From a virus, in IMG/VR virus record IMGVR_UViG_3300042465_004049, positions 1 to 59,567 of that record: a DNA stretch of 59,567 bases. One strand, 5' to 3'. Made by a program: the position numbers and the translations under genes. The notes under the pieces are model-generated. The model was not told the DNA's origin. It saw nothing but the letters and a program-made list of their open reading frames with translations, and searched no databases. This document shows positions 1 through 59,567 of this stretch, piece by piece; the stretch's first letter is position 1, and the number at the start of each line of letters is the position of its first letter.

Positions 1-913
1 TTGCCCATTTCCACATATCATTCAATCCATTTTCAAACTGAGTTTTATGTTCAAATCCTAAGATATCAATTGATTTTTGAAACGTAGGTATAGAATGTTT
101 AACTTCATGTCTACCCTCTTTATAAACCACTTCCCCACCACCAATTATTTTTTTCAAAATTTTATTTGCATCGTTGATACTCCACTCTTCAATTCCACCC
201 AAATTAATGATTTCTTTGGATGCTTCTGGTCTTATTGCTGAGTTCCATAGTGGTTCAACGATATCATCTATATAACTAAATGCTCTAGTTTGTTCACCAT
301 CTCCAAATATAGTCATTGGTTCTCCATTCAAATGTTGGTACATCCAAATCCCCAATACATTACGATATTTGTCCCAAATATTTTGTTTAATACCATATAC
401 ATTATGAGGTCTGATAATACACCAATCTAATCCATGTTGTTCACCTGCAATTTGTATATCCATTTCACAACCATACTTTGCAACTCCATATGGGTCGATT
501 GGTTTTGGTATTTGGTTTTCATCAAATATTCCACCATAACCATGTCCGTATACTGCAAGAGTTGAGGTAAATACCAATCTTTTAACATCGTGCTTAATAC
601 ATTGATTAACTATTCTTGCAGTTGCTACTAAATTATTTTCATAATTGTATTGTCTAATGAATGGCGATAACCCTTCTGCTGCATATGCTGCAAAATGAAA
701 TACATAATCAAATTTATGAACTTCAAAGCAATTTTCAATTGGATGTGTTACCAAATTCATTTGCCAAAATTCAACTTTTTCGTTTATGTTTTCTCTATAA
801 CCACCACTCAAATCATCGATACCTACTACTTCTATTTCTGGATGAGTTTCTACTAACCAATCTGCTAATCTACTACCCAATAATCCTGCTACTCCTGTAA
901 TTAAAACTTTCAT
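1..913 (-). CDS. NAD-dependent sugar epimerase/dehydratase (extended SDR), 3' end cut off
   Basis: 304 codons are visible from an ATG at 913; the frame is still open at base 1, so the C-terminus is missing. The N-terminus MKVLITGVAGLLG carries the GxxGxxG NAD-binding loop (residues 7-13), followed by the SDR active-site pattern FTSTLAVYG (about 115-123) and PYGVAKYG (Y142, K146). This is the extended SDR family, whose members convert nucleotide sugars (UDP-glucose 4-epimerase or GDP/dTDP-sugar dehydratases). Substrate cannot be told from sequence. It is the most downstream member of a minus-strand block of a methyltransferase and glycosyltransferases, so it probably supplies an activated sugar to them (inference). 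Confidence 0.85.
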   Translation of the reverse strand, partial: MKVLITGVAGLLGSRLADWLVETHPEIEVVGIDDLSGGYRENINEKVEFWQMNLVTHPIENCFEVHKFDYVFHFAAYAAEGLSPFIRQYNYENNLVATARIVNQCIKHDVKRLVFTSTLAVYGHGYGGIFDENQIPKPIDPYGVAKYGCEMDIQIAGEQHGLDWCIIRPHNVYGIKQNIWDKYRNVLGIWMYQHLNGEPMTIFGDGEQTRAFSYIDDIVEPLWNSAIRPEASKEIINLGGIEEWSINDANKILKKIIGGGEVVYKEGRHEVKHSIPTFQKSIDILGFEHKTQFENGLNDMWKWA

Positions 914-916
914 ATA

Positions 917-1507
917 TTATAATTTTAAGAAATCCTCTACTGATATTATATTCATAAGTTGCCATTTGTGTAAATTATAATAACTATATGTTAAATAATT
1001 TTCATTAGTCATATATGGTATGTTTGTTCCTGGTTTAATCAATCCACACCCCAAATCGGAATCAATTACTTTAATGTCTAAATCAATTCTTTCAACTCTC
1101 AATTCTGCAATTGCTTTCCAAACATCACCCAACCATATACCGCCATGGTCGTTTCTTTCTTGCATATGTTCGGTTGTTGGTAAACAATCATGACATACAA
1201 TAATTCCACTATCCGATAAATGAGTTAAAGAGTTTTCAATATCTCTTAATACTTGGTCATCGTGATGTAATCCATCTATAAAAATAATATCAAATTTTAC
1301 ATCTTCTAATATTGATTGAAAGTATTCATCAGATGTACCAACAAATGTTACTTCTCCTTTTGGAAATGGGTCTACCGATACTTTATTTTCAATTTCTATT
1401 TTATTGAAATTTGAATTGGGGTCTTGTGTTCCAACTTCTAAATAAGATTTATAATTGTTTTTTTTAATTAAGATATTAATAATATCCCATCTATTTAAAT
1501 AATTCAT
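917..1507 (-). CDS. Class I SAM-dependent methyltransferase (Methyltransf_24-like)
   Basis: 196 aa. SAM-binding motif I is seen as SYLEVGTQDP (about residues 21-30), a strand-4 motif as FDIIFIDGLHHDDQV (about 92-106), and a following GIIVCHDCLPT. The H-D-D after the acidic strand is typical of Methyltransf_24 and sugar/small-molecule O-methyltransferases. No DNA-methylase PPY motif is present, so a glycan or small molecule is the more likely substrate. It is packed 3 nt from the epimerase gene and lies downstream of glycosyltransferase genes, consistent with methylating a sugar; the substrate is inference. Confidence 0.75.
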   Translation of the reverse strand: MNYLNRWDIINILIKKNNYKSYLEVGTQDPNSNFNKIEIENKVSVDPFPKGEVTFVGTSDEYFQSILEDVKFDIIFIDGLHHDDQVLRDIENSLTHLSDSGIIVCHDCLPTTEHMQERNDHGGIWLGDVWKAIAELRVERIDLDIKVIDSDLGCGLIKPGTNIPYMTNENYLTYSYYNLHKWQLMNIISVEDFLKL

Positions 1508-1511
1508 ATTT

Positions 1512-1736
1512 TTATTCTGGTTGTTGGAATACTTCTATACATAATACGTTCTTATCGTTTACTAAAATCATTCTACCATCACTTGTCATAAGTTTAGTAA
1601 ACTGACCTTGCTTAATATAATCTGATTCTATATTTTCAAAAGTTCGTTTTTCTCCACCTACAAAATGTATTATTTGAGTGACAAATTTTCCTTGTGCTTT
1701 AACGCTTGATTGACAATCTAATTTTAATAATGCCAT
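1512..1736 (-). CDS. Hypothetical small protein (74 aa)
   Basis: I do not recognise this protein. It is a compact, probably beta-rich sequence (MALLKLDCQSS... to FQQPE) without membrane segments. Its ATG overlaps the stop codon of the upstream glycosyltransferase by one base (TAATG), so it is very likely translationally coupled to it. Coding is supported by this overlap and by the tight spacing to the next gene. Confidence 0.6.
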   Translation of the reverse strand: MALLKLDCQSSVKAQGKFVTQIIHFVGGEKRTFENIESDYIKQGQFTKLMTSDGRMILVNDKNVLCIEVFQQPE

Positions 1737-2623
1737 TATTTAATTTTTTTAAAATTATTAAATTCCGTTATTAACTTATCTACTCGTTGTATTTGAGTAT
1801 GGTTATTTAAAACCTTATTCATTCCGTTTAAGGCAATACGATTAAGTTCATCTCTATTTTCATTATAATAATTTATCTTTTCAATACAATCTAACATATT
1901 ATCATAATAAACTATTTCTTCACCCTCTATAAACATTTCAGAAAGACCAGTTGATTCTCTTAATCTATCAGTTATAACCATCTTACCACATGCCATTCCT
2001 TCAAATAATCTACGAGTTATTTCTCCCCATCTACTATTCTGAATAACCATTAAACCACTATTCAAAAATTCAGTATGTTCTATTGCATTCATTCCGTTTC
2101 GGTTTCCAATTAGACCCTCACCCCATTCCGTAAGGTAATCTAAAAATTCAGAACCACCTCTTCCTCTACTTGTAACCGCAACATATTGAGGTCTTTCATT
2201 CATTGGAAATTGAACTGCCGTATCTGCCCAATGGGAAACCCAATCAGCAGTTATACCTCTTTTTCTATATTCTTCTGCCGATACTTTATCCGGTGTTATT
2301 GTATAATGAAACCTACTTGCTTTTGGATAGTTTCTTACAAAGTTTTGTGGGTCATCTCCACTTTCTTGTATCCAAAATGTATTTGGTTTTAATGATTTAT
2401 CTAACCACTTAGAATCAATTCTACCCCAATCCATAAATAATACAATATCAGTTGGAATATCTTGTTGAATCCATAATTGTAATTGAGAATCATCAGTTGC
2501 AGTTATTGAAACTATTTCAGTTTCCCATCCTCTCTTTTGGAATTCATTTAATAATGATAAAGGAGTTGACCACGTTTCATTTGGAGCGTGGTTATATACG
2601 AATGTTATTTTAGATGGTTGCAT
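1736..2623 (-). CDS. Glycosyltransferase, GT-B fold (CgeB / Glyco_trans_1-like)
   Basis: 295 aa. The N-terminus (ITFVYNHAPNETWSTPLSLL) looks like a GT-B acceptor domain. The C-terminal half carries NSRWGEITRRLFEGMACGKM followed by VITDRLRESTGL, the donor-binding region of CgeB/DUF3880-type glycosyltransferases, with the E of RLFEGMACG in the position of the conserved nucleotide-sugar-contacting acid. It is short for GT4 enzymes but complete. It overlaps the next upstream gene by 14 nt, so it is one cistron of a glycosylation operon. Acceptor (DNA base, virion protein or host glycan) is unknown. Confidence 0.75.
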   Translation of the reverse strand: MQPSKITFVYNHAPNETWSTPLSLLNEFQKRGWETEIVSITATDDSQLQLWIQQDIPTDIVLFMDWGRIDSKWLDKSLKPNTFWIQESGDDPQNFVRNYPKASRFHYTITPDKVSAEEYRKRGITADWVSHWADTAVQFPMNERPQYVAVTSRGRGGSEFLDYLTEWGEGLIGNRNGMNAIEHTEFLNSGLMVIQNSRWGEITRRLFEGMACGKMVITDRLRESTGLSEMFIEGEEIVYYDNMLDCIEKINYYNENRDELNRIALNGMNKVLNNHTQIQRVDKLITEFNNFKKIK

Positions 2624-3236
2624 AGAAAGAGTTTTGTTTTTCCTGTCTTTCTATTTGTTTATGATGATATAAACAAAATTGTTCTTCTGCTGGAAAATTT
2701 GAGAATGTATTGTATCCAGTAATTCTTTCATGTACTTTCCCCATCCATGTAACATCATCCGTATTCTTATATATTCTTGTCTGATAATCAGGAAAGTTTA
2801 CCCATTGGGTTTCGTTTACATTCCAACCCCACTTTTGAATATGAGATTGAGTTAAACCTTCGACCGTATTGATTCGCGGGACAAATACAATATCTACATT
2901 ATTACTATCCAACACTTCCCCTAATATTTCTATTAGATATTCATGTGGAATCTCATCAGCATCTATTTGAAAAATATAATCCTTTGAACAATGTGATTTA
3001 AGATTATTTTTGAATGATGCAAAATCGTTATTTAATGAAAATCCAACCACTTTGTGATTGGAATGTATTACATTGATTAAATTAAGATAATCCGTTACAT
3101 CTTTAGTAACCGATGCTTCATCATATTGAATAACAATTTCATCTTCTTCTCTAATATGTAATTGTAAAAAATTAAGAAGTTGTGTCAACTCATCAATTTC
3201 ATTACAAACTGTAACTGCGTAACTTATACTAGCCAT
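2610..3236 (-). CDS. Glycosyltransferase, GT-A fold (family 2-like)
   Basis: 208 aa. The start ISYAVTVCNEIDELTQLLNFL is the usual GT2 N-terminus (cf. SVVIxxxNE). DYIFQIDADEIPHEYL (about residues 90-105) holds the metal-binding DxD-type motif (DAD) that coordinates the sugar nucleotide. Later residues (WVNFPDYQTRIYKN, KVHERITGY) resemble the acceptor region of GT2 enzymes that act on lipid- or protein-linked glycans. It overlaps genes on both sides (14 and 8 nt). Confidence 0.75.
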   Translation of the reverse strand: MASISYAVTVCNEIDELTQLLNFLQLHIREEDEIVIQYDEASVTKDVTDYLNLINVIHSNHKVVGFSLNNDFASFKNNLKSHCSKDYIFQIDADEIPHEYLIEILGEVLDSNNVDIVFVPRINTVEGLTQSHIQKWGWNVNETQWVNFPDYQTRIYKNTDDVTWMGKVHERITGYNTFSNFPAEEQFCLYHHKQIERQEKQNSFYATI

Positions 3237-3750
3237 CTTTTTCGTTTATTTCTTTTTTAATAACTTCTCGTCTATCTGAAGCAGTATTTCCTTCTTTAAA
3301 TATTTCTTGTAAAAATCCATCTTCAAATCTAATTTCCCAAACATTTTGAATTTTATCTAAAAAGTAAGTTCTATAATTGTCTAATTTATGTGAATAGATT
3401 GTTCTATTTCTTTTTACATGTGTTTCAAATAATTGTTGTCCATCTTTAGCCATTAGTTTAAGTAATTCGCTTAAGGGTTGGTCTTTTTCAATTGGTTTTG
3501 TTTTATCTCTAAGTTTATTTAAAAATGTAATAAAATTAGCAGGCAAGACGTGATTCAATAAAAGACAATGAATTTTGTTATCAATTTTACCAATTACAAA
3601 TACATATCTACTTTCCATCCCAACTTTTGTTGGTGGTACACCATCAACATATGTAGAAATACGATAAACGTTTCTAGGTAAAATTAGTGATTTACTAATT
3701 CTTCGTTCCGGTTTTAATATTTCTTTATACTGATTAGTATAGAATTGCAT
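3229..3750 (-). CDS. Hypothetical protein (173 aa) within the glycosylation block
   Basis: I do not recognise a family. It is a soluble, basic sequence without signal peptide or membrane segment; the middle (VGMESRYVFVIGKIDNKIHC) looks like a beta-sheet and the C-terminus is charged. It lies between two glycosyltransferase genes (8-nt overlap downstream, 1-nt gap upstream), so it is probably cotranscribed with them. No function is proposed. Confidence 0.6.
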   Translation of the reverse strand: MQFYTNQYKEILKPERRISKSLILPRNVYRISTYVDGVPPTKVGMESRYVFVIGKIDNKIHCLLLNHVLPANFITFLNKLRDKTKPIEKDQPLSELLKLMAKDGQQLFETHVKRNRTIYSHKLDNYRTYFLDKIQNVWEIRFEDGFLQEIFKEGNTASDRREVIKKEINEKDG

Positions 3751-3751
3751 T

Positions 3752-5038
3752 TTATAATTTGTTTAGTTTAGGTAATTTTAATTCAACACGAGTTGTAACT
3801 TTAACATATTTGTTAAGTAAATTGCCAAATACTTCTGTCATTTTTGTTAATGAAAAATTATTTTTAATATTTGATTGTAATCCCTTTGAACTATCTAAAT
3901 ATTTATTATAATTTTTAAATACATCCATTATTTTTTGTGCTGCAGTTGAATAATTTACGGAGAACCATTGTGATTCCGCCATTAAGAATTGGTTTGCTGC
4001 TGATGGGTGGACATTTGTTAATTCTCCATCCAAATAAATAGTATTAGTTTCAGGTAAAAAATCAGTCAATCCACTCCATTTTGAAACTATAATAGGTTTA
4101 CCCGTTGTAGCAAACTCTGCAAGTGGTCTACCATACCCTTCACCCTTAGTAAATGATAACATAGCCTTTACTTTTGGATGATGATATAAATTTGCTATTT
4201 CGCTTGATTTCATATCTCCAAATAATAAATAAATAGGTGGACAGTTTTCACCATATTCTTTTGTTATGGTTTTAATTTTTTCACTAATCTCTTCTCTATC
4301 GATAATACTAAATCCAGCCATAGATGTTTTTAATATCAAACCGGGTTGTTTATTTTTTGGAACGGATTTAAAAATAGTACAAAATGTTTTAATTAACATT
4401 CCTACATCTTTTCTGTCTTGTCCTAAATCTCCACTCAACCAATGACCTACAAATAAGAAATTAAAATCAGTTTCAATTTTTTTATCTAATTTTTCAGTAT
4501 TAATAAGAACATCAGTTTCTTGATTAGTTCTATTTAAAAAAATATCTAAATCAACTCCTTCGAAAAGAACTTCAATTGGAGTTTGAACACTTATATCTCT
4601 AATTTTTTGACCTGATGCTTTATCCACTTCAGAAAACGAAGTTTTTTGTAATACCTCTTTTGTAAAGTTAGATGGTACTAAAACTAAATCCATTCTATTA
4701 CAACCATCAATAAAATCCTTTGGTGCTAAAGTAGTTTCAACTCCTGCGGTAATACCAATATTGTATTTACCCATTTTTTTAAATTCATTAGCAACTGTAA
4801 CCTGAATATATACATCCGGTTCTCTATCTAACGTTGTAATGACACTACTCAATACTTTTTTACTAAATTCACTCACACCATCGAGTTGATTTTGTGGTGT
4901 AGAACCCCAACGAGTTGGTACTACTTTCACATCATATTTATCTAAATCAAATAAACTCTGAAGTAAATCTCTACTATGGTCACCATATCCACTCCTTGTA
5001 AAAACTGGTGCTTGAAATACTAATAATGGTTTGCTCAT
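3752..5038 (-). CDS. Glycosyltransferase family 1/4 (GT-B)
   Basis: 428 aa, normal length for GT4 enzymes. The N-terminus LVFQAPVFTRSGYGDHSRDL contains the glycine-containing loop of GT-B enzymes (SGYG). The C-terminal domain has FTKGEGYGRPLAEFATTGKP followed by IIVSKWSG (about residues 300-328), the E(x7)E donor-binding motif (E in KGEGYG, E in LAEFA). It may transfer a sugar to a phage or host acceptor; it is the second of three GT-B enzymes in the block. The adjacent dUTPase lies 10 nt upstream in the same orientation. Confidence 0.85.
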   Translation of the reverse strand: MSKPLLVFQAPVFTRSGYGDHSRDLLQSLFDLDKYDVKVVPTRWGSTPQNQLDGVSEFSKKVLSSVITTLDREPDVYIQVTVANEFKKMGKYNIGITAGVETTLAPKDFIDGCNRMDLVLVPSNFTKEVLQKTSFSEVDKASGQKIRDISVQTPIEVLFEGVDLDIFLNRTNQETDVLINTEKLDKKIETDFNFLFVGHWLSGDLGQDRKDVGMLIKTFCTIFKSVPKNKQPGLILKTSMAGFSIIDREEISEKIKTITKEYGENCPPIYLLFGDMKSSEIANLYHHPKVKAMLSFTKGEGYGRPLAEFATTGKPIIVSKWSGLTDFLPETNTIYLDGELTNVHPSAANQFLMAESQWFSVNYSTAAQKIMDVFKNYNKYLDSSKGLQSNIKNNFSLTKMTEVFGNLLNKYVKVTTRVELKLPKLNKL

Positions 5039-5048
5039 ATTTTATTTT

Positions 5049-5474
5049 TTATTTTCCTGTTGAACCGAAACCTCCGGCTCCTCTTTCGGTATTATTTAAT
5101 TCATTTACTTCTGTCCATTCTACGATTGGGTGTGGTATGATTATAAGTTGACACACTCTATCTCCCACTTTATATGCTAGGGAATCAAGTCCATTAGATT
5201 TAACGAATGTTGCTTGAAGTTCTCCTCTATATCCAGCATCAACTACTCCAACTGAATTGCTTAAAATAAGTTCCGTATTTCTAATAGATGAACGCGGGAA
5301 AATTAAACCCATAAACCCATCTGGTATTTCTAATGCTATACCCAATCCGTATGTTATTTGAAATGTAGTATTCTCTTTAATTGATGTTGCTACCAAATCC
5401 ATGCCCGCATCACTTTCTTTTGCGTAAAATGGGAGTATTGCATTTTCTTGTAACCTTTTTATATTAACTTTCAT
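5049..5474 (-). CDS. dut: dUTPase (deoxyuridine triphosphatase)
   Basis: 141 aa, typical length of a trimeric dUTPase. All five motifs are seen in order: KESDAGMDL (motif 1), PRSSIRNT (2), GVVDAGYRGEL (3, with catalytic Asp and the Tyr that stacks on uracil), VGDRVCQLII (4) and ERGAGGFGSTGK (5, P-loop-like tail). It hydrolyses dUTP to dUMP and PPi, keeps uracil out of DNA, and feeds thymidylate synthesis. Its location among glycosyltransferase genes rather than beside nrdAB is unusual. It starts in the AAATTAAAATAATATG context with no Shine-Dalgarno. Confidence 0.95.
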   Translation of the reverse strand: MKVNIKRLQENAILPFYAKESDAGMDLVATSIKENTTFQITYGLGIALEIPDGFMGLIFPRSSIRNTELILSNSVGVVDAGYRGELQATFVKSNGLDSLAYKVGDRVCQLIIIPHPIVEWTEVNELNNTERGAGGFGSTGK

Positions 5475-5475
5475 A

Positions 5476-6870
5476 TTATTTTAATTTATATAATCCAAAT
5501 CTATCTTTAGGTCTCCAATTTTGGAAAGCTGTTTCCATACCATCAGAAAGAGTTTTACACATATTTGTATGATTTAATCCACCTTCGTTTAACATCCATT
5601 CCCTGCCCGCTAAACCTCTCTTTTTACGGTCTTTCTTAGGAATATCATACCAATACTTCATTGCATCAGCAACTTCGTAAATATCAACCTTATCATCAAT
5701 AATATATGGCGTTGGAACTGAACCTACAAGTGTTTGAACTTTACTGAATACTGGGTTAACCCATTCTCCATGTCCTAACTTATCTGCCCATACTCTCCAA
5801 TCATGTACCGAACCGATTTTCACATAATCTTCTGCCGTTAATTCTTTACCATCTAATGTAAATGCACATTGGTCTTGTAATCCACCCGTAACGTTTACAA
5901 TAATAGGAGTTCCGGCCATTACTGATTCTGCAGTTGTTAATCCAAATCCTTCGTTACCTGCAATGTTAATAGTAACATCTGATAAGTTATAATACCAATT
6001 TAATTCCTCTTGTGAAATTCTAGTTTCTGAGAACTTAACTTCGTAATCAGGACAAATGGTTTCCTTTACTTTAAACAAATCCGTTCCGTTTTGGTCAACC
6101 GCTTGGGTATGCATAATTAGGCAAGTCTTATCTCTATCTTCAATTGGTAAAGAATCTACAAAGCGTTTATATGCCCAAATGACATCGGATGGTTGTTTTC
6201 GTTTGATATTACGATTCATCCAAAATAGGACAAATTTATAATCTTTATCACCTAATACTCTTTTACGGAATTCATCAGGTACTTCAGCAGGTTTGAAGGT
6301 ATTTGAGTTAATACCATGCGGTACATATGATACTTGCCAATCTTCAAGGGGTTTGAATGTTGGTGAATCAGTTCTTTGTCCTACTCTTCGTACAATACCA
6401 TATGTTTGTTTAGAAATACATCCTAACCAATCACAACTCTCATAATAATCTCTATTATATTGAGGGTCTGGTAAATCATCCCAAATATGATAAAAGAAAA
6501 TAGGTACGTTTTCACGTAATTCTGCTTCCATATCATACAACCATCTCCAATAACGAGGGTCGGTAAAGTGTAGGATTGCATCAGGTTGATGTCTCATTAT
6601 TAACTCGCGTAAAATATCAGCATCACCATAACCACTCCACGGAACGATTTTAACTGAAGCATCAAATACACCACTAATTTTTCTAGCATCATCACCTAAA
6701 TCAATTTCTCTACCTTTTTCAGGATGTTCTACTGCTGCACCTAATTGTATCCAATCGTACTTATCCAATGTACCAAAAATTAATTCTTTTGATACAGTTG
6801 CTATACCAGAGGACATTCTGAAATCATCGGATAATAAAAGAATTTTCTTTTTCTTTCTTACTTCTGTCAT
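5476..6870 (-). CDS. Glycosyltransferase family 4 (GT-B), 464 aa
   Basis: The N-terminus KKKILLLSDDFRMSSGIATV has the GT-B glycine-rich loop. LSDVTINIAGNEGFGLTTAE continuing SVMAGTPIIVNVTGGLQDQ (about residues 300-340) is the GT4 donor-binding E(x7)E motif. Several W/Y-rich stretches (YWRWLYDMEAEL) precede it. It is the largest transferase of the block and its most upstream one, separated by 1 nt from dUTPase. The acceptor is unknown; glycosylated phage DNA, virion protein or surface glycan are all possible. Confidence 0.85.
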   Translation of the reverse strand: MTEVRKKKKILLLSDDFRMSSGIATVSKELIFGTLDKYDWIQLGAAVEHPEKGREIDLGDDARKISGVFDASVKIVPWSGYGDADILRELIMRHQPDAILHFTDPRYWRWLYDMEAELRENVPIFFYHIWDDLPDPQYNRDYYESCDWLGCISKQTYGIVRRVGQRTDSPTFKPLEDWQVSYVPHGINSNTFKPAEVPDEFRKRVLGDKDYKFVLFWMNRNIKRKQPSDVIWAYKRFVDSLPIEDRDKTCLIMHTQAVDQNGTDLFKVKETICPDYEVKFSETRISQEELNWYYNLSDVTINIAGNEGFGLTTAESVMAGTPIIVNVTGGLQDQCAFTLDGKELTAEDYVKIGSVHDWRVWADKLGHGEWVNPVFSKVQTLVGSVPTPYIIDDKVDIYEVADAMKYWYDIPKKDRKKRGLAGREWMLNEGGLNHTNMCKTLSDGMETAFQNWRPKDRFGLYKLK

Positions 6871-6887
6871 TTACTTAAAATTAAAAA

Positions 6888-7082
6888 TTAAAATTGTGAA
6901 CCACTTGCGTGTAATTCTGAATACTCATTAATCTGAGTTCTAAATGTTTCGTCTTCAATGTATTTGTTTAAAGAACGATTAACTAATTTTTGTAGTGTGA
7001 TGTTTGATTCAAACGATAATTGTTTGAATTTTGAATAAACATCTTTTACGATTTTGACCGTAGTCAGTTTTGTATTTGTCAT
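6888..7082 (-). CDS. Small ribbon-helix-helix-like DNA-binding protein
   Basis: 64 aa from an ATG at 7082. I chose this start over an upstream in-frame ATG (7121) because AAAGGAGAG lies just 5' of it, one of the few clear Shine-Dalgarno sites here, and because the upstream ATG would lie between the -7 box and the RBS. The sequence TKLTTVKIVKDVYSKFKQLS followed by NITLQKLVNRSLNKYIED fits an RHH fold: beta-strand, helix, turn, helix. It is probably a transcriptional regulator; it has its own promoter (7119-7150). Confidence 0.65.
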   Translation of the reverse strand: MTNTKLTTVKIVKDVYSKFKQLSFESNITLQKLVNRSLNKYIEDETFRTQINEYSELHASGSQF

Positions 7083-7118
7083 AACTCTCCTTTTTTTTGT
7101 TATGTATATAAATATATA

Positions 7119-7150
7119 CAAATATAAAAAAGATAAAATTTATGACCAAA
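7119..7150 (-). promoter_or_regulatory. Promoter, TTTGG-N19-TATATTTG (Bacteroidetes type)
   Basis: On the coding (minus) strand TTTGG (7150-7146) is followed by exactly 19 nt and TATATTTG (7126-7119), a perfect match to the Bacteroidetes -33/-7 form. It stands 36 nt upstream of the RHH gene start at 7082. Confidence 0.75.
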
Positions 7151-7997
7151 TAGGACAAATTTTTCGGGTTTTGAATTCACACCAATCACAAGATTTTGAT
7201 TTATTGGTAGGGAAATCAACTTGTTTTACTACACCTTCTTCATTATATACGGAGTCAACAAACTCCATAAATCCTTTCCAAGCTGCATTGACTGAGGGTT
7301 TTCCATTGGCTGGAACAAACTTAGATATACGTGGTATTGTGAATTCAGTCGTATCTGATACCTTTCTTTTTAGGATTTGGTATTCAACCTCAATCTTATC
7401 TAATGGAACATTATACTTTTCTGAATAAAACTTCTTATATAGAAGCATCTGAGATGTTTTAACCTTATCTGCTTTTTGATATTGATTCCAACCTCGTGTT
7501 GATGTTTTTAAATCAATGATAATAATTTTACCACTTGATACTTCCTTCAATACAATATCAATAAACCCAACAAAATTAACCCCCGGTCTTACTTCTGCGT
7601 TTAGGGGTAACTCAATTGAAACTAATTCAAACCCACTTTTAGTATAAAGTTTATCTAACTTAGTTTTAAAATAATGTAGAATTTGTCTACCATCGCCAAA
7701 GAATTCCTCTAATTCAATTTGAGTACATGGAGTACCTTCAGTCATTTTAGCCTTTTCAGTAGTAAAATGTTCTACTAACTTTTCCTTTAACATACCCTCT
7801 ACATCTAATAGAAGTGCCTGTTTTTTGGATACCCCATACATAACGGAAAGAAAATGTTGAATGGTTTCGTGCATTGCCGAACCAAAGATTGTATGGATGT
7901 TTGCAGATGATTCACCTAATTTATCTATATAACTTAGTTTGAATTGTTGTTGACAACTTGTCCACATTCCATATTGACTATAACTTACTCTTGCCAT
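7140..7997 (-). CDS. PD-(D/E)XK superfamily nuclease (RecB/Cas4-like)
   Basis: 285 aa. The core GFIDIVLKEVSSGKIIIIDL KTS contains the D...(D)xK pattern: D of GFIDIV and D-L-K of IIDLKT, followed by SQMLLYKKFYSEKY, the QxxxY motif of RecB-type nucleases. The C-terminal CDWCEFKTRKICP resembles the cysteine cluster of Cas4/AddB iron-sulfur nucleases, with an upstream Cys in SYSQYGMWTSCQQQFKLSYI as the possible fourth ligand. The N-terminal SQ...W..C...Y pattern is also family-typical. In T4-like phages of this type such an enzyme probably works in recombination or DNA processing (inference). Confidence 0.8.
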   Translation of the reverse strand: MARVSYSQYGMWTSCQQQFKLSYIDKLGESSANIHTIFGSAMHETIQHFLSVMYGVSKKQALLLDVEGMLKEKLVEHFTTEKAKMTEGTPCTQIELEEFFGDGRQILHYFKTKLDKLYTKSGFELVSIELPLNAEVRPGVNFVGFIDIVLKEVSSGKIIIIDLKTSTRGWNQYQKADKVKTSQMLLYKKFYSEKYNVPLDKIEVEYQILKRKVSDTTEFTIPRISKFVPANGKPSVNAAWKGFMEFVDSVYNEEGVVKQVDFPTNKSKSCDWCEFKTRKICPIWS

Positions 7998-8016
7998 TAT
8001 TTGTTTTTTTATACTA

Positions 8017-8047
8017 TAAAGATACGAAAATTATTCGATATTACCAA
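8017..8047 (-). promoter_or_regulatory. Promoter, TTGG-N19-TATCTTTA
   Basis: Coding-strand TTGG (8047-8044), a 19-nt spacer containing TCGAATAATTTTCG, then TATCTTTA (8024-8017). It lies between the gp62-like gene and the nuclease gene, 19 nt from the nuclease start at 7997. Confidence 0.75.
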
Positions 8048-8497
8048 CTATATTTTTAATTTTAATTTTGTAATTTCTTTTGGTTCGATTGCATATCTCT
8101 CACAGGTATACTTAATATGTTCCCTACCTTCTTTTGTTGAATATAAGATTTCTAAATACTCTTCAGCCTGTTTTGTAGAACATTGATAATCCTTTGCAAC
8201 CAATTCAACTAACCATTTTTCGTAGGTATCTTCTTTCTTACCTTTTACATATCTAAGGTAATATTTCCCTTTTGGGATAATACCAATTAGTGCTAGATAT
8301 AATTGTTTGGGTTCTAATATTTCAGTATAAGGTTGTATCTCTGAAATAACAGATATCCAATCTGGATTCATTGAGATGAAACGATGTACCATATAATTAG
8401 ACCAAGTCTTTTTATCAGCATCATCCAACTTATCCCAATATTTTGGGTCTTGTTCGGTTGTAATTGCCTTTATATGGTCGAATAGTGATTTCGCCAT
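8048..8497 (-). CDS. 62: Clamp loader small subunit (T4 gp62-like)
   Basis: 149 aa, shorter than T4 gp62 (187 aa). The region LYLALIGIIPKGKYYLRYVK ... WLVELVAKDYQCSTKQAEEYL parallels T4 gp62 (YLMAAVPRGKRY ... IIKLLAKRYQVNTNDAINYK) in spacing and residues, including the IPKGKYY / VPRGKRY signature. gp62 binds the gp44 ATPase tetramer and loads the gp45 clamp. gp44 and gp45 are both encoded nearby (9670 and 14221). Its start overlaps the stop of the upstream gene by one base (TAATG). Confidence 0.75.
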   Translation of the reverse strand: MAKSLFDHIKAITTEQDPKYWDKLDDADKKTWSNYMVHRFISMNPDWISVISEIQPYTEILEPKQLYLALIGIIPKGKYYLRYVKGKKEDTYEKWLVELVAKDYQCSTKQAEEYLEILYSTKEGREHIKYTCERYAIEPKEITKLKLKI

Positions 8498-8763
8498 TAT
8501 TCTTGTTCTACTTTTAAACCAGGAGGTAGTACTTCATTAAGTACCTCGCCACATTCACCACATAGAAATAATTCTACTGGTAGAACTTCATCCTTTGGTT
8601 TACCTGTTAATAACTTAGATATTTTTCTAAATCCAAATCCTTGTACAAAAACTTCACCACCACATTTGTTACATGCGATTGATGTTGTTTTTTCTAATGG
8701 GATTTCAACTTCATCATTTTGTCCACCAATTGGTTGACCACCTGCTCCTAAAATTTGTGCCAT
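8497..8763 (-). CDS. Zinc-ribbon protein (88 aa)
   Basis: Two Cys pairs, IACNKCGGEV (about residues 31-40) and FLCGECGEVL (about 65-74), form a four-cysteine zinc ribbon with about 33 residues between them. The N-terminus is glycine-rich and the C-terminus acidic. No enzyme motif is visible. It lies between clamp-loader gp62 and the GroES-like gene. It could be an RNA polymerase- or ribosome-associated adaptor, but that is not supported by sequence. Confidence 0.65.
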   Translation of the reverse strand: MAQILGAGGQPIGGQNDEVEIPLEKTTSIACNKCGGEVFVQGFGFRKISKLLTGKPKDEVLPVELFLCGECGEVLNEVLPPGLKVEQE

Positions 8764-8769
8764 ATTATT

Positions 8770-9078
8770 TTATTTTATAACCATTAATAAATCCATTTCT
8801 CTACATAAGAAATATTCAGTATCATCTAATTTAATTTTTTGAATATTCATTCCACCATGCGGTAATAATACTTTATCACCTACTGATACTTCCATTGGAA
8901 TTTTAGCTCCATTTTGGGTATAAATACCATTCCCTACTGAAACAATTATACCAAATTTGTTATCACCATCTTGAACAGTGTCTGGTATGATGATTCCACC
9001 AATCTTTTTTTCTCCTGACTCTACTTTAATTAGGACTCTATCTCCTAATGGTTTTGCTAATTGTACTTCTGTTGACAT
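8770..9078 (-). CDS. GroES-like cochaperonin (functional analogue of T4 gp31)
   Basis: 102 aa, GroES length. AKPLGDRVLIKV at the N-terminus and KIGGIIIPDTVQ match GroES: beta-barrel start and mobile loop with the G-G-I-I-I-P signature that docks into the GroEL apical domain. VSVGDKVLLPHGG and the DDTEYFLCREMDLLMVI ending complete the fold. It caps host GroEL during folding, in T4 for the major capsid protein. The sequence is closer to bacterial GroES than to T4 gp31. Confidence 0.93.
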   Translation of the reverse strand: MSTEVQLAKPLGDRVLIKVESGEKKIGGIIIPDTVQDGDNKFGIIVSVGNGIYTQNGAKIPMEVSVGDKVLLPHGGMNIQKIKLDDTEYFLCREMDLLMVIK

Positions 9079-9098
9079 ATTTTTTTTTGTTTAATTTA

Positions 9099-9308
9099 TT
9101 AATCGAACCATTGTCCTCTATTGGTCTTTAACTTAGTTACACCACTTTTTCTAAGAACTTCGTGGCCTTTCTTTTTCCACTCACCTACTACTTTTTTATC
9201 TTTACGCTTATGTAAGGCTAGTTGGTCTAAATAAGAGAAAAAATCATCCTCTGATAATTTCTTTAAATCATCGTCAGTTAGTGGGTTTTTAGGGTCGTAT
9301 GTTATCAT
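9099..9308 (-). CDS. Hypothetical small protein (69 aa)
   Basis: Not recognised. It is charged and probably helical, with an acidic N-terminal half (TDDDLKKLSEDDFFSYLDQL) and a basic C-terminus (KRKDKKVVGEWKKKGHEVLR). It is the first gene after a strong promoter (9327-9358), so it is probably expressed early. Function unknown. Confidence 0.6.
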   Translation of the reverse strand: MITYDPKNPLTDDDLKKLSEDDFFSYLDQLALHKRKDKKVVGEWKKKGHEVLRKSGVTKLKTNRGQWFD

Positions 9309-9326
9309 TATATCCGTATTTATCCT

Positions 9327-9358
9327 TAAATATACGAAAATATATCCGTATTACCAAA
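9327..9358 (-). promoter_or_regulatory. Promoter, TTTGG-N19-TATATTTA
   Basis: Coding-strand TTTGG (9358-9354), a 19-nt spacer TAATACGGATATATTTTCG, then TATATTTA (9334-9327). It ends 19 nt before the start of the 69-aa gene and would also serve the GroES, zinc-ribbon and gp62 genes downstream. Confidence 0.75.
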
Positions 9359-9673
9359 TTATAAGGATACTATTTTTTGAAGGTATTCTTCGATTTTTTC
9401 AGGTTTACTTCCTATTAGGGGTGTTTCTACTATATTTCCCTCAAAGACTCCTAGAAACGTAGGTATATTCGTTAAATTGATAATGCTCCTACTCTTTGGT
9501 GATTCATCTGCATTGATATACACAAATGATATATTTTCATAATATGTAGATAATCTTTCAAAGTGAGGTTTTATCTTTGCACAATCAGGACACCAATCTG
9601 CGTAGAACATTATGAATACCTTAGAATGGTTATTAATAATTTCTTTAAGATTATCATTAACCAACTCTATCAT
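9359..9673 (-). CDS. Thioredoxin-like protein with a CPDC active site
   Basis: 104 aa from the ATG at 9673, which overlaps the clamp-loader stop as ATGA; an in-frame ATG 39 nt upstream would lie inside gp44 and is less likely. FIMFYADWCPDCAKIKPHFE holds the redox motif W-C-P-D-C, and LTNIPTFLGVFEGN holds the conserved cis-proline (IPT). Thioredoxins reduce ribonucleotide reductase; in T7 thioredoxin is also a polymerase processivity factor. A second thioredoxin (24395) lies beside nrdA, so this copy may have another partner. Confidence 0.85.
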   Translation of the reverse strand: MIELVNDNLKEIINNHSKVFIMFYADWCPDCAKIKPHFERLSTYYENISFVYINADESPKSRSIINLTNIPTFLGVFEGNIVETPLIGSKPEKIEEYLQKIVSL

Positions 9674-10617
9674 ATCACATCGTTTATTTCGATAAGAGTT
9701 GCCATAAAACAAATCTCCTTATCTACAATCATAGCATCTTTGTATTGTCCTTGTGCGAGAATCATAATTACGGCAGAAGTATTACCCACTGCATAATCGT
9801 TTACCTTTTCGTAAAGATGGGTGTATAATTCAGTAAAATCTTGTATACGAGAATCTGCAACTGCTTGTCTTAGATTTACATAACGATTTCTCTTATCATC
9901 CTTTGATTTAAGAATATCTATAATTTTTACTCTAACATCTGCATCAGATATACTACTACTATCAATTTTTAATATTCCCTTTGAGGAATTAAGTTGACAG
10001 GTATTAATAATTTTACGAATATCTGGATATGATGAATCTACTATTGGAACTAATTCTTTTAATTCAAATTGGATTCGTTCCTCTGTTAATATTTTACTAA
10101 TTTGTACTGCCACATCTTTTTTAGTGGGTGGTATAATCTGAAAGGTTTGGCATCTACTTTGTATCGGGTCAATGATTTTCTCCACATAGTTACAAGTCAA
10201 AATGAATCGACAATGTTTACTAAATGTTTCCATTAGATTTCTAAGGATTGCTTGAGCCTGAGGAGTCATATAATCAAACTCATCTAAGATAACAATTTTT
10301 ATATCTTTAAACCCAATTGTAGATGCAAATGATTTTACTTTATTACGGACAGTATCCACATTGTTTTCATCAGATGCGTTTAGTATCATAAAATCACAAT
10401 TGATTGAATTAACAATCAACTTTGCAAGAGTGGTTTTACCTGTTCCCGCTTTACCAAATAAAAGTAAATGTGGGACATCTCCACTTTCAATATAATCGCG
10501 AATCTTTTGTTTTAAATGGTCATTGCCAACATAATCCTCTAATTTCTTAGGACGATATTTTTCAACCCAAAGTGTGTTGGGGGTTTCTTCTTTTATATTT
10601 TCTTCGAAAAATGCCAT
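9670..10617 (-). CDS. 44: Clamp loader ATPase subunit (T4 gp44-like, RFC small-subunit family)
   Basis: 315 aa, close to T4 gp44 (319). Seen in order: KYRPKKLEDYVG (RFC box), GKAGTGKT Walker A (residues 55-62), IVILDEFDYM Walker B, FILTCNYVEKI sensor 1, and the IQSRCQTFQI SRC arginine-finger motif. AAA+ ATPase that opens the gp45 clamp and loads it on primer-template DNA with gp62. Stop overlaps the following thioredoxin start. Confidence 0.95.
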   Translation of the reverse strand: MAFFEENIKEETPNTLWVEKYRPKKLEDYVGNDHLKQKIRDYIESGDVPHLLLFGKAGTGKTTLAKLIVNSINCDFMILNASDENNVDTVRNKVKSFASTIGFKDIKIVILDEFDYMTPQAQAILRNLMETFSKHCRFILTCNYVEKIIDPIQSRCQTFQIIPPTKKDVAVQISKILTEERIQFELKELVPIVDSSYPDIRKIINTCQLNSSKGILKIDSSSISDADVRVKIIDILKSKDDKRNRYVNLRQAVADSRIQDFTELYTHLYEKVNDYAVGNTSAVIMILAQGQYKDAMIVDKEICFMATLIEINDVI

Positions 10618-10618
10618 A

Positions 10619-11206
10619 TTATTTATTTTGTGTTGTATCCGTATTATATTTTGCTAATTCCTCAGGTGTTGCAAATGGTTCAGGAGGTTGTTCAGACCAA
10701 AATTGTTGCTCCAATTCAGGTGTCCAACCACCATCATCAATTGCACCAAAGAAATCATTTTCTAATTCCTCTAATGATTCGCCTAATGATTTGTTTATAT
10801 TTTGTATAGTTGGAGAATTTGGGCCGTGTTCCGGTTTCCATGTTGAATTAGTATAACTCATTGTACTCCCACTTGGATACCCATATGCAGTTGCTGATGG
10901 AGTTGATGTTACAAATTGTGGTGTTGCGTATGTAATAGAACTTTGACCAGGTGTTGTTGTTATTGTTCCAGATGAACCACTACCACAATTTATTTGATAT
11001 GGGTTATATGGGTTATATGGTTGGATAAATGGTAATGTTTGTATTGGTGCAGTATTAGGAACTCCAAACGGAAATCCTATTGGTTCTTCATCCTTAACCT
11101 CTACCAATTTATCTTTTAACGCATCCCATTGTTTTGGAGTTGGTGCGTATTCGTGGCAGGCTTCTACAAAACCTTTAAGCCATATAACGTATTCTTTCGA
11201 TGTCAT
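10619..11206 (-). CDS. Hypothetical protein with phage WLKGF..W..L domain and low-complexity tail
   Basis: 195 aa. The first 40 residues (EYVIWLKGFVEACHEYAPTP ... QWDALKDKLVEV) match a small helical domain seen in many phage proteins, which I know only as a hypothetical family. The middle (about 45-125) is rich in P, G, S, T, Y with the short repeat PYNPYNPYQ and is probably disordered; the C-terminus is acidic with W and Q. It is cotranscribed with gp44 (1-nt gap). An unlinked role cannot be assigned. Confidence 0.6.
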   Translation of the reverse strand: MTSKEYVIWLKGFVEACHEYAPTPKQWDALKDKLVEVKDEEPIGFPFGVPNTAPIQTLPFIQPYNPYNPYQINCGSGSSGTITTTPGQSSITYATPQFVTSTPSATAYGYPSGSTMSYTNSTWKPEHGPNSPTIQNINKSLGESLEELENDFFGAIDDGGWTPELEQQFWSEQPPEPFATPEELAKYNTDTTQNK

Positions 11207-11227
11207 TATGTATAAATATTATTTGTT

Positions 11228-12580
11228 TTATTTCTTAATAAGGATAAACTCTCTAAAATAATTCATTTCATTATAAATCCAATCTAAAATTAATTTCTTA
11301 TTATGTTTAATTTTAGGTAAATTTTCTAAATAAATTCTTTTAGCATCTTCCAGTGATATATTCCCTAATGCTTCAATTACATAATCCATTTGTTTAATCG
11401 GGTCTTCAGTTTCTAAAAATAAAGGATTGATTCCCAATTCTTTTATAAAGGTATGGCCTCCCAATTTCTCAAATTCTCTATAAAATTTATTTGAACCTAC
11501 TGAAATATATAATTTTTCAAAGAATAATCCATGATATGTTTTTTCAGACCAAAAATCAAATAATTTATTAAATAGTATATGAGTTTCACCCACCACTTCA
11601 ATATAACTTTTGTTGTAATCTTTATTGACAATATTTTCAGTTGAATATTCAAATCGTTTATGCTCTCCTAATGGGTCGTAAATCTTATCGTAGTGTGATA
11701 TTGGTTTATAAAAATCACTATTCCAATACTTGTATACTTCGGATTTGATTAAATTAGTTCCATCAGTATTTGGATTTTTAGTTCTTACCATTTCTGAATA
11801 TTCTTTGAAAAAGAACTTATTCATAGTTACATATCCCTTATCAATCAACCCATTTTCTATAATGTTATTAATAAAATATAATCTATGATAACGTGGTTTA
11901 CCACCCAACATTCCAAATACTTTTTCCCTATCTTTAATTGGTTCTACCAATCTATGTAACCAATCGTAAAACGTTTCTTCACCATTTAGGATTTGTTGCC
12001 AGTTATTTGGTGATACCTCAAATGCAAGAATATCATAAATGTAATTCCAAAGTGAATTGAATGTATTTACCTTAGTATTTTTCAATCCTTCAAATAATGG
12101 ATAATCAGCCATTTTGATATAATCAAAATCGTAATCATTAATACATCCCACATAGTGGTCTGCTTCATAATCACAAGGTTCAAAATATGATAATCCAAAC
12201 GCTATTCTACAATTACGTTCCTTATATACTTTTTCAAGTTGTTTTACAAACCCAATACCAAACACTCTAAATAGTTTAACCCATACCCCTACAAATTGCC
12301 ATCTATCTAAAATGAAAGTTGCATTTTCAGGTGGGTTAATAAAAATGGAATCTTGATTAGTAGCAAAGAAATTATGATTTGTAATTTCCTGACCTCTATC
12401 ATCGCGTGTCATCCACACAATATTATTTTCATCGAAATCACTAAATAACTTAATCTGAAATTCCTCACCTTCATGCGTAAGATTGAGTACTTTATACTCC
12501 GGTGTTAGTTCTAATTGTTTAAATTTAGATTTACCGAATAAGGAAAATAATTGAGGTTCTCTTGATACTATATTAATCAT
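11228..12580 (-). CDS. Hypothetical 450-aa protein (phage 'SEKT...F..GG.TF' family)
   Basis: No enzyme motif is certain. The C-terminal part FWSEKTYHGLFFEKLYISVG followed by KFYREFEKLGGHTFIKELG resembles a C-terminal signature I know from uncharacterised phage proteins (TEKTxKP ... L..LGFKTF), often found near sugar and glycosyltransferase genes. The N-terminal half is rich in aromatic residues and has no signal peptide. It is 2 nt downstream of the large SPPY methyltransferase gene. A link to modification of sugars or DNA is only a guess. Confidence 0.6.
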   Translation of the reverse strand: MINIVSREPQLFSLFGKSKFKQLELTPEYKVLNLTHEGEEFQIKLFSDFDENNIVWMTRDDRGQEITNHNFFATNQDSIFINPPENATFILDRWQFVGVWVKLFRVFGIGFVKQLEKVYKERNCRIAFGLSYFEPCDYEADHYVGCINDYDFDYIKMADYPLFEGLKNTKVNTFNSLWNYIYDILAFEVSPNNWQQILNGEETFYDWLHRLVEPIKDREKVFGMLGGKPRYHRLYFINNIIENGLIDKGYVTMNKFFFKEYSEMVRTKNPNTDGTNLIKSEVYKYWNSDFYKPISHYDKIYDPLGEHKRFEYSTENIVNKDYNKSYIEVVGETHILFNKLFDFWSEKTYHGLFFEKLYISVGSNKFYREFEKLGGHTFIKELGINPLFLETEDPIKQMDYVIEALGNISLEDAKRIYLENLPKIKHNKKLILDWIYNEMNYFREFILIKK

Positions 12581-12582
12581 AA

Positions 12583-14217
12583 TTATGGTTTGTAAAATAC
12601 AAAAATGGGTTCAAACTTATACGCTTTACCATCGTGTTTAACTGCGTTTTTAATACCGGTTTTAGATGGGTCTAATCCTACCATTCGGGTCATTAACATC
12701 TTCAATCTACCTTTATACTCACAACCTAATCCGGTTAGAATATCAATAGAATCTTGTTCCAATGCATAATAGGTATCCTTACCAATTTTAATATCGGCTA
12801 TGTTCCATAGAATGTATCTATCATTTTTAAGATAATCATAAATGGTAGTTAGAGTAGGACGTAAGAAGTTTTGTCTCCAATCCTCATATTCACCATATGC
12901 TTTGAATGATTGATTCTCATCTTGTGAATATTGTTCTCTATTAAAATATGGGGGTGATGTGAATGCTAAATCCAATTTACCTGCATACTTTTGAAACTTA
13001 GGATTATGTTGAATCAACTCCGAGCCATCTTGAAATAACTCATAAGTGTTTGATTGTTTTTGAACCTCAAAGAACTTACCAAATGTTTCTGAGTAATCAT
13101 CTACACAATTTTTGTTATAGAAATCAGCCACATACTCATAACGTGAAATACCTAATTCCGGTATAAAGTTATCAGGGTTCGGGTCAGTTCCAATGTAATG
13201 GGTTTTCTTACGAGAACTCATTGCACCTAATATTCTGCCACCCCATCCACTTGATGAATCATAAATGTGTAGGGGGTCTGATTGTTCAATATGTGAAGTG
13301 TAATGTTCGTATAACCACTTAGCAGTTAGTGCAGGGAAATTCACTGCAGGTTGACCACAACTTAAACGAAACACTTGTAATATCTTTGGAAAGATACCAA
13401 TTGTCTTATCATACCAACGAATCAGATAGAAAAACTTTTTAACCGTCCCATCTTTTAAAGTGGTAGATGGTTCAATCGTTTTAATATTAGATAATTGAGT
13501 ATGTGATAACCATCCCTTATCCTTACATTCTTGTACTTGTTCAGCAGTTAGGTATAGATTACCAAATCCAATATATTGTTCATTGATAGTACCATAATTA
13601 TCTAAGGTATCCTCCTTTACTTTCGCAAGAACAATACCTATGTTTTCGTACTTACCAACGAACACTTTACCTTCATGTACTTTTTGTATAAATTCAATTC
13701 CAGTTTCACCATCCCAAAATTCATTCTCATCTTTCTTATTCACAATAGAACGTGACCACGAATACATAGAATCTTTCTTAACCGCCCTCTTCATTATATG
13801 AACGAAGGTATCTTCTAATTTCGGGTCTGAGAAATGGTCATAAATAGATAATCCACCTTCTGCTGATTTACCGATTGATATTTTGGTTTTCAACATAGTT
13901 GGAAAGAATTGATTTACGGCTGATGCATCTTTATTGAAGTTTTGTAAAATACCCAATGAGTTATCATCTCCCGTCAAATCTTTTTGAAGGAAATCACAAT
14001 CATTTGTTTTTAACTTTTTGAATGAATCGATTATATCATTCTTATCTTTTCCGATAACAGGAGGAACACCATCGGTATCCCATTGTTTAGTTACTTCTAT
14101 GCGTAGTAACTTTGCCCAACTAATAAACTCATCATCAGTCATTTCTAATAACCGATGATAAGTTGTATTGGATTGGAATTCAGAAAATTTAGACCTTTCG
14201 TAATAGTGTTTACTCAT
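12583..14217 (-). CDS. DNA methyltransferase with TSPPYFN motif (544 aa)
   Basis: The SAM-binding motif I is seen as YDSSSGWGGRILGAMSS followed by HYIGTDPNPDN; motif IV is DLAFTSPPYFN (about residue 405), then WNIADIKIG. S-P-P-Y is usual for N4-cytosine enzymes but also occurs in N6-adenine ones, and motif I precedes IV here. The N-terminal 300 residues probably carry target recognition. Two shorter paralogues lie at 21702 and 22927, sharing the SxGWGxR..G and SPPYF(N) blocks. It is coupled with gp45 upstream (3-nt gap). The phage probably methylates its own DNA against restriction, or it participates in a base modification. Confidence 0.8.
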   Translation of the reverse strand: MSKHYYERSKFSEFQSNTTYHRLLEMTDDEFISWAKLLRIEVTKQWDTDGVPPVIGKDKNDIIDSFKKLKTNDCDFLQKDLTGDDNSLGILQNFNKDASAVNQFFPTMLKTKISIGKSAEGGLSIYDHFSDPKLEDTFVHIMKRAVKKDSMYSWSRSIVNKKDENEFWDGETGIEFIQKVHEGKVFVGKYENIGIVLAKVKEDTLDNYGTINEQYIGFGNLYLTAEQVQECKDKGWLSHTQLSNIKTIEPSTTLKDGTVKKFFYLIRWYDKTIGIFPKILQVFRLSCGQPAVNFPALTAKWLYEHYTSHIEQSDPLHIYDSSSGWGGRILGAMSSRKKTHYIGTDPNPDNFIPELGISRYEYVADFYNKNCVDDYSETFGKFFEVQKQSNTYELFQDGSELIQHNPKFQKYAGKLDLAFTSPPYFNREQYSQDENQSFKAYGEYEDWRQNFLRPTLTTIYDYLKNDRYILWNIADIKIGKDTYYALEQDSIDILTGLGCEYKGRLKMLMTRMVGLDPSKTGIKNAVKHDGKAYKFEPIFVFYKP

Positions 14218-14220
14218 ATC

Positions 14221-14934
14221 TTAGTTAGCGATTTCCACTAAATAGTAATCGGATGTATAGGCATCTACTTCAAAATGAATGTGAGATAATCCTTGTGATG
14301 AAATTTCTAAGATAGCATCTTTAGCTTCTTTGTTTGCAACTAAGATTTCCTTTAAGTAAGTTGCTGAGAATGAGATTGGGTTAATACTACCTTCACACTC
14401 ACAATCAACATCAATAGAAATTCTATTAGTGTTAATGTTTGAATGACCTAAGATAATTTGACACTTACCATCTTTTGCAACAAATGTGAAATTGTTCTCA
14501 TCTGTCAACGCCGATTTAGCACGGATGAACTTTGTAATAAAGTTTTCGTCTAACTTAATTTTAATGTTGAAAGTTGGTAATTGTTTCAAATCAGGTACAT
14601 TTGGGATAACCGAAAGGTCAGCCAACATATAATTGATTGAAGTTGAACCATCTTTAAACTTTAATGATACCGCTTTACCATCTACATCAGAAATTTCAAA
14701 ATCAATTGATTCTCCTAATACTGATAACATTTTAGTCAACTTAGATGTATCATATACACCAAATGTTGTATCACTATAACCAAAATCTGTCATTGTTACT
14801 TTACCCAATACTGATTTGTCATCAGAAATGAATGCAGTTGTTAATGAGTTGTCTTTTGTTTCCCACTTTACAGATTCTACTAAACCTGCAAGATTGTACT
14901 TTTGTACGAAACGACCTAATTTACCTTTTTCCAT
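14221..14934 (-). CDS. 45: Sliding clamp (T4 gp45-like)
   Basis: 237 aa (T4 gp45 is 228). The N-terminus KLGRFVQKYNLAGLVESVKW followed by SLTTAFISDDKSVLGKVTM, and the two-domain beta/alpha repeats with KLTKMLSVL and FITKFIRAKSAL, fit the trimeric gp45 clamp. It tethers gp43 to DNA; in T4 it also activates late transcription when tracking on DNA. It is directly downstream of gp43 and has its own promoter (14971-15002). Confidence 0.85.
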   Translation of the reverse strand: MEKGKLGRFVQKYNLAGLVESVKWETKDNSLTTAFISDDKSVLGKVTMTDFGYSDTTFGVYDTSKLTKMLSVLGESIDFEISDVDGKAVSLKFKDGSTSINYMLADLSVIPNVPDLKQLPTFNIKIKLDENFITKFIRAKSALTDENNFTFVAKDGKCQIILGHSNINTNRISIDVDCECEGSINPISFSATYLKEILVANKEAKDAILEISSQGLSHIHFEVDAYTSDYYLVEIAN

Positions 14935-14970
14935 GTTGTTTTTTTTTATTGTTTTAATTTATTGTAAGTG

Positions 14971-15002
14971 TAAAGATACGAATAATTTTTGAATTATCCA
15001 AA
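14971..15002 (-). promoter_or_regulatory. Promoter, TTTGG-N19-TATCTTTA upstream of gp45
   Basis: Coding-strand TTTGG (15002-14998), 19-nt spacer ending ATTATTCG, then TATCTTTA (14978-14971). It lies between the gp43 stop (15009) and the gp45 start (14934). A separate promoter lets the clamp be made in excess over polymerase. Confidence 0.75.
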
Positions 15003-15008
15003 TTTATT

Positions 15009-17516
15009 TTAAAAAGAAAAGAATTTTTCTGCATTTTTTTGTTCACTCATTACTTCACCCCAACCTAAGGCGTTATAGAAATCTTGTAACTTACCTTTTA
15101 ATTCCGCTTCGAAGATTCGATTATGGTCGGTATAAGTTGTAATGAAATCAACTATTTCTTGTGGGTCATCATATCCTGTGAATCCCAATCCATCAATTCC
15201 TAATGGATTATTTTTAAGATAGACCCATTTGATTTTATCACCATCTTTCATTGGTGAATATTTGAATGGGGCTTTAAAGTGGGTTAAACAATCATTATAT
15301 AGAATTGCTGCTTTAACGTGAGCAGGTGCACCTTTTTCCATATGGAATAATTGTCTTTTCTTTGGTGAATATTTTGAAAGGTTTTTAACTGCTGAGTTCT
15401 TTGCAATTTCATGTATCGGTCTACTTACCATACTCTTTTTAAACGCAAGAACAAATGCTGTTAATTCCTCTTCAGTTTTACCTTTTAAGATATCTATTAG
15501 AACCGTCCCCATACAATCTTGAAACGCCTTAGGGAATGATGACCTTCTAACATCCAATCCCTTTACATCCAATCTATCTACGGCAACACCATTGTTTGAA
15601 ATAATCCATTGTGCGTATCTCTTTTTTGCAATCCAAATACCTGCCCTAGCAACGTATTCCTTTTTAATTTCTAATCGGTGATTTTGAACATTGAAAAACT
15701 TATCTGAAAGAATATCATAAAACTTATTTAGATAATCTTGCATTTCACCTGCGATTCCATCTACCAATACTGCAACTTCACTATCTGGCATTTCCTTCCA
15801 ATTTGGATGACGGAAATCTAAAAGTGGTACTGCAGAAAAAAATACTGAATCCGTATCAATGTAAATGTTAGAATCCACATCAGTAGTACCTAACTCTTTA
15901 TTGTATTTGATGTTTCCCATATTCGCAGAGTTCTTAATAACCGTCTGACCCGTAGTCGTAACTGCCTCCGCATTATCAACATCATAAAACCGAAAGGCAG
16001 GAAGACCAAGCACACCATAAAGAGAGTTAAGTAGAATTTTTTGAACCAACTGTCTTTTGCCGTAAAAGGCATATTTTTCTTTATTACCCTCCTGGCCGTA
16101 CTTCTTTTCCAACTTTCTAAACTCCACCCTTTCATTGAACCAAATATCTAAAATTTCAGGAATACATCCTATTTTATCTTTACGATATAACACACCATTT
16201 GATGATATTGTTAAATCTGCCTCTTTAATATACTTTTCTAAATTATCACGTGAGATTTTATTATCACCCATTTGATAGTAATCAACCTCCCTCTTCATAT
16301 ATTTCTGAACATCCCAATCTGCAATTTTAGCAACTTTGGTTTCAGGAGAAATGTTGATTGTCATGATGATTGATGGATATAGAGATGTTAAATCCAAATC
16401 ATATACCCAATCATACTTACCCACAATCGGGTCTTTTACATACGCACCGATAAACTTTTCTTGTTCATTATCTCTCAATGCCTGCATCATTTCCTTACGG
16501 TCTGATGGTTTATTCGGAGCAACTAATCCCTTACGTTTAAGGAAACATAACAATGCACCCTCTAAATACTTAGATGAATAAACGAAGTCCTCATAGGGAA
16601 CGTGTCCTGCGTGGCAGATACCTCTACATAAATCAATGAATTGTAATTTCTTATCCAACTCCACAACAATCTCAACATCGACTAAGTTATACTCAATGAA
16701 CTTTTCAATGTCTTCATTAAATAAATCATCCAATGAACCTTGATATTCAATCTTACCCTTACCTAATTCAATCGTACCAATGGTATCTAATCGATAGTTA
16801 GGTAATTCGTTGTAGTTAAATTTCTTATAGAGTGATAGGTAATCCAAACAACTTACTCCTGCAAAGAACCATCTTTGACGATATGGAGAATAAAATGCTT
16901 GACCAATAGGTGATAACCTCTTTGCTTGAGATTCACCTAAGATGCGTTTCATTCGGTTGAATAGATACGGAATATCAAAATTATCAATGTTCCAACCAGT
17001 TAAAATATCCGGTGCAATACCTTCATAAAGTTCTAAGAACTTCATACACATATCCCTTTCATCTCTGAATGGTAGAATGATTGCCTTATCGGTTTTTCGT
17101 TCCACCATCTTACCTTTCTTATCCATAATCAATACCCAATATTGATTGGTGATATTATCTTGTAGACCAATAGCGGTAAGTTCGTTTTCAGCTTTTTCGG
17201 TATCAGGTAATCCACTTTCCATTTCCACCTCAATATCAAATGTCATTGTTACGATGGTATCTGATGGAATATCGGAATCGGTATAAGTATCGACTAAAAC
17301 ACGTGTTGTTTCGGGTACATCCGATTCAAATAAATTTGGGTCATCCCCTTTGAATTTATAAATCTTAGTTAATTTATCACCATAAATAGAACGGGCTTCA
17401 CCTCTCTCTGCTCTTTCGTATGCGTATCTGGTGTATGGGAAGGTTCGGTAACCTAAATGAGAATCCCAAAGGTGAATGAGATTTCGTTCCCTTTGATAAT
17501 ATATGTTTTTGTACAA
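15009..17516 (-). CDS. 43: Family B DNA polymerase (T4 gp43-like)
   Basis: 835 aa (T4 gp43 is 898). Exonuclease motifs: MTFDIEVEME (Exo I, D94/E96), GWNIDNFDIPYLFNR (Exo II) and an Exo III-like YNLVDVEIV. Polymerase motifs: YDLDLTSLYPSIIM (A), KILLNSLYGVLG (B) and YIDTDSVFFS (C). The only possible start is TTG at 17516: an in-frame stop lies five codons upstream (17529-17531), and the first internal Met is within the exonuclease domain. The C-terminal end (NAEKFFSF) probably holds the clamp-binding peptide (aromatic pair, as in T4). Confidence 0.95.
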   Translation of the reverse strand: MYKNIYYQRERNLIHLWDSHLGYRTFPYTRYAYERAERGEARSIYGDKLTKIYKFKGDDPNLFESDVPETTRVLVDTYTDSDIPSDTIVTMTFDIEVEMESGLPDTEKAENELTAIGLQDNITNQYWVLIMDKKGKMVERKTDKAIILPFRDERDMCMKFLELYEGIAPDILTGWNIDNFDIPYLFNRMKRILGESQAKRLSPIGQAFYSPYRQRWFFAGVSCLDYLSLYKKFNYNELPNYRLDTIGTIELGKGKIEYQGSLDDLFNEDIEKFIEYNLVDVEIVVELDKKLQFIDLCRGICHAGHVPYEDFVYSSKYLEGALLCFLKRKGLVAPNKPSDRKEMMQALRDNEQEKFIGAYVKDPIVGKYDWVYDLDLTSLYPSIIMTINISPETKVAKIADWDVQKYMKREVDYYQMGDNKISRDNLEKYIKEADLTISSNGVLYRKDKIGCIPEILDIWFNERVEFRKLEKKYGQEGNKEKYAFYGKRQLVQKILLNSLYGVLGLPAFRFYDVDNAEAVTTTGQTVIKNSANMGNIKYNKELGTTDVDSNIYIDTDSVFFSAVPLLDFRHPNWKEMPDSEVAVLVDGIAGEMQDYLNKFYDILSDKFFNVQNHRLEIKKEYVARAGIWIAKKRYAQWIISNNGVAVDRLDVKGLDVRRSSFPKAFQDCMGTVLIDILKGKTEEELTAFVLAFKKSMVSRPIHEIAKNSAVKNLSKYSPKKRQLFHMEKGAPAHVKAAILYNDCLTHFKAPFKYSPMKDGDKIKWVYLKNNPLGIDGLGFTGYDDPQEIVDFITTYTDHNRIFEAELKGKLQDFYNALGWGEVMSEQKNAEKFFSF

Positions 17517-17543
17517 ATCTGTAACTTTTTATGTGTAATTTTA

Positions 17544-17909
17544 TTATTTTATTGATTCATTAAATCTTCTTCTCTCTTCCATTGATTTCCAATTCACACC
17601 ATCAATCAAATCATCAATGGTATCAAATGATGGAGAATTTATCAGACCACCACCCATTAACATAACAATCTTACCAGATGAGGATTTTTTAATACTACCG
17701 GTAGATATTACTTGCCAAAAGTTTCTTTTACCTTTATATTCATCAGGAACGATAAAATCAATAATATTACCTTTACCTTTGATTATATTTAACTTTTCAG
17801 TCTTACTAATTTTTTCCAAAGATTTATTAGCAGGGATTCCTTCAGCTCCTTTAAATTGTTTTCCGCCGAATTCGGTAATTAGATTCTTTAACTTTATCAT
17901 ATTGGACAT
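17544..17909 (-). CDS. Hypothetical protein (MIKLKNLITEFG N-terminus)
   Basis: About 121 aa from the ATG at 17909, or 118 aa from the ATG at 17900, which is better spaced behind AAGGA. The longer reading from GTG-like starts upstream would overlap the promoter-like region. The N-terminus MIKLKNLITEFG resembles those of virion proteins in marine T4-like phages, which I know only as uncharacterised. The rest is glycine- and basic-rich (GGKQFKGAEGIPANKSLEKI). Function not known. Confidence 0.55.
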   Translation of the reverse strand: MSNMIKLKNLITEFGGKQFKGAEGIPANKSLEKISKTEKLNIIKGKGNIIDFIVPDEYKGKRNFWQVISTGSIKKSSSGKIVMLMGGGLINSPSFDTIDDLIDGVNWKSMEERRRFNESIK

Positions 17910-17925
17910 CCTTGTTATTTGTTTA

Positions 17926-17957
17926 TAAATATAAAATAAATTGGATTTAACACCCAA
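17926..17957 (-). promoter_or_regulatory. Promoter-like site, TTGG-N20-TATATTTA
   Basis: Coding-strand TATATTTATA with a TTGGG 19-20 nt upstream; the -33 box is one base off relative to the other sites. It lies 17-26 nt before the likely starts of the MIKLKN protein gene. It could be either a weak TTTGG-class promoter or a TATATTTATA-class site. Confidence 0.4.
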
Positions 17958-17976
17958 TTTTACATTTTTGTTTTAA

Positions 17977-18219
17977 TTATAGTTTTTTTAATGGAACTAA
18001 TTTACCATCAACTATTTTATGAGGTATCCCATCTTTAATTACAAATGGTGGTTTTTTATTTATATCAATTCCTTGATTAAGTAACTCTTGTTTTATTTGT
18101 TTTTTACGCAGTTCTTCCTCTCTACGATTGAACCATTTTTCAGCTTTTAAACTACCTTCTTTTGGTAAAGATATCTTATGTGGTTTAAATGAACTCTTCT
18201 TTTTTATATCACCTGCCAT
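17977..18219 (-). CDS. Hypothetical basic small protein (80 aa)
   Basis: Lysine-rich and hydrophilic (AGDIKKKSSFKPHKISLPKE, NRREEELRKKQIKQELLNQ), with a predicted central helix and a small beta C-terminus (KPPFVIKDGIPHKIVDGKLV). Could bind nucleic acid; no family recognised. Sits 12 nt downstream of the PLP enzyme gene in the same operon. Confidence 0.55.
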   Translation of the reverse strand: MAGDIKKKSSFKPHKISLPKEGSLKAEKWFNRREEELRKKQIKQELLNQGIDINKKPPFVIKDGIPHKIVDGKLVPLKKL

Positions 18220-18231
18220 TATTTTATTTTT

Positions 18232-19071
18232 TTAAAATTTGTAAATTCCACCAATATTCCAGAATAGAATAGTTCCTTCGATTTGGTCTATGTTTTCTTC
18301 TAACCACTTCCATTGCTTTACATCCCAAAATTGGTTGCAAGGGAATGGGGTTTCGTAACCATCTAATCTATTCTCAAATAGATACTCTGATTTTCGTATA
18401 TTTAGGGGAATTGGAATCCCACTCTTTTTAAGTGTTTTATTGATTGAACTAACCGATGATACACATGTTGTCCAAATCTTCTTTTTAACTTGTGGAAAAA
18501 ACTCTTTAAGTTCCTCTCTATAATATCCTCTTGCTAATCCTGCAAGAGTTACACCACTACCAGATGATACTACTAAATTATCAAAATGGGCAAGGGGTTG
18601 AATTCTATCTGCAAGATAATCTTTATAGAAATCGTGGTCAAAAGCGTAAGGTAACATTTGCCATCCCCTTTCTCTTGCATCTTTCTTTAACGAATTATAC
18701 ATAATCTGCATCATATTAGGTCTAATTGGATATAGGTTTGTTTTAGGATGCATTTCCTTAATCATTCTCAAATATTCCTGTGATATCTTTTTAGAATCAG
18801 GGTGTGCTGCATAAAATTCAATTCCCAATTCCTCACATATTGCACTCAATGCCCATGCTGTCCAACTACCATCTACGGAAAGGTGAACCAGTGGTTTTGA
18901 TTTATCAATATATTTTTTAACCAATTCAAATAATGCTGCTAATTTACCCCACGGCGGTAATATCATACCATCGCCCATCAAGTCATCCCTCTTTACCCAT
19001 ACTTCTCTACCCTTAATGTGATAAAGTTCTAATGGGGTATCTTCGGTTAATCCTTTTAGTTTTAAATCCAT
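18232..19071 (-). CDS. PLP-dependent enzyme, fold type II (ACC deaminase / D-cysteine desulfhydrase-like)
   Basis: 279 aa, shorter than cellular members (about 330). EVWVKRDDLMGDGMILPPWG KLAAL holds the K43 that should bind PLP, in the place of the usual GGNKxRKLE. LVHLSVDGSWTAWALSAICE corresponds to the substrate-binding loop, and LVVSSGSGVTLAGLARGY (about 166-183) to the PLP-phosphate loop. The family performs elimination or deamination on amino acids; substrate here unknown. The start overlaps the stop of the AsnB-like gene by 10 nt, implying a shared pathway. Confidence 0.75.
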   Translation of the reverse strand: MDLKLKGLTEDTPLELYHIKGREVWVKRDDLMGDGMILPPWGKLAALFELVKKYIDKSKPLVHLSVDGSWTAWALSAICEELGIEFYAAHPDSKKISQEYLRMIKEMHPKTNLYPIRPNMMQIMYNSLKKDARERGWQMLPYAFDHDFYKDYLADRIQPLAHFDNLVVSSGSGVTLAGLARGYYREELKEFFPQVKKKIWTTCVSSVSSINKTLKKSGIPIPLNIRKSEYLFENRLDGYETPFPCNQFWDVKQWKWLEENIDQIEGTILFWNIGGIYKF

Positions 19072-20567
19072 TGATATATTCCTCCTGAGTTTGACGTTAA
19101 TTCTCCTTTCATTTTTCTATGAGAGAACCCGTGTATTTTTTCAAAGTTATCACCAATGACATGAATCATATTTTTTCTTTTCTTAAAATTAATAGATTCA
19201 TCTTTTAAAATGATTTCTTCGATGTATTGTTTAAAATTTGTTCCTTTTTGAAATGCTCTTTTTTCCTGGTCTAAAATCTCATCAGGCAGTTTACCTCTGA
19301 ATGCATTAGCAAGTGGTAATTTCCATTGACCTCCTTTAGATAAGTATTCATCGGTTAAATTAGTAGTATAGTTTAAAAATTCGGTATCAAAGAATGGGCA
19401 TCTTAATTCGATTGTTCCATAATTCATAAAGATAGTATTACCTCTTAATAGGTTACCATAGTATTGTTTTTCAAATAACTTTTTACGAACATCACTCCAA
19501 TCTGGTTTCTTACTGAACATACGGAATGTACCATACGAACCATAGGATTCATCAGAACCCTCACCACTAAATGCTACCTTAATACCATCTCTTGCCATTT
19601 GTTCTGCAATAAAGGATTGTAGGATACCCACTTCCATTTGAACGGTCGATGGATATTCGATTACTCTAATTGAATCTAAAAATCTTTGTTTAATTATTTC
19701 TTCATCTTTAGGAACAAATACTTCAACTAACTCCACTCCTAAATACTCCGCACATACTCTTGCCTTTTGTAAATCCTTTGAGGTTTCATCAAATGCAATT
19801 GTGTATGCTTTTAGGTTTGGTATACGTTGTGATAGTAGGTAGGTAATGATTGCAGAATCAATCCCACCACTTAGTGATGTAGCAATTGGTACATCTGATA
19901 ATAATCTTTTATCTACTGCAGTTTCTAATAACTTAAATGTAGTTTCACCAACTTCTTCATGTGATGCCGGTATAGTAGGTTCGTTTGAGAATTGAAAATA
20001 ATAATCTTTATGAACTACAATCGTATCAGTATTTAAATCAATTTCTACCAATGAATTCTTAGGTACAAACTTAATATCTGAACTCTTTACCTGTGTTGTA
20101 ATGGATTTCAATTCACTAGCGATGATATAGTTGTTTGTATTGTGAATATAAAGGGGCAATTTACCCACCCAGTCCCTCGATAGTATCAACTTATCATTAT
20201 CGTATATAATGAATGAGAACATACCCTCTAATCTCTTTAATTCACCTTCCTTGTAAAGATATAGAATAATTTCTGAATCTGAATTAGATTTAAAGTGATA
20301 CCCCCTTCCTTCGTATTCTTTACGCAATTGAGGATAGTTCCAAATCTCACCATTGACTACCAATTCAACTCCATCCCATTCCATAGGTTGATTACCCAAT
20401 GGTGAAGTATCGTTGATTGATAATCGGTTATGTCCTAAGATAATATGTTTATCGTTATATTGGAATTCTTTAATACCACGATTATCTCTACCACGATGCT
20501 CAATTGCTTCGAGCATTACATTCACATCATCTCTTTTATATCCAATCGTTGCTACAATTCCACACAT
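19062..20567 (-). CDS. asnB: Asparagine synthase (glutamine-hydrolysing)-like amidotransferase
   Basis: 501 aa (E. coli AsnB 554). MCGIVATIGY starts with the catalytic Cys2 of the Ntn glutaminase; GHNRLSIND, VNGEIWNY and SNSDSEIILYLY are the glutamine-binding residues. The synthetase domain has ATSLSGGIDSAIITYLL, a PP-loop (SGGIDS, 233-238), and FSGEGSDESYGSY. The family transfers ammonia to an AMP-activated carboxylate. In cells it makes asparagine; relatives amidate sugars or secondary metabolites. In a phage next to PLP and TS-like enzymes it could serve base modification (inference). Confidence 0.88.
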   Translation of the reverse strand: MCGIVATIGYKRDDVNVMLEAIEHRGRDNRGIKEFQYNDKHIILGHNRLSINDTSPLGNQPMEWDGVELVVNGEIWNYPQLRKEYEGRGYHFKSNSDSEIILYLYKEGELKRLEGMFSFIIYDNDKLILSRDWVGKLPLYIHNTNNYIIASELKSITTQVKSSDIKFVPKNSLVEIDLNTDTIVVHKDYYFQFSNEPTIPASHEEVGETTFKLLETAVDKRLLSDVPIATSLSGGIDSAIITYLLSQRIPNLKAYTIAFDETSKDLQKARVCAEYLGVELVEVFVPKDEEIIKQRFLDSIRVIEYPSTVQMEVGILQSFIAEQMARDGIKVAFSGEGSDESYGSYGTFRMFSKKPDWSDVRKKLFEKQYYGNLLRGNTIFMNYGTIELRCPFFDTEFLNYTTNLTDEYLSKGGQWKLPLANAFRGKLPDEILDQEKRAFQKGTNFKQYIEEIILKDESINFKKRKNMIHVIGDNFEKIHGFSHRKMKGELTSNSGGIYQWI

Positions 20568-20572
20568 ATTAT

Positions 20573-20995
20573 TTATTTTATATCAGCTTCTACGTCTTTT
20601 AAATTCATTTCTATCATTTTCAACTCATCATTTAACCAATCATATTTTCCAAATGCTATATCCTTTATCTTTGCATTGATTTCCCAACGTTGAATAATAT
20701 CTCCTACTACATTTAATTCTAATAATTGAAACGAAATTGTATTAGTTTGTTTAGATTTATTTTCTGCTAATCCCTTGCAAATAATTGAAGCAATTGGAAT
20801 TTCTGAAGTTTCATACATCTCAATTGTTAAATCACCCCAATTTACCCACCCATCATCATAAACACAAACTACTTTTAATTCACTCATTTTATGGACCGCA
20901 TATGTTGGGATAACAAATGGGGAATTAAATTCAATTAAAAATCTATTTACTTTTTGTGGTTCAAATGCTACGAACTCTTGTTGTTCTTTTTTCAT
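20573..20995 (-). CDS. Tail-tube-like small protein (gp19-related), 140 aa
   Basis: Weak but ordered similarity to the tail-tube protein at 56733: VNRFLIEFNSPFVIPTYAV against NRFIMEIAGIPSYLIKAG, then WGDLTIEMYE against WQDLEITLYD, and WEINAKIKDIAFGKYDWLND against WKLKGAFILNAQFGELDWTS. This pattern (NRF, W-x-L-x-I-x-x-Y, FG-x-x-D-W) is the gp19/tube fold. It is encoded between the TS-like and AsnB-like genes, far from the tail block. It may be a minor tube or baseplate protein, or a protein that lost its virion role. Starts in TAAATAATATG without SD. Confidence 0.55.
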   Translation of the reverse strand: MKKEQQEFVAFEPQKVNRFLIEFNSPFVIPTYAVHKMSELKVVCVYDDGWVNWGDLTIEMYETSEIPIASIICKGLAENKSKQTNTISFQLLELNVVGDIIQRWEINAKIKDIAFGKYDWLNDELKMIEMNLKDVEADIK

Positions 20996-20996
20996 A

Positions 20997-21695
20997 TTAT
21001 TTATTTAATACTTCTAATAACTTATGAGTCTTTTTCGTTTCATCATTCATTTTACCGATATGACAAGAACAAGCTAAAACTGAAACTTTCCCTAACTCCA
21101 TACCACTTTCTCTCGCTAAGAACTTACCCATCTCAACCAATGCAGTGTAATCTGCGTAACCTGATTTGGATACTCTATTTGAACGAATGATTGATGTTAG
21201 GTAGATTTTACCACCACGAGGTTTAATATCAATCCCTAACATACAAGGTTGTGAGTATGGATTCCTAGCATCTCTGCTCGGGTCAAAGATAATCAATTCA
21301 CATCTCTTAACTGCTTTACCAGTTTTAAGGATTTTAATTACATTTTCTACTTGATTAAATGTTCCTTGCCATGCAATCATTCTACCCCAATATGAATCAT
21401 GCCAGTGGTCTTTAATGAATTTGTATTCCAATCCCTCTTCGGCTACAAAGAATGGGTTATCCGATACCTTTGGTTGTGGTTCTAAGAAGGTTACGGTCTT
21501 TGCGTAATCAATTCTATCATCTCCCATAATTTCTCTAAAATGTGGGTCGAACCATTCATCAGATTTAAATTCGGTGATTTCTGTCATTACGTTTAACTCT
21601 TCGGTTAAATCGCCTACCTTTACGCCATTGGCAATAAGGTGTTTAGATACCTTTACCCATGCATCTCCCGGAGATGTTGCTTCTATAACTGTCAT
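20997..21695 (-). CDS. Thymidylate synthase-fold enzyme (pyrimidine methylase/hydroxymethylase-like)
   Basis: 232 aa. Aligned by eye to thymidylate synthase: DSYWGRMIAWQGTFNQVENV (cf. YGxxWR...DQ), KRCELIIFDPSRDARNPYSQ PCMLGIDIKP with C151 in the place of the catalytic Cys, LTSIIRSNRVSKSGYADYTAL (cf. RSxDxxxGxPFNxxxY) and GKVSVLACSCHI (cf. HxY). The Asn that reads the pyrimidine 4-position in TS lacks a clear equivalent: the site has Gly/Tyr. A dNMP hydroxymethylase or other divergent activity is therefore plausible. Neighbours are the AsnB-like gene and two methyltransferases. Confidence 0.72.
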   Translation of the reverse strand: MTVIEATSPGDAWVKVSKHLIANGVKVGDLTEELNVMTEITEFKSDEWFDPHFREIMGDDRIDYAKTVTFLEPQPKVSDNPFFVAEEGLEYKFIKDHWHDSYWGRMIAWQGTFNQVENVIKILKTGKAVKRCELIIFDPSRDARNPYSQPCMLGIDIKPRGGKIYLTSIIRSNRVSKSGYADYTALVEMGKFLARESGMELGKVSVLACSCHIGKMNDETKKTHKLLEVLNK

Positions 21696-21701
21696 ATTAT
21701 T

Positions 21702-22922
21702 TTATTTTATTTTTTTCCAAATCCAAATGGGTTCACCAAATGCATTATTTTTATTGAGTTCTGTTTTTTCTTTGAGTTCTTCTGCAAAATATTCAGATTT
21801 AGCATTTCCTGCACCGCCGGAATTAAACCTTTTTGTCATTTCCATTCCAATACAACCCATATATTCTAATCCCTCTGATTTAATAAAGTCATTCATAGCA
21901 TTTACAATATCAACATACCCCTTATCTGGTGCTGAAAATACATCTGCAATATTAACTGCTAATAACCCACCCTTCTTTAAGGTAGGGATTATTTTTTTAA
22001 TTGTTTTATGTAGGAAATTGGTATTCCAATCATCTATCTTTTTATAGCGTAAATAACTTTGAGTATCATGTGTGGAATACTTTTCAGTATTGAAGTATGG
22101 AGGTGAAGTGAAGATTGTATCAAAAAAGTTTTCATATTTGGAATAATCCACATCTTCTGCCGGTAACTTTATCAGTTCCACAGTTTTAGGATTCTCAAAA
22201 AACGTTTTGTGTTTCTGATAAAATTCTATTTGGTTTTCATAATTTGGGTGATTATCTAAATTAGGGTCTATACCAACATAATGTTTACCCGTTTCACTTG
22301 CAAAGAATCCACATAATCTATCTCCCCAACCTGCTGAAAAATCTAATATATTCTCACTTTGGAATCTATCATAAAATGCTTTAGCAATTACAGGTTTGAA
22401 TTGTGATGCCACATACTTTCGTAATGTAGTTGCCATCTTTAGTGTTTCCTTATTTACATCAGTTAGGACTTGTTCTAATGTGAAGAATGCCCGAACTATG
22501 GTTTTTATACCATTAACTGTCTGCCATGTCTTCCAACCTGATGGTGTTCTTGACCAATCTACCTTCCATCGATTTTCTATATGGAATGGGTTGGATGCGT
22601 TATTACCAACATTCGTTCTTTTAAAGTAATAATTACTACTATCAAATGTAAGTGGATATGCAGATTCCCTTTCATTACGCGGAAACCATTCTCCCTCCAC
22701 TAAAATATCCGGCCACCAAGTACCCTTTAACTTTTTATATGCATCAATCGTTTCTTGTTCTGTAATAATAGGAATAGGTGGTGGATAAGTATGTAATACT
22801 TCTGATAATGTTTCTACTATCTCTTCCTTTTCAAATGTATTTAGTATATGTTTCCACTCCTCCTTATCAATATTGATATAGGGGGTCATTCCATAAAACT
22901 TTTTGAAATATTCTTTTATCAT
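21702..22922 (-). CDS. DNA methyltransferase with SPPYFN motif (paralogue 2)
   Basis: 406 aa from the ATG at 22922, chosen because MIKEYFKKFYGMTPYI aligns with the start of the neighbour (MYIEYFDKFYGMTPYL); a longer reading to 23030 would overlap that gene by 104 nt. LDFSAGWGDRLCGFFASETG followed by HYVGIDPNLDN is the SAM motif; TIFTSPPYFNTEKYS is motif IV; LLAVNIADVF follows. It is a tandem duplicate of the 22927-24159 gene (N-terminus, motifs and C-terminus align throughout). Both would modify phage DNA, possibly with different target sites. Confidence 0.82.
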   Translation of the reverse strand: MIKEYFKKFYGMTPYINIDKEEWKHILNTFEKEEIVETLSEVLHTYPPPIPIITEQETIDAYKKLKGTWWPDILVEGEWFPRNERESAYPLTFDSSNYYFKRTNVGNNASNPFHIENRWKVDWSRTPSGWKTWQTVNGIKTIVRAFFTLEQVLTDVNKETLKMATTLRKYVASQFKPVIAKAFYDRFQSENILDFSAGWGDRLCGFFASETGKHYVGIDPNLDNHPNYENQIEFYQKHKTFFENPKTVELIKLPAEDVDYSKYENFFDTIFTSPPYFNTEKYSTHDTQSYLRYKKIDDWNTNFLHKTIKKIIPTLKKGGLLAVNIADVFSAPDKGYVDIVNAMNDFIKSEGLEYMGCIGMEMTKRFNSGGAGNAKSEYFAEELKEKTELNKNNAFGEPIWIWKKIK

Positions 22923-22926
22923 TAAA

Positions 22927-24159
22927 TTACATTTTCCTAAATACCCATACCGGTTCGCAGAAAGTTTTACCGGCATTTTCAATTGCCTTTTGCTTTTCTT
23001 CTTCGGAATATCGGTCTTCATCTCCCTCAATCATTGCACCTGCTCCAATTGAACCTGGCCTCTTAGCCATTTCCATACCTAAACATCCTTGATACTCTGC
23101 ACCTTCTAATGTGGAAATAAAATCGTTCATTGGGTTAGTGATTTCCTGTTGACCTTTGCCATCACCCTTTGAGGATGCATATACATCTGCGATATTAACT
23201 GCTAGATACCCACCCTTACGGATAGTAGGCCATACTTTTTCAATCGTTGCATGTAAGAATAATTTATTCCATGCATCAATATTTTTATATCGAATCCAAC
23301 TTTGAGTATCATCATATGAATATCTCTCTACGTTGAAATATGGTGGCGAACTGAATACAATATCAAAGTAATCGGTATACTCACTATAATCCATATCCTC
23401 TGCGGGAGAACAATGAAAGGTTGCCCTCTTATCAGTTTCAAAAAAACCATTATTCTTTTTATAGAATTCGGCTTGTTTTTCGTATATTGGATGATTTTCT
23501 TTACGCGGGTCAATACCTACATAATGCTCACCATATTCTGATGCGAAAAATCCACATAATCTATCACCCCATCCAGCAGAAATATCTAATACATTCTTTG
23601 CTTGAACGAAATCATAAAGTGCCTTTGCTACGTTTGGTTTGAACTGAGAACAAATATACTTTCTTAAAGATAGACAAGTTCTTAGGGTATTTTTACTAAC
23701 CTCATCAAATTTTAGGGTATACATTCCACCGATTAGTGAAAACATAAAATCAGGGTTATTCCAAGTACGGAATGGGCCAGGCGATACTGTCCCATCTACG
23801 CTCCATCTATTTGCTTGTTGAAAATGATTCGATGCCCCATTACCAGTATTCAGCCTTCTTACATATTGTTGTTTACCTTGAAATCCTAATGGATAACGGG
23901 TTTCAGATGCCTTACGAGGAAACCACTCACCTTCGGTTAGAAGTTCGTGATAACGAGTTCCTTTTAATTTAAGATACTCTTTTCTTGCATCCTCTTCAGA
24001 AATATCTGCATATGGTAATTCATATGTCATACATACTTTGGCAAGAGATTCCTTAACGTCTTCTCTTTGGTATGTTTTTTTAATGTGAGACCACTCTTCC
24101 TTACCGATATAAAGATATGGTGTCATACCATAAAATTTATCAAAATACTCTATATACAT
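22927..24159 (-). CDS. DNA methyltransferase with SPPYFN motif (paralogue 3)
   Basis: 410 aa. LDISAGWGDRLCGFFASEYG then HYVGIDPRKEN is motif I; IVFSSPPYFNVERYSYDDTQ is motif IV; YLAVNIADVY follows. The stop is 5 nt before the paralogue at 21702-22922. A promoter (24194-24225) lies 35 nt upstream and probably drives both methyltransferases, the TS-like, tube-like, AsnB-like and PLP genes, since no terminator is seen between them. Confidence 0.85.
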   Translation of the reverse strand: MYIEYFDKFYGMTPYLYIGKEEWSHIKKTYQREDVKESLAKVCMTYELPYADISEEDARKEYLKLKGTRYHELLTEGEWFPRKASETRYPLGFQGKQQYVRRLNTGNGASNHFQQANRWSVDGTVSPGPFRTWNNPDFMFSLIGGMYTLKFDEVSKNTLRTCLSLRKYICSQFKPNVAKALYDFVQAKNVLDISAGWGDRLCGFFASEYGEHYVGIDPRKENHPIYEKQAEFYKKNNGFFETDKRATFHCSPAEDMDYSEYTDYFDIVFSSPPYFNVERYSYDDTQSWIRYKNIDAWNKLFLHATIEKVWPTIRKGGYLAVNIADVYASSKGDGKGQQEITNPMNDFISTLEGAEYQGCLGMEMAKRPGSIGAGAMIEGDEDRYSEEEKQKAIENAGKTFCEPVWVFRKM

Positions 24160-24193
24160 AACCTTTTATTATTTTATTCAGTTTATATTTTAT

Positions 24194-24225
24194 CAAAGAT
24201 ACGAAAAATATTCCGTATTTCCAAA
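24194..24225 (-). promoter_or_regulatory. Promoter, TTTGG-N19-TATCTTTG
   Basis: Coding-strand TTTGG (24225-24221), 19-nt spacer AAATACGGAATATTTTTCG, then TATCTTTG (24201-24194), a perfect TAnnTTTG. The spacer and -7 box contain ATACG ... CGTAT inverted arms. It stands before the tandem methyltransferase genes. Confidence 0.8.
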
Positions 24226-24411
24226 TCAAATGTGTGTCCACGTTTGACGTTTTACAATTTCTGAAATATTCCACTTACTAACTTTAAAGTTTCTTGCTAT
24301 AACATTAACTGAAAACCCTTTCTTAAAAAGGTCTCTTATTGATATAACTTGCTCGTTTGTTAGTTTAGCCTTAGGATGATTTTCCCCTCGTCTATTATTG
24401 GATACATTCAT
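24226..24411 (-). CDS. Small helix-turn-helix protein, HNH-endonuclease C-terminal-like
   Basis: 61 aa: NHPKAKLTNEQVISIRDLF continuing KKGFSVNVIARNFKVSKWN then ISEIVKRQTWTHI. This is the short HTH seen at the C-terminus of phage HNH homing endonucleases (KLTeeqV..Ir.l...G.s...iA..f.Vs...I..I..g..W.hV). No HNH part is present. It overlaps the thioredoxin gene by 17 nt. It may be a remnant of a homing endonuclease or an independent small DNA-binding protein. Confidence 0.6.
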   Translation of the reverse strand: MNVSNNRRGENHPKAKLTNEQVISIRDLFKKGFSVNVIARNFKVSKWNISEIVKRQTWTHI

Positions 24412-24658
24412 TTATTGCGTTTATATATGCCATCTTCGAAGACATTCCAGTAAAGCGATTTATTTCTTTACCATCTTTTTCAATGATTACGGTCGGTACT
24501 GAACGAATTCCGTACTTTGTTGCCTCATCATATGCGATATCTACATCGTAATCTTCAAATTTAACATTTGAAAATTGATTTTTTATTTCATTAATAACCG
24601 GAGCTAATGCTCTACAAGGGCCACACCACACTGCTGAAAATTTCTTAACTGTTACCAT
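24395..24658 (-). CDS. Thioredoxin (WCGPC active site)
   Basis: 87 aa from the ATG at 24658, preceded by AAAAAGGAAAAAAC as an SD; an upstream in-frame ATG at 24688 overlaps nrdA. MVTVKKFSAVWCGPCRAL contains WCGPC at residues 11-15, and IRSVPTVIIEKDG the cis-proline. Shorter than cellular thioredoxin (about 105). Directly downstream of nrdA, so it is the natural electron donor for the ribonucleotide reductase. Confidence 0.9.
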   Translation of the reverse strand: MVTVKKFSAVWCGPCRALAPVINEIKNQFSNVKFEDYDVDIAYDEATKYGIRSVPTVIIEKDGKEINRFTGMSSKMAYINAINECIQ

Positions 24659-24677
24659 TTTGTTTTTTCCTTTTTGT

Positions 24678-26459
24678 TTATCCTTCACAACTTACACATT
24701 CAGGGTCCATTGCCTTTGTAGCAATATCGCCTCTTAATACGGATTCCGTTCTCATGTAGTACAATGTCTTAACTCCTTGTTTCCAAGCCTCCATTGTTAC
24801 CTGATTAATCCATTTAGGTTCTGCAATTGCAGGGAATGCTAAGTTTAGTGAAACTGATTGGTCTATATATTGTTGTCTAATACCCGCCTGTCTTACTAAA
24901 TCTAATTGGTTAATTTCTTTGAATGTTTTAAATACATCCTTAACATTAAATGTTTTATGTTTGTCTTCAGGTAATACCTCTTCACAAAGAATTGCTTTAC
25001 CATTTACAAAACACCAATTATCTAATTCTGCTATATCTTGAATAGAACCACCATCTTCTAAAATCTTATCCCAAATTTCTTTGGTATTGATTCCCACTTT
25101 TTTAAGTAGTTTTTCTAATTCAGAATTTCTACGAATGAATGTTCCTTTTGAAGTTTGTTCCGTAAATACATTTGCTGCCCACGGCTCAATACCAGAACTT
25201 ACATCTCCACTCAATTTAGAGTTAGAAACTGTTGGTGCGATTGCACGTAAGTGAGTATTACGGAAACCACTATCTCTACACCAAAGTGGTTCACCATATT
25301 CAGATGCCATATCTCTACTTGCTCTTTCAGATTCAATTTTCATTTGAGAAAATATCTTACGAGTTTCAAATTGAGCAGGCATTCCTTCAAATGGAATTCC
25401 TCTTTGTTGTAGGTAAGTATGCCATCCTAATACACCTAACCCCAATGCTCTACCTTTTTCTGCTGAACGAACTGCATTTTCAAATCCTTTCATATTCTTA
25501 GCCTTTTGTATGAATTCTGAAAGAACTCCATCTAAGAAATAAGTTGATGTGTAAATCAAATCCGTATCCTTCCACTCATCATATTTTGCTAAGTTTAAAG
25601 AACTTAGGCAACAAACGAATGAATGTGATTCATCGGTATGTAATACAATTTCAGAACAGATATTAGTCATAAAAACTTTCAATCCATTTTGTTTGTACAT
25701 AGATGGGTTTTGCTTATTAACATTACCCTTAAATAAGATATAAGGTTCACCTGTTGCTTTTCTTTTCTGAAGTAGTTTACTCCATTTTCTTCTAGCCTCA
25801 GATTCTCCATCTTGTAGTTTTCTCATAAACTTATCACCCACAACTGCACATTGATGAAGATTTAAACATTGACGATTAACATCACCCTTCGGTTCTCTAA
25901 TCTCCAACCAATCTTCAAAATCTTTATGTTCGATGTTTAAGTTTACTGATGCTGCACCTCTTCTTACCGAACCTTGATTCGTTGCAAGAATAGTTGAGTC
26001 ATATATTTTAGCAAATGGAACTACTCCATCAGATGTACCATTACCGGTAATCTTTGCACCTGCTGGTCTGATTTGGTTTATACCAATACCAACTCCACCA
26101 CCATGCTTTGCTAATAGCATTAATTCTAAATTCTTTGAACCTATATCAAAAATGGAATCTGCTACATCTATACCAAAACAACTAATAGGTAATCCCCTAT
26201 CAGTACCTGTGTTTGATAATACCGGTGTAGCTAAACATAACCATCCTCTCCATATATAATCGAAAAATTTAGATGCTAGTTGCGGTTGGCCTAATCTCTG
26301 TGCTACTTTTGTAGACACTCTCCAATACGCATCTTTCGGTGTTTCTCCCTCAATCAAGTAACCCTTTGATATGGTTTTAACATATACTTCGGTATTACCC
26401 CACTCCGGAAAATCGACACCAAGTTCCCATCCAAATTCTTCACCTTGATTTTTTGCCAT
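24678..26459 (-). CDS. nrdA: Ribonucleotide reductase large subunit, class I
   Basis: 593 aa, shorter than E. coli NrdA (761): it starts near the core and lacks an N-terminal ATP-cone. Active-site elements seen: GLPISCFGID and FVCCLSSLNLAKYDEW for the redox cysteine pair, MTNICSEIVL for the catalytic Asn-Cys-Glu, YYMRTES for the radical-transfer tyrosines, and the C-terminal CVSCEG cysteine pair reduced by thioredoxin. Forms dNDPs from NDPs with NrdB (encoded immediately upstream, 13-nt gap). Confidence 0.95.
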   Translation of the reverse strand: MAKNQGEEFGWELGVDFPEWGNTEVYVKTISKGYLIEGETPKDAYWRVSTKVAQRLGQPQLASKFFDYIWRGWLCLATPVLSNTGTDRGLPISCFGIDVADSIFDIGSKNLELMLLAKHGGGVGIGINQIRPAGAKITGNGTSDGVVPFAKIYDSTILATNQGSVRRGAASVNLNIEHKDFEDWLEIREPKGDVNRQCLNLHQCAVVGDKFMRKLQDGESEARRKWSKLLQKRKATGEPYILFKGNVNKQNPSMYKQNGLKVFMTNICSEIVLHTDESHSFVCCLSSLNLAKYDEWKDTDLIYTSTYFLDGVLSEFIQKAKNMKGFENAVRSAEKGRALGLGVLGWHTYLQQRGIPFEGMPAQFETRKIFSQMKIESERASRDMASEYGEPLWCRDSGFRNTHLRAIAPTVSNSKLSGDVSSGIEPWAANVFTEQTSKGTFIRRNSELEKLLKKVGINTKEIWDKILEDGGSIQDIAELDNWCFVNGKAILCEEVLPEDKHKTFNVKDVFKTFKEINQLDLVRQAGIRQQYIDQSVSLNLAFPAIAEPKWINQVTMEAWKQGVKTLYYMRTESVLRGDIATKAMDPECVSCEG

Positions 26460-26472
26460 AATATTGTTTTAT

Positions 26473-27486
26473 TTAAAATAAGTCATCCCAATTCTCACCC
26501 TCACCTGCTTTTGAATAATCAGTAGGTCTCATTGCGAAGAAATCCGTATGAGTTAAACCTCCAGTTAGGTGATAGAACCAATCCAATTCAGCTGCTTTCT
26601 TTTTATTGAATTCAAAATAATCATCACCGCCAGGCATTGGATTGTATCCTAACTCTGCAAGTTTCTCATTAATTCGTTTAATAATAAAGTGTTTTAGGTC
26701 ATCTTTTTTCATATTCTCTAAATCACCCTGTTCAAACATCTTATCAATAAATCTATGTTCTAATTCCATTATTAGTTTTGCTGCTTCATAAATTGATACT
26801 TTAGCATCTTCTAATAATTCTGGAAATTCATCACACATATGTCTGAATAATTGACATCCCATTCTACTATGTAGGGATTCATCTCTTACACTCCACTTCA
26901 TTTGTTGTCCAATTCCTTTTAATTTATTTCTCATTTGGAATGAGTAAAGAACTGCAAATGATGAATAAAGGGATACACCCTCTGAAAATGCTGAGAATAT
27001 TGCTAAACTTCTACCAACTTCTTTTCTTGCAATTGGGTTTGTTGCCAAATCCTCATGTGTCCAATCCGAAGTAGTTTTTGTTAATAATTCAAACTTTTCT
27101 GCAATTGCAGGTTCGTGTAAAAATGCTTCAAAATCATCTAATCCTAAAGTTTCATTTAGATACGAATATGCAATTGCGTGAATTGTTTCTTGAGAACCAA
27201 ACATCATTGCCATCTGACGGATTTCATGTTTTGGAAACCATTGGGTAACCATATTAGTCCAATAATCAGATACGGCACACTCAGTCTGAGCAAATCCTAA
27301 AAGGATGTTACCTACTAAATTCTTTTCAGAATCAGTTAGAGTTTCATTCCAATCCTTAATATCACCTTGCATTGGGATTTCGGTATGTAACCAAAATGCC
27401 TGTGCTTGTTTTAACCATCCCTCAGTATAATATATCGGAAATTCAAAAGGTTTGAATGGAATTCTTTCAGTAAATAGTTTGCTCAT
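26473..27486 (-). CDS. nrdB: Ribonucleotide reductase small subunit, class Ia
   Basis: 337 aa. Metal ligands are visible: FAQTECAV (D/E84 position), SQETIHAIAYSYLNE (E and H plus Tyr four residues after His, the radical tyrosine), FSEGVSLYSSF (E) and VRDESLHSRM (E and H). The C-terminal WDDLF is the NrdA-binding tail. It generates the tyrosyl radical and passes it to NrdA. No intergenic promoter is seen between it and nrdA. Confidence 0.95.
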   Translation of the reverse strand: MSKLFTERIPFKPFEFPIYYTEGWLKQAQAFWLHTEIPMQGDIKDWNETLTDSEKNLVGNILLGFAQTECAVSDYWTNMVTQWFPKHEIRQMAMMFGSQETIHAIAYSYLNETLGLDDFEAFLHEPAIAEKFELLTKTTSDWTHEDLATNPIARKEVGRSLAIFSAFSEGVSLYSSFAVLYSFQMRNKLKGIGQQMKWSVRDESLHSRMGCQLFRHMCDEFPELLEDAKVSIYEAAKLIMELEHRFIDKMFEQGDLENMKKDDLKHFIIKRINEKLAELGYNPMPGGDDYFEFNKKKAAELDWFYHLTGGLTHTDFFAMRPTDYSKAGEGENWDDLF

Positions 27487-27499
27487 TTTGTAACTTTTT

Positions 27500-27670
27500 T
27501 TATTTGTTCTCTTCTACTGATAATTTTCTATAATCTGTAATAAGTTTTTTTAATTCTCCAATCGCTTTTCTTGCTCTTGATTTGGATGCTTTAGTTGCTC
27601 CGTTGTGTTCTGCTTCGAATTGAGTAAATAAATCCTTCATTTGTTCGAATAATTCAGTTGATGTTGCCAT
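27500..27670 (-). CDS. Histone H1-like small DNA-binding protein (Hc1-like)
   Basis: 56 aa, ATG at 27670, stop at 27500-27502. Sequence has MKDLFTQFEAE, then KASKSRARKAIGELKKLITD and YRKLSVEENK. The R-x-RKA-x-GE-x-KKL-x-x-x-YRK pattern is that of histone H1/Hc1-like proteins annotated in Bacteroidetes and their phages. Basic helices probably bind or compact DNA. The 5' region contains a CCAACAA/TTGTTGG hairpin (27705-27724). It is too short for many gene callers and is supported by composition and by its position between nrdB and the methyltransferase cassette. Confidence 0.75.
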   Translation of the reverse strand: MATSTELFEQMKDLFTQFEAEHNGATKASKSRARKAIGELKKLITDYRKLSVEENK

Positions 27671-27704
27671 AAATTGTTTGTTTGTTAAATTGTTAAAAAT
27701 TACT

Positions 27705-27724
27705 CCAACAAAATATCTTGTTGG
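27705..27724 (-). promoter_or_regulatory. Inverted repeat in the leader of the H1-like gene
   Basis: CCAACAA (27705-27711) and TTGTTGG (27718-27724) form a 7-bp stem with a 6-nt loop, 35 nt upstream of the ATG. It has no following T-run on the coding strand, so it is more likely a translational or operator element than a terminator. Confidence 0.45.
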
Positions 27725-27804
27725 TGAGTATAACTATTGTATATATGAAAAAAAGAAATGATTTTTTTTAATATTTTTTTTCTTTTTTATTATCCCATAC
27801 TAAC

Positions 27805-27836
27805 AAAAAGCTAACCCCTTTATTATAATAGGGTTA
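27805..27836 (-). terminator. Probable rho-independent terminator after the methyltransferase cassette
   Basis: Coding-strand TAACCC and GGGTTA arms (27836-27831 and 27817-27812) followed by GCTTTTTG. It lies just behind the left copy of the 40-bp duplication, where the helicase/methyltransferase transcript should end. Confidence 0.5.
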
Positions 27837-27837
27837 C

Positions 27838-27877
27838 CCCATATTTTCTACATACTTTTTATGCAGAAGTTGTTTTT
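27838..27877 (-). repeat. 40-bp direct repeat, left copy (vestigial helicase 3' end)
   Basis: Forty consecutive bases are identical to 28991-29030. On the coding strand the copy reads as the last codons of the helicase (QLLHKKYVENMG) and, like the right copy, ends in TAA just outside the identical block. It starts within the stop codon of the methyltransferase gene. With one further mismatch the identity extends about 4 bases. Confidence 0.9.
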
Positions 27878-28983
27878 TACTCAAAAAATTGATTTATTTT
27901 TTCTTTCACTTCCGGTTTCACTTCTACACGGTTTCCTTTTATTGGTTTGCTAACCGGTCTGTTTTTTTCATATTCAATTCTTGTTTTCGAAATTTCAAAG
28001 TATTCTTTTTCTCTTTCAATACCAATAAAATCAAAACCACCTCTAATTGCTGCTTTACCAGTACTTCCACTTCCCATAAACGGGTCTAATATCGTTCCAT
28101 CGTTTTTAGTAACCAAACGAATAAGGTATAGCATCAAATCCGTTGGTTTGACAGTCGGGTGTGTGTTATTACTTCCTTCGTTTCTATCACTCTTTGATGT
28201 TTTAGGACAGTAGAAAAATCTACTAGCACCACCAACATCTCCCAATCCACCTAAATTTGCAGCTTTAACATCTAATGCATAGTTTCCATATTTACCGTTT
28301 TTGCCCAATTCTCCCATTGATTTATCCCCACTACCTCCTGGTGATTTTGATACTCCACTTTGTTCATCCAATAACCTACCTGCTTCTTCATCAAAGATTA
28401 CATTTGCTGGAAATCTGCCTATTGTATCTGCTATGTTAGCGTTACTACTATCATAACCATCATCTAATCCTGTCAATGAGGGTCTACCATTTGCTTTTGA
28501 TTTATAATCACCATTAAGTTCAATCCTGCAACCATCTATGTTTATCCCACCAGTTCCCCATTCTAAAACATTCTCTGCTACTGTGCTTTCACTCAAAGGT
28601 TTTCTTGCCATTACAATAGGTTCATGTGCCGGTTTAAGAGCAGTTCCCCAACCTTGCCATTCTTCTAACTTATGTCCTATGTTATGTGATTTAGGAAACC
28701 CTGAACCATATATCCACATAATCTGGTCTCTAATCTCAAACCCTGCATCTTCAATTCTTACAGCCATTCTGTGATAAGTTCTACTACCCGCGAATGAAAG
28801 GATATGACCTCCTGGTTTTAGAACACGAAGGCATTCTTCCCATATCTGCTGTGATGGAACATCATAATCCCAGTGTTTGCCCATAAATGCAAGTCCATAT
28901 GGCGGGTCAGTAACAATACTATCCACCGAATTATCATCTAATTCTTTAAGTTTATCTAAACAATCTCCTAGTAATAATTTCAT
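27877..28983 (-). CDS. DNA methyltransferase with DPPY motif (N6-adenine type, beta order)
   Basis: 368 aa. LLLGDCLDKL, then SIVTDPPYGLAFMGKHWDYD (motif IV DPPY about residue 25), LRVLKPGGHIL, and near the C-terminus THPTVKPTDLM and DPFMGSGSTGKAAIRGG (SAM motif I FxGxGxT) plus FIGIERE. This motif order is that of beta-class N6A/N4C methylases. It is not related to the three SPPY enzymes. Its ATG is 3 nt behind the helicase stop and the gene is bracketed by the 40-bp duplication, so it appears to have been inserted as a cassette. Confidence 0.92.
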   Translation of the reverse strand: MKLLLGDCLDKLKELDDNSVDSIVTDPPYGLAFMGKHWDYDVPSQQIWEECLRVLKPGGHILSFAGSRTYHRMAVRIEDAGFEIRDQIMWIYGSGFPKSHNIGHKLEEWQGWGTALKPAHEPIVMARKPLSESTVAENVLEWGTGGINIDGCRIELNGDYKSKANGRPSLTGLDDGYDSSNANIADTIGRFPANVIFDEEAGRLLDEQSGVSKSPGGSGDKSMGELGKNGKYGNYALDVKAANLGGLGDVGGASRFFYCPKTSKSDRNEGSNNTHPTVKPTDLMLYLIRLVTKNDGTILDPFMGSGSTGKAAIRGGFDFIGIEREKEYFEISKTRIEYEKNRPVSKPIKGNRVEVKPEVKEKINQFFE

Positions 28984-28986
28984 AAC

Positions 28987-30348
28987 TTATCCCATATTTT
29001 CTACATACTTTTTATGCAGAAGTTGTTTTTGAACCATTTGTCCATTGTTAGATTCCTTTGAAGCAATGATTCCATCAGCGGAAGCTGCATCATATACTTC
29101 AATAAATCCTGTGTTTGTATCCATCTTACAAGGAAATGTAATTCCATCTGGTCCGAATCGGTTTTTCATAATGTGAGCCCTTGCAGTGTTATTCAATTTG
29201 TCTTTTGATTTTCTACTCCAACTCATAATGAAATCCGCATTCATAACCTTTGCATATGAATCTGCAATCTTATCTGCTTCAATTACATCTGAATCTATCG
29301 CAGAACGATTTGTTTGAGAAGCAGTCCATATTGGAATTCTCAATTCACCACCCATACCTCTAAGGTCAATGTAAACACCACCTTGTTCGGCATAAGTTGA
29401 ATCCGTTTTATTTGAATGGGAAAGAAGTAAATCTGCGTAATCCACAATAATCAGGTCAGGTCGGTTTCCGGCTGCAATCATTTTTTCAATATGCATTTGC
29501 AACTTCTTAACACTTACCCCCTTCGGTGGATAATATTTAATAAGTAATTTTCCTTTTAATCCTTTGATTTTTGCTTTAACATCCTCTTTTCTATCTCTCA
29601 AATCTGCAGATGGGATATGAGTAAAGACTGTATCGTATCTTGCACCTACATAGTGTTCTGATAACTCCATTGTATAATGAACTACACTTAATCCTGCTTT
29701 AACTGCCGATGCACCTAATGCGGTTAAAATCCATGTCTTACCAACACCAGATGGTGCAACTACTACTCCTAATTCTCCTGGTCCTAATCCTCCATCCATT
29801 AAATCAGTAATGGGTTTCCAATCAGTTGGGACGGTATCTCTCTTTTCATCAGTTGAACGTGCATCAAAATCTAAAACATAATCATGTCCTAAATCGTTTT
29901 CAACTCCAACCTTCATTGCCCTATCTACGAGGTCTTTGATTTTATCGTAACTTCCTGCCTTTAATAAATCTACTGATTGTAGAATTACTTGTTTTAAGTT
30001 TTGATTTTTACAAAAGGATGTAAATTCCGTTTTAATGTAGGCTAAATCAGTTACGTTACCTACTTGTGTGTAGATATGGCGTAATTGTTCTACAATCGTT
30101 GTTTGTAATCCTTTGTTATCTAATTTCGATAAACTTACTTTGAAAGCATCCATTGTGGGTGCTTGTCTATATTCAGTATGATAGTTAACAATTTCACTAA
30201 CTATCCATTTGTTCGCATCCGATTCAAAAAATTTGGGTGTAACAATTTCTGATATTTGGTCTAAGAATTTATTATCGGTTAATAATGCAGATACAACTTT
30301 AGATTGGAAAGACTGTCCGTATTTCGATAAGTTGTCTATATCTTGCAT
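28987..30348 (-). CDS. 41: Replicative DNA helicase (DnaB family, T4 gp41-like)
   Basis: 453 aa (T4 gp41 475). An N-terminal helical domain (to about 150) precedes the RecA core: GELGVVVAPSGVGKT (Walker A, 198-205), RPDLIIVDYADLLLS (Walker B), SQTNRSAIDS (DnaB Q-loop/H3-like) and MKNRFGPDGITFP near the end. Unwinds the fork for gp43. The last 13 codons are part of the 40-bp duplicated block. Start overlaps the preceding gene's stop (TAATG). Confidence 0.93.
   Translation of the reverse strand: MQDIDNLSKYGQSFQSKVVSALLTDNKFLDQISEIVTPKFFESDANKWIVSEIVNYHTEYRQAPTMDAFKVSLSKLDNKGLQTTIVEQLRHIYTQVGNVTDLAYIKTEFTSFCKNQNLKQVILQSVDLLKAGSYDKIKDLVDRAMKVGVENDLGHDYVLDFDARSTDEKRDTVPTDWKPITDLMDGGLGPGELGVVVAPSGVGKTWILTALGASAVKAGLSVVHYTMELSEHYVGARYDTVFTHIPSADLRDRKEDVKAKIKGLKGKLLIKYYPPKGVSVKKLQMHIEKMIAAGNRPDLIIVDYADLLLSHSNKTDSTYAEQGGVYIDLRGMGGELRIPIWTASQTNRSAIDSDVIEADKIADSYAKVMNADFIMSWSRKSKDKLNNTARAHIMKNRFGPDGITFPCKMDTNTGFIEVYDAASADGIIASKESNNGQMVQKQLLHKKYVENMG
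28991..29030 (-). repeat. 40-bp direct repeat, right copy (functional helicase 3' end)
   Basis: Identical to 27838-27877. Here it encodes the C-terminus of the helicase. The two copies bracket exactly the methyltransferase gene, 1,153 bp apart start to start. Confidence 0.9.
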
Positions 30349-30578
30349 TATTTATTTTTTTCCTTCTTTGTTTTTGTTTTAATTTCTTCAACTTGAGTTT
30401 CGACTTCTTCGGTAATCACTTCGGTCTTACTCTTTCCTTTGGATGATTTCCATTCGCTCTTTGGAACAAATTTCCAATGCCCACCTTTTACTCTCTCATC
30501 TGCCTCGATATCAGTCACTCTTTTAATTTCTCCTAACGTATAGGATTTTCCTTCCTTAATTGTTTTAATACACTTCAT
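30348..30578 (-). CDS. Hypothetical small protein with charged tail (76 aa)
   Basis: MKCIKTIKEGKSYTLGEIKR is a small N-terminal domain of SH3-like length; the C-terminal half is Lys/Glu-rich (VETQVEEIKTKTKKEKNK). GGAGGAAAACT immediately before the ATG is a strong Shine-Dalgarno, unusual here. It lies between the exonuclease and helicase genes. Could be a helicase accessory protein; no family recognised. Confidence 0.6.
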   Translation of the reverse strand: MKCIKTIKEGKSYTLGEIKRVTDIEADERVKGGHWKFVPKSEWKSSKGKSKTEVITEEVETQVEEIKTKTKKEKNK

Positions 30579-30600
30579 AGTTTTCCTCCATGTTTAATTG

Positions 30601-31644
30601 TTATTTTGTAATAATATTTCCAAATGTTGTTTTTAACCAATCATTGATATCACCAAAGTTGTTTACCGCTTTATACTTTAAACATACCTTCATAAAATCT
30701 AATTTATTTAATTGGTCGTTTGGTTCGTTAAATTTACTCAATATATTCATTTTTATAATACCTGATATATCGGGGTCATCTAATTGCATCAATTCTCTAT
30801 TCATAAGAATCTGCTCTCTTGCAGAAAGGATATCATCGTATATCTTAATCTTACCTCTCTTTTCTTCACATAGGCGGAATAAGTCATCAACAGATAATTT
30901 AACATCCTCAGTCAGTTCTGGAAACCTCTTTACGAGGGTTTTTACACCACATCCATTAACTCCTGGTATGTTATCCGATTTATCACCATCCAATACCCTA
31001 TATAAAAGTAGATTCTTTGATTCGATACCGAATTCTTCCTTAACAACGTTCCTATTATAGATTTTCTTTTTGGTGGGTGACCAAACGATGGTTTTTTCGT
31101 TAACCAATTGAAGGAAATCCTTATCAGTTGACATAACCACCGCTTGTTCATCCTCTTTAAGTAGTTGTGTAGTGATATAGGCCATAACATCATCTGCCTC
31201 TACACCATCATATATCATGTTGGTTACAGGTAGATAATTTAGCATTTCGTTCAACCAAACAAATTGTCTTTTCATTGATTCGCGTTCATCCTCGATATTC
31301 ATCATACCGGCATATTGACGATTCACTCTAAGTTTGTTTGGGTCTCTATCTGCCTTATAACCCGAAAATCTCTTTTTTCTACTTTGGGAGCCACCTTTAC
31401 CATCGAAAACTACAATAACACGAGTCGGTTGAACCTGACGGATTGCGTAACCTATTGATTTTAAGACACCCGTTACACCACCTAAATGGTCGCCATCATC
31501 ATTCATTGTGGGAATGGATGACCAGCAACGGATGAATGTATTTAATCCATCAATTATCAGAACTCTAGAATTTCTAGTTTTAATAGAATTGCTAGTGTGT
31601 TCTTTTTCTACCGATTCTAAAATGTTTTTGTATATTGCTTTCAA
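30601..31644 (-). CDS. rnh: 5'-3' exonuclease / RNase H (FEN family, T4 Rnh-like)
   Basis: 347 aa (T4 Rnh 305). RVLIIDGLNTFIRCWSS carries the first metal Asp; IVVFDGKGGSQSRKKRFSGY is the helical-arch region; DGVEADDVMAYITTQLL and VVMSTDKDFLQLV carry the acidic cluster; VLDGDKSDNIPGVNGCGVKT is the helix-hairpin-helix with KSDNIPG. Removes RNA primers from Okazaki fragments. Located between gp41 and UvsX. Confidence 0.93.
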   Translation of the reverse strand: MKAIYKNILESVEKEHTSNSIKTRNSRVLIIDGLNTFIRCWSSIPTMNDDGDHLGGVTGVLKSIGYAIRQVQPTRVIVVFDGKGGSQSRKKRFSGYKADRDPNKLRVNRQYAGMMNIEDERESMKRQFVWLNEMLNYLPVTNMIYDGVEADDVMAYITTQLLKEDEQAVVMSTDKDFLQLVNEKTIVWSPTKKKIYNRNVVKEEFGIESKNLLLYRVLDGDKSDNIPGVNGCGVKTLVKRFPELTEDVKLSVDDLFRLCEEKRGKIKIYDDILSAREQILMNRELMQLDDPDISGIIKMNILSKFNEPNDQLNKLDFMKVCLKYKAVNNFGDINDWLKTTFGNIITK

Positions 31645-31659
31645 TGTGTTGTTTTTAAA

Positions 31660-32781
31660 TTAATCATCCATTCCTGCACCTGATTCATCGATTTCCATAT
31701 TTTCGATATCTAATGTATCTGATTTGTATTGTAATATCGTAGATTCACAAATCTTTTTATATATTTGTTCTCTAACGTCAACCCTACTTTCCATCAAAGT
31801 AATGAAATCTTTAGATTGGAATTTAATAACTTCGCCACTTTCAGTATCAGTATATTCATACCAAGCACCTGCTTGTTTAACGATTTTATTATCTTTCATT
31901 ACAACTAACCACGAACCATAGTTATCGATTCCTCTATCAAAGAAGATATCAAAATCGGCACATCTTAATGGTGGGCCCATTCTATTCTTAACGACTTGAG
32001 CTCTTACTTTCATACCAACGATTTTATCGTTACCATTTACCTTCATCTTAATCTGTCCCATTCCTTTCAAACGTAATCTAACCGAAGCATGGAATGCTAA
32101 GGCTTTACCACCGGATGTAGTCCACGGGTCACCGAACGGCATTGCGTTCATTTTCTGACGAAGTTGGTTTGTATATACTAATAAGATTTTTTGTCTACCA
32201 ATCATATTGGTAATCTTTCTCATCGCCTTTGAGATGATGATTGCTTTGTCAGTTGCATAGCCATCTTTACCATAATCAGAAGCCAACTCCGTTTTAGTGG
32301 ATGCTGCTGCTACTGAATCGGTTACAATTACTACTAACCTGTCTTTGTCTGTCTGTCTAACTTTCTCAATAATAGTTTCAGTAAAATCAAAAATTTGTTC
32401 AACTGAGTCTGCTGATACATAAAGTAATTTCTTTACATCCACACCGATTGCTTCAAGAAATTCTCTACTCACTGCAGTTTCAGTATCTATTAACACTGCA
32501 ACACCACCTTGCTTTTGTGTTTCAGCAAGGATGTGTGCAGATACTAATGATTTTCCACTTTGTTCTAATCCTGTTATCTCAACAATTCTACCAACAGGCA
32601 ATCCACCATAAGGACGATTTGAAATCGCAACATCTAATGTAGCACATCCGGTTGATACCCAACCCTCTACGTTTGTAGGAGTCGCATCATCATCTAAGAA
32701 GAATGCTACTTTTTGGTCTTTAGATTGTTTATTTAGCTCACTCGCTAGAATATCGGCTAAATCCAATTCCTGTTTTGCCAT
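31660..32781 (-). CDS. uvsX: UvsX/RecA-like recombinase
   Basis: 373 aa (T4 UvsX 391). GLEQSGKS Walker A (71-78), VLIDTETAVS, VIVTDSVAAAS (Walker B region), LLVYTNQLRQKMNAMPFGDP and TTSGGKALAFHASVRLRL (DNA-binding loop 2-like region) are visible. The C-terminus is acidic (DIENMEIDESGAGMDD). It forms filaments for strand exchange and recombination-dependent replication; gp32 is encoded next to it. Confidence 0.95.
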   Translation of the reverse strand: MAKQELDLADILASELNKQSKDQKVAFFLDDDATPTNVEGWVSTGCATLDVAISNRPYGGLPVGRIVEITGLEQSGKSLVSAHILAETQKQGGVAVLIDTETAVSREFLEAIGVDVKKLLYVSADSVEQIFDFTETIIEKVRQTDKDRLVVIVTDSVAAASTKTELASDYGKDGYATDKAIIISKAMRKITNMIGRQKILLVYTNQLRQKMNAMPFGDPWTTSGGKALAFHASVRLRLKGMGQIKMKVNGNDKIVGMKVRAQVVKNRMGPPLRCADFDIFFDRGIDNYGSWLVVMKDNKIVKQAGAWYEYTDTESGEVIKFQSKDFITLMESRVDVREQIYKKICESTILQYKSDTLDIENMEIDESGAGMDD

Positions 32782-32793
32782 AAAATTTGGTTA

Positions 32794-33630
32794 TTAATTG
32801 TTAAATAAATCATCGAATGCTGCAGCTACATCATCAGTCTTTTTAGAAACTGGTGGTTGTGATGGAGTTTCGATTGAACCGCCTAAATCATGTGATACAC
32901 TTGGTGTAGCCTTAGATGTAGTGTTGGTTGAAAGGGTTTCCTCTACTACTGAAGTTGTATCATCATCTTCCGATGTTGCAGATGGATTTAACCATCCTTC
33001 TAATACATTCTTTAATTCAGCGTAAGAAAGTTCGGAATACAATTCAGTAATCTCAGTTTGATTATCTAAGAATTTCTGAAGGTCTCCACCTTCTGCCAAT
33101 GGTGTTTGATTTGGTTTAACACGCAGTGTAGTCGTAGGATACGATGTACCTGCATCTTCCGCAGAAATGTAATCAACTGTTAAATCTCTACCGGCATTTG
33201 GGTCAGTAATATCTCCGTAATCGGGGTCAGCAATGTAACCCAAAATTTCTTGATAAACTGTCTTGCCAAATCCCCAAAATTTAACTCCTTCACTTTCTTG
33301 ACCGCGAACAATAACAGGAACGAAGGTTCTCAACTTAGGCTCCATTGCCTTTGCTGCTTTCCAATCTTCCTTATCACCCATTCTTTTAAGTTTGTCTGCA
33401 AACTCAACAATAGGGTCAGGTCTACCAAATGAAATTGGAGATAGATAAGTTTTGTTATTTACGTTGTAGTGAAAATAAAGTTCGATAAAAGGATTATCTT
33501 TGTTGAACTTGTAAGGGACGATACGGACTTGGGATTTGCCAGGTGTTGGTTTCCACAATGCATCCGTTTTCTTTTGTGTGTTTTGTAGTTTGTTTAGTCT
33601 ACCTCTAATTGCGTTAATGTCTAATGCCAT
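32794..33630 (-). CDS. 32: Single-stranded DNA-binding protein (T4 gp32-like)
   Basis: 278 aa (T4 gp32 301). The N-terminus (ALDINAIRGRLNKLQNTQKK) resembles the T4 gp32 cooperativity B-domain; the core GKSQVRIVPYKFNKDNPFIE and LYFHYNVNNKTYLSPISFGR is the OB-fold; a Zn-finger-like cysteine set is not seen. The tail is S/T-rich and acidic (AAFDDLFNN), the usual protein-interaction end. ACGGAGAAAAA precedes the ATG. Confidence 0.88.
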   Translation of the reverse strand: MALDINAIRGRLNKLQNTQKKTDALWKPTPGKSQVRIVPYKFNKDNPFIELYFHYNVNNKTYLSPISFGRPDPIVEFADKLKRMGDKEDWKAAKAMEPKLRTFVPVIVRGQESEGVKFWGFGKTVYQEILGYIADPDYGDITDPNAGRDLTVDYISAEDAGTSYPTTTLRVKPNQTPLAEGGDLQKFLDNQTEITELYSELSYAELKNVLEGWLNPSATSEDDDTTSVVEETLSTNTTSKATPSVSHDLGGSIETPSQPPVSKKTDDVAAAFDDLFNN

Positions 33631-33680
33631 TTTTTCTCCGTTTAAGTGTTTAAAATTAAGTTGTTTTATGGTTTTATTTA

Positions 33681-33697
33681 CGAGTCTTTCCTACTCG
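33681..33697 (-). promoter_or_regulatory. Leader hairpin upstream of gp32
   Basis: CGAGT (33681-33685) and ACTCG (33693-33697) pair with a 7-nt loop, extended by one G-U pair. It lies about 50 nt upstream of the gp32 ATG, within a 110-nt AT-rich leader. T4 gp32 autoregulates through a leader RNA structure; a similar role here is inference. Confidence 0.4.
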
Positions 33698-33710
33698 CGG
33701 TGTGTGTATA

Positions 33711-33718
33711 TAAATATA
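33711..33718 (-). promoter_or_regulatory. TATATTTATA element upstream of gp32
   Basis: Coding-strand TATATTTA(TA) (33718-33709), preceded by a GAAATTCG spacer similar to the TTTGG-class promoters but without a TTTGG box at the right distance (TTATA is found instead). It gives a leader of about 75-80 nt to gp32. Confidence 0.5.
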
Positions 33719-33757
33719 CGAATTTCCGATTTTCGTATATAATTAATCAAAGAATTT

Positions 33758-35380
33758 TTATAATTTATTCAACGATTCAATTGCAAATTCAACGTTATTA
33801 ACATATGTTTGTCTGAATTCTTGTATAGCTAATTCCCACATTTCATTATTAGCCGGAATATCTACAAAGAATGAATTAGCTTCAATTGCATTTATCTTTT
33901 CTTCATCCGATAATGTTTGATAGTATTCAGAAAAATCATAATTATATTGCTCTTTCAACGATTTCTGATTAAGTACATTTATTCGAACCAACCGACCTAT
34001 TAATTGTCTTGCGAATTCAGTAAGTGATAGCCCGTCACCATCATCTTTATCAGTTCTCTTTAAAACCATTACTCCACTCATAGTAGGAATATTCATTCCC
34101 ATAGTTCCTTTATGAACGACAAGAATTACGGATAAAGGGTCTTCGTTATTATTTAATTTTCGTTTTAATGAAGTTTCATTTTCTTGTTCAATACTTCCAT
34201 CGGGAGAGTAAGATTCATTTCTACCACTTGTCATAACACATGTTTTAAAATCACCTTCCATTCCCAAATCTAAATAAATTTGATTTACCCTTTCCAATAC
34301 GGAATCTACTTCATATGGATTATCATATCCACTAATAGCACATGATAACAAAAGTGTTTTCTTAACTCCTGTAATTAATTTTGAGTTTTCAATTTCAATA
34401 ATTCTTTCTTTTACTTTATCAAATGTTTCTTCTACCTTTTCTAAATTCAAATATCCATGTTCTTTAATCCATGCCTGTTTTGGTAGTAAAAGTTGCACAG
34501 GACAACTTTTATTTATAATTTGAAAAGTAGTTTTTGAATTATTGATTGCTACTTTTCCAGTTTGTTCACCATTTGGTGTTGCGGTTAAACCAAATACATA
34601 TGGATTGTAACGTGTAATTTCAGATAATAAATTATAGAGGCATGCAGAATAACCATCGGTATTCCAACCTACTACCTTTTTATAAACTTCTGGATTAGTA
34701 CATAACCACGTGTGGGCCTCATCGATAATTATCGCATGTTTTACGTTACTTTTCTTACAATATTTTATAAGATTCTTTCCATTCTTACTTACCAATCCTT
34801 TGTGAGTTGAAATATGGATTACACGATGACCATCTTCTAAAAGTTCAAGTGTACGTTGAGGGTTATCTGAAAAAAACCATTTATTTGTTTGTGCACATAA
34901 TAAAAAATCAATTTCATCTAAAATACCACATTGTGGTGCCGATACTATCACTAATTGAAGATTATGTTTTGGTTTTGACCATTCTGGTATCATATATTTA
35001 GTAATCGTAAATGTTTTACCTTGACCAGTTTTACCAACAATAATACCAATATTATTTGTTATTTTTGGAAATAGAGGTGAATTACAATATGCAATCCAAT
35101 CTTTCCATATAAAATCGATAGGGTCTATCCAACTACTACCTTCTACTTTTTTTAAGTTTCTACCCGGTGTCTGCCAATCTTGATATAAATTTGTCTTGTA
35201 TTGTGCACAATTACCACATAATGTTAAAAGATTATCTGATAAATTATTATTAGGATTACCATCCCAGTGTTCAATTGTTAAAATACCTTTTGAATTGTTA
35301 TCAATTGGTAAGGTATAGGTACATTCATAACCTAATATAGCGTTACAATTTTCACAATATTCTTTTTTACTATACTTCAT
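33758..35380 (-). CDS. HNH-like zinc domain fused to SF2 helicase (UvsW-like)
   Basis: 540 aa. Residues 9-60: CENC, then TIEHWDGNPNNNLSDNLLTL followed by CGNCAQYKT, a treble-clef HNH layout, but the third catalytic His that usually follows the second CxxC is Ala59. Residues 112 onward: IGIIVGKTGQGKTFT (Walker A), HAIIIDEAHTWL (DEAH), FGLTATPNGE (motif III), QLIGRLVRINV (motif VI). UvsW-type helicases of T4 act on recombination intermediates. The fusion may give DNA anchoring or nicking. Own promoter at 35409-35440. Confidence 0.8.
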   Translation of the reverse strand: MKYSKKEYCENCNAILGYECTYTLPIDNNSKGILTIEHWDGNPNNNLSDNLLTLCGNCAQYKTNLYQDWQTPGRNLKKVEGSSWIDPIDFIWKDWIAYCNSPLFPKITNNIGIIVGKTGQGKTFTITKYMIPEWSKPKHNLQLVIVSAPQCGILDEIDFLLCAQTNKWFFSDNPQRTLELLEDGHRVIHISTHKGLVSKNGKNLIKYCKKSNVKHAIIIDEAHTWLCTNPEVYKKVVGWNTDGYSACLYNLLSEITRYNPYVFGLTATPNGEQTGKVAINNSKTTFQIINKSCPVQLLLPKQAWIKEHGYLNLEKVEETFDKVKERIIEIENSKLITGVKKTLLLSCAISGYDNPYEVDSVLERVNQIYLDLGMEGDFKTCVMTSGRNESYSPDGSIEQENETSLKRKLNNNEDPLSVILVVHKGTMGMNIPTMSGVMVLKRTDKDDGDGLSLTEFARQLIGRLVRINVLNQKSLKEQYNYDFSEYYQTLSDEEKINAIEANSFFVDIPANNEMWELAIQEFRQTYVNNVEFAIESLNKL

Positions 35381-35408
35381 ATTTTAAGTTTTATGTTTTA
35401 TTATTAAG

Positions 35409-35440
35409 CTAAGATACGATTATTATCTGATATATCCAAA
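35409..35440 (-). promoter_or_regulatory. Promoter, TTTGG-N19-TATCTTAG
   Basis: Coding-strand TTTGG (35440-35436), 19-nt spacer, TATCTTAG (35416-35409). It lies 29 nt upstream of the HNH-helicase start (35380). The -7 box ends in AG instead of TG, as at two other sites (44556 and 45242). Confidence 0.7.
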
Positions 35441-35451
35441 TATTCTATCGT

Positions 35452-35922
35452 TTATTTTGCCCATTTACCATTAGAAACTATTTGTGCAATAATTCCATAT
35501 ACTGATAGGTCTTGAAAGGTATCTTCTATTGATTCCCCAACTGAATCCTCTTTACTTAGGACTACCAATTGTTTTAATCTTTGGATTTTATCGTTCATTC
35601 TAAACCATAATCCCGTTAGTGATAATTTCTTATCCTCAGCAGTTTCTAATTTAGTACCAACCGAAATATTGTTTGGGCCGTAGTTTGATTGTTTTAGACA
35701 AAACAATTCGTATTGAGTAAACATAAGTCGTTTAAACTCATCCGTCATTTCTGGATATTCTTTTTCGACCTGTTCTATGATTTTGGGATTATCATATTTG
35801 ATAAATGCAACCTCATCATCTTTAGTCTCCAATTTAGGAGCGATGTTCATTTGAAGTTGATTCTTCACCTGTTGGCCTATAATCTTAGGGCCACTTGATT
35901 GTGGGGGTGTGTTTTTTGCCAT
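35452..35922 (-). CDS. Nucleotide modification associated domain 1-like protein (DUF1599/Nmad1)
   Basis: 156 aa. FCLKQSNYGPNNISVG, then LSLTGLWFRMNDKIQRLKQL and GESIEDTFQDLSVYGIIAQI follow the Nmad1 pattern (K..NYG.......R..DKi.Rl.nl...E...Dt..Dl..Y..i). The domain was named for its genomic association with base-modification systems. The N-terminal 40 residues are low-complexity (PPQSSGPK). Promoter 35950-35981 drives it. In this phage it supports the idea of modified DNA. Confidence 0.7.
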   Translation of the reverse strand: MAKNTPPQSSGPKIIGQQVKNQLQMNIAPKLETKDDEVAFIKYDNPKIIEQVEKEYPEMTDEFKRLMFTQYELFCLKQSNYGPNNISVGTKLETAEDKKLSLTGLWFRMNDKIQRLKQLVVLSKEDSVGESIEDTFQDLSVYGIIAQIVSNGKWAK

Positions 35923-35949
35923 TATAACCTTTATTTATTTTTATTAATT

Positions 35950-35981
35950 CAAAGATACGAATAATATTTCGTATTACCAAA
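35950..35981 (-). promoter_or_regulatory. Promoter, TTTGG-N19-TATCTTTG
   Basis: Coding-strand TTTGG (35981-35977), spacer TAATACGAAATATTATTCG, TATCTTTG (35957-35950). The spacer plus box contains the perfect 7-bp inverted repeat ATACGAA...TTCGTAT, the best palindrome of the set. Lies 28 nt upstream of the Nmad1-like gene. Confidence 0.8.
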
Positions 35982-35982
35982 T

Positions 35983-36393
35983 TTATTGAGGAGTATTTTC
36001 AGAAGTTTCTATCACTTCAAAAATTCTTGTACTAAGTTTCTTAGTTCCTTCGGTATTTGTCACTATAATAGTGTTTCTAAATTTTTCCCAATCTATCTCA
36101 AAACTCTTATCTAATTTACCACCATTTTCCTCTTTAACTAATTCATTTAGGGCGTTGATTGTATATAAGGTATTAGATTGTTTTTTTCTATGTACTAAAA
36201 TAGTATCTTTTAGTGGAGTAGATGGTTTATATTGAGTATCTATATTGTATGTAATATATAATTCATCTAAGTTAGATTTATTCTGAAGCACGTATATGTA
36301 ATTATAAACAATTGTATATGTTTGTCTAATTTTTTCTAGTATGGTTTGTAACTCATCTCTTTTTGTAAAGGTACACAATAATTGTGTTTGCAT
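35983..36393 (-). CDS. Hypothetical protein (136 aa)
   Basis: MQTQLLCTFTKRDELQTILE followed by KIRQTYTIVYNYIYVLQNKS and DELYITYNID looks like a small alpha/beta domain also seen, as far as I know, in uncharacterised proteins of marine T4-like phages. The start is preceded by AATAGGAGAGAATCG, a good SD. No function can be given. Confidence 0.6.
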   Translation of the reverse strand: MQTQLLCTFTKRDELQTILEKIRQTYTIVYNYIYVLQNKSNLDELYITYNIDTQYKPSTPLKDTILVHRKKQSNTLYTINALNELVKEENGGKLDKSFEIDWEKFRNTIIVTNTEGTKKLSTRIFEVIETSENTPQ

Positions 36394-36424
36394 CGATTCT
36401 CTCCTATTTTTTTATACTCTCTAC

Positions 36425-36458
36425 AATAAGTATAAAAAACGAAATCGAAAGACTTATT
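36425..36458 (-). repeat. Inverted repeat downstream of the 747-aa gene
   Basis: AATAAGT and ACTTATT arms (7 bp) are separated by 20 nt containing CGATTTCGTTTTTT on the coding strand. Could be a weak terminator or an operator for the 136-aa gene. No strong stem followed by a T-run is seen. Confidence 0.3.
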
Positions 36459-36466
36459 TACTGATA

Positions 36467-38710
36467 CTAGTCATCTAAATCATCACCACTTTCGGTATCG
36501 TATGCAGTATTTTCATTATCTACCATTGTATCTGGAACTTTCCCATCACCTGTGAATGAATATTGTGGCCCACCTCCTGCTCTACCTGCAGTTCTTCTAG
36601 TTCTATATGTAATCGAATAATCATTAGGTTCATTTGTACCTTTATCAGTTACAAAATGTGGTTCACCATTATCATCATAATATTGTTTATTATGTTCTAA
36701 TCCGTATCCATCTGAAGTTCTAATACTATTCGCATCGTTAATCATACAAAGTGCAACTTCAACAGGTACTTCTCCTTTTTTATTACGAGCATTACCTACA
36801 TTATTTTTACCTATTAATTTTTCAATTTTTTCTTCGGTCATTATTTTACCCATCCTAGTCGCATATTCCTTATCGATTCCAGCCAACCTTTTACCAAACT
36901 CTTCCCAATATTTATCTTTACTAGGAAATGAAGTTGATGCCATTTCCTGTTTTATTTTTTCAATTTCAGATGTGTATTCTGCTATAATAGTAGCATATTC
37001 ATTTAATTCTTTTTCATCGAATACCCCTGTTAATCCAATTTCACCTAATGAATTTATTACGAATTTTTTAGTTTTATCGATAGTTTCCTCTTTAGTATCT
37101 CCTCTATATAGTTCATCATTTAATACTAATAAATGACCACCTTCTCCTAAATACTGACCAGTCATTTCTCTTTTGTTTGGGTCTGGATGTACCGATTGAA
37201 TAGCTTTTGCATTTGCAGGGCAACCATACGTTCTACCTGATTTACCAAACTTACAACTAATCAATGAAACCATACCACTACCATCTTTCATAATAACATC
37301 TCCTGCTGGGAAATTACCCTTAGATGGTAAGTACACTTCTTCTCCTCTTGCCAATAGGGTTTCATATAAACGATTTTCAGCTAATTGTTTCATTACCGCA
37401 GAAGCAGCATCTGCATCTGCCTCGTGTAAATCAACCATCATTTGATTATAAGACTCATCAATTGCTGTAGCTAATTCTTCAGATGGTGATTCGTATTTAT
37501 CTAATAGACTTTGTAATCTATTTTTATGATTTTGTAACGCAGAAACAAATTTTTCATCAATTTCACCATTCTTAGACATGTCAGTTGCGACTTGAATTGT
37601 TCTATCTAATGCCGGATTTTTAAAACTTTGTTCCAAATATTCTTTTGAGTATTTATTACTCGGCATTTTAGGATTTCCACTCTCATCCATAACTGAAAAG
37701 AATCCCCATAATGATTCATTTACTCTACTTAAAATTGGATTACTTTGGAAAAATTCCTTTACTTGTTTATATTTTTTTGGATTTGCTTCGTTTTCTTTAC
37801 CTAAATCCGGTTTAGCTGCGGATGATAATTTATCCTTAATACCCTTTTGATTATGTTCTCTTACTTCCGCGTGTTGTTTTACTCTATTAACTAATTCTGC
37901 TGCTGATGCAGTTCCTGCTTTTCCTGAAATGATTTTTCGATTTCCACCCAATGCATTAAAATATGCTTTAGTTCCGTTATCATTGGTAGAGAATTTCATA
38001 TTATCCACTAACCATTGTGCACTCTCTTTTTTTAATTCATCTGATGAATTCTCATCATAAAGATTTTCAATTCTACTTAATGCTTCATTTACTAATTCCT
38101 GTTGTTGTGCATTTAGAAATTGGGTATTTTCACCAATTCTTCTTTGAAAATCATTTATAGCAGATTGGTCTTTTTTAGAATATTTTCGATTGGATTCTCT
38201 AGCTGCTTTCTCCGATGCTTCTTTCTCTTTCTTAAATCGTTCTTGAGATTGAGGGTCTTGTAATGAAGTTCCCTTTTCCGGTTCTGCAGGTGGTTGTTCA
38301 CCCCCTACCGCTTGACCTTCTTCCCCGTTACCTTTTTCCTGTGGTTTAGCGTTTGGATTGTTAGTTGGTCCGCCCTCTTCACCAGCTTTATTTTTTTGTT
38401 TTTCATATTCATCATCACTTACCGGTGAATATTTTCCATTATCATCTTTTTTAAATTTCTGTGCACCTTCTTTACCTTCATCACTTACTTTTACATAGAA
38501 TCCCTGTCCAACGTGTTTGTATTGAGCATCTTCTTCTCCACCTTCGGTTAAATTTTGGATTAGTTCCGATTCCATTGAACTCAAACCCCATTCTGATAGA
38601 ATATCTGATATTAGGTCTTGATGTTCTTTTTTAGCGAGTATAGGATACCCTTCGGTACTCCTATAAGAAAGTTCACGTAATAATTTATTGAAAAATTGAT
38701 TTGAAGTCAT
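36467..38710 (-). CDS. Large uncharacterised protein (747 aa), possibly nuclease- or virion-related
   Basis: Not recognised. An N-terminal helical domain (FFNKLLRELSYRSTEGYPIL) is followed by a long charged low-complexity stretch (about 75-190), then helical regions. Around residues 460-520: LPSKGNFPAGDVIMKDGSGM followed by VSLISCKFGKSGRTYGCPAN, where GDVI and SxK could be the D...ExK-like core of a PD-(D/E)XK nuclease with Ser in place of Glu; this is uncertain. Ends acidic (DTESGDDLDD). Promoter 38732-38763 and strong transcript position suggest middle expression. Confidence 0.6.
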   Translation of the reverse strand: MTSNQFFNKLLRELSYRSTEGYPILAKKEHQDLISDILSEWGLSSMESELIQNLTEGGEEDAQYKHVGQGFYVKVSDEGKEGAQKFKKDDNGKYSPVSDDEYEKQKNKAGEEGGPTNNPNAKPQEKGNGEEGQAVGGEQPPAEPEKGTSLQDPQSQERFKKEKEASEKAARESNRKYSKKDQSAINDFQRRIGENTQFLNAQQQELVNEALSRIENLYDENSSDELKKESAQWLVDNMKFSTNDNGTKAYFNALGGNRKIISGKAGTASAAELVNRVKQHAEVREHNQKGIKDKLSSAAKPDLGKENEANPKKYKQVKEFFQSNPILSRVNESLWGFFSVMDESGNPKMPSNKYSKEYLEQSFKNPALDRTIQVATDMSKNGEIDEKFVSALQNHKNRLQSLLDKYESPSEELATAIDESYNQMMVDLHEADADAASAVMKQLAENRLYETLLARGEEVYLPSKGNFPAGDVIMKDGSGMVSLISCKFGKSGRTYGCPANAKAIQSVHPDPNKREMTGQYLGEGGHLLVLNDELYRGDTKEETIDKTKKFVINSLGEIGLTGVFDEKELNEYATIIAEYTSEIEKIKQEMASTSFPSKDKYWEEFGKRLAGIDKEYATRMGKIMTEEKIEKLIGKNNVGNARNKKGEVPVEVALCMINDANSIRTSDGYGLEHNKQYYDDNGEPHFVTDKGTNEPNDYSITYRTRRTAGRAGGGPQYSFTGDGKVPDTMVDNENTAYDTESGDDLDD

Positions 38711-38731
38711 TTTTATTTTTTTTACCCATTA

Positions 38732-38763
38732 CAAATATACAAAAAATATTTCGGTTTTCCTAA
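38732..38763 (-). promoter_or_regulatory. Promoter, TTAGG-N19-TATATTTG
   Basis: Coding-strand TTAGG (38763-38759), 19-nt spacer, TATATTTG (38739-38732), 22 nt before the 747-aa start at 38710. Farther upstream (about 38774-38785) is an extra TATTTATATAAATA palindrome; the region 38711-38827 has no gene. Confidence 0.7.
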
Positions 38764-38827
38764 TTTATCTTTGCTTATTTATATAAATATCCATATTCCG
38801 AATTATATCCCGTAAGTTGTTTTTATG

Positions 38828-39445
38828 TTAAGATACATTTAGTTGTACATAATCAACCCATGGGCCGTGATTACCATTCCAGTTTCCTACATCTTGTCCG
38901 GTTATTCGAACTTCTACGGATGCTATTGTATCAAATGTTGCCGGAATTTCACTTCTATCTAAAGTCAATGTTACATCGGTATAGTTCAAAGGAGCGATAC
39001 TTTGATTTGTTGTTTTTGTTACAAGGGTTGTTCCACCGGAGTTTTTAAATAATAATGTAAAATTATAAGTATCATTATTATTTGGGCCGTTGTTCTCACG
39101 TTTAATATTAACAATTCCAGTAAAAGAATTTGCAGTAGAAACATAACTACTAACATTTACAGATTGACTAACTGTTCTACTTACATATGTGAAGTACAAT
39201 ACTCCATTTAAAACTGCAGCTTGATTTGATGAATAAAAATCCCATGTTCCAAATCCACCACTTGCTGTCCATCCCGTTGTTCCGGAACTAAAGTCAGAAT
39301 TGGTTAATAATTGTGTTGTAGTTGGTGATGATACTACCGAACCTGATATAATTGCTTTACCAACAAAATCACCAAATGCTAAATTCTTACCACTTGTAGA
39401 TGTTTTTAATTCAGTTATTATTCCGTTTGTTAATACTATTGCCAT
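38828..39445 (-). CDS. Putative carbohydrate-binding/virion-surface protein (205 aa)
   Basis: A beta-rich sequence with S/T/G/N: TQLLTNSDFSSGTTGWTASG followed by FGTWDF resembles the start of CBM4/9/22-type jelly-roll domains (N-x-D-F-...-W). ITGQDVGNWNGNHGPWVDYV is near the C-terminus, as in such folds. The N-terminus MAIVLTNGIITELKTSTSGK is not a signal peptide. Likely a virion adhesin or glycan-binding protein. AAGGAAAAACAAA is the SD. Confidence 0.55.
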   Translation of the reverse strand: MAIVLTNGIITELKTSTSGKNLAFGDFVGKAIISGSVVSSPTTTQLLTNSDFSSGTTGWTASGGFGTWDFYSSNQAAVLNGVLYFTYVSRTVSQSVNVSSYVSTANSFTGIVNIKRENNGPNNNDTYNFTLLFKNSGGTTLVTKTTNQSIAPLNYTDVTLTLDRSEIPATFDTIASVEVRITGQDVGNWNGNHGPWVDYVQLNVS

Positions 39446-39456
39446 TTTGTTTTTCC

Positions 39457-40122
39457 TTATTTTTGTTTGAATTTAAACCCTGTTAGTTTTTCAATATCCG
39501 AAACCTCTACTTTATTATTATTTATACCATCTGGTTTAGATAAGTCGTTCTCAAATAAAAACGCAAACCATTCTTTATTTCTAACTACATAAAAAACTTT
39601 CCAACATTGTGTCGGTACGGAAATCTTTCCTATCTTTTTTAACTCACCCACATTTCCTGCCCACACATGAACGGAATCTGATATTAGAGCAACATCTCTT
39701 GTTAGGGTTTCTAAGGATTTCCAATCTCCCGCATTTAATCTATGGTATTGTGCTACCATATTTGAATAATAGAAACTTTCATCTTGTATCGCCGGAGTTT
39801 GACATTGATTTGATTTTGCCGGCATTAGATGACCTCTATCAAATCCACTTCCTACATAATCGTTTCCAATATTGGTTTCGTTTGGTAAAAGGGGGTCGGG
39901 TTTAAAATTATCTTTACGTGGAATTGGATTTGGACAACCAATTTTTGCTTTGGTTTCCCACCATTCTACTAAGACAGGATATCTTTTTGATTTACTAAAG
40001 TGTGAGGTGTAATTTGTGTGTTTTAAAACCACTACATCTTGTGCGAATGTTACAATTGTAACGAATGATAGCATCAACGTCATTAACGTAATCCCCACTA
40101 TTGTTCCTAAATTTTTTCTCAT
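39457..40122 (-). CDS. Secreted DNA/RNA non-specific endonuclease (NUC1 family)
   Basis: 221 aa. N-terminal signal peptide: basic MRKN, hydrophobic IVGITLMTLMLSFVTIVTFA, cut expected near residue 27. GFDRGHLMPAKS contains the DRGH catalytic motif (His98), and ESFYYSNMVAQYHRLNAGDW KSLE the conserved Asn and W..LE of NUC1 nucleases. Mg-dependent cleavage of DNA and RNA in periplasm or outside. A possible late promoter (TATTTATATAC, 40146-40155) lies upstream. Confidence 0.9.
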   Translation of the reverse strand: MRKNLGTIVGITLMTLMLSFVTIVTFAQDVVVLKHTNYTSHFSKSKRYPVLVEWWETKAKIGCPNPIPRKDNFKPDPLLPNETNIGNDYVGSGFDRGHLMPAKSNQCQTPAIQDESFYYSNMVAQYHRLNAGDWKSLETLTRDVALISDSVHVWAGNVGELKKIGKISVPTQCWKVFYVVRNKEWFAFLFENDLSKPDGINNNKVEVSDIEKLTGFKFKQK

Positions 40123-40145
40123 ATACTAACTTTTCTCGTTTAGTA

Positions 40146-40155
40146 TATAAATATT
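40146..40155 (-). promoter_or_regulatory. TATATTTATA-type element upstream of the nuclease gene
   Basis: Coding-strand AATATTTATATAC, 24 nt before the start at 40122, without a TTTGG box 19 nt upstream. It fits the putative late promoter class. Confidence 0.45.
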
Positions 40156-41416
40156 AAATTTTAGAGTAATCCATGCCCCAACTCGCCTTAATTGGGAAGC
40201 CAAAACTTTCGAGCACGATTTTAATCCCCTTTGCAGACTCCATCCCCCAATTCAGAGGATACTCAAAGAGGAATGAATCATAGAGATATAGAACCGGTAG
40301 TGGAAGGTCGGATGCTTTTAATTTGTGGATGACTTCCATATTAAATTCCGTTTCGGTTGCTTGAAGGAGATAATTGAATGCCTTTTGTGGGGTTAGCCCT
40401 TCAATCCATTCGATAGGGATTTTACGCCCCTTTCCGGTTTGTATCCATCCTCTCTCCAATGAACCGATATGGAGTTTTTGAATGAACTCATCAACCTTTT
40501 GGAAAAATGGGATACTCCTATCCTCCTCACTCACTCCACCATAAAGAATCCTAAAGGTTCGAGCCTTTGAGTCCTCATAGGAACAACCATATTGGTCTGC
40601 CAACCATTGGTGGACGGAAGTGGTTGGAAGGTCATACCCAATCAACTTGCCAATAATTCGAACGTGATACGCATCGTAATCCATCCCTAAAAACATCGTT
40701 CCATCACGGGGAATAAAAACTTCTCTCGAACCATCCTTCTTATTCAATGCACCGAAATTGATGCCACCATGTCGATTGGAGGGACGGGAGGTTAGGGTAT
40801 AGGGATTGTATTCTGTCCAAATGATTTCATTATGGAGGTGTTTAGTATTGGAAGGCCATCTATCAATAAATTTTTTGTAGTCGACGTGGAGTCCCATTCG
40901 TTCAATATCTGAAAGGATAGGAATCATCGTATCATCAATCCACAAATCGTTTGTTGTATAAGGGATATCTTTACTAATAAGGTTTAATACCTCTACCCAC
41001 TTCATTATAGGGAAACTTTTACCCAAATCATCTCTTATACCCAAACGAGTATAAAAGTTCAGGGCAGGTTCTAAAAGGGTGTTATATGGGATTGTTTTAT
41101 TATGGAGGAAAAAGGATTCAGTTTCCAAATCATATAGGGATTGAATACCCAAATTCGTTTGTAGCAATCCCTTCTTATTCCACACTTTTTTAGGTTGTGT
41201 AGATTCACTAAGGTCAATTGTAATCGGTTCACAATCGGTATGGTCAAATGGAATTACCCATTCTCCCTTTGTTTCGAATCGGACATAGAGAAACGATATA
41301 TAGGTATTCATTGGATGCTTTTCCAAATCAGCCCATATAGGAAAAACTATTGAGGTATGATTACCCCAATAGTTTAAAAACTCTTGAACTTCTTGTTCGG
41401 TTTCTACTATAATCAT
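40154..41416 (-). CDS. Family A DNA polymerase-like protein (palm/fingers), 420 aa
   Basis: TEYNPYTLTSRPSNRHGGIN followed by FGALNKKDGSREVFIP is the pol I template/primer-grip region. Motif A: FLGMDYDAYHVRIIGKL (D246). Motif B: SKARTFRILYGG, where K284 and the final YG match the K...F...YG of helix O. Motif C: LYLYDSFLFEYP (D380) in place of HDE. No proofreading exonuclease signature is clear in the first 150 aa. It is a second polymerase beside gp43, of unrelated family; motif A lacks the usual Glu, so activity is uncertain. Own promoter upstream. Confidence 0.82.
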   Translation of the reverse strand: MIIVETEQEVQEFLNYWGNHTSIVFPIWADLEKHPMNTYISFLYVRFETKGEWVIPFDHTDCEPITIDLSESTQPKKVWNKKGLLQTNLGIQSLYDLETESFFLHNKTIPYNTLLEPALNFYTRLGIRDDLGKSFPIMKWVEVLNLISKDIPYTTNDLWIDDTMIPILSDIERMGLHVDYKKFIDRWPSNTKHLHNEIIWTEYNPYTLTSRPSNRHGGINFGALNKKDGSREVFIPRDGTMFLGMDYDAYHVRIIGKLIGYDLPTTSVHQWLADQYGCSYEDSKARTFRILYGGVSEEDRSIPFFQKVDEFIQKLHIGSLERGWIQTGKGRKIPIEWIEGLTPQKAFNYLLQATETEFNMEVIHKLKASDLPLPVLYLYDSFLFEYPLNWGMESAKGIKIVLESFGFPIKASWGMDYSKI

Positions 41417-41420
41417 TTTA

Positions 41421-41452
41421 CAAAGATACGAAAAATTAGTTAGATTTCCAAA
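41421..41452 (-). promoter_or_regulatory. Promoter, TTTGG-N19-TATCTTTG
   Basis: Coding-strand TTTGG (41452-41448), 19-nt spacer, TATCTTTG (41428-41421). Ends 5 nt before the ATG of the pol A-like gene (41416), so the mRNA leader would be very short or absent. Confidence 0.75.
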
Positions 41453-41762
41453 ATTGATACCATTTTTTATTTTTTACATCCGGTTTTGCAAATGGTTGGG
41501 TGTTATCCCAAACATTTACTATACCCCCATACCTTACACTCATCATTTGACAAAAGATTTGATGATATTCAGGTGGTATTCCTTCAAAATCTGCTTTGAT
41601 TGATACATCTAATGATATACGGTCATCATCACCAACTATTAACCTCAAATGGTCTCTCATTTCAATAATGGTGCTCGTTTTCATTGTCAGATAACTCGCA
41701 TCTCCAATATAAAATTCACTTTTCTTTTCGTTACTACTCACTTGTTTCTGTTTTTTCTTCAA
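41436..41762 (-). CDS. Hypothetical protein (108 aa)
   Basis: Not recognised. Lysine-rich N-terminus (KKKQKQVSSNEKKSE), a mid region MKTSTIIEMRDHLRLIVGDD DRISLDV, and a C-terminus KKWYQFWKSN. No membrane segment. Start overlaps the small ORF at 41734-41883 by 29 nt. Unknown function. Confidence 0.5.
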   Translation of the reverse strand: MKKKQKQVSSNEKKSEFYIGDASYLTMKTSTIIEMRDHLRLIVGDDDRISLDVSIKADFEGIPPEYHQIFCQMMSVRYGGIVNVWDNTQPFAKPDVKNKKWYQFWKSN

Positions 41763-41883
41763 TGACCAAATATTTCTTATCCTTATGTTCTTTGATTATA
41801 CCTGTTTGGATTAATTTATCTACCATTTTTGGATTTTGTTGTACCAATAACATAATGGTTTGTTCCATATAGATTATTTTCAT
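41734..41883 (-). CDS. Possible small protein (49 aa)
   Basis: ATG at 41883 (or 41868) to TAG at 41734. Sequence MEQTIMLLVQQNPKMVDKLI then QTGIIKEHKDKKYLVIEEKT is helix-strand like and not low complexity. It occupies a stretch otherwise without gene and is in the operon frame spacing. Evidence is only coding-like composition, so confidence is moderate. Confidence 0.45.
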   Translation of the reverse strand: MKIIYMEQTIMLLVQQNPKMVDKLIQTGIIKEHKDKKYLVIEEKTETSE

Positions 41884-41891
41884 ATCTAATT

Positions 41892-42803
41892 TTATTGGAT
41901 ATTTTTAAACATTTGTGGAACTTGCCCATAGACCGGTAATTTACCATCCCATTTGTTAATATATTCCAATTGTAACAACAATGGTGTTAGAGTTACTTGC
42001 TTCATTCGATTTGATTCCGCTTCTGCCTTTGCAGAGGTTAACATTGCCTGTGCATTACCTTCCGCAGTTGCTACTTTAATCTTCGCTTGTGCTTCAGCAG
42101 TTTTCACTTCGTTCTCTGCTCTTAATGCTGCTTGAACTGCGTTGTTCTTAGCTTCGATTGAACGTTTGAATGTTTCTGGATAAATCAAATTCGATGTGAA
42201 CTGATTAATTGTAAATCCCTCTTTTAATAATTGTCCATCTAATAACCTACGAACTTCAATTTCAAATATTGCTCTATTTGAGATTAACTCATCTGCGGTA
42301 TATTTGTTAGTTGCTAATCTGAATGCATCATACACTGCTGTTTTTAAAAAGCCTTCCTCAATATCTTCCAAAGGTCTACGATACTTAGAAAATATTGCCG
42401 GAACTTTATCCCTCTGAACTGAATAGTTCATAATCGGAGATACGTTAAATTCAGAACCATCCTTACTATTTACAATGAATGAATTTTCACCTTTGTATTC
42501 CTTATGTTGAATGAATGTAGGGAACTCATAAATCTTAGTTGTAATTGGATTATAGAATACCATACCGGTAACTGCTACTACATCATCCACCCCTTTGTTA
42601 TCACCATATTGGTTTACTTTAACACCAACATATCCTGCATCAATTCTTTCACATGAATTGAATAATACTACTAATAGGATAAATCCTAATACACCTGCAC
42701 TAATTGCTTTAATCATTTTTTTGATTTTTAATTGTTTGTTTAATTTATATTCTTCAATCTCTTTTTGTCTTAGAGCTTGATAATCCGTATCATATACTGC
42801 CAT
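41892..42803 (-). CDS. SPFH/Band 7 (prohibitin/stomatin-like) membrane protein
   Basis: 303 aa. Transmembrane segment about residues 31-49 (IKAISAGVLGFILLVVLFNS) followed by C51. Then the SPFH domain: GYVGVKVNQYG, VVAVTGMVFYNPITTKIYEF and SVQRDKVPAIFSKY. A long Ala/Glu/Lys coiled coil follows (ENEVKTAEAQAKIKVATAEG). Prohibitin-like proteins form membrane rings. Neighbour 42805 is another membrane protein, 1 nt away. Function in the phage is unknown; possible membrane protection or lysis timing. Confidence 0.85.
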   Translation of the reverse strand: MAVYDTDYQALRQKEIEEYKLNKQLKIKKMIKAISAGVLGFILLVVLFNSCERIDAGYVGVKVNQYGDNKGVDDVVAVTGMVFYNPITTKIYEFPTFIQHKEYKGENSFIVNSKDGSEFNVSPIMNYSVQRDKVPAIFSKYRRPLEDIEEGFLKTAVYDAFRLATNKYTADELISNRAIFEIEVRRLLDGQLLKEGFTINQFTSNLIYPETFKRSIEAKNNAVQAALRAENEVKTAEAQAKIKVATAEGNAQAMLTSAKAEAESNRMKQVTLTPLLLQLEYINKWDGKLPVYGQVPQMFKNIQ

Positions 42804-42804
42804 A

Positions 42805-43065
42805 TTATTTTGTTTTAGGTTTACGTTTTGGTTTTACATTTGTAGGTTCAATTGGTTTAACTTCGTCTACTGATTCATCAGGACTCCAAACCCAATCATA
42901 TAATGCTAAACCACCCCAAATAAGTAATAGTAAAAGGGCAATACCACCTACTATATTAGCGAAAGTATCTGCCATTGTTAGACTAGGATACACTCCAAAT
43001 TGTAATAACAACCATATTGTTATGAAAGTGAAGATTTGTTTTTTGTACTTTTTAATTTTATCCAT
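42805..43065 (-). CDS. Small membrane protein (two TM segments)
   Basis: 86 aa. Hydrophobic segments at about 11-30 (IFTFITIWLLLQFGVYPSLT) and 35-58 (FANIVGGIALLLLLIWGGLA LYDW); cytosolic basic tail KPKRKPKTK. The tail is K/P-rich. It is coupled with the SPFH gene. Holin-like size and topology, but no direct evidence for lysis function. Confidence 0.65.
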   Translation of the reverse strand: MDKIKKYKKQIFTFITIWLLLQFGVYPSLTMADTFANIVGGIALLLLLIWGGLALYDWVWSPDESVDEVKPIEPTNVKPKRKPKTK

Positions 43066-43078
43066 TTATTTTATTTAT

Positions 43079-43564
43079 TTACCATATTTGAAATCCTCCA
43101 CAATTGCGAAGAAAGTTAATCCATTCTTTTAATCTACCTAACGATACACTATGTGATGGTTCAACTAATGACCCATCTAATGCTACAACTGAGGTAAATA
43201 GAATATCACCATATTCGTATTGGTCATCCAATCCTTCGGTAACTTCGTTTGGTATAAATTTACCCGTACCTGCTTCACACCACATACCCATACAAACATA
43301 TAATCGGTCTTCATCTTCCGTAAGATGTTCACCATATTTTTCAGATATCAATAATTCTATTGCATCTGCTAACTTATTACACTCACGTTGATTCTTTAAA
43401 CCTTTACCATCATTTGAACCCCAATTTGTGGTATCAAACCCCAATCCCTTTAATTCGATTGCAGTTTCAGAAAGTGCTTGGATTGGTCTCCATCCCCACC
43501 AATTAGCACCGAAATAATCACCTGTTTCTATTTTGGGCTTTCTGCCCGATACATCTACTCCCAT
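43079..43564 (-). CDS. Hypothetical protein (161 aa)
   Basis: MGVDVSGRKP, then YFGANWWGWRPIQALSETAI and ECNKLADAIELLISEKYGEH. Tryptophan-rich at the N-terminus, acidic in the middle. It resembles uncharacterised proteins found in both bacteria and phages. No catalytic motif seen. Confidence 0.6.
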   Translation of the reverse strand: MGVDVSGRKPKIETGDYFGANWWGWRPIQALSETAIELKGLGFDTTNWGSNDGKGLKNQRECNKLADAIELLISEKYGEHLTEDEDRLYVCMGMWCEAGTGKFIPNEVTEGLDDQYEYGDILFTSVVALDGSLVEPSHSVSLGRLKEWINFLRNCGGFQIW

Positions 43565-43582
43565 AATTTTATATTTTAAATT

Positions 43583-43798
43583 TTATCTATATAATGTTAC
43601 AAACGAACCGAAGTTTTTATCAAACACATTTACTGCGTTTTCATAATCACTACTCATCATTTCTTTTTTGATTGCTGCAGCATCTAATCCCAATTGTTTG
43701 GCTAGATTACCGGCAGTTCCGATTAAGAAAAATACATTACCTTGTGGACCTGTAAGGTCAATCTCAATACCTTTGTTTTCTTTTTTACTTTTTATCAT
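43583..43798 (-). CDS. Hypothetical small protein (71 aa)
   Basis: IEIDLTGPQGNVFFLIGTAG followed by NLAKQLGLDAAAIKKEMMSS DYENAV: one strand and two helices. This pattern (TGPxGNVFFLIG...A..LA.QLGL) recurs in phage proteins of unknown function. Same operon as its neighbours (4-nt gap upstream). Confidence 0.65.
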   Translation of the reverse strand: MIKSKKENKGIEIDLTGPQGNVFFLIGTAGNLAKQLGLDAAAIKKEMMSSDYENAVNVFDKNFGSFVTLYR

Positions 43799-43802
43799 TG
43801 TT

Positions 43803-44150
43803 TTAATTTTTAAGTTTTAAATTTATTATATGTTTACAATCCTTACCTCTACCAAATCCATGTGCCGGACAACTACATGTCCATCTACCATTCTCACTTA
43901 CCACCTCATAAATCTTACCTTTACTACCTTCAACTGAGAAAGTTTGTTTTTTTACTATTTTTGGTAGTATTACTACTGATTTTATATCATTTGTAAACTG
44001 TCGTTTAGTCCACATCTTTTCTAACTCACTCCATTCATATTTTCTATCTACCTCCACCCAACCCAATTTCGGGTCAGTCGTTACAATATACCATTGACCT
44101 GATATAATAGATTGAAACGATACTGGTGGTAAAAGTGATTCTATTTTCAT
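43803..44150 (-). CDS. SWIM zinc-finger protein (115 aa)
   Basis: The C-terminus GKIYEVVSENGRWTCSCPAH GFGRGKDCKHIINLKLKN holds CxC (92, 94) and CxH (105, 107), the SWIM domain that binds zinc and often DNA or protein. The N-terminal 70 residues are beta-rich. In phages SWIM proteins accompany recombination or restriction-evading enzymes, but nothing here specifies the role. Confidence 0.75.
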   Translation of the reverse strand: MKIESLLPPVSFQSIISGQWYIVTTDPKLGWVEVDRKYEWSELEKMWTKRQFTNDIKSVVILPKIVKKQTFSVEGSKGKIYEVVSENGRWTCSCPAHGFGRGKDCKHIINLKLKN

Positions 44151-44152
44151 AA

Positions 44153-44524
44153 TTATACCATTGAAAATCCAGCTACGGAATTTGTTGTTGAACGAAAGGG
44201 TTTTGATGCTTGAGCAAATCTACCCAAACTTTGAACTGAATTAGATGGTTGACCGATAGTATCCCACGGCGATTCCCATTTATCAGGTAATGTACCATCC
44301 TTCATTCGAAGTAAATGAACTGCCGGTAAAAAATCCTTTATATCACCATATTTTACCTTAAAGAAGGTATTTACCCTATTTTCTTTATCAACTAAAATAA
44401 AGAGAACTGAGCGGGATTTAACCTTACATAATTTAAGATTTCGGGTCTTAACCTTACCATTAAGGGAAACGGTCACATCAATAAATTGACCAGCGGGGGT
44501 GTTGTCAAAAATAGAAGAGTTCAT
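44153..44524 (-). CDS. Hypothetical protein (123 aa)
   Basis: Not recognised. FIDVTVSLNGKVKTRNLKLC followed by KVKSRSVLFILVDKENRVNT looks like an OB/SH3-like beta-barrel. C-terminal third is flexible (QPSNSVQSLGRFAQASKPFR). Promoter at 44556-44587 lies upstream, so it is the first gene of a unit that includes the SWIM, SPFH and downstream genes. Confidence 0.6.
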   Translation of the reverse strand: MNSSIFDNTPAGQFIDVTVSLNGKVKTRNLKLCKVKSRSVLFILVDKENRVNTFFKVKYGDIKDFLPAVHLLRMKDGTLPDKWESPWDTIGQPSNSVQSLGRFAQASKPFRSTTNSVAGFSMV

Positions 44525-44555
44525 ATTGTTTATAGTTTAATCATTTATTACAAAG

Positions 44556-44587
44556 CTAATATACGAAGAATAGCTGAGATTTCCAAA
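44556..44587 (-). promoter_or_regulatory. Promoter, TTTGG-N19-TATATTAG
   Basis: Coding-strand TTTGG (44587-44583), 19-nt spacer, TATATTAG (44563-44556). 32 nt before the 123-aa gene. Confidence 0.7.
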
Positions 44588-44588
44588 T

Positions 44589-44810
44589 TTATTTTAATGA
44601 ATAACAAAATTGATATCCACAATCCTCATCATAATCATCCTTTTCTTCAACCGATTGACCTACTATTTCCTGTAACTTTTTCACATCAACTCTATTCCAA
44701 TATCCAAATCGAAGATACACCTCATTTGAACCAAAAGCCTGGTCAATATCAAAATAACCAAACACCTCTTCAATTTTCTTTAATACATTAATATCAATTC
44801 TATTCATCAT
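44589..44810 (-). CDS. Hypothetical small protein (73 aa)
   Basis: MMNRIDINVLKKIEEVFGYF and VDVKKLQEIVGQSVEEKDDY are helical; two cysteines near the end (CGYQFCYSLK). No family recognised. Acidic overall, possibly an anti-host or regulatory peptide (guess). Confidence 0.5.
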   Translation of the reverse strand: MMNRIDINVLKKIEEVFGYFDIDQAFGSNEVYLRFGYWNRVDVKKLQEIVGQSVEEKDDYDEDCGYQFCYSLK

Positions 44811-44838
44811 AACGTTTATATTTTAAATTTTAATAATA

Positions 44839-45198
44839 TTACAATCCTTGTTCTCTACGCAAATCGTACTCTTCCTTTTCAATCTCTGAATACTCTGCCA
44901 CTTTAAGGTAGGGTTGAAACTTTGTTTCGTAATAACCTCTAAGGTTAGCCATATCAATCATTGAATCAACGAATGATTTACGAACATAAGTCATATCAGA
45001 TGAACCAAACCCCTGGTCTTCCGGCCAATCTTGATAATCTTCAGCCACATCATTTAGGGCTTCATACACTGCATCGGAGTAAGTAATTACTCTTTTAGTA
45101 AAACGACCCTCAACAGGGAAAGCGTTTCTAACTACATCGAACCCTTCGATTAAGGAGGCGGTAGCGAGAACGGAATTAAGGTTAAATGGTAGGCTCAT
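44839..45198 (-). CDS. Hypothetical protein (119 aa)
   Basis: Start at 45198 (MSLPFNLNSVLATASLIEGF); an upstream ATG at 45231 is in the leader behind the promoter and is less likely. DAVYEALNDVAEDYQDWPED and RKSFVDSMIDMANLRGYYET are amphipathic helices. No family recognised. First gene behind the 45242-45273 promoter. Confidence 0.6.
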   Translation of the reverse strand: MSLPFNLNSVLATASLIEGFDVVRNAFPVEGRFTKRVITYSDAVYEALNDVAEDYQDWPEDQGFGSSDMTYVRKSFVDSMIDMANLRGYYETKFQPYLKVAEYSEIEKEEYDLRREQGL

Positions 45199-45241
45199 AA
45201 TTTTATATTTTAAAGGTTTATTATCTCTCAATCTTATACAG

Positions 45242-45273
45242 CTAAACTACACATTATTTTCCACATTTCCAAA
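45242..45273 (-). promoter_or_regulatory. Promoter, TTTGG-N19-TAGTTTAG
   Basis: Coding-strand TTTGG (45273-45269), 19-nt spacer, TAGTTTAG (45249-45242). Third of the sites with an AG ending. 43 nt upstream of the start at 45198. Confidence 0.65.
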
Positions 45274-45305
45274 TATTTTACCGCTTATTTTTCATTTATT
45301 TTTAG

Positions 45306-45339
45306 ACAAAAAATAACTCATTGATTTTCAATGAGTTAT
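45306..45339 (-). terminator. Rho-independent terminator downstream of the SGNH gene
   Basis: Perfect 12-bp stem ATAACTCATTGA / TCAATGAGTTAT (45313-45324, 45328-45339) with a 3-nt loop, followed on the coding strand by TTTTTTG. Clear minus-strand terminator just before the next promoter; separates the PhyH/SGNH unit from the accessory unit. Confidence 0.9.
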
Positions 45340-45360
45340 AATATGTTGGTAATCAATTGG

Positions 45361-46092
45361 TTATATTTGTAGGTATATATACTCTGAAAACTCCTTATTT
45401 CCATTGGGTGAAAGATGCCAATCTCCATTATTTAATTCAGAATCACAAGTCCACCCTTTATTTATGGTTAATTCTCGTAAATTTGTTAAAGCCGGTTCAA
45501 TATATTTCCTAATATTATCACCCATTAATTTATCCCATGATAATAATAATGTTGATATATTATTTTTTTTATCATCAATACCTTTTAAAGTATAGTATGT
45601 TGATAAAATAGAATTTCGTTGTAAAAATATTTCATTTGATAATTTTTTATTGAATATATTACAAAAGGTAGTTAACTCCGCATCGTAATATGGATATTCT
45701 TCATTAAAGTTTCTATGAGGTGAAAACGGAACAATTGAATTCAGGTCATTTTTTTTTAAAATTGAATGCTGAAATGCTATTCTATTCCAATAGGTTAATT
45801 GAAAAATTATTAGTGAATCATCATATATTTCACGAGGTAATCTATCTCCATATAGTTCTATTTGCTTATCATTATTAGGATGCGGAAATTCTAATTTAGA
45901 ATTTATACAATTTAAATAATATAAATTTTCAATGTTTGAACTACCATTTATTGAATAGTTGTATACATTTTTAGCTGATATATTTAACTTATCCGCTAAC
46001 AAATCTACATATGATTTGCAATTAGGGTCAATAGAATTGGTATTTAACGAATGAGAACACCCAAAAATATATAAATGTTTGTATTTATTCAC
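45361..46092 (-). CDS. SGNH/GDSL-like hydrolase
   Basis: 243 aa. YIFGCSHSLNTNSI holds the block I Ser (FGCSHS, residues 10-15; G-x-S), YSINGSSNIENLYYL the block II G/N, and the C-terminal LNNGDWHLSPNGNKEFSEYI the block V DxxH-like D-W-H. SGNH enzymes remove acetyl or acyl groups from glycans and lipids. Encoded just behind the PhyH dioxygenase (8-nt overlap); possibly modifies a glycan on the virion or host. Confidence 0.65.
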   Translation of the reverse strand: MNKYKHLYIFGCSHSLNTNSIDPNCKSYVDLLADKLNISAKNVYNYSINGSSNIENLYYLNCINSKLEFPHPNNDKQIELYGDRLPREIYDDSLIIFQLTYWNRIAFQHSILKKNDLNSIVPFSPHRNFNEEYPYYDAELTTFCNIFNKKLSNEIFLQRNSILSTYYTLKGIDDKKNNISTLLLSWDKLMGDNIRKYIEPALTNLRELTINKGWTCDSELNNGDWHLSPNGNKEFSEYIYLQI

Positions 46093-46861
46093 CCCAATAC
46101 TTTTGTCTTAATTCGTACATATCAATTGCCTCTCTTTTCATTTGATTTCCAGCATGAAAATATGCACCTTCTTTAAGATAACCACCTAAGAAATTTCTTC
46201 TCATTCTATTAGGGTCTTTATTTGGTTCTGACCCATGTACTACATGTGAGTGTAAAAGTGCAACTTGTCCTTTTTTCAAATACCCTTCTATCTTACGGAA
46301 ATCATGCCCTTCTGGCATTACACAACTTTTACCTCTCTCACTTCTCCAGTTATCGGTATTTGTTGCTTTTCTTTCTTCGTTATCTTCGATTGGTAAAACC
46401 GGTAATCTATGTGAACCTTCATAGTTCCATACTGCACCATTTTCAGGGTCGTGATTATCTAATGCCAATGCAGTGTTGATAATTTCATTGTGTCCACAAC
46501 CAGTATAGAATGCATTTTGATGTTGGTCTCTACCCAATTCGCCCTTTGGTTTGTAATAACCCCAAGTTTGTAATCCAACAACTCCACCTTCCATTAGGAA
46601 TTCTGCTGCTTCTAAAATTTTTGGATGTGAAAATAATTTAGCTATTTTTTCTGATTCTCTATGTGGATACATAATGGGTTCGAACTCTTGCCATTTTCCT
46701 GGTTCTTTTTCATTACGTTCTACACGTAAACGGTCTAATTCTTCGTTGATTTCATCTACTTCTGCTTCGGTTAATAATTCCAAAACTGTGAAGCCTCGGT
46801 ATCTCCAATCAAATGACATTTGTTGAAGTTCTTCCGTTGTAAGGTGTTTGTATTTTTGCAT
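46085..46861 (-). CDS. Phytanoyl-CoA dioxygenase (PhyH) family protein, HxN variant
   Basis: 258 aa. GRDQHQNAFYTGCGHNEIIN, ALALDNHDPENGAVWNYEGS HRLPV and GQVALLHSHVVHGSEPNKD...R reproduce PhyH motifs: first metal His114, distal His209, 2OG-binding Arg in the following stretch. The usual H-x-D is H-Q-N here (N116), so iron binding may be altered. The family oxidises varied substrates, including nucleotides and small molecules. A possible late promoter lies 18 nt upstream of the ATG. Confidence 0.75.
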   Translation of the reverse strand: MQKYKHLTTEELQQMSFDWRYRGFTVLELLTEAEVDEINEELDRLRVERNEKEPGKWQEFEPIMYPHRESEKIAKLFSHPKILEAAEFLMEGGVVGLQTWGYYKPKGELGRDQHQNAFYTGCGHNEIINTALALDNHDPENGAVWNYEGSHRLPVLPIEDNEERKATNTDNWRSERGKSCVMPEGHDFRKIEGYLKKGQVALLHSHVVHGSEPNKDPNRMRRNFLGGYLKEGAYFHAGNQMKREAIDMYELRQKYWGE

Positions 46862-46876
46862 AACTTTTGTGTTTTA

Positions 46877-46886
46877 TATAAATATA
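46877..46886 (-). promoter_or_regulatory. TATATTTATA element upstream of PhyH
   Basis: Coding-strand TATATTTATA (46886-46877), 16-18 nt upstream of the ATG at 46861. No TTTGG box at 19 nt. Belongs to the putative late class. Confidence 0.5.
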
Positions 46887-46927
46887 TATAATTTGTAAAA
46901 ACGATAATTATTTTTTTATGATTGTTA

Positions 46928-47317
46928 TCACTTATAAAATTGTAATAAATTTGGTAGGTATAATTTTAAGGTAGGTATTTTTTCATATACCAATTTTATT
47001 GCCCTTCTATTTGATTCACTTACACTTACATCAAATACATCACCATTTTCTCTATATTGAGTTTCCTTTGGGCCAGATATTCTCCATTTCAAAGAACAAC
47101 GACTGAATAAGGGGTTTGTTTGAAATCTTAAATATGTTTTTCCATTGATTTCAAATATAGGTGAATTCACATCATTTACTTTTTTTATAAAATATCTACT
47201 GATATATCCACGAGTATAATCTAATTTAGATGGCGTAGGAATATAGGTATCAAATGAATCATTTGGTAATGATGTTGTTGGGTTTATCAACTTATTATAT
47301 GAATCTAATATACTCAT
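46928..47317 (-). CDS. Baseplate/tail-associated hypothetical protein (129 aa)
   Basis: SLPNDSFDTYIPTPSKLDYT RGYISRYFIKKVNDVNSPIFEI matches small proteins in marine T4-like phages that sit next to baseplate genes (pattern D-Y-x-x-G-Y-I-x-R-Y-F). 2 nt downstream of the 835-aa hub-like gene. No function known beyond the tail context. Confidence 0.6.
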   Translation of the reverse strand: MSILDSYNKLINPTTSLPNDSFDTYIPTPSKLDYTRGYISRYFIKKVNDVNSPIFEINGKTYLRFQTNPLFSRCSLKWRISGPKETQYRENGDVFDVSVSESNRRAIKLVYEKIPTLKLYLPNLLQFYK

Positions 47318-47319
47318 TG

Positions 47320-49827
47320 TTATTTAGGTTTACTTTCTTTACCTACTATTCTTAATTTAGATTTAACATCCGTTGTCCATGTCATACCATCTAATGTGTG
47401 GTCTACTTTCACTACTTGAAATACATTTGGTTGACCGAATTTATCAGGTAATCCATCTACTTGAAATTGGTCGCCCACTTTAAATCCACTTACACCATGT
47501 ACTTTGAAATCAAAATCAGCAACACCAAATGGTGGATTTTGTGTATTATTAGCAGCTTTCGTTTGTAAAGTTTGACTAACGGCTAAACCCTTATCAACTA
47601 AAAAACATTGTCTTAGGGCTGATGTGTCATTCCATGAACCTACCATTAATACATTTTCAATTGTGTTATCGTTAGCTGCACTATCAAAAAAGGTTTTAGT
47701 TATATCTAGTTTTGCCTCTCTATCTTGAATTTTAGGATATACTGCACCTGTTTTTACAAAAAATTCAAAATTTGCTACCTTAGCCTCTAATTCTAATTCA
47801 TCTGCACTTTTTCGTTTTGGTGGGTTATTTGATGTATCAGGTGGTCCTTCTTCTTCTTCCTTTTCTGCTTGTTGTATTCCTGCTAGGATAGTACCAACAA
47901 AATCTTGTCTTCTAGAAAATACAGTTCCTAAAGCCGGACGGGGATTTAATTCAGGACTATGGTCATATGTATGACCCTTATCATCTTTTAATTTATTATT
48001 CACAACCGATGACATCATTGCGGCAGGAACTTCTACTGAAAAATCACAACTAATAAATGGCGATTTAACTCCTCTAGATTGAAATGTTACAATACCACTA
48101 TTATTTGAGATATCACCTAAAAAATTTAAATCAACTACTGCTAATTCATATTTACCATCTGGAGTTGGTTCAGGTACTTCTTGTATTTGAAATTTCCAAA
48201 TTGAATTACATGCAGATGACATACCATTTAACATTTCATAAAAAACATCTCTAACTACAAAATTTGGTTTACTTATACATTCTACGAAAAAATTAAAATT
48301 TATATATAAATCTTTTAAGTATCCCCAAAATCTAGCTTTTTCTTGTACTGCTATAAATGTAGAATCTGCTTGAGATTTTGCACTTATTCCCCTTGTATTT
48401 GGAAATGCATATGGAACTAACCTACTCTTACCATCTGATGGGTCTATTCTTGAATCTACGTGTTGTAGCCAGGGGTATGATGTTAGTTCTGCTAAAGGGT
48501 GTATATTTGAAAAATTTTTGGAATCATCTAACGCATCAAACTCAAAATAAGTTTTTATTTCTTTATCCGCGGATAGTGCATCTAAAAATTTAAAATTTGG
48601 AGTAGTTGGATTTGGTATAAATAATTTTGTAGGGTCAGTCGAAAACATATGTGGAAATCCACTAATATAAGTATTTTTAATATTAATTAGTTTACTACGA
48701 GTTTTATAACTACCACATGAACTTGGTTTACTTTTTAAATCATATACATAACTATTCATTATTTCACATGCCAATTCAAATCTAATAAATTTTTCTTCTG
48801 ATAATAGCGGTAAATCTTTGGGTATAGCCACTTCTGCGCCAGAAGATGATTTTAATTCACCTGCCTCTGATAATGCATCTTTTAAAGTTTCCCCAACTAC
48901 TTTATCTATGTTTACAAAATTAGCAGTATCTGACCATTGTGGATTGTTCCATAAATTATAAACTTTAGGTGTCCTTTTTTGTCCAGGAAGTTGATTAAAC
49001 ATTTGCATAAAAAGTGCGGCACCTATTTTTTTATCACCTACCTGTGTTTCAATTTGTTGTGGTGAAAAAGTCTTTCCACTATCTTTTTTATTTTCATTTG
49101 TGTTATTAGCATCTCTATGCGTTTGCATATATTCAGCTACATTACCAACTGATGTTAATTTTACTTCCAATTCATAACTTTCATTATCTCCAAATGAAAT
49201 TCCACCGCCAGTTACAATACCTAAAAATGCATCATAAGTAAAATCAGATTTAATTCTTTTTTCTTTAATTGTAGACCATTGGTCGTATGCAACTAAATCA
49301 CAATTTGTTACCTTTCCACCGCCTCCAACTTTTTGTGCATTTGATTTTTGAGTATTCCAACCCCACTCACATAAGGCATGAAATCCCGGTTCTAAAAAAT
49401 ATCCGGCTAATAAATCAGATTGTTCTTTTGTAAATGCACGAATTTTAATAGTTGCTAATCGACTACCACCTTCAGCTTTTTCATCCATAGTCATAGATGT
49501 TATAATAGGTGGTGGTCTAAGTGCTCTACTTCTACCAGATGGTATCCATATTTCATCACCACTAAAATTTCTACCGATAGCACCAGGGCCGATGTAAGAA
49601 CCACCATTTGAACCATATACCGATGTGAAATCAGTAGCGTTTGGATTTATTGATTCTAATATACACCCATTTGGTGCCACCCCAGCTAATAATCTAATCC
49701 AAGTAGATAGACCACTAACACCGGGATTTGCTTTTACATTCCACGGGTTATTGTTACCTGCTCTATTTTTTAGAGTAGTTTCTAATTCAGGATATATATT
49801 TGATAAATTTGGAAATGAACCTGGCAT
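47320..49827 (-). CDS. Baseplate hub-like structural protein (835 aa)
   Basis: Begins MPGSFPNLSNIYPELETTLK. Region IITSMTMDEKAEGGSRLATI followed by KIRAFTKEQSDLLAGYFLEP and PGFHALCEWGWN fits hub or baseplate structural proteins of T4-like phages. The end FKVGDQFQVDGLPDKFGQPN VFQVVKVDHTLDGMTWTTDV resembles the beta-domain of gpD/gp27-type hub proteins. Between gp53-like and the 129-aa gene. Assignment as hub is by context and general pattern. Confidence 0.6.
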   Translation of the reverse strand: MPGSFPNLSNIYPELETTLKNRAGNNNPWNVKANPGVSGLSTWIRLLAGVAPNGCILESINPNATDFTSVYGSNGGSYIGPGAIGRNFSGDEIWIPSGRSRALRPPPIITSMTMDEKAEGGSRLATIKIRAFTKEQSDLLAGYFLEPGFHALCEWGWNTQKSNAQKVGGGGKVTNCDLVAYDQWSTIKEKRIKSDFTYDAFLGIVTGGGISFGDNESYELEVKLTSVGNVAEYMQTHRDANNTNENKKDSGKTFSPQQIETQVGDKKIGAALFMQMFNQLPGQKRTPKVYNLWNNPQWSDTANFVNIDKVVGETLKDALSEAGELKSSSGAEVAIPKDLPLLSEEKFIRFELACEIMNSYVYDLKSKPSSCGSYKTRSKLINIKNTYISGFPHMFSTDPTKLFIPNPTTPNFKFLDALSADKEIKTYFEFDALDDSKNFSNIHPLAELTSYPWLQHVDSRIDPSDGKSRLVPYAFPNTRGISAKSQADSTFIAVQEKARFWGYLKDLYINFNFFVECISKPNFVVRDVFYEMLNGMSSACNSIWKFQIQEVPEPTPDGKYELAVVDLNFLGDISNNSGIVTFQSRGVKSPFISCDFSVEVPAAMMSSVVNNKLKDDKGHTYDHSPELNPRPALGTVFSRRQDFVGTILAGIQQAEKEEEEGPPDTSNNPPKRKSADELELEAKVANFEFFVKTGAVYPKIQDREAKLDITKTFFDSAANDNTIENVLMVGSWNDTSALRQCFLVDKGLAVSQTLQTKAANNTQNPPFGVADFDFKVHGVSGFKVGDQFQVDGLPDKFGQPNVFQVVKVDHTLDGMTWTTDVKSKLRIVGKESKPK

Positions 49828-49834
49828 AATTTAT

Positions 49835-50122
49835 TTATTTTGAAAAACTATTTGAAATTTCTAAATAATTTTCTGGTATTCTTAGTATTGTTCCATCGTT
49901 TACTGCGAATGGTGCATCGTGGATATTGTTAGCAGTTGCTATAATCCACCATAAGGATGCATCTCCGTAAAACTGATGTGCAAGTGTATCCAATCGGTCA
50001 CCCGTCTGGGTCACTGCGTAAATATCAGTATCTCGTAATGGTATATTTGGATATATCTTTGTTCTGAAGACTTCCCTACCATCTTTGAGTTTTTGTATTT
50101 TATTATTTGTATATCTTGACAT
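49835..50122 (-). CDS. LysM-domain baseplate protein (gp53 / gpX-like)
   Basis: 95 aa. YAVTQTGDRLDTLAHQFYGD ASLWWIIATANNIHDAPFAV contains the LysM-like signature (G-D-x-L-D-x-L-A-x-x-F-Y-G-D-x-x-x-W-W-x-I-A-x-A-N) of phage tail X/gp53 proteins. T4 gp53 is a baseplate wedge component; P2 gpX joins the tail. 45 nt downstream of the 869-aa gene. Confidence 0.75.
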   Translation of the reverse strand: MSRYTNNKIQKLKDGREVFRTKIYPNIPLRDTDIYAVTQTGDRLDTLAHQFYGDASLWWIIATANNIHDAPFAVNDGTILRIPENYLEISNSFSK

Positions 50123-50167
50123 AATTTAATTTATTTTTCACCGGATAGTTTACTATATTAAGGTGGG

Positions 50168-52777
50168 TTAGATTCCTTGCTCTTTAAGTGGGTTAACTCC
50201 GTTATTAACCATTCTGAACCACGTATTGTATCTCATTGCTACGGCAACTCCGGCTTTATTTATAAAGAAACACATATCTCTACTTGATGTTTGTCCTTTA
50301 TAGGTTACCGGTGCGTAATATGCAGTTTCAGTTGCTTTTTCAATACTACCATCACTAATTTTACTACCTAATGCTATCTCATCGGCCATTCTAGCAGCTA
50401 TCAAATCTGGTATACCAAGTTCATCTTTATAGTTTGTATACGCCTCTTTTCGAAGTTCTTCTGCCCTGGTTTCCGATTTTTTAATAATTGCAGCCAATAA
50501 AGCAGGGTCAATACTTTCTTTTGGTGTTTCTGCCGGCTGTCCTGTATCTAATGATTTTGGAGTTGAATCCATCCCTAACATACCGCCACTTGTTGATTCT
50601 GTCTTTGGTGGTTCAGTTTGTGCTACCCCCACACTATTAATTGGCGGTGGTGGTGTTGTTGGTTGAACTACTTGGATTGTATTTGTTTTTGTAATTACTG
50701 AAGTACCACCGGTTTTTGGTTCTTGACTTACAGTATTTGTATTACCAGATTGTTCAGCCTTTCTCTTATTAATTACTTTAACCGCCTCTTTAGAAATTGG
50801 AGTTCCATAAAGTTTAAGTTCTGAACCAACATTTTCAACAAATTTAAATTCCATTTGGACTTCAACTATTTTTGGTAATTGATTACCATTTACAGTTTCC
50901 CATGTACCATCATCAGGGAATGTGTACGAAAGAGAGTTTATAAATGCAGTTTTTCGTTGATACATATTACCCAATGTAAATTCAATAAATGGTGGATTTA
51001 CTAAATTACTCTTATCAATAGTTGGATATGCTTTACCTGTTAAAAATTGAATTCGTTGCCACATTGTTGATAATTCATTAGAATTCATACAATACATTTT
51101 TAATTGCAATGATAAGGTTCTTTCTACTCCACCATATGTGTAGTAACTATATGGATTACCGACAAATTTAGCAGAATCCCAAGTTGGTGAAACAGTTTCA
51201 CTTAAACTTGTTATTAGGGTTCTAAAATATACTTTTTTAGAATCACTTACACCTGCTATTGAAAATGTTACCAAATCTTTATCATCGCCATTACCAATAC
51301 CACTTACTCCATACGAACTATTAATTAAATCACCATTATTACTTGTAATTCCATATTGCGTTTCTATTGTAGTAATTTTTTGGCCTCCTGCTACTCCACT
51401 ATATGTATTAGTTGGGTCATTAGGCATAACAGCACCAGTATTATTTTTTATATCTTTAAATGCATAGGGTGATGTACCAAATACACCATTTGTACCTCTT
51501 CTATCAATTCCATATACCGGTGATACTAATTTCAAATCAATACGTTCACTTACTTTTTCGTTTGTATAATCACCTAATTTTCCACTATAAGTGGTTGGAG
51601 TTGCAGTAGTTGTTTTAGTTTTTGCTTCAACTGCTTTATCTATTTCTGGTTTTGATTCAGTACCTTTTAATTTATCTTTTATTGATGTAGCACTTTTTCC
51701 TAACTTTTCTTTAGCCTTACCAATTTCTGCAGAATCTTTTACTGCAGTATCGGTAGATTCAGCAGTTGGCATTCTTAAATTAGTTTCTGTACTATTTGAT
51801 GTTATATATGAACTATATTTTTCATTATATGGTCTAGAATTATCAGCTCTTTCTTTAGCTTTTTCCTCTATAAGTTTGTCAAGTGCAGATGGGTCTGCAG
51901 TCTTTTTTAATTTTTGTTTTAGAGATGCAGTTGCATTTGCAGATGCCTCTCCTAATTTTTTCTTAGCATCAAGTTGTAATTGAGTTACTTTTTTGGTAAT
52001 ATCAGTTGCAGCTTTATCTACTTTACTTACTGATTTTGAATTAAATTTAACATTATCAATTTGTTTTGAATATGGTAGTTTTGAACTATATTCGTATTTA
52101 TCAGTTGCACCTGCAGTATTAGTACCTAATGAGTTTGGATTACCAAATAGGGTAGTTCTCAATTTATCTTTTACTAATGAGATACCTTGTCCTATTATTT
52201 GTTTGCCAATTGTTTTTGGATTACCACCACCAGTATTCTTTAAGAATCTACCAACGATTGTACCCTTTGCATCATTTTTGATTTTTGAAAGAGTAATCAT
52301 TGTATCTGGCTCTAATCCTGCTTGTAATTCTCCTGTATTATTTACATAAGTTGGTATCACATTTTGTGGAATACCTAAACGAGAATTTATACCATCTCTT
52401 GCTTGGTTTAGGGATGTTACTTTACCACCAAAAACAAATTTACCAAACTTACCACCGGTAATTGCACCTAATCCTTTACCAATCAATCCACCATCTCCTG
52501 CACTTCCACCCGTTGCCTGTTTCATTTTCTCAACCGATGATGTACTACGAGTTGCTATACGAATTGCTTCGTTACCATATATTAATGGATTATTTAATTC
52601 TACCTTAGTTTTTATACGAATACCACTAAGTTCTTGTTCTATTAAAGTTAGTTTATCTGGTTTTACACTTTTTTCTTGTGTAGAACCTGCAAATAATTCT
52701 TGCACGGGAGTTAAGTCCAATATTTTTGGAGTTATATCTTTATTCGAACCTTTAAATAATTCTAATATTGTTGGCAT
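50168..52777 (-). CDS. Tube-initiator-like baseplate protein (gp54/gp48-like) with long low-complexity region
   Basis: 869 aa. The structured part is about residues 490-680: TFSIAGVSDSKKVYFRTLIT, SLSETVSPTWDSAKFVGNPY SYYTYGG, LSLQLKMYCMNSNELSTMWQ and PPFIEFTLGN. This matches the T4 gp54/gp48-type tube-initiator fold (F.A.i.S.....P.W....Y.Gr....Y.Y.g..R). Before it lies a repetitive Lys/Ala/Thr-rich part with short helices; after it a P/T-rich linker (VVQPTTPPPP). Very large for gp54 (320 aa), so it is probably a fusion of a structural domain with an unknown N-terminal extension. Confidence 0.6.
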   Translation of the reverse strand: MPTILELFKGSNKDITPKILDLTPVQELFAGSTQEKSVKPDKLTLIEQELSGIRIKTKVELNNPLIYGNEAIRIATRSTSSVEKMKQATGGSAGDGGLIGKGLGAITGGKFGKFVFGGKVTSLNQARDGINSRLGIPQNVIPTYVNNTGELQAGLEPDTMITLSKIKNDAKGTIVGRFLKNTGGGNPKTIGKQIIGQGISLVKDKLRTTLFGNPNSLGTNTAGATDKYEYSSKLPYSKQIDNVKFNSKSVSKVDKAATDITKKVTQLQLDAKKKLGEASANATASLKQKLKKTADPSALDKLIEEKAKERADNSRPYNEKYSSYITSNSTETNLRMPTAESTDTAVKDSAEIGKAKEKLGKSATSIKDKLKGTESKPEIDKAVEAKTKTTTATPTTYSGKLGDYTNEKVSERIDLKLVSPVYGIDRRGTNGVFGTSPYAFKDIKNNTGAVMPNDPTNTYSGVAGGQKITTIETQYGITSNNGDLINSSYGVSGIGNGDDKDLVTFSIAGVSDSKKVYFRTLITSLSETVSPTWDSAKFVGNPYSYYTYGGVERTLSLQLKMYCMNSNELSTMWQRIQFLTGKAYPTIDKSNLVNPPFIEFTLGNMYQRKTAFINSLSYTFPDDGTWETVNGNQLPKIVEVQMEFKFVENVGSELKLYGTPISKEAVKVINKRKAEQSGNTNTVSQEPKTGGTSVITKTNTIQVVQPTTPPPPINSVGVAQTEPPKTESTSGGMLGMDSTPKSLDTGQPAETPKESIDPALLAAIIKKSETRAEELRKEAYTNYKDELGIPDLIAARMADEIALGSKISDGSIEKATETAYYAPVTYKGQTSSRDMCFFINKAGVAVAMRYNTWFRMVNNGVNPLKEQGI

Positions 52778-52779
52778 AA

Positions 52780-55338
52780 TTAAGCTCCCATTAATCCAAA
52801 TCGGTTTTCACCACTTTTTTCGTTTGTTTTCACTACTGCTGATGAAACTTTTTCTTTATCCATATAGACATCTCTATTAGAATATACCGCTGAGATTAAT
52901 TCATCTAATTTAGCAACAACTGCAGTGTTATCTTGTCCTCCACCCATCATACCACCCAATAATCCACCAATACCAGTTCCTAAGCCTGTAGCAATTGTTT
53001 CCAATAAACTAGCAGGGTCTTTAGTTGCTAATAAAACATCCGCTGGATTTGTTCCTATTACTTTACCATCTTGAACCACACCATCGTTAATACTTGAAGT
53101 TGTTGCGGTACTTCCATCAGTTTTTGCTTCATCACTTATTCCTAAGAATGAACCTATCGAACTAAATACACTCCCTATTCCGTTTACTGCCCACATAATC
53201 GGGTCTACTATATATTTAGAAATTGTATCTCCTATAAAACTAATTACATCATATATCAATCCAAATCCTTTTACTAAGAAATCTACAAAAAATCCAATTG
53301 CTCCACCTACTAATGAACCAAATATTTTACCAATACTACTAATAACTCCAATTATTGGTTGTGCAAATTTCATCATTACTTCTTTGAATTCACCTATTTT
53401 TAAAAACAATGGTTCTAATGCATCAAACGCAGCTTCAAATGGAGTAAGTAATGCATTTGTTATTGCAGAACCGATTGCTACTAATGGCATGACAATTGCA
53501 GATATAACATCATAAACTGCTTTAAGTGGTTTGAATACCATTTTAAACGCCAATCCTATAACTCTAAATATCGGTAATAGAACTGCGTTTAATATTGTAA
53601 ATAAATCATTTAATACTGGCATTACAAATGCTGCTATTGGTTCGAACATATCACTAAATCCAGTTTTAAGAGCAGATGAACTATTTGCAAGGTTATCCAT
53701 TACTCCTTGCATATCCTTTTGAGATGATAATCGTTTAGTTTGTAAATCTAAATCCTCTTTTGATAATGAAGTGATATCTCTACCAGAATCCATTAAGGAC
53801 ATTGCCGATGCTAATTGTTCTGAATTTAATTTACCAAATTGTTCTCTAATTCTTTGTTGATTTATTAAATCACCCATTTGCATACCAGTTGCTTTAGTAA
53901 GAGCATCTTGTTCAAATTTATTTAATTTTGTTAAATCACCTAAACTCGATACTTGGTCTAATACAGCCTGTTGTGCACCCAATATGTCATTATTAGCTGC
54001 TAGATATCTTGCTTGAGAAAGATTTAGGTTTGTTCCTAATATTGCACTTGCTTCTAATTCTGAGGTAATACTACTTTCAAAATCCAAAAGATTATCTGCA
54101 ACTGCACCTGCTTCTTTAATCGATGTTCCTAATTTTGCTGCTTGAACTGCTGCTTTAGCTAATTCTTTTGGAGAACCATTAAAATAACGATATGCATATT
54201 CAGAACTCTCCGCCATATCTGCTATTACCTTTGAAGGTGCAACCCCAGCCATCTTTGCCATTTCAGCAGTTTGACCGATTAGTGCTTGTGATTGTGCGGC
54301 AGTTAATCCACCTATATTTTGAAATACTTTATTTAATTCGGCACCTTGTTCTACCCCAACACCAAAGTTTTTATTCAACATAACCATAGAACCCAACACT
54401 TCTCTTGAAGGTTGCTCTAGCCCGCCAAATGTTTGTGTAAACGCGGTTGCAGATTTACCTACATCTTCTGCACTTACACCTAATCCTGCGAATTCAGTTG
54501 ATACTGCTTTTATGTTACCTTGTAAAGTTCTAGTTTGAGAATTTAATAATCCGGTTTCCTCTCTAAAAGATTTTGCTGCTGCTTCTATTTCTTTAAATCT
54601 CTCCAACCCTACTTCAAATGCTTTGTATAAAGCATATGCAATTAATGCAACTGCTGCAACTACTGCGACAACGGATAATATTGCTATCCCTTGAGGTCCT
54701 AACAATCCCATTATCATATTTTTAGCAGAACCAAATCCTCTACTTAATCCGGAAGTAAATGATTCCATCATATTAGAACCCTTATTAGTTGCTTGAGTAA
54801 ATCCCGTTTTGAACTGAGTCATAAAACGTTTTTTTACTGCATCTATACTTCCTTTTGCTTTATCTGAGAAGGGTGTCCAAAATCTATTAAATAGTGTTTC
54901 CCCTATTATGGGTATACCTTTTATTTTTTCACCAATGGAATCTAATGATTTTACAAATTTATTTTGTAAATTATCTGCAATTCGTTGGGTTTCATTTATT
55001 ATTTTTAATCTAGCTAATTCCTTTTTTACAATAGCATCTGCTGCATCTAATTGTGCTAGATACGTTGATTTCATTTTTTCATTAACACCAAAATTTGATT
55101 GTAGGACTTGTCCTTTTTGGGCCGATAATTTAATTAGAGCCTCTTCGTAGGATTTTTCATCCTTTAATGAGTTTAACACTTTTTTAGTTAAACTTATTTC
55201 TTCAAATATTTTTTTATTGCGCAAATCAGAAGCTTCAGCAGTTTCTTCAATAGCCCTCTTCATATCACCTATGATAGATGAGGTATATTTGACTGCATCT
55301 TGATATTCTTTTTCTTCTGCTGTTTTATTTTTTGCCAT
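52780..55338 (-). CDS. Tape measure protein
   Basis: 852 aa. Helical throughout, with an N-terminal coiled coil, hydrophobic segments at about 215-240 (GIAILSVVAVVAAVALIAYA LYKAF) and 560-650 (FVMPVLNDLFTILNAVLLPI FRVIG), and glycine-rich C-terminal GTGIGGLLGGMMGGGQDN. Sets tail length. It lies downstream of the tail-assembly gp26-like genes as expected for tape measures. The hydrophobic segments are typical of tape measures that insert in the inner membrane. Confidence 0.85.
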   Translation of the reverse strand: MAKNKTAEEKEYQDAVKYTSSIIGDMKRAIEETAEASDLRNKKIFEEISLTKKVLNSLKDEKSYEEALIKLSAQKGQVLQSNFGVNEKMKSTYLAQLDAADAIVKKELARLKIINETQRIADNLQNKFVKSLDSIGEKIKGIPIIGETLFNRFWTPFSDKAKGSIDAVKKRFMTQFKTGFTQATNKGSNMMESFTSGLSRGFGSAKNMIMGLLGPQGIAILSVVAVVAAVALIAYALYKAFEVGLERFKEIEAAAKSFREETGLLNSQTRTLQGNIKAVSTEFAGLGVSAEDVGKSATAFTQTFGGLEQPSREVLGSMVMLNKNFGVGVEQGAELNKVFQNIGGLTAAQSQALIGQTAEMAKMAGVAPSKVIADMAESSEYAYRYFNGSPKELAKAAVQAAKLGTSIKEAGAVADNLLDFESSITSELEASAILGTNLNLSQARYLAANNDILGAQQAVLDQVSSLGDLTKLNKFEQDALTKATGMQMGDLINQQRIREQFGKLNSEQLASAMSLMDSGRDITSLSKEDLDLQTKRLSSQKDMQGVMDNLANSSSALKTGFSDMFEPIAAFVMPVLNDLFTILNAVLLPIFRVIGLAFKMVFKPLKAVYDVISAIVMPLVAIGSAITNALLTPFEAAFDALEPLFLKIGEFKEVMMKFAQPIIGVISSIGKIFGSLVGGAIGFFVDFLVKGFGLIYDVISFIGDTISKYIVDPIMWAVNGIGSVFSSIGSFLGISDEAKTDGSTATTSSINDGVVQDGKVIGTNPADVLLATKDPASLLETIATGLGTGIGGLLGGMMGGGQDNTAVVAKLDELISAVYSNRDVYMDKEKVSSAVVKTNEKSGENRFGLMGA

Positions 55339-55340
55339 AA

Positions 55341-55607
55341 TTAGTAATCAAATCCTAAATATTTTCTAACTGATTGAGGTATTGCCTTTTTAACTGCTTC
55401 TTTATCGCCACCGAATCGTTTTTCAATAGTTTCACGAGCAGTTTCGATTGATTCGTCTGCATCTTTTATTGCTTTAGCTATATTTTTATCACTTTTTAAA
55501 TTACGACTTAATATAGATAAAAATAAATTACTAATAAATCCTTCTTTCAATTTATGTTTAGTATAAATTTCTTTAAAAAGTTGTCTATCTTCTTTTGTTA
55601 ATTTCAT
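55341..55607 (-). CDS. Hypothetical small tail-module protein (88 aa)
   Basis: Helical and charged: KLTKEDRQLFKEIYTKHKLK EGFISNLFLSILSRNLKSDK, then DADESIETARETIEKRFGGD. No family recognised. 2 nt upstream of the tape measure gene, so cotranscribed with it. TATATTTATA (55631-55638) and AATAGGAGAACC precede its ATG. Confidence 0.6.
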   Translation of the reverse strand: MKLTKEDRQLFKEIYTKHKLKEGFISNLFLSILSRNLKSDKNIAKAIKDADESIETARETIEKRFGGDKEAVKKAIPQSVRKYLGFDY

Positions 55608-55628
55608 AAGGTTCTCCTATTATACTCC

Positions 55629-55638
55629 TATAAATATA
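55629..55638 (-). promoter_or_regulatory. TATATTTATA element upstream of the 88-aa and tape measure genes
   Basis: Coding-strand TATATTTATA (55638-55629) 24 nt before the ATG at 55607; no TTTGG box 19 nt upstream. AATAGGAG is the RBS. Confidence 0.6.
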
Positions 55639-55643
55639 AGACA

Positions 55644-55673
55644 TAAAAAAAGTGAGGAATTTATTTCCTCACT
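55644..55673 (-). terminator. Rho-independent terminator after the gp26-like genes
   Basis: AGTGAGGAA / TTCCTCACT (55651-55659, 55665-55673), 9-bp stem, 5-nt loop, then TTTTTTATGTC on the coding strand. It overlaps the stop codon of the 3' chaperone frame. The next promoter-like element follows at 55629. Confidence 0.85.
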
Positions 55674-55900
55674 CTTACACCTGGTCCTTTTGATGGTTGG
55701 TTATTTTTTTGTGCTTTATTTGCATTATCACTTTCTCGTTTCTTTGTATCTACCAATTCTTTGTAATAAAAATTTCTTAAATGAACTGGTAATCTATATA
55801 CATCCGATTGAATGAACCCATTTCCATGATAACATAATTCAAAAATTTGTCTATGTAATAGGATAGAATAATTACTCGGTAGGCCAAAAAAAGCTAACAC
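55661..55900 (-). CDS. Downstream frame of tail-assembly protein (gp51-like); probably made by frameshift
   Basis: 79 codons from GTG at 55900 to stop at 55661; no ATG occurs anywhere in this frame near the start (only GTG). LAFFGLPSNYSILLHRQIFE LCYHGNGFIQSDVYRLPVHL RNFYYKEL resembles T4-like gp51/tail-assembly companion proteins. It overlaps the gp26-like gene by 29 nt at a run of seven T. It can only be reached by a +1 (or -2) shift at that run or by a GTG start. Confidence 0.6.
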   Translation of the reverse strand: MLAFFGLPSNYSILLHRQIFELCYHGNGFIQSDVYRLPVHLRNFYYKELVDTKKRESDNANKAQKNNQPSKGPGVRVRK

Positions 55901-56627
55901 CCATTGTAATAGGTCTTACCTCCATTTCTCCTGTTTCAGGGTTTTCGTAATCAAATTCCATTTTGATATCCGGTTGTAAATTTTTTACATGTTCTCTAAA
56001 TCCTTTAGTATCTCTAGCAAGGAATTTATTATTAATAAAATCAGTTATAGATTTGGTGTCTTCTTTACCATCTACCGATTGTATCATATAACGATAACGG
56101 GTGGTTAATTCACTCCCCATTGAATCTTTGTTCAATCTTTTTAAAGCGTTAACATCAGCATCAATTCGTTTTTCATCACCATGTGTTAATAGTTTAAAAA
56201 CTAATACATTTCCAGTTGATGTTGTAAATTGATAACGATTTTCAGTATTTAACTTTGAATAATCAATATCTTTTGTTTGAACTTTACCTAAATCAACAGT
56301 AATTTGTTGTTTGGTATCATTATCATCTAATATTTCAATCTTATATTCTGGTCCATATCCTAAGATACGAGTTGCTAACATAATAGCGTTTTTATCACCC
56401 AAAAGAATATCATCTGGATTTACTTTCTTATCTACTATAATTGCTTCGAATAATTTATCTAATACTACACCTTTTTTAATCAAACTTTGAGATGAAAGAA
56501 TTTCTTCCTCTCTTGCCGTCATATATTTTAATTCGATGTTACCACTTGATAATGGATTTGTTTCTGGATAGCATTTACCTTGAGATGGTAATCCAACTAT
56601 TTCCGTTGAGAATTCGTATTGTGACAT
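55872..56627 (-). CDS. 26: Tail-assembly/baseplate hub protein (T4 gp26-like)
   Basis: 251 aa. EIVGLPSQGKCYPETNPLSS, GNIELKYMTAREEEILSSQS and ILLGDKNAIMLATRILGYGP EYKIEIL follow the gp26-like (T4_baseplate) pattern (LPS.G..Y....pl..G.iel..mta.eE.iL ... GDr..im...R...yG..Y). It ends EVRPITMGVSFFWPTE, with seven T's in front of the stop. Promoter-like element at 56653-56662 and AAAGGTAAAAT precede it. It is a likely tape-measure chaperone. Confidence 0.75.
   Translation of the reverse strand: MSQYEFSTEIVGLPSQGKCYPETNPLSSGNIELKYMTAREEEILSSQSLIKKGVVLDKLFEAIIVDKKVNPDDILLGDKNAIMLATRILGYGPEYKIEILDDNDTKQQITVDLGKVQTKDIDYSKLNTENRYQFTTSTGNVLVFKLLTHGDEKRIDADVNALKRLNKDSMGSELTTRYRYMIQSVDGKEDTKSITDFINNKFLARDTKGFREHVKNLQPDIKMEFDYENPETGEMEVRPITMGVSFFWPTE
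55886..55892 (-). promoter_or_regulatory. T7 run in the gp26-like/gp51-like overlap (candidate slippery site)
   Basis: Coding strand reads AGC TTT TTT TGG in the upstream frame. Moving by +1 or -2 within the T-run continues as GGC CTA CCG AGT in the downstream frame. See findings. Confidence 0.6.
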
Positions 56628-56652
56628 ATTTTACCTTTATTTTGTTATTGTA

Positions 56653-56662
56653 TATAAATATA
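56653..56662 (-). promoter_or_regulatory. TATATTTATA element upstream of the gp26-like gene
   Basis: Coding-strand TATATTTATATAC (56662-56650), 26-28 nt before the ATG at 56627; no TTTGG box at 19 nt. Fits the putative late class. Confidence 0.6.
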
Positions 56663-56680
56663 TAAATAAAAAAAAAATTG

Positions 56681-56709
56681 AAAAAAAAGGAGATATTTCT
56701 ATCTCCTTT
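56681..56709 (-). terminator. Rho-independent terminator after the tail tube gene
   Basis: AAAGGAGAT / ATCTCCTTT (56686-56694, 56701-56709), 9-bp stem with 6-nt loop, followed by at least five T's on the coding strand (TTTTTTTTCAATT). Downstream of the tube gene stop at 56733. Confidence 0.85.
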
Positions 56710-56732
56710 CTTAATTTTATATTTTAATTCTA

Positions 56733-57221
56733 TTAGAATTCAAGTATTGCATAATCGTAAGCTAACGTTAATGTAATCTCTGCAGGGTCATTTGATGTCC
56801 AATCTAATTCACCAAATTGTGCGTTTAAGATAAATGCACCTTTAAGTTTCCAGTTTTCAATTTTATCACCTACTGGTCCTAACATATAGATATCAATATC
56901 TTTTTTGTAGAAATCTGCATATCCATCACGTCCTGTTAGGGATTCATGTGAAGTTCTAACCCACTCCATTACTGCCTGTGCACCTGATGGTACGATTGGG
57001 TCATATAATGTGATTTCTAAATCTTGCCATTCACCTTTACCTTTCAACTTTCTTTTTAAGTTGATGTGTTCTAATGTTACAGCTTCAAACTGAATGTTTG
57101 GTCTGTTACCTGCTTTGATAAGATATGAAGGGATACCAGCGATTTCCATGATGAAACGATTTTTCATCTTTGGTTCAAAGTTGGTATAGAACATTTCGTT
57201 AAACTCTAATATTTCTGCCAT
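56733..57221 (-). CDS. 19: Tail tube protein (T4 gp19-like)
   Basis: 162 aa (T4 gp19 163). KMKNRFIMEIAGIPSYLIKA, ITLYDPIVPSGAQAVMEWVR and WKLKGAFILNAQFGELDWTS follow the gp19 tube fold. Hexameric rings form the tail tube. AATAGGAGAAAATAAAA precedes the ATG; TATATTTATTAA at 57244-57253 is probably its late promoter; a terminator follows. The strong isolated transcript fits a high-copy protein. Confidence 0.93.
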   Translation of the reverse strand: MAEILEFNEMFYTNFEPKMKNRFIMEIAGIPSYLIKAGNRPNIQFEAVTLEHINLKRKLKGKGEWQDLEITLYDPIVPSGAQAVMEWVRTSHESLTGRDGYADFYKKDIDIYMLGPVGDKIENWKLKGAFILNAQFGELDWTSNDPAEITLTLAYDYAILEF

Positions 57222-57243
57222 TTTTATTTTCTCCTATTATATT

Positions 57244-57253
57244 AATAAATATA
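57244..57253 (-). promoter_or_regulatory. TATATTTATT element upstream of the tail tube gene
   Basis: Coding-strand TATATTTATT (57253-57244), about 25 nt before the ATG at 57221; no TTTGG box at 19 nt. Fits the putative late class. Confidence 0.6.
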
Positions 57254-57275
57254 AGGTTTCTCTTTTTTTTAAAAT

Positions 57276-59567
57276 TTATGCTGAGAACGATGCTCCAGTC
57301 GGTAAGATGTTGAAATCTAACACGATGAATTCAGCGGTTTTTGTTGGTTGTAAGAAAATCTGTCCAGCCAATATATTTCTATCAATTACATCAGGAGTGT
57401 TATTACTCTCATCCATTACTACTCTAAATGCATATAAACCTTGTCTTTGTTGAATTGCTTCTAAATAAGGATTAACTGTATTTAAGAATCTTGAACGAGT
57501 GGTAGAAGTATTTTGTTCGAATACTAAGTATCTTGATGTAGAAGCGATATACTTCTTAACTTTGATAAGTAATCTTCTAACATTGATTCTATCTAACGCT
57601 GATGATTTTTCTTGTAATGTTTTCTGTCCAAATGCCACGATACCCTCGCCAGGGAAAGATGCGATAGGATTTATTTTTCCTTCGTATAATGTATCTCTCT
57701 CTGCGTGTGTTAATCTATTCAATACTGAAACTGCTCCTACGATTCCACCACGATTTAAACCAGCTGGTGCGAACCATTCTGCTGCAACCGCATCATTTGC
57801 TGCGTAAATACCTGGCATCAATACTGATGGTGGTACTGCAGTTAATTTGTTAGTGTTTCTATCGATTGTCTTAACCCACGGGTAATAAGTACCTACATAG
57901 TTAGAATCTACTGCTGCACCTTGTGCAACTGCTTCATCAATTGTATCATTACCACCATCACAACCAACTACATCACCAATGAAGAATACATCTTCACGAT
58001 TCTCACACATTTCACTTATGTAATCAAATACATATGAGTGATGTCTACGAACTATACCTGGTGCTGCGATTAAGTTGATATCAAAATCATCAGGGTTAGA
58101 TACTGCGTTGATTGCTTTTACATATGCAACCGAACCACTTGCAATTGATGTTGCTAAGTTAAATCCTTGTGAATTACCTGCTGATATATCCACACCTTTG
58201 TTAATTGTTTTTGCTGGCGTTGTACCATCAAATCCACCTTGAAACGCTAAAGTAAATTGTCTTTTAGCAATTGTTTCGGCCGAATCATCAGTTGATAATG
58301 AATAACCAAAATTATATGTTCCAACCGAACCACTTACAATAGCAGTAATATCTGCATCAAATGTAAAATCAGTATTTCTACCAGTACTAAATTCAGTTCC
58401 CGGTAATGGTTTTAAATATTGTGTATTATTTATTTTTACTGCAGTAGTTTCTAAATCAATACCAGAGTATCTATATGCAGATGATGCTGTATTATTAACA
58501 GAACCCGTTGAATATATAACTGCAGGAACGATTGTTTCTATCGTTGCATCGATTGGATTGATGTATGCACCATGTCCAAAAGGTGCTGCTATGATAGGGA
58601 ATGAACCTTCAGCTGCAACTTTTACTCTAACTAATTTAGAACGATTTGCGTAATCACCAGTTTCAGTTTGTTTACCATTTGCATCAATTGTTAATGTTCT
58701 ATCACCAATTACTTTAGCAATATAGTTTGGAGATGCAGGGTCTAAGTTAACGTTATTATATGTTTCTTTTACTGATTTTTTTCTATCAGTATCACTAAAT
58801 CCACGAACTACTATTGAGAATGTAGCGTAATCAGTTGCACCAGATACTCCTGCTGCTTTGACGTTAAAAATACTTATTTTATATTCGGTATTGTATGGAT
58901 TACCATCACCTAATGTTTCAAATTTAAATAAATCGTGGCGTTGACCGCTAATTAATTGAGATTTAACCATTGGTGTTTCTGCGTATGTAATACCATTAGT
59001 ATCAGCTCCAAATACTTGAGTTGGTAATTGAACTAATGAAATAGAACCAGAACCTGCAGATAAGTATGCACTTAAATCAGTAGCTGTTTTTTCAAAGTAT
59101 GTATACACATATGCTTTTTTAGTTCCAAATGGAGATTCTCCAAATACATCACCAATATCATTTCCTTCTGAAGGGTCAATTGATGCTGAACCATTATATG
59201 CAATATTACTTCCACTAATTGTAAAATAACTATCAGTTGATGTCCCGTTTGCAAATACTATTGAACCAGTAGCAAATCCGGTTGATTCACTACCACTTAA
59301 TGTAGCGTGTAATGTACCGATGATATGTTCACTACCACTTGCATATGTTCCTGTAGCAGAACCAGATTCTAATGTTACTTTAATACCAATTGGTGCTACT
59401 TGTGAATAACCACCTAAGTGACCAACACGAACAATTGTAACTGTTCCTGCTTCTCTTAGATAGTTTTGTACTGCGTACCCTGTATAGTATGTTCCATCAG
59501 GTGTACCGAATATTTCTTCAAATTCTGATTGTGTATTTACGATAGTTGGTAAGAATGCTGGTCCTTT
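57276..59567 (-). CDS. 18: Tail sheath protein (T4 gp18-like), 5' end cut off
   Basis: 764 codons are visible; the frame is open to the window edge (59567), so the N-terminus is missing. The first visible residues are KGPAFLPTIVNTQSEFEEIF then GTPDGTYYTGYAVQNYLREA, the usual N-terminal sheath region (G-x-P...v.s..ef...fG...). The end RNILAGQIFLQPTKTAEFIV LDFNILPTGASFSA is the conserved sheath C-terminus. Sheath protein contracts around the gp19 tube. An internal GTG at 59108 is not the start. Confidence 0.93.
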   Translation of the reverse strand, partial: KGPAFLPTIVNTQSEFEEIFGTPDGTYYTGYAVQNYLREAGTVTIVRVGHLGGYSQVAPIGIKVTLESGSATGTYASGSEHIIGTLHATLSGSESTGFATGSIVFANGTSTDSYFTISGSNIAYNGSASIDPSEGNDIGDVFGESPFGTKKAYVYTYFEKTATDLSAYLSAGSGSISLVQLPTQVFGADTNGITYAETPMVKSQLISGQRHDLFKFETLGDGNPYNTEYKISIFNVKAAGVSGATDYATFSIVVRGFSDTDRKKSVKETYNNVNLDPASPNYIAKVIGDRTLTIDANGKQTETGDYANRSKLVRVKVAAEGSFPIIAAPFGHGAYINPIDATIETIVPAVIYSTGSVNNTASSAYRYSGIDLETTAVKINNTQYLKPLPGTEFSTGRNTDFTFDADITAIVSGSVGTYNFGYSLSTDDSAETIAKRQFTLAFQGGFDGTTPAKTINKGVDISAGNSQGFNLATSIASGSVAYVKAINAVSNPDDFDINLIAAPGIVRRHHSYVFDYISEMCENREDVFFIGDVVGCDGGNDTIDEAVAQGAAVDSNYVGTYYPWVKTIDRNTNKLTAVPPSVLMPGIYAANDAVAAEWFAPAGLNRGGIVGAVSVLNRLTHAERDTLYEGKINPIASFPGEGIVAFGQKTLQEKSSALDRINVRRLLIKVKKYIASTSRYLVFEQNTSTTRSRFLNTVNPYLEAIQQRQGLYAFRVVMDESNNTPDVIDRNILAGQIFLQPTKTAEFIVLDFNILPTGASFSA

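Follow-up and report, generated by a model that had tools for sequence, protein, structure and literature searches.

The locus raises the question of how a DNA methyltransferase (MTase) gene came to lie between two copies of the 3' end of a T4-like phage's own replicative helicase gene. The window, here the whole 59,567-nt stretch of viral DNA that was analysed, carries on its minus strand a DnaB-type helicase, the MTase, a short intergenic region with a hairpin and T-run, a small Hc1-like gene, an nrdB-like gene, and an nrdA-like gene, in that order. The features needed for the argument are as follows, with upstream and downstream given in the direction of transcription.

28987..30348, minus strand: DnaB-type replicative helicase (gp41-like), 453 aa, intact (Pfam DnaB_C 2.5e-16; PHROG 19 1.5e-76)
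28987..29030, minus strand: upstream repeat copy, 44 nt, made of the 41 last helicase coding bases and the stop
28987-28989, minus strand: helicase stop codon, at the helicase 3' end that is the putative insertion target
28984..28986, minus strand: GTT spacer of 3 nt between the helicase stop and the MTase ATG
27877..28983, minus strand: DNA amino-methyltransferase (N6_N4_Mtase), 368 aa, the gene read as inserted (Pfam PF01555 1.4e-36; PHROG 67 6e-80)
27834..27877, minus strand: downstream repeat copy, 44 nt, untranslated here, continuous with the old helicase 3' flank
27805..27837, minus strand: hairpin and T-run, GTAACCCTATTATAATAAAGGGGTTAGCTTTTT, directly 3' of the helicase in the empty sites of L002 and L007-L013
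27500..27670, minus strand: small Hc1-like gene, right edge of the hotspot (Pfam Hc1 6e-10)
26473..27486, minus strand: nrdB-like gene, right core neighbour of the hotspot, named from its conserved order beside nrdA; the ORF is kept in all relatives

The Helicase 3' End Is Duplicated Behind the Helicase Gene

A first-pass annotation of the window had described a 40-bp duplication of the helicase end bracketing the MTase, and this observation was confirmed. On the plus strand, positions 27838-27877 and 28991-29030 are the same exact 40-mer, CCCATATTTTCTACATACTTTTTATGCAGAAGTTGTTTTT, in the geometry that had been described: the downstream copy starts at 27877, the final base of the MTase stop TAA (27877-27879), and runs to a TAA, and the MTase ATG lies 3 nt behind the helicase stop. 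The repeat stretches to 44 nt with one mismatch (27834-27877 and 28987-29030; 43/44, 98%), which is the last coding base, GGA-TAA in the upstream copy versus GGG-TAA in the downstream copy, with Gly in both. The exact match stops at ..ATGGG, after which the upstream copy continues as ATAAGTT-ATG into the MTase start, whereas the downstream copy continues as GTAACCC into the old flank. No other exact direct repeat of at least 20 nt was found in the 59,567 bases, and exact inverted repeats of at least 20 nt were absent from the window. A chance origin of the 40-mer is ruled out by ten order-1 Markov simulations of window length, in which the longest repeats were 15-18 nt. Within the 44 nt, an inverted repeat (TTCTGCATA/TATGTAGAA) folds well, with a z of about -3.2, and by eye it is lost in many relatives.

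The right junction is also present in L001, a contig non-identical to the window, and both copies are present in L003, which matches the window at 100% across 7,088 bases. The evidence for the left junction comes from the window and the identical L003, since the L001 contig ends inside the preceding methyltransferase (MT1) and stops short of that junction.

The helicase keeps its full protein despite the insertion. The MTase has motif IV (TDPPYG) ahead of a variable middle and a motif I-like DPFMGSGS behind it. Its ORF alone fills the insert (27877-28983), and with no restriction enzyme ORF there it is a solitary MTase. The fold of the hairpin at 27805..27837 was weak (-11.2 kcal/mol, z -1.45), and the hairpin was absent from the terminator scan listing of the window; together with its T-run it is likely to be a terminator. 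Because the MTase starts 3 nt behind the helicase and ahead of this old hairpin, it is probably co-transcribed with the helicase.

Close Relatives Carry One Copy and No Methyltransferase

All relatives used here are metagenomic contigs. Among cultivated phages there were no close relatives, the best helicase identities being 44% (a Microcystis phage) and 42% (Flavobacterium phages). A scan of IMG/VR with the 40-mer matched L003, L002, and L001, and the other cassettes ending in this 40-mer that the first-pass annotation had proposed to look for were not found in the viral contigs scanned. L002 is an empty site with one copy and no MTase. Its upstream flank matches the window's upstream copy, its downstream flank, with GGGGTAACCC, matches the flank of the window's downstream copy, and its single copy is the same as that downstream copy. 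The same state was found in G001, which contains L002, and in G002, G003, G004, and G006, which are 91-95% identical across 24-41 kb. Compared with these five long empty relatives, the window has an insertion of about 1.1 kb, and 42-44 nt of the empty site align twice. Further short relatives also have one copy, no MTase, and flanks fitting both outer sides of the insert. None of the relatives compared carried two repeat copies without the MTase, and the repeat is not a widespread element.

Because relatives with one copy and no MTase match both outer flanks, the MTase appears to be a recent insertion that duplicated its target. This agrees with the earlier suggestion of a gene inserted behind a conserved target whose end was recreated. 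The ancestral order shown by the comparison was helicase-hairpin-Hc1-nrdB with one 44-nt copy. Both copies in the window equal L002 at 40/40 core positions while the other empty relatives differ at one position or more, so the repeat is native sequence of the window phage, with the tail ATAAGTT alone donor-like. A carried foreign C-terminus was rejected, both copies being native. The final bases of the upstream copy (A-TAA, then GTT) are of the donor type, and the junction ATGGGATAAGTTATGAAATT at the GTT spacer is common to the MTase-carrying L023, L025, L124, and L197.

Among the relatives, the insertion is shared solely with L001 (right junction) and L003. L001 is the nearest to the window in nrdA and nrdB (99.0%, with 93.7-97.9% for the empty relatives), and the helicase tree places the window within a supported clade (100/98) that otherwise consists of empty relatives. 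With the right junction also in L001, no MTase in the others, and the window helicase grouped among the empties, the history is told most simply by a single recent gain in the common ancestor of the window and L001. If the gene were lost cleanly through the repeat, the resulting empty sequence would be the same, indistinguishable from a site that never gained the gene.

Gene Content Varies Between the Helicase and nrdB

Because loci entered the set through their similarity to the helicase and the MTase, the following counts do not represent frequencies in nature. Among 83 distinct helicase loci, 41 were empty and 34 were filled between the helicase and Hc1/nrdB; the rest were probably filled (3) or cut off (5). 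The filled or empty state switches at least 9 times on the tree. The contents of this hotspot are the present MTase family, single or as 2-3 genes in tandem, a second MTase family, and other genes, and a Mom-family gene (Pfam Mom 2.5e-52) often stands behind the MTases. Such a gene follows the MTases in L022, L023, L027, L124, L142, and L204 and is absent from the window.

The inserted genes start at the helicase stop or right behind it, and TAATG is a frequent form of this join. Phages whose helicases are only 55-87% identical to that of the window have the junction ATGGGRTAAGTTATGAAATT in common, as would fit repeated rounds of homologous exchange in the conserved 3' end of the helicase gene. 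Exchanges of this kind leave no duplication. When all 83 loci were tested for a duplicated helicase end, it was found in the window type and in L197 only, and the others were at or near shuffled controls. The idea that the repeat accompanies every MTase at the hotspot was rejected, since most MTases there have none.

HNH-type genes were also observed at this site. In L028 (6454-7029), such a gene (PHROG HNH endonuclease 5e-17) lies between the helicase and the MTase. In L014 and L021, the helicase reads beyond ..ENMG into a new leader, and by eye the next gene start is HNH-like with Cys pairs. L014 also has a partial KYVENLG repeat at the helicase end.

Other Variable Sites in the Window

Other indels among the near-identical phages had boundary overlaps of 13-46 nt, which were imperfect or consisted of gene-start motifs (CATATTATTTATTT), with no long exact duplications. 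At 20565-20993, genes are gained or lost between 14-18-nt repeats of the gene-start motif CATATTATTTATTT, a shorter kind of repeat-bounded exchange. Two adjacent related MTase-like genes at 21702-24159 correspond to a single one in G001, G004, and G006, as if the tandem had collapsed or had arisen by duplication. At 24182-24226, 35397-35441, and 35938-35982, upstream elements resemble one another in having TTTG and, at a distance of about 20 nt, TATCTTTG. We take these to resemble Bacteroidota promoters, presumably a hint to the host.

The Inserted Methyltransferase Is a Mosaic

Nucleotides 121-360 of the window MTase are 100% identical to L001, and nucleotides 421-600 are 100% identical to the second MTase (MT2) of L089. 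Nucleotides 841-1080 are 98-100% identical, and parts of the middle are unrelated. L089 and the window diverge at the MTase end, where the repeat starts. A donor with the exact right end of the window, TTTTTTGAGTAA, was not found, and the GTDB genomes contained one distant MT1 relative. Comparison of the window gene (27877-28983) with L001 and L089 showed that the 5' and 3' parts are near-identical and that the middles have been exchanged between phages, which suggests a change of sequence specificity.

Insertions of the Same Family With Duplicated Targets

Two further insertions with flanking repeats were found at the following positions.

L197:3959-4777: MT1 with its repeat copies
L089:4458-6500: MT1-MT2 cassette with its repeats

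In L197, whose helicase has 55% aa identity to that of the window, MT1 is flanked on both sides by the end of that phage's own helicase gene, in exact copies of 35 nt, which depart from the window's last 35 bases at 5 positions. The sequence behind copy 1 is ATAAGTTATG, just as in the window, and behind copy 2 it is TTAATGGTAAATTACG, the start of an older neighbour, a 351-aa MTase whose counterparts stand immediately behind the helicase in other relatives. Behind the MT1 stop, L197 reads TAAGGATTAAATAGAAATAAAACTACTACATAAAAAATATG, matching the MTase-Mom boundary of L023 (TAAGGGTTAAATGGAAATAAAACCAATACATAAGAATAC) until the Mom start resembles the helicase end. At its right junction, donor-like MT-Mom sequence, TAAGGRTTAAATRGAAATAAAAC, is joined to the helicase end with partial likeness (alignment to L023, score 30). 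In L086-L089, an MT1-MT2 pair directly beside groEL is bracketed by exact repeats of 54-56 nt, each a copy of the start (5' end) of a 63-aa gene. These four share their junctions and were counted as one event.

In the window, L197, and L086-L089, each duplication copies the recipient's own sequence. This makes three independent events of a single cassette family, whose duplications measure 35, 44, and 54-56 nt. An empty site in the same gene order was not found for L197 or L086-L089. Exact repeats of at least 22 nt were also collected from the 1.84 Mb of fetched loci, a set biased toward helicase and MTase, and the strongest others were mostly within paralogous MTases. In L155, a 48-nt exact repeat (1882-1929 and 2703-2750) comprises the 3' end of MTase A plus 12 nt; its second copy stands at the end of MTase B, whose own C-terminus it supplies. 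This MTase pair is a different one. L155 is a possible fourth case, to which shared C-termini of paralogues could contribute.

Proposed Mechanism and Alternative Explanations

We consider it likely that the MTase is a recent insertion whose long target duplication arose by donor-to-resident recombination, and the junctions suggest that short-homology recombination was probably the route in these phages. During mixed infection, recombination would lead from the resident helicase end, near ..ATGGG, onto a donor with a helicase-MTase arrangement (tail ATAAGTTATG), and the MTase cassette would be copied from this donor. A short match, some 44 nt upstream of where recombination had left, would lead back to the resident genome, so that the stretch between is duplicated. 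Because the helicase end is regenerated, the helicase would remain intact and the MTase would enter its transcript, with the old hairpin behind copy 2. The 44-nt direct repeat would permit precise loss of the MTase by recombination. The right junction of L197 gives the best view of the proposed re-entry, through short partial homology. In the window, the re-entry is less clear because the microhomology at the right junction (TTTTTTGAGTAA/AAAAC) is an A-run only.

Much the same footprint would result from template switching, from integration of a circle by one crossover, and from a staggered break. In a Campbell-type event, a circle with a helicase 3' end and the MTase cassette would have integrated by a single homologous crossover in the 44 nt, and the donor-like tail of copy 1 and the recipient tail of copy 2 are what such a crossover gives. 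However, neither a circular form nor a carrier plasmid was found, an earlier illegitimate join of an MTase end to a helicase end is still required, and the 5' part of copy 2 equals L002 without foreign bases. We regard this origin as unlikely. Because HNH-type genes sit at the helicase end in L028, L014, and L021, breaks at this position are possible, and a staggered double-strand break there, perhaps made by a homing endonuclease, might have been filled in around the cassette. The inserts of the window and of L197 contain no endonuclease gene, though, and homing endonucleases leave short staggers, while the lengths here are 35, 44, and 54-56 nt and the target in L086-L089 is another one; a break-driven origin seems quite improbable to us.

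The first-pass annotation had named site-specific integrative elements and recombination at a repeated end side by side, and recombination proved the better half of this proposal. A site-specific cassette with the helicase 3' end as attachment site could explain why two lineages regenerate the gene end precisely and share the 3' boundary ..ATGGG. It is nevertheless strongly disfavoured: the insert is an MTase only, with no integrase, repeat sequence and right end vary by insertion, the cassette also occurs in an unrelated sequence (L086-L089), and most MTases at the hotspot have no repeat. An assembly artefact, in which a chimera of empty and filled strains was joined at the 44-nt repeat, deserves thought because short-read assemblies can mis-join at repeats and L003, identical to the window, may share its source data. 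L001 has another MTase middle and the same right junction, which is underivable from the helicase copy itself, and a like structure is present in L197 and L086-L089; we give an artefact hardly any credence. A transposon or IS was rejected, with no transposase ORF and, among the inverted repeats listed, no pair at the insert ends.

To return to donor-to-resident recombination, repeat lengths and right ends vary among the insertions, as expected without a dedicated recombinase. More tentatively, the MTase family might act as a minimal mobile unit that leaves 35-56-nt target duplications at core gene ends through ectopic short homology and phage recombination, in a reversible manner. Such a unit might need no transposase, integrase, or endonuclease and might use conserved gene-end sequence as its homology.

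Comparison With Known Systems

The footprint is legible because filled and empty alleles exist in near-identical phages, the 44-nt duplication is native, and a donor-type tail marks one side; two further insertions of the same family carry the same mark, and in one of them short homology was probably used. The locus would thereby show how T4-like phages gain genes beside essential ones, and phage gene acquisition by short-homology recombination becomes testable in crosses.

According to a review of phages related to T4, which agents drive lateral transfer beside core genes is largely unknown and the junctions are usually without known signature; freestanding homing endonucleases, or intronless homing, are discussed as gene transfer agents (PMC2993671). 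The present case is similar in that accessory genes are added beside core replication genes by recombination, putatively in mixed infection, and differs in that the insert has no endonuclease and its junction bears a visible long duplication. In Allomyces atp6 and in Glomus atp6, atp9, cox2, and nad3, mobile endonuclease ORFs were reported to duplicate the C-terminal end of the gene (PMC3630166). There too, the inserted gene follows a gene end that reappears beyond it. Along with an endonuclease, those ORFs bring a C-terminus of foreign origin that has diverged (64-81% identity), whereas the window has native copies (43/44) around an insert free of any endonuclease.

The nearest likeness is to restriction-modification genes. 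In the passage citing Nobusato et al. 2000, PMC1643837 refers to their insertion with long target duplication in bacterial genomes, and PMC3031569 speaks of "long and variable target duplications". As in those insertions, the MTase lies in direct repeats of tens of bases with no transposase, the empty allele has a single copy (seen for the window only), and the repeat length is variable (35, 44, and 54-56 nt). Repeats of 35-56 nt are much longer than transposon target duplications. Unlike the restriction-modification cases, the present one concerns a T4-like phage, a solitary MTase, and the 3' end of a replicative helicase gene, and one junction (L197) suggests that homology was used. In a limited literature search on long target duplication and phage methyltransferases, the papers concerned bacterial or archaeal genomes, as judged by title and abstract. 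With the cases described here, long target duplication would take in methyltransferases of phages as well as the restriction-modification genes of bacteria.
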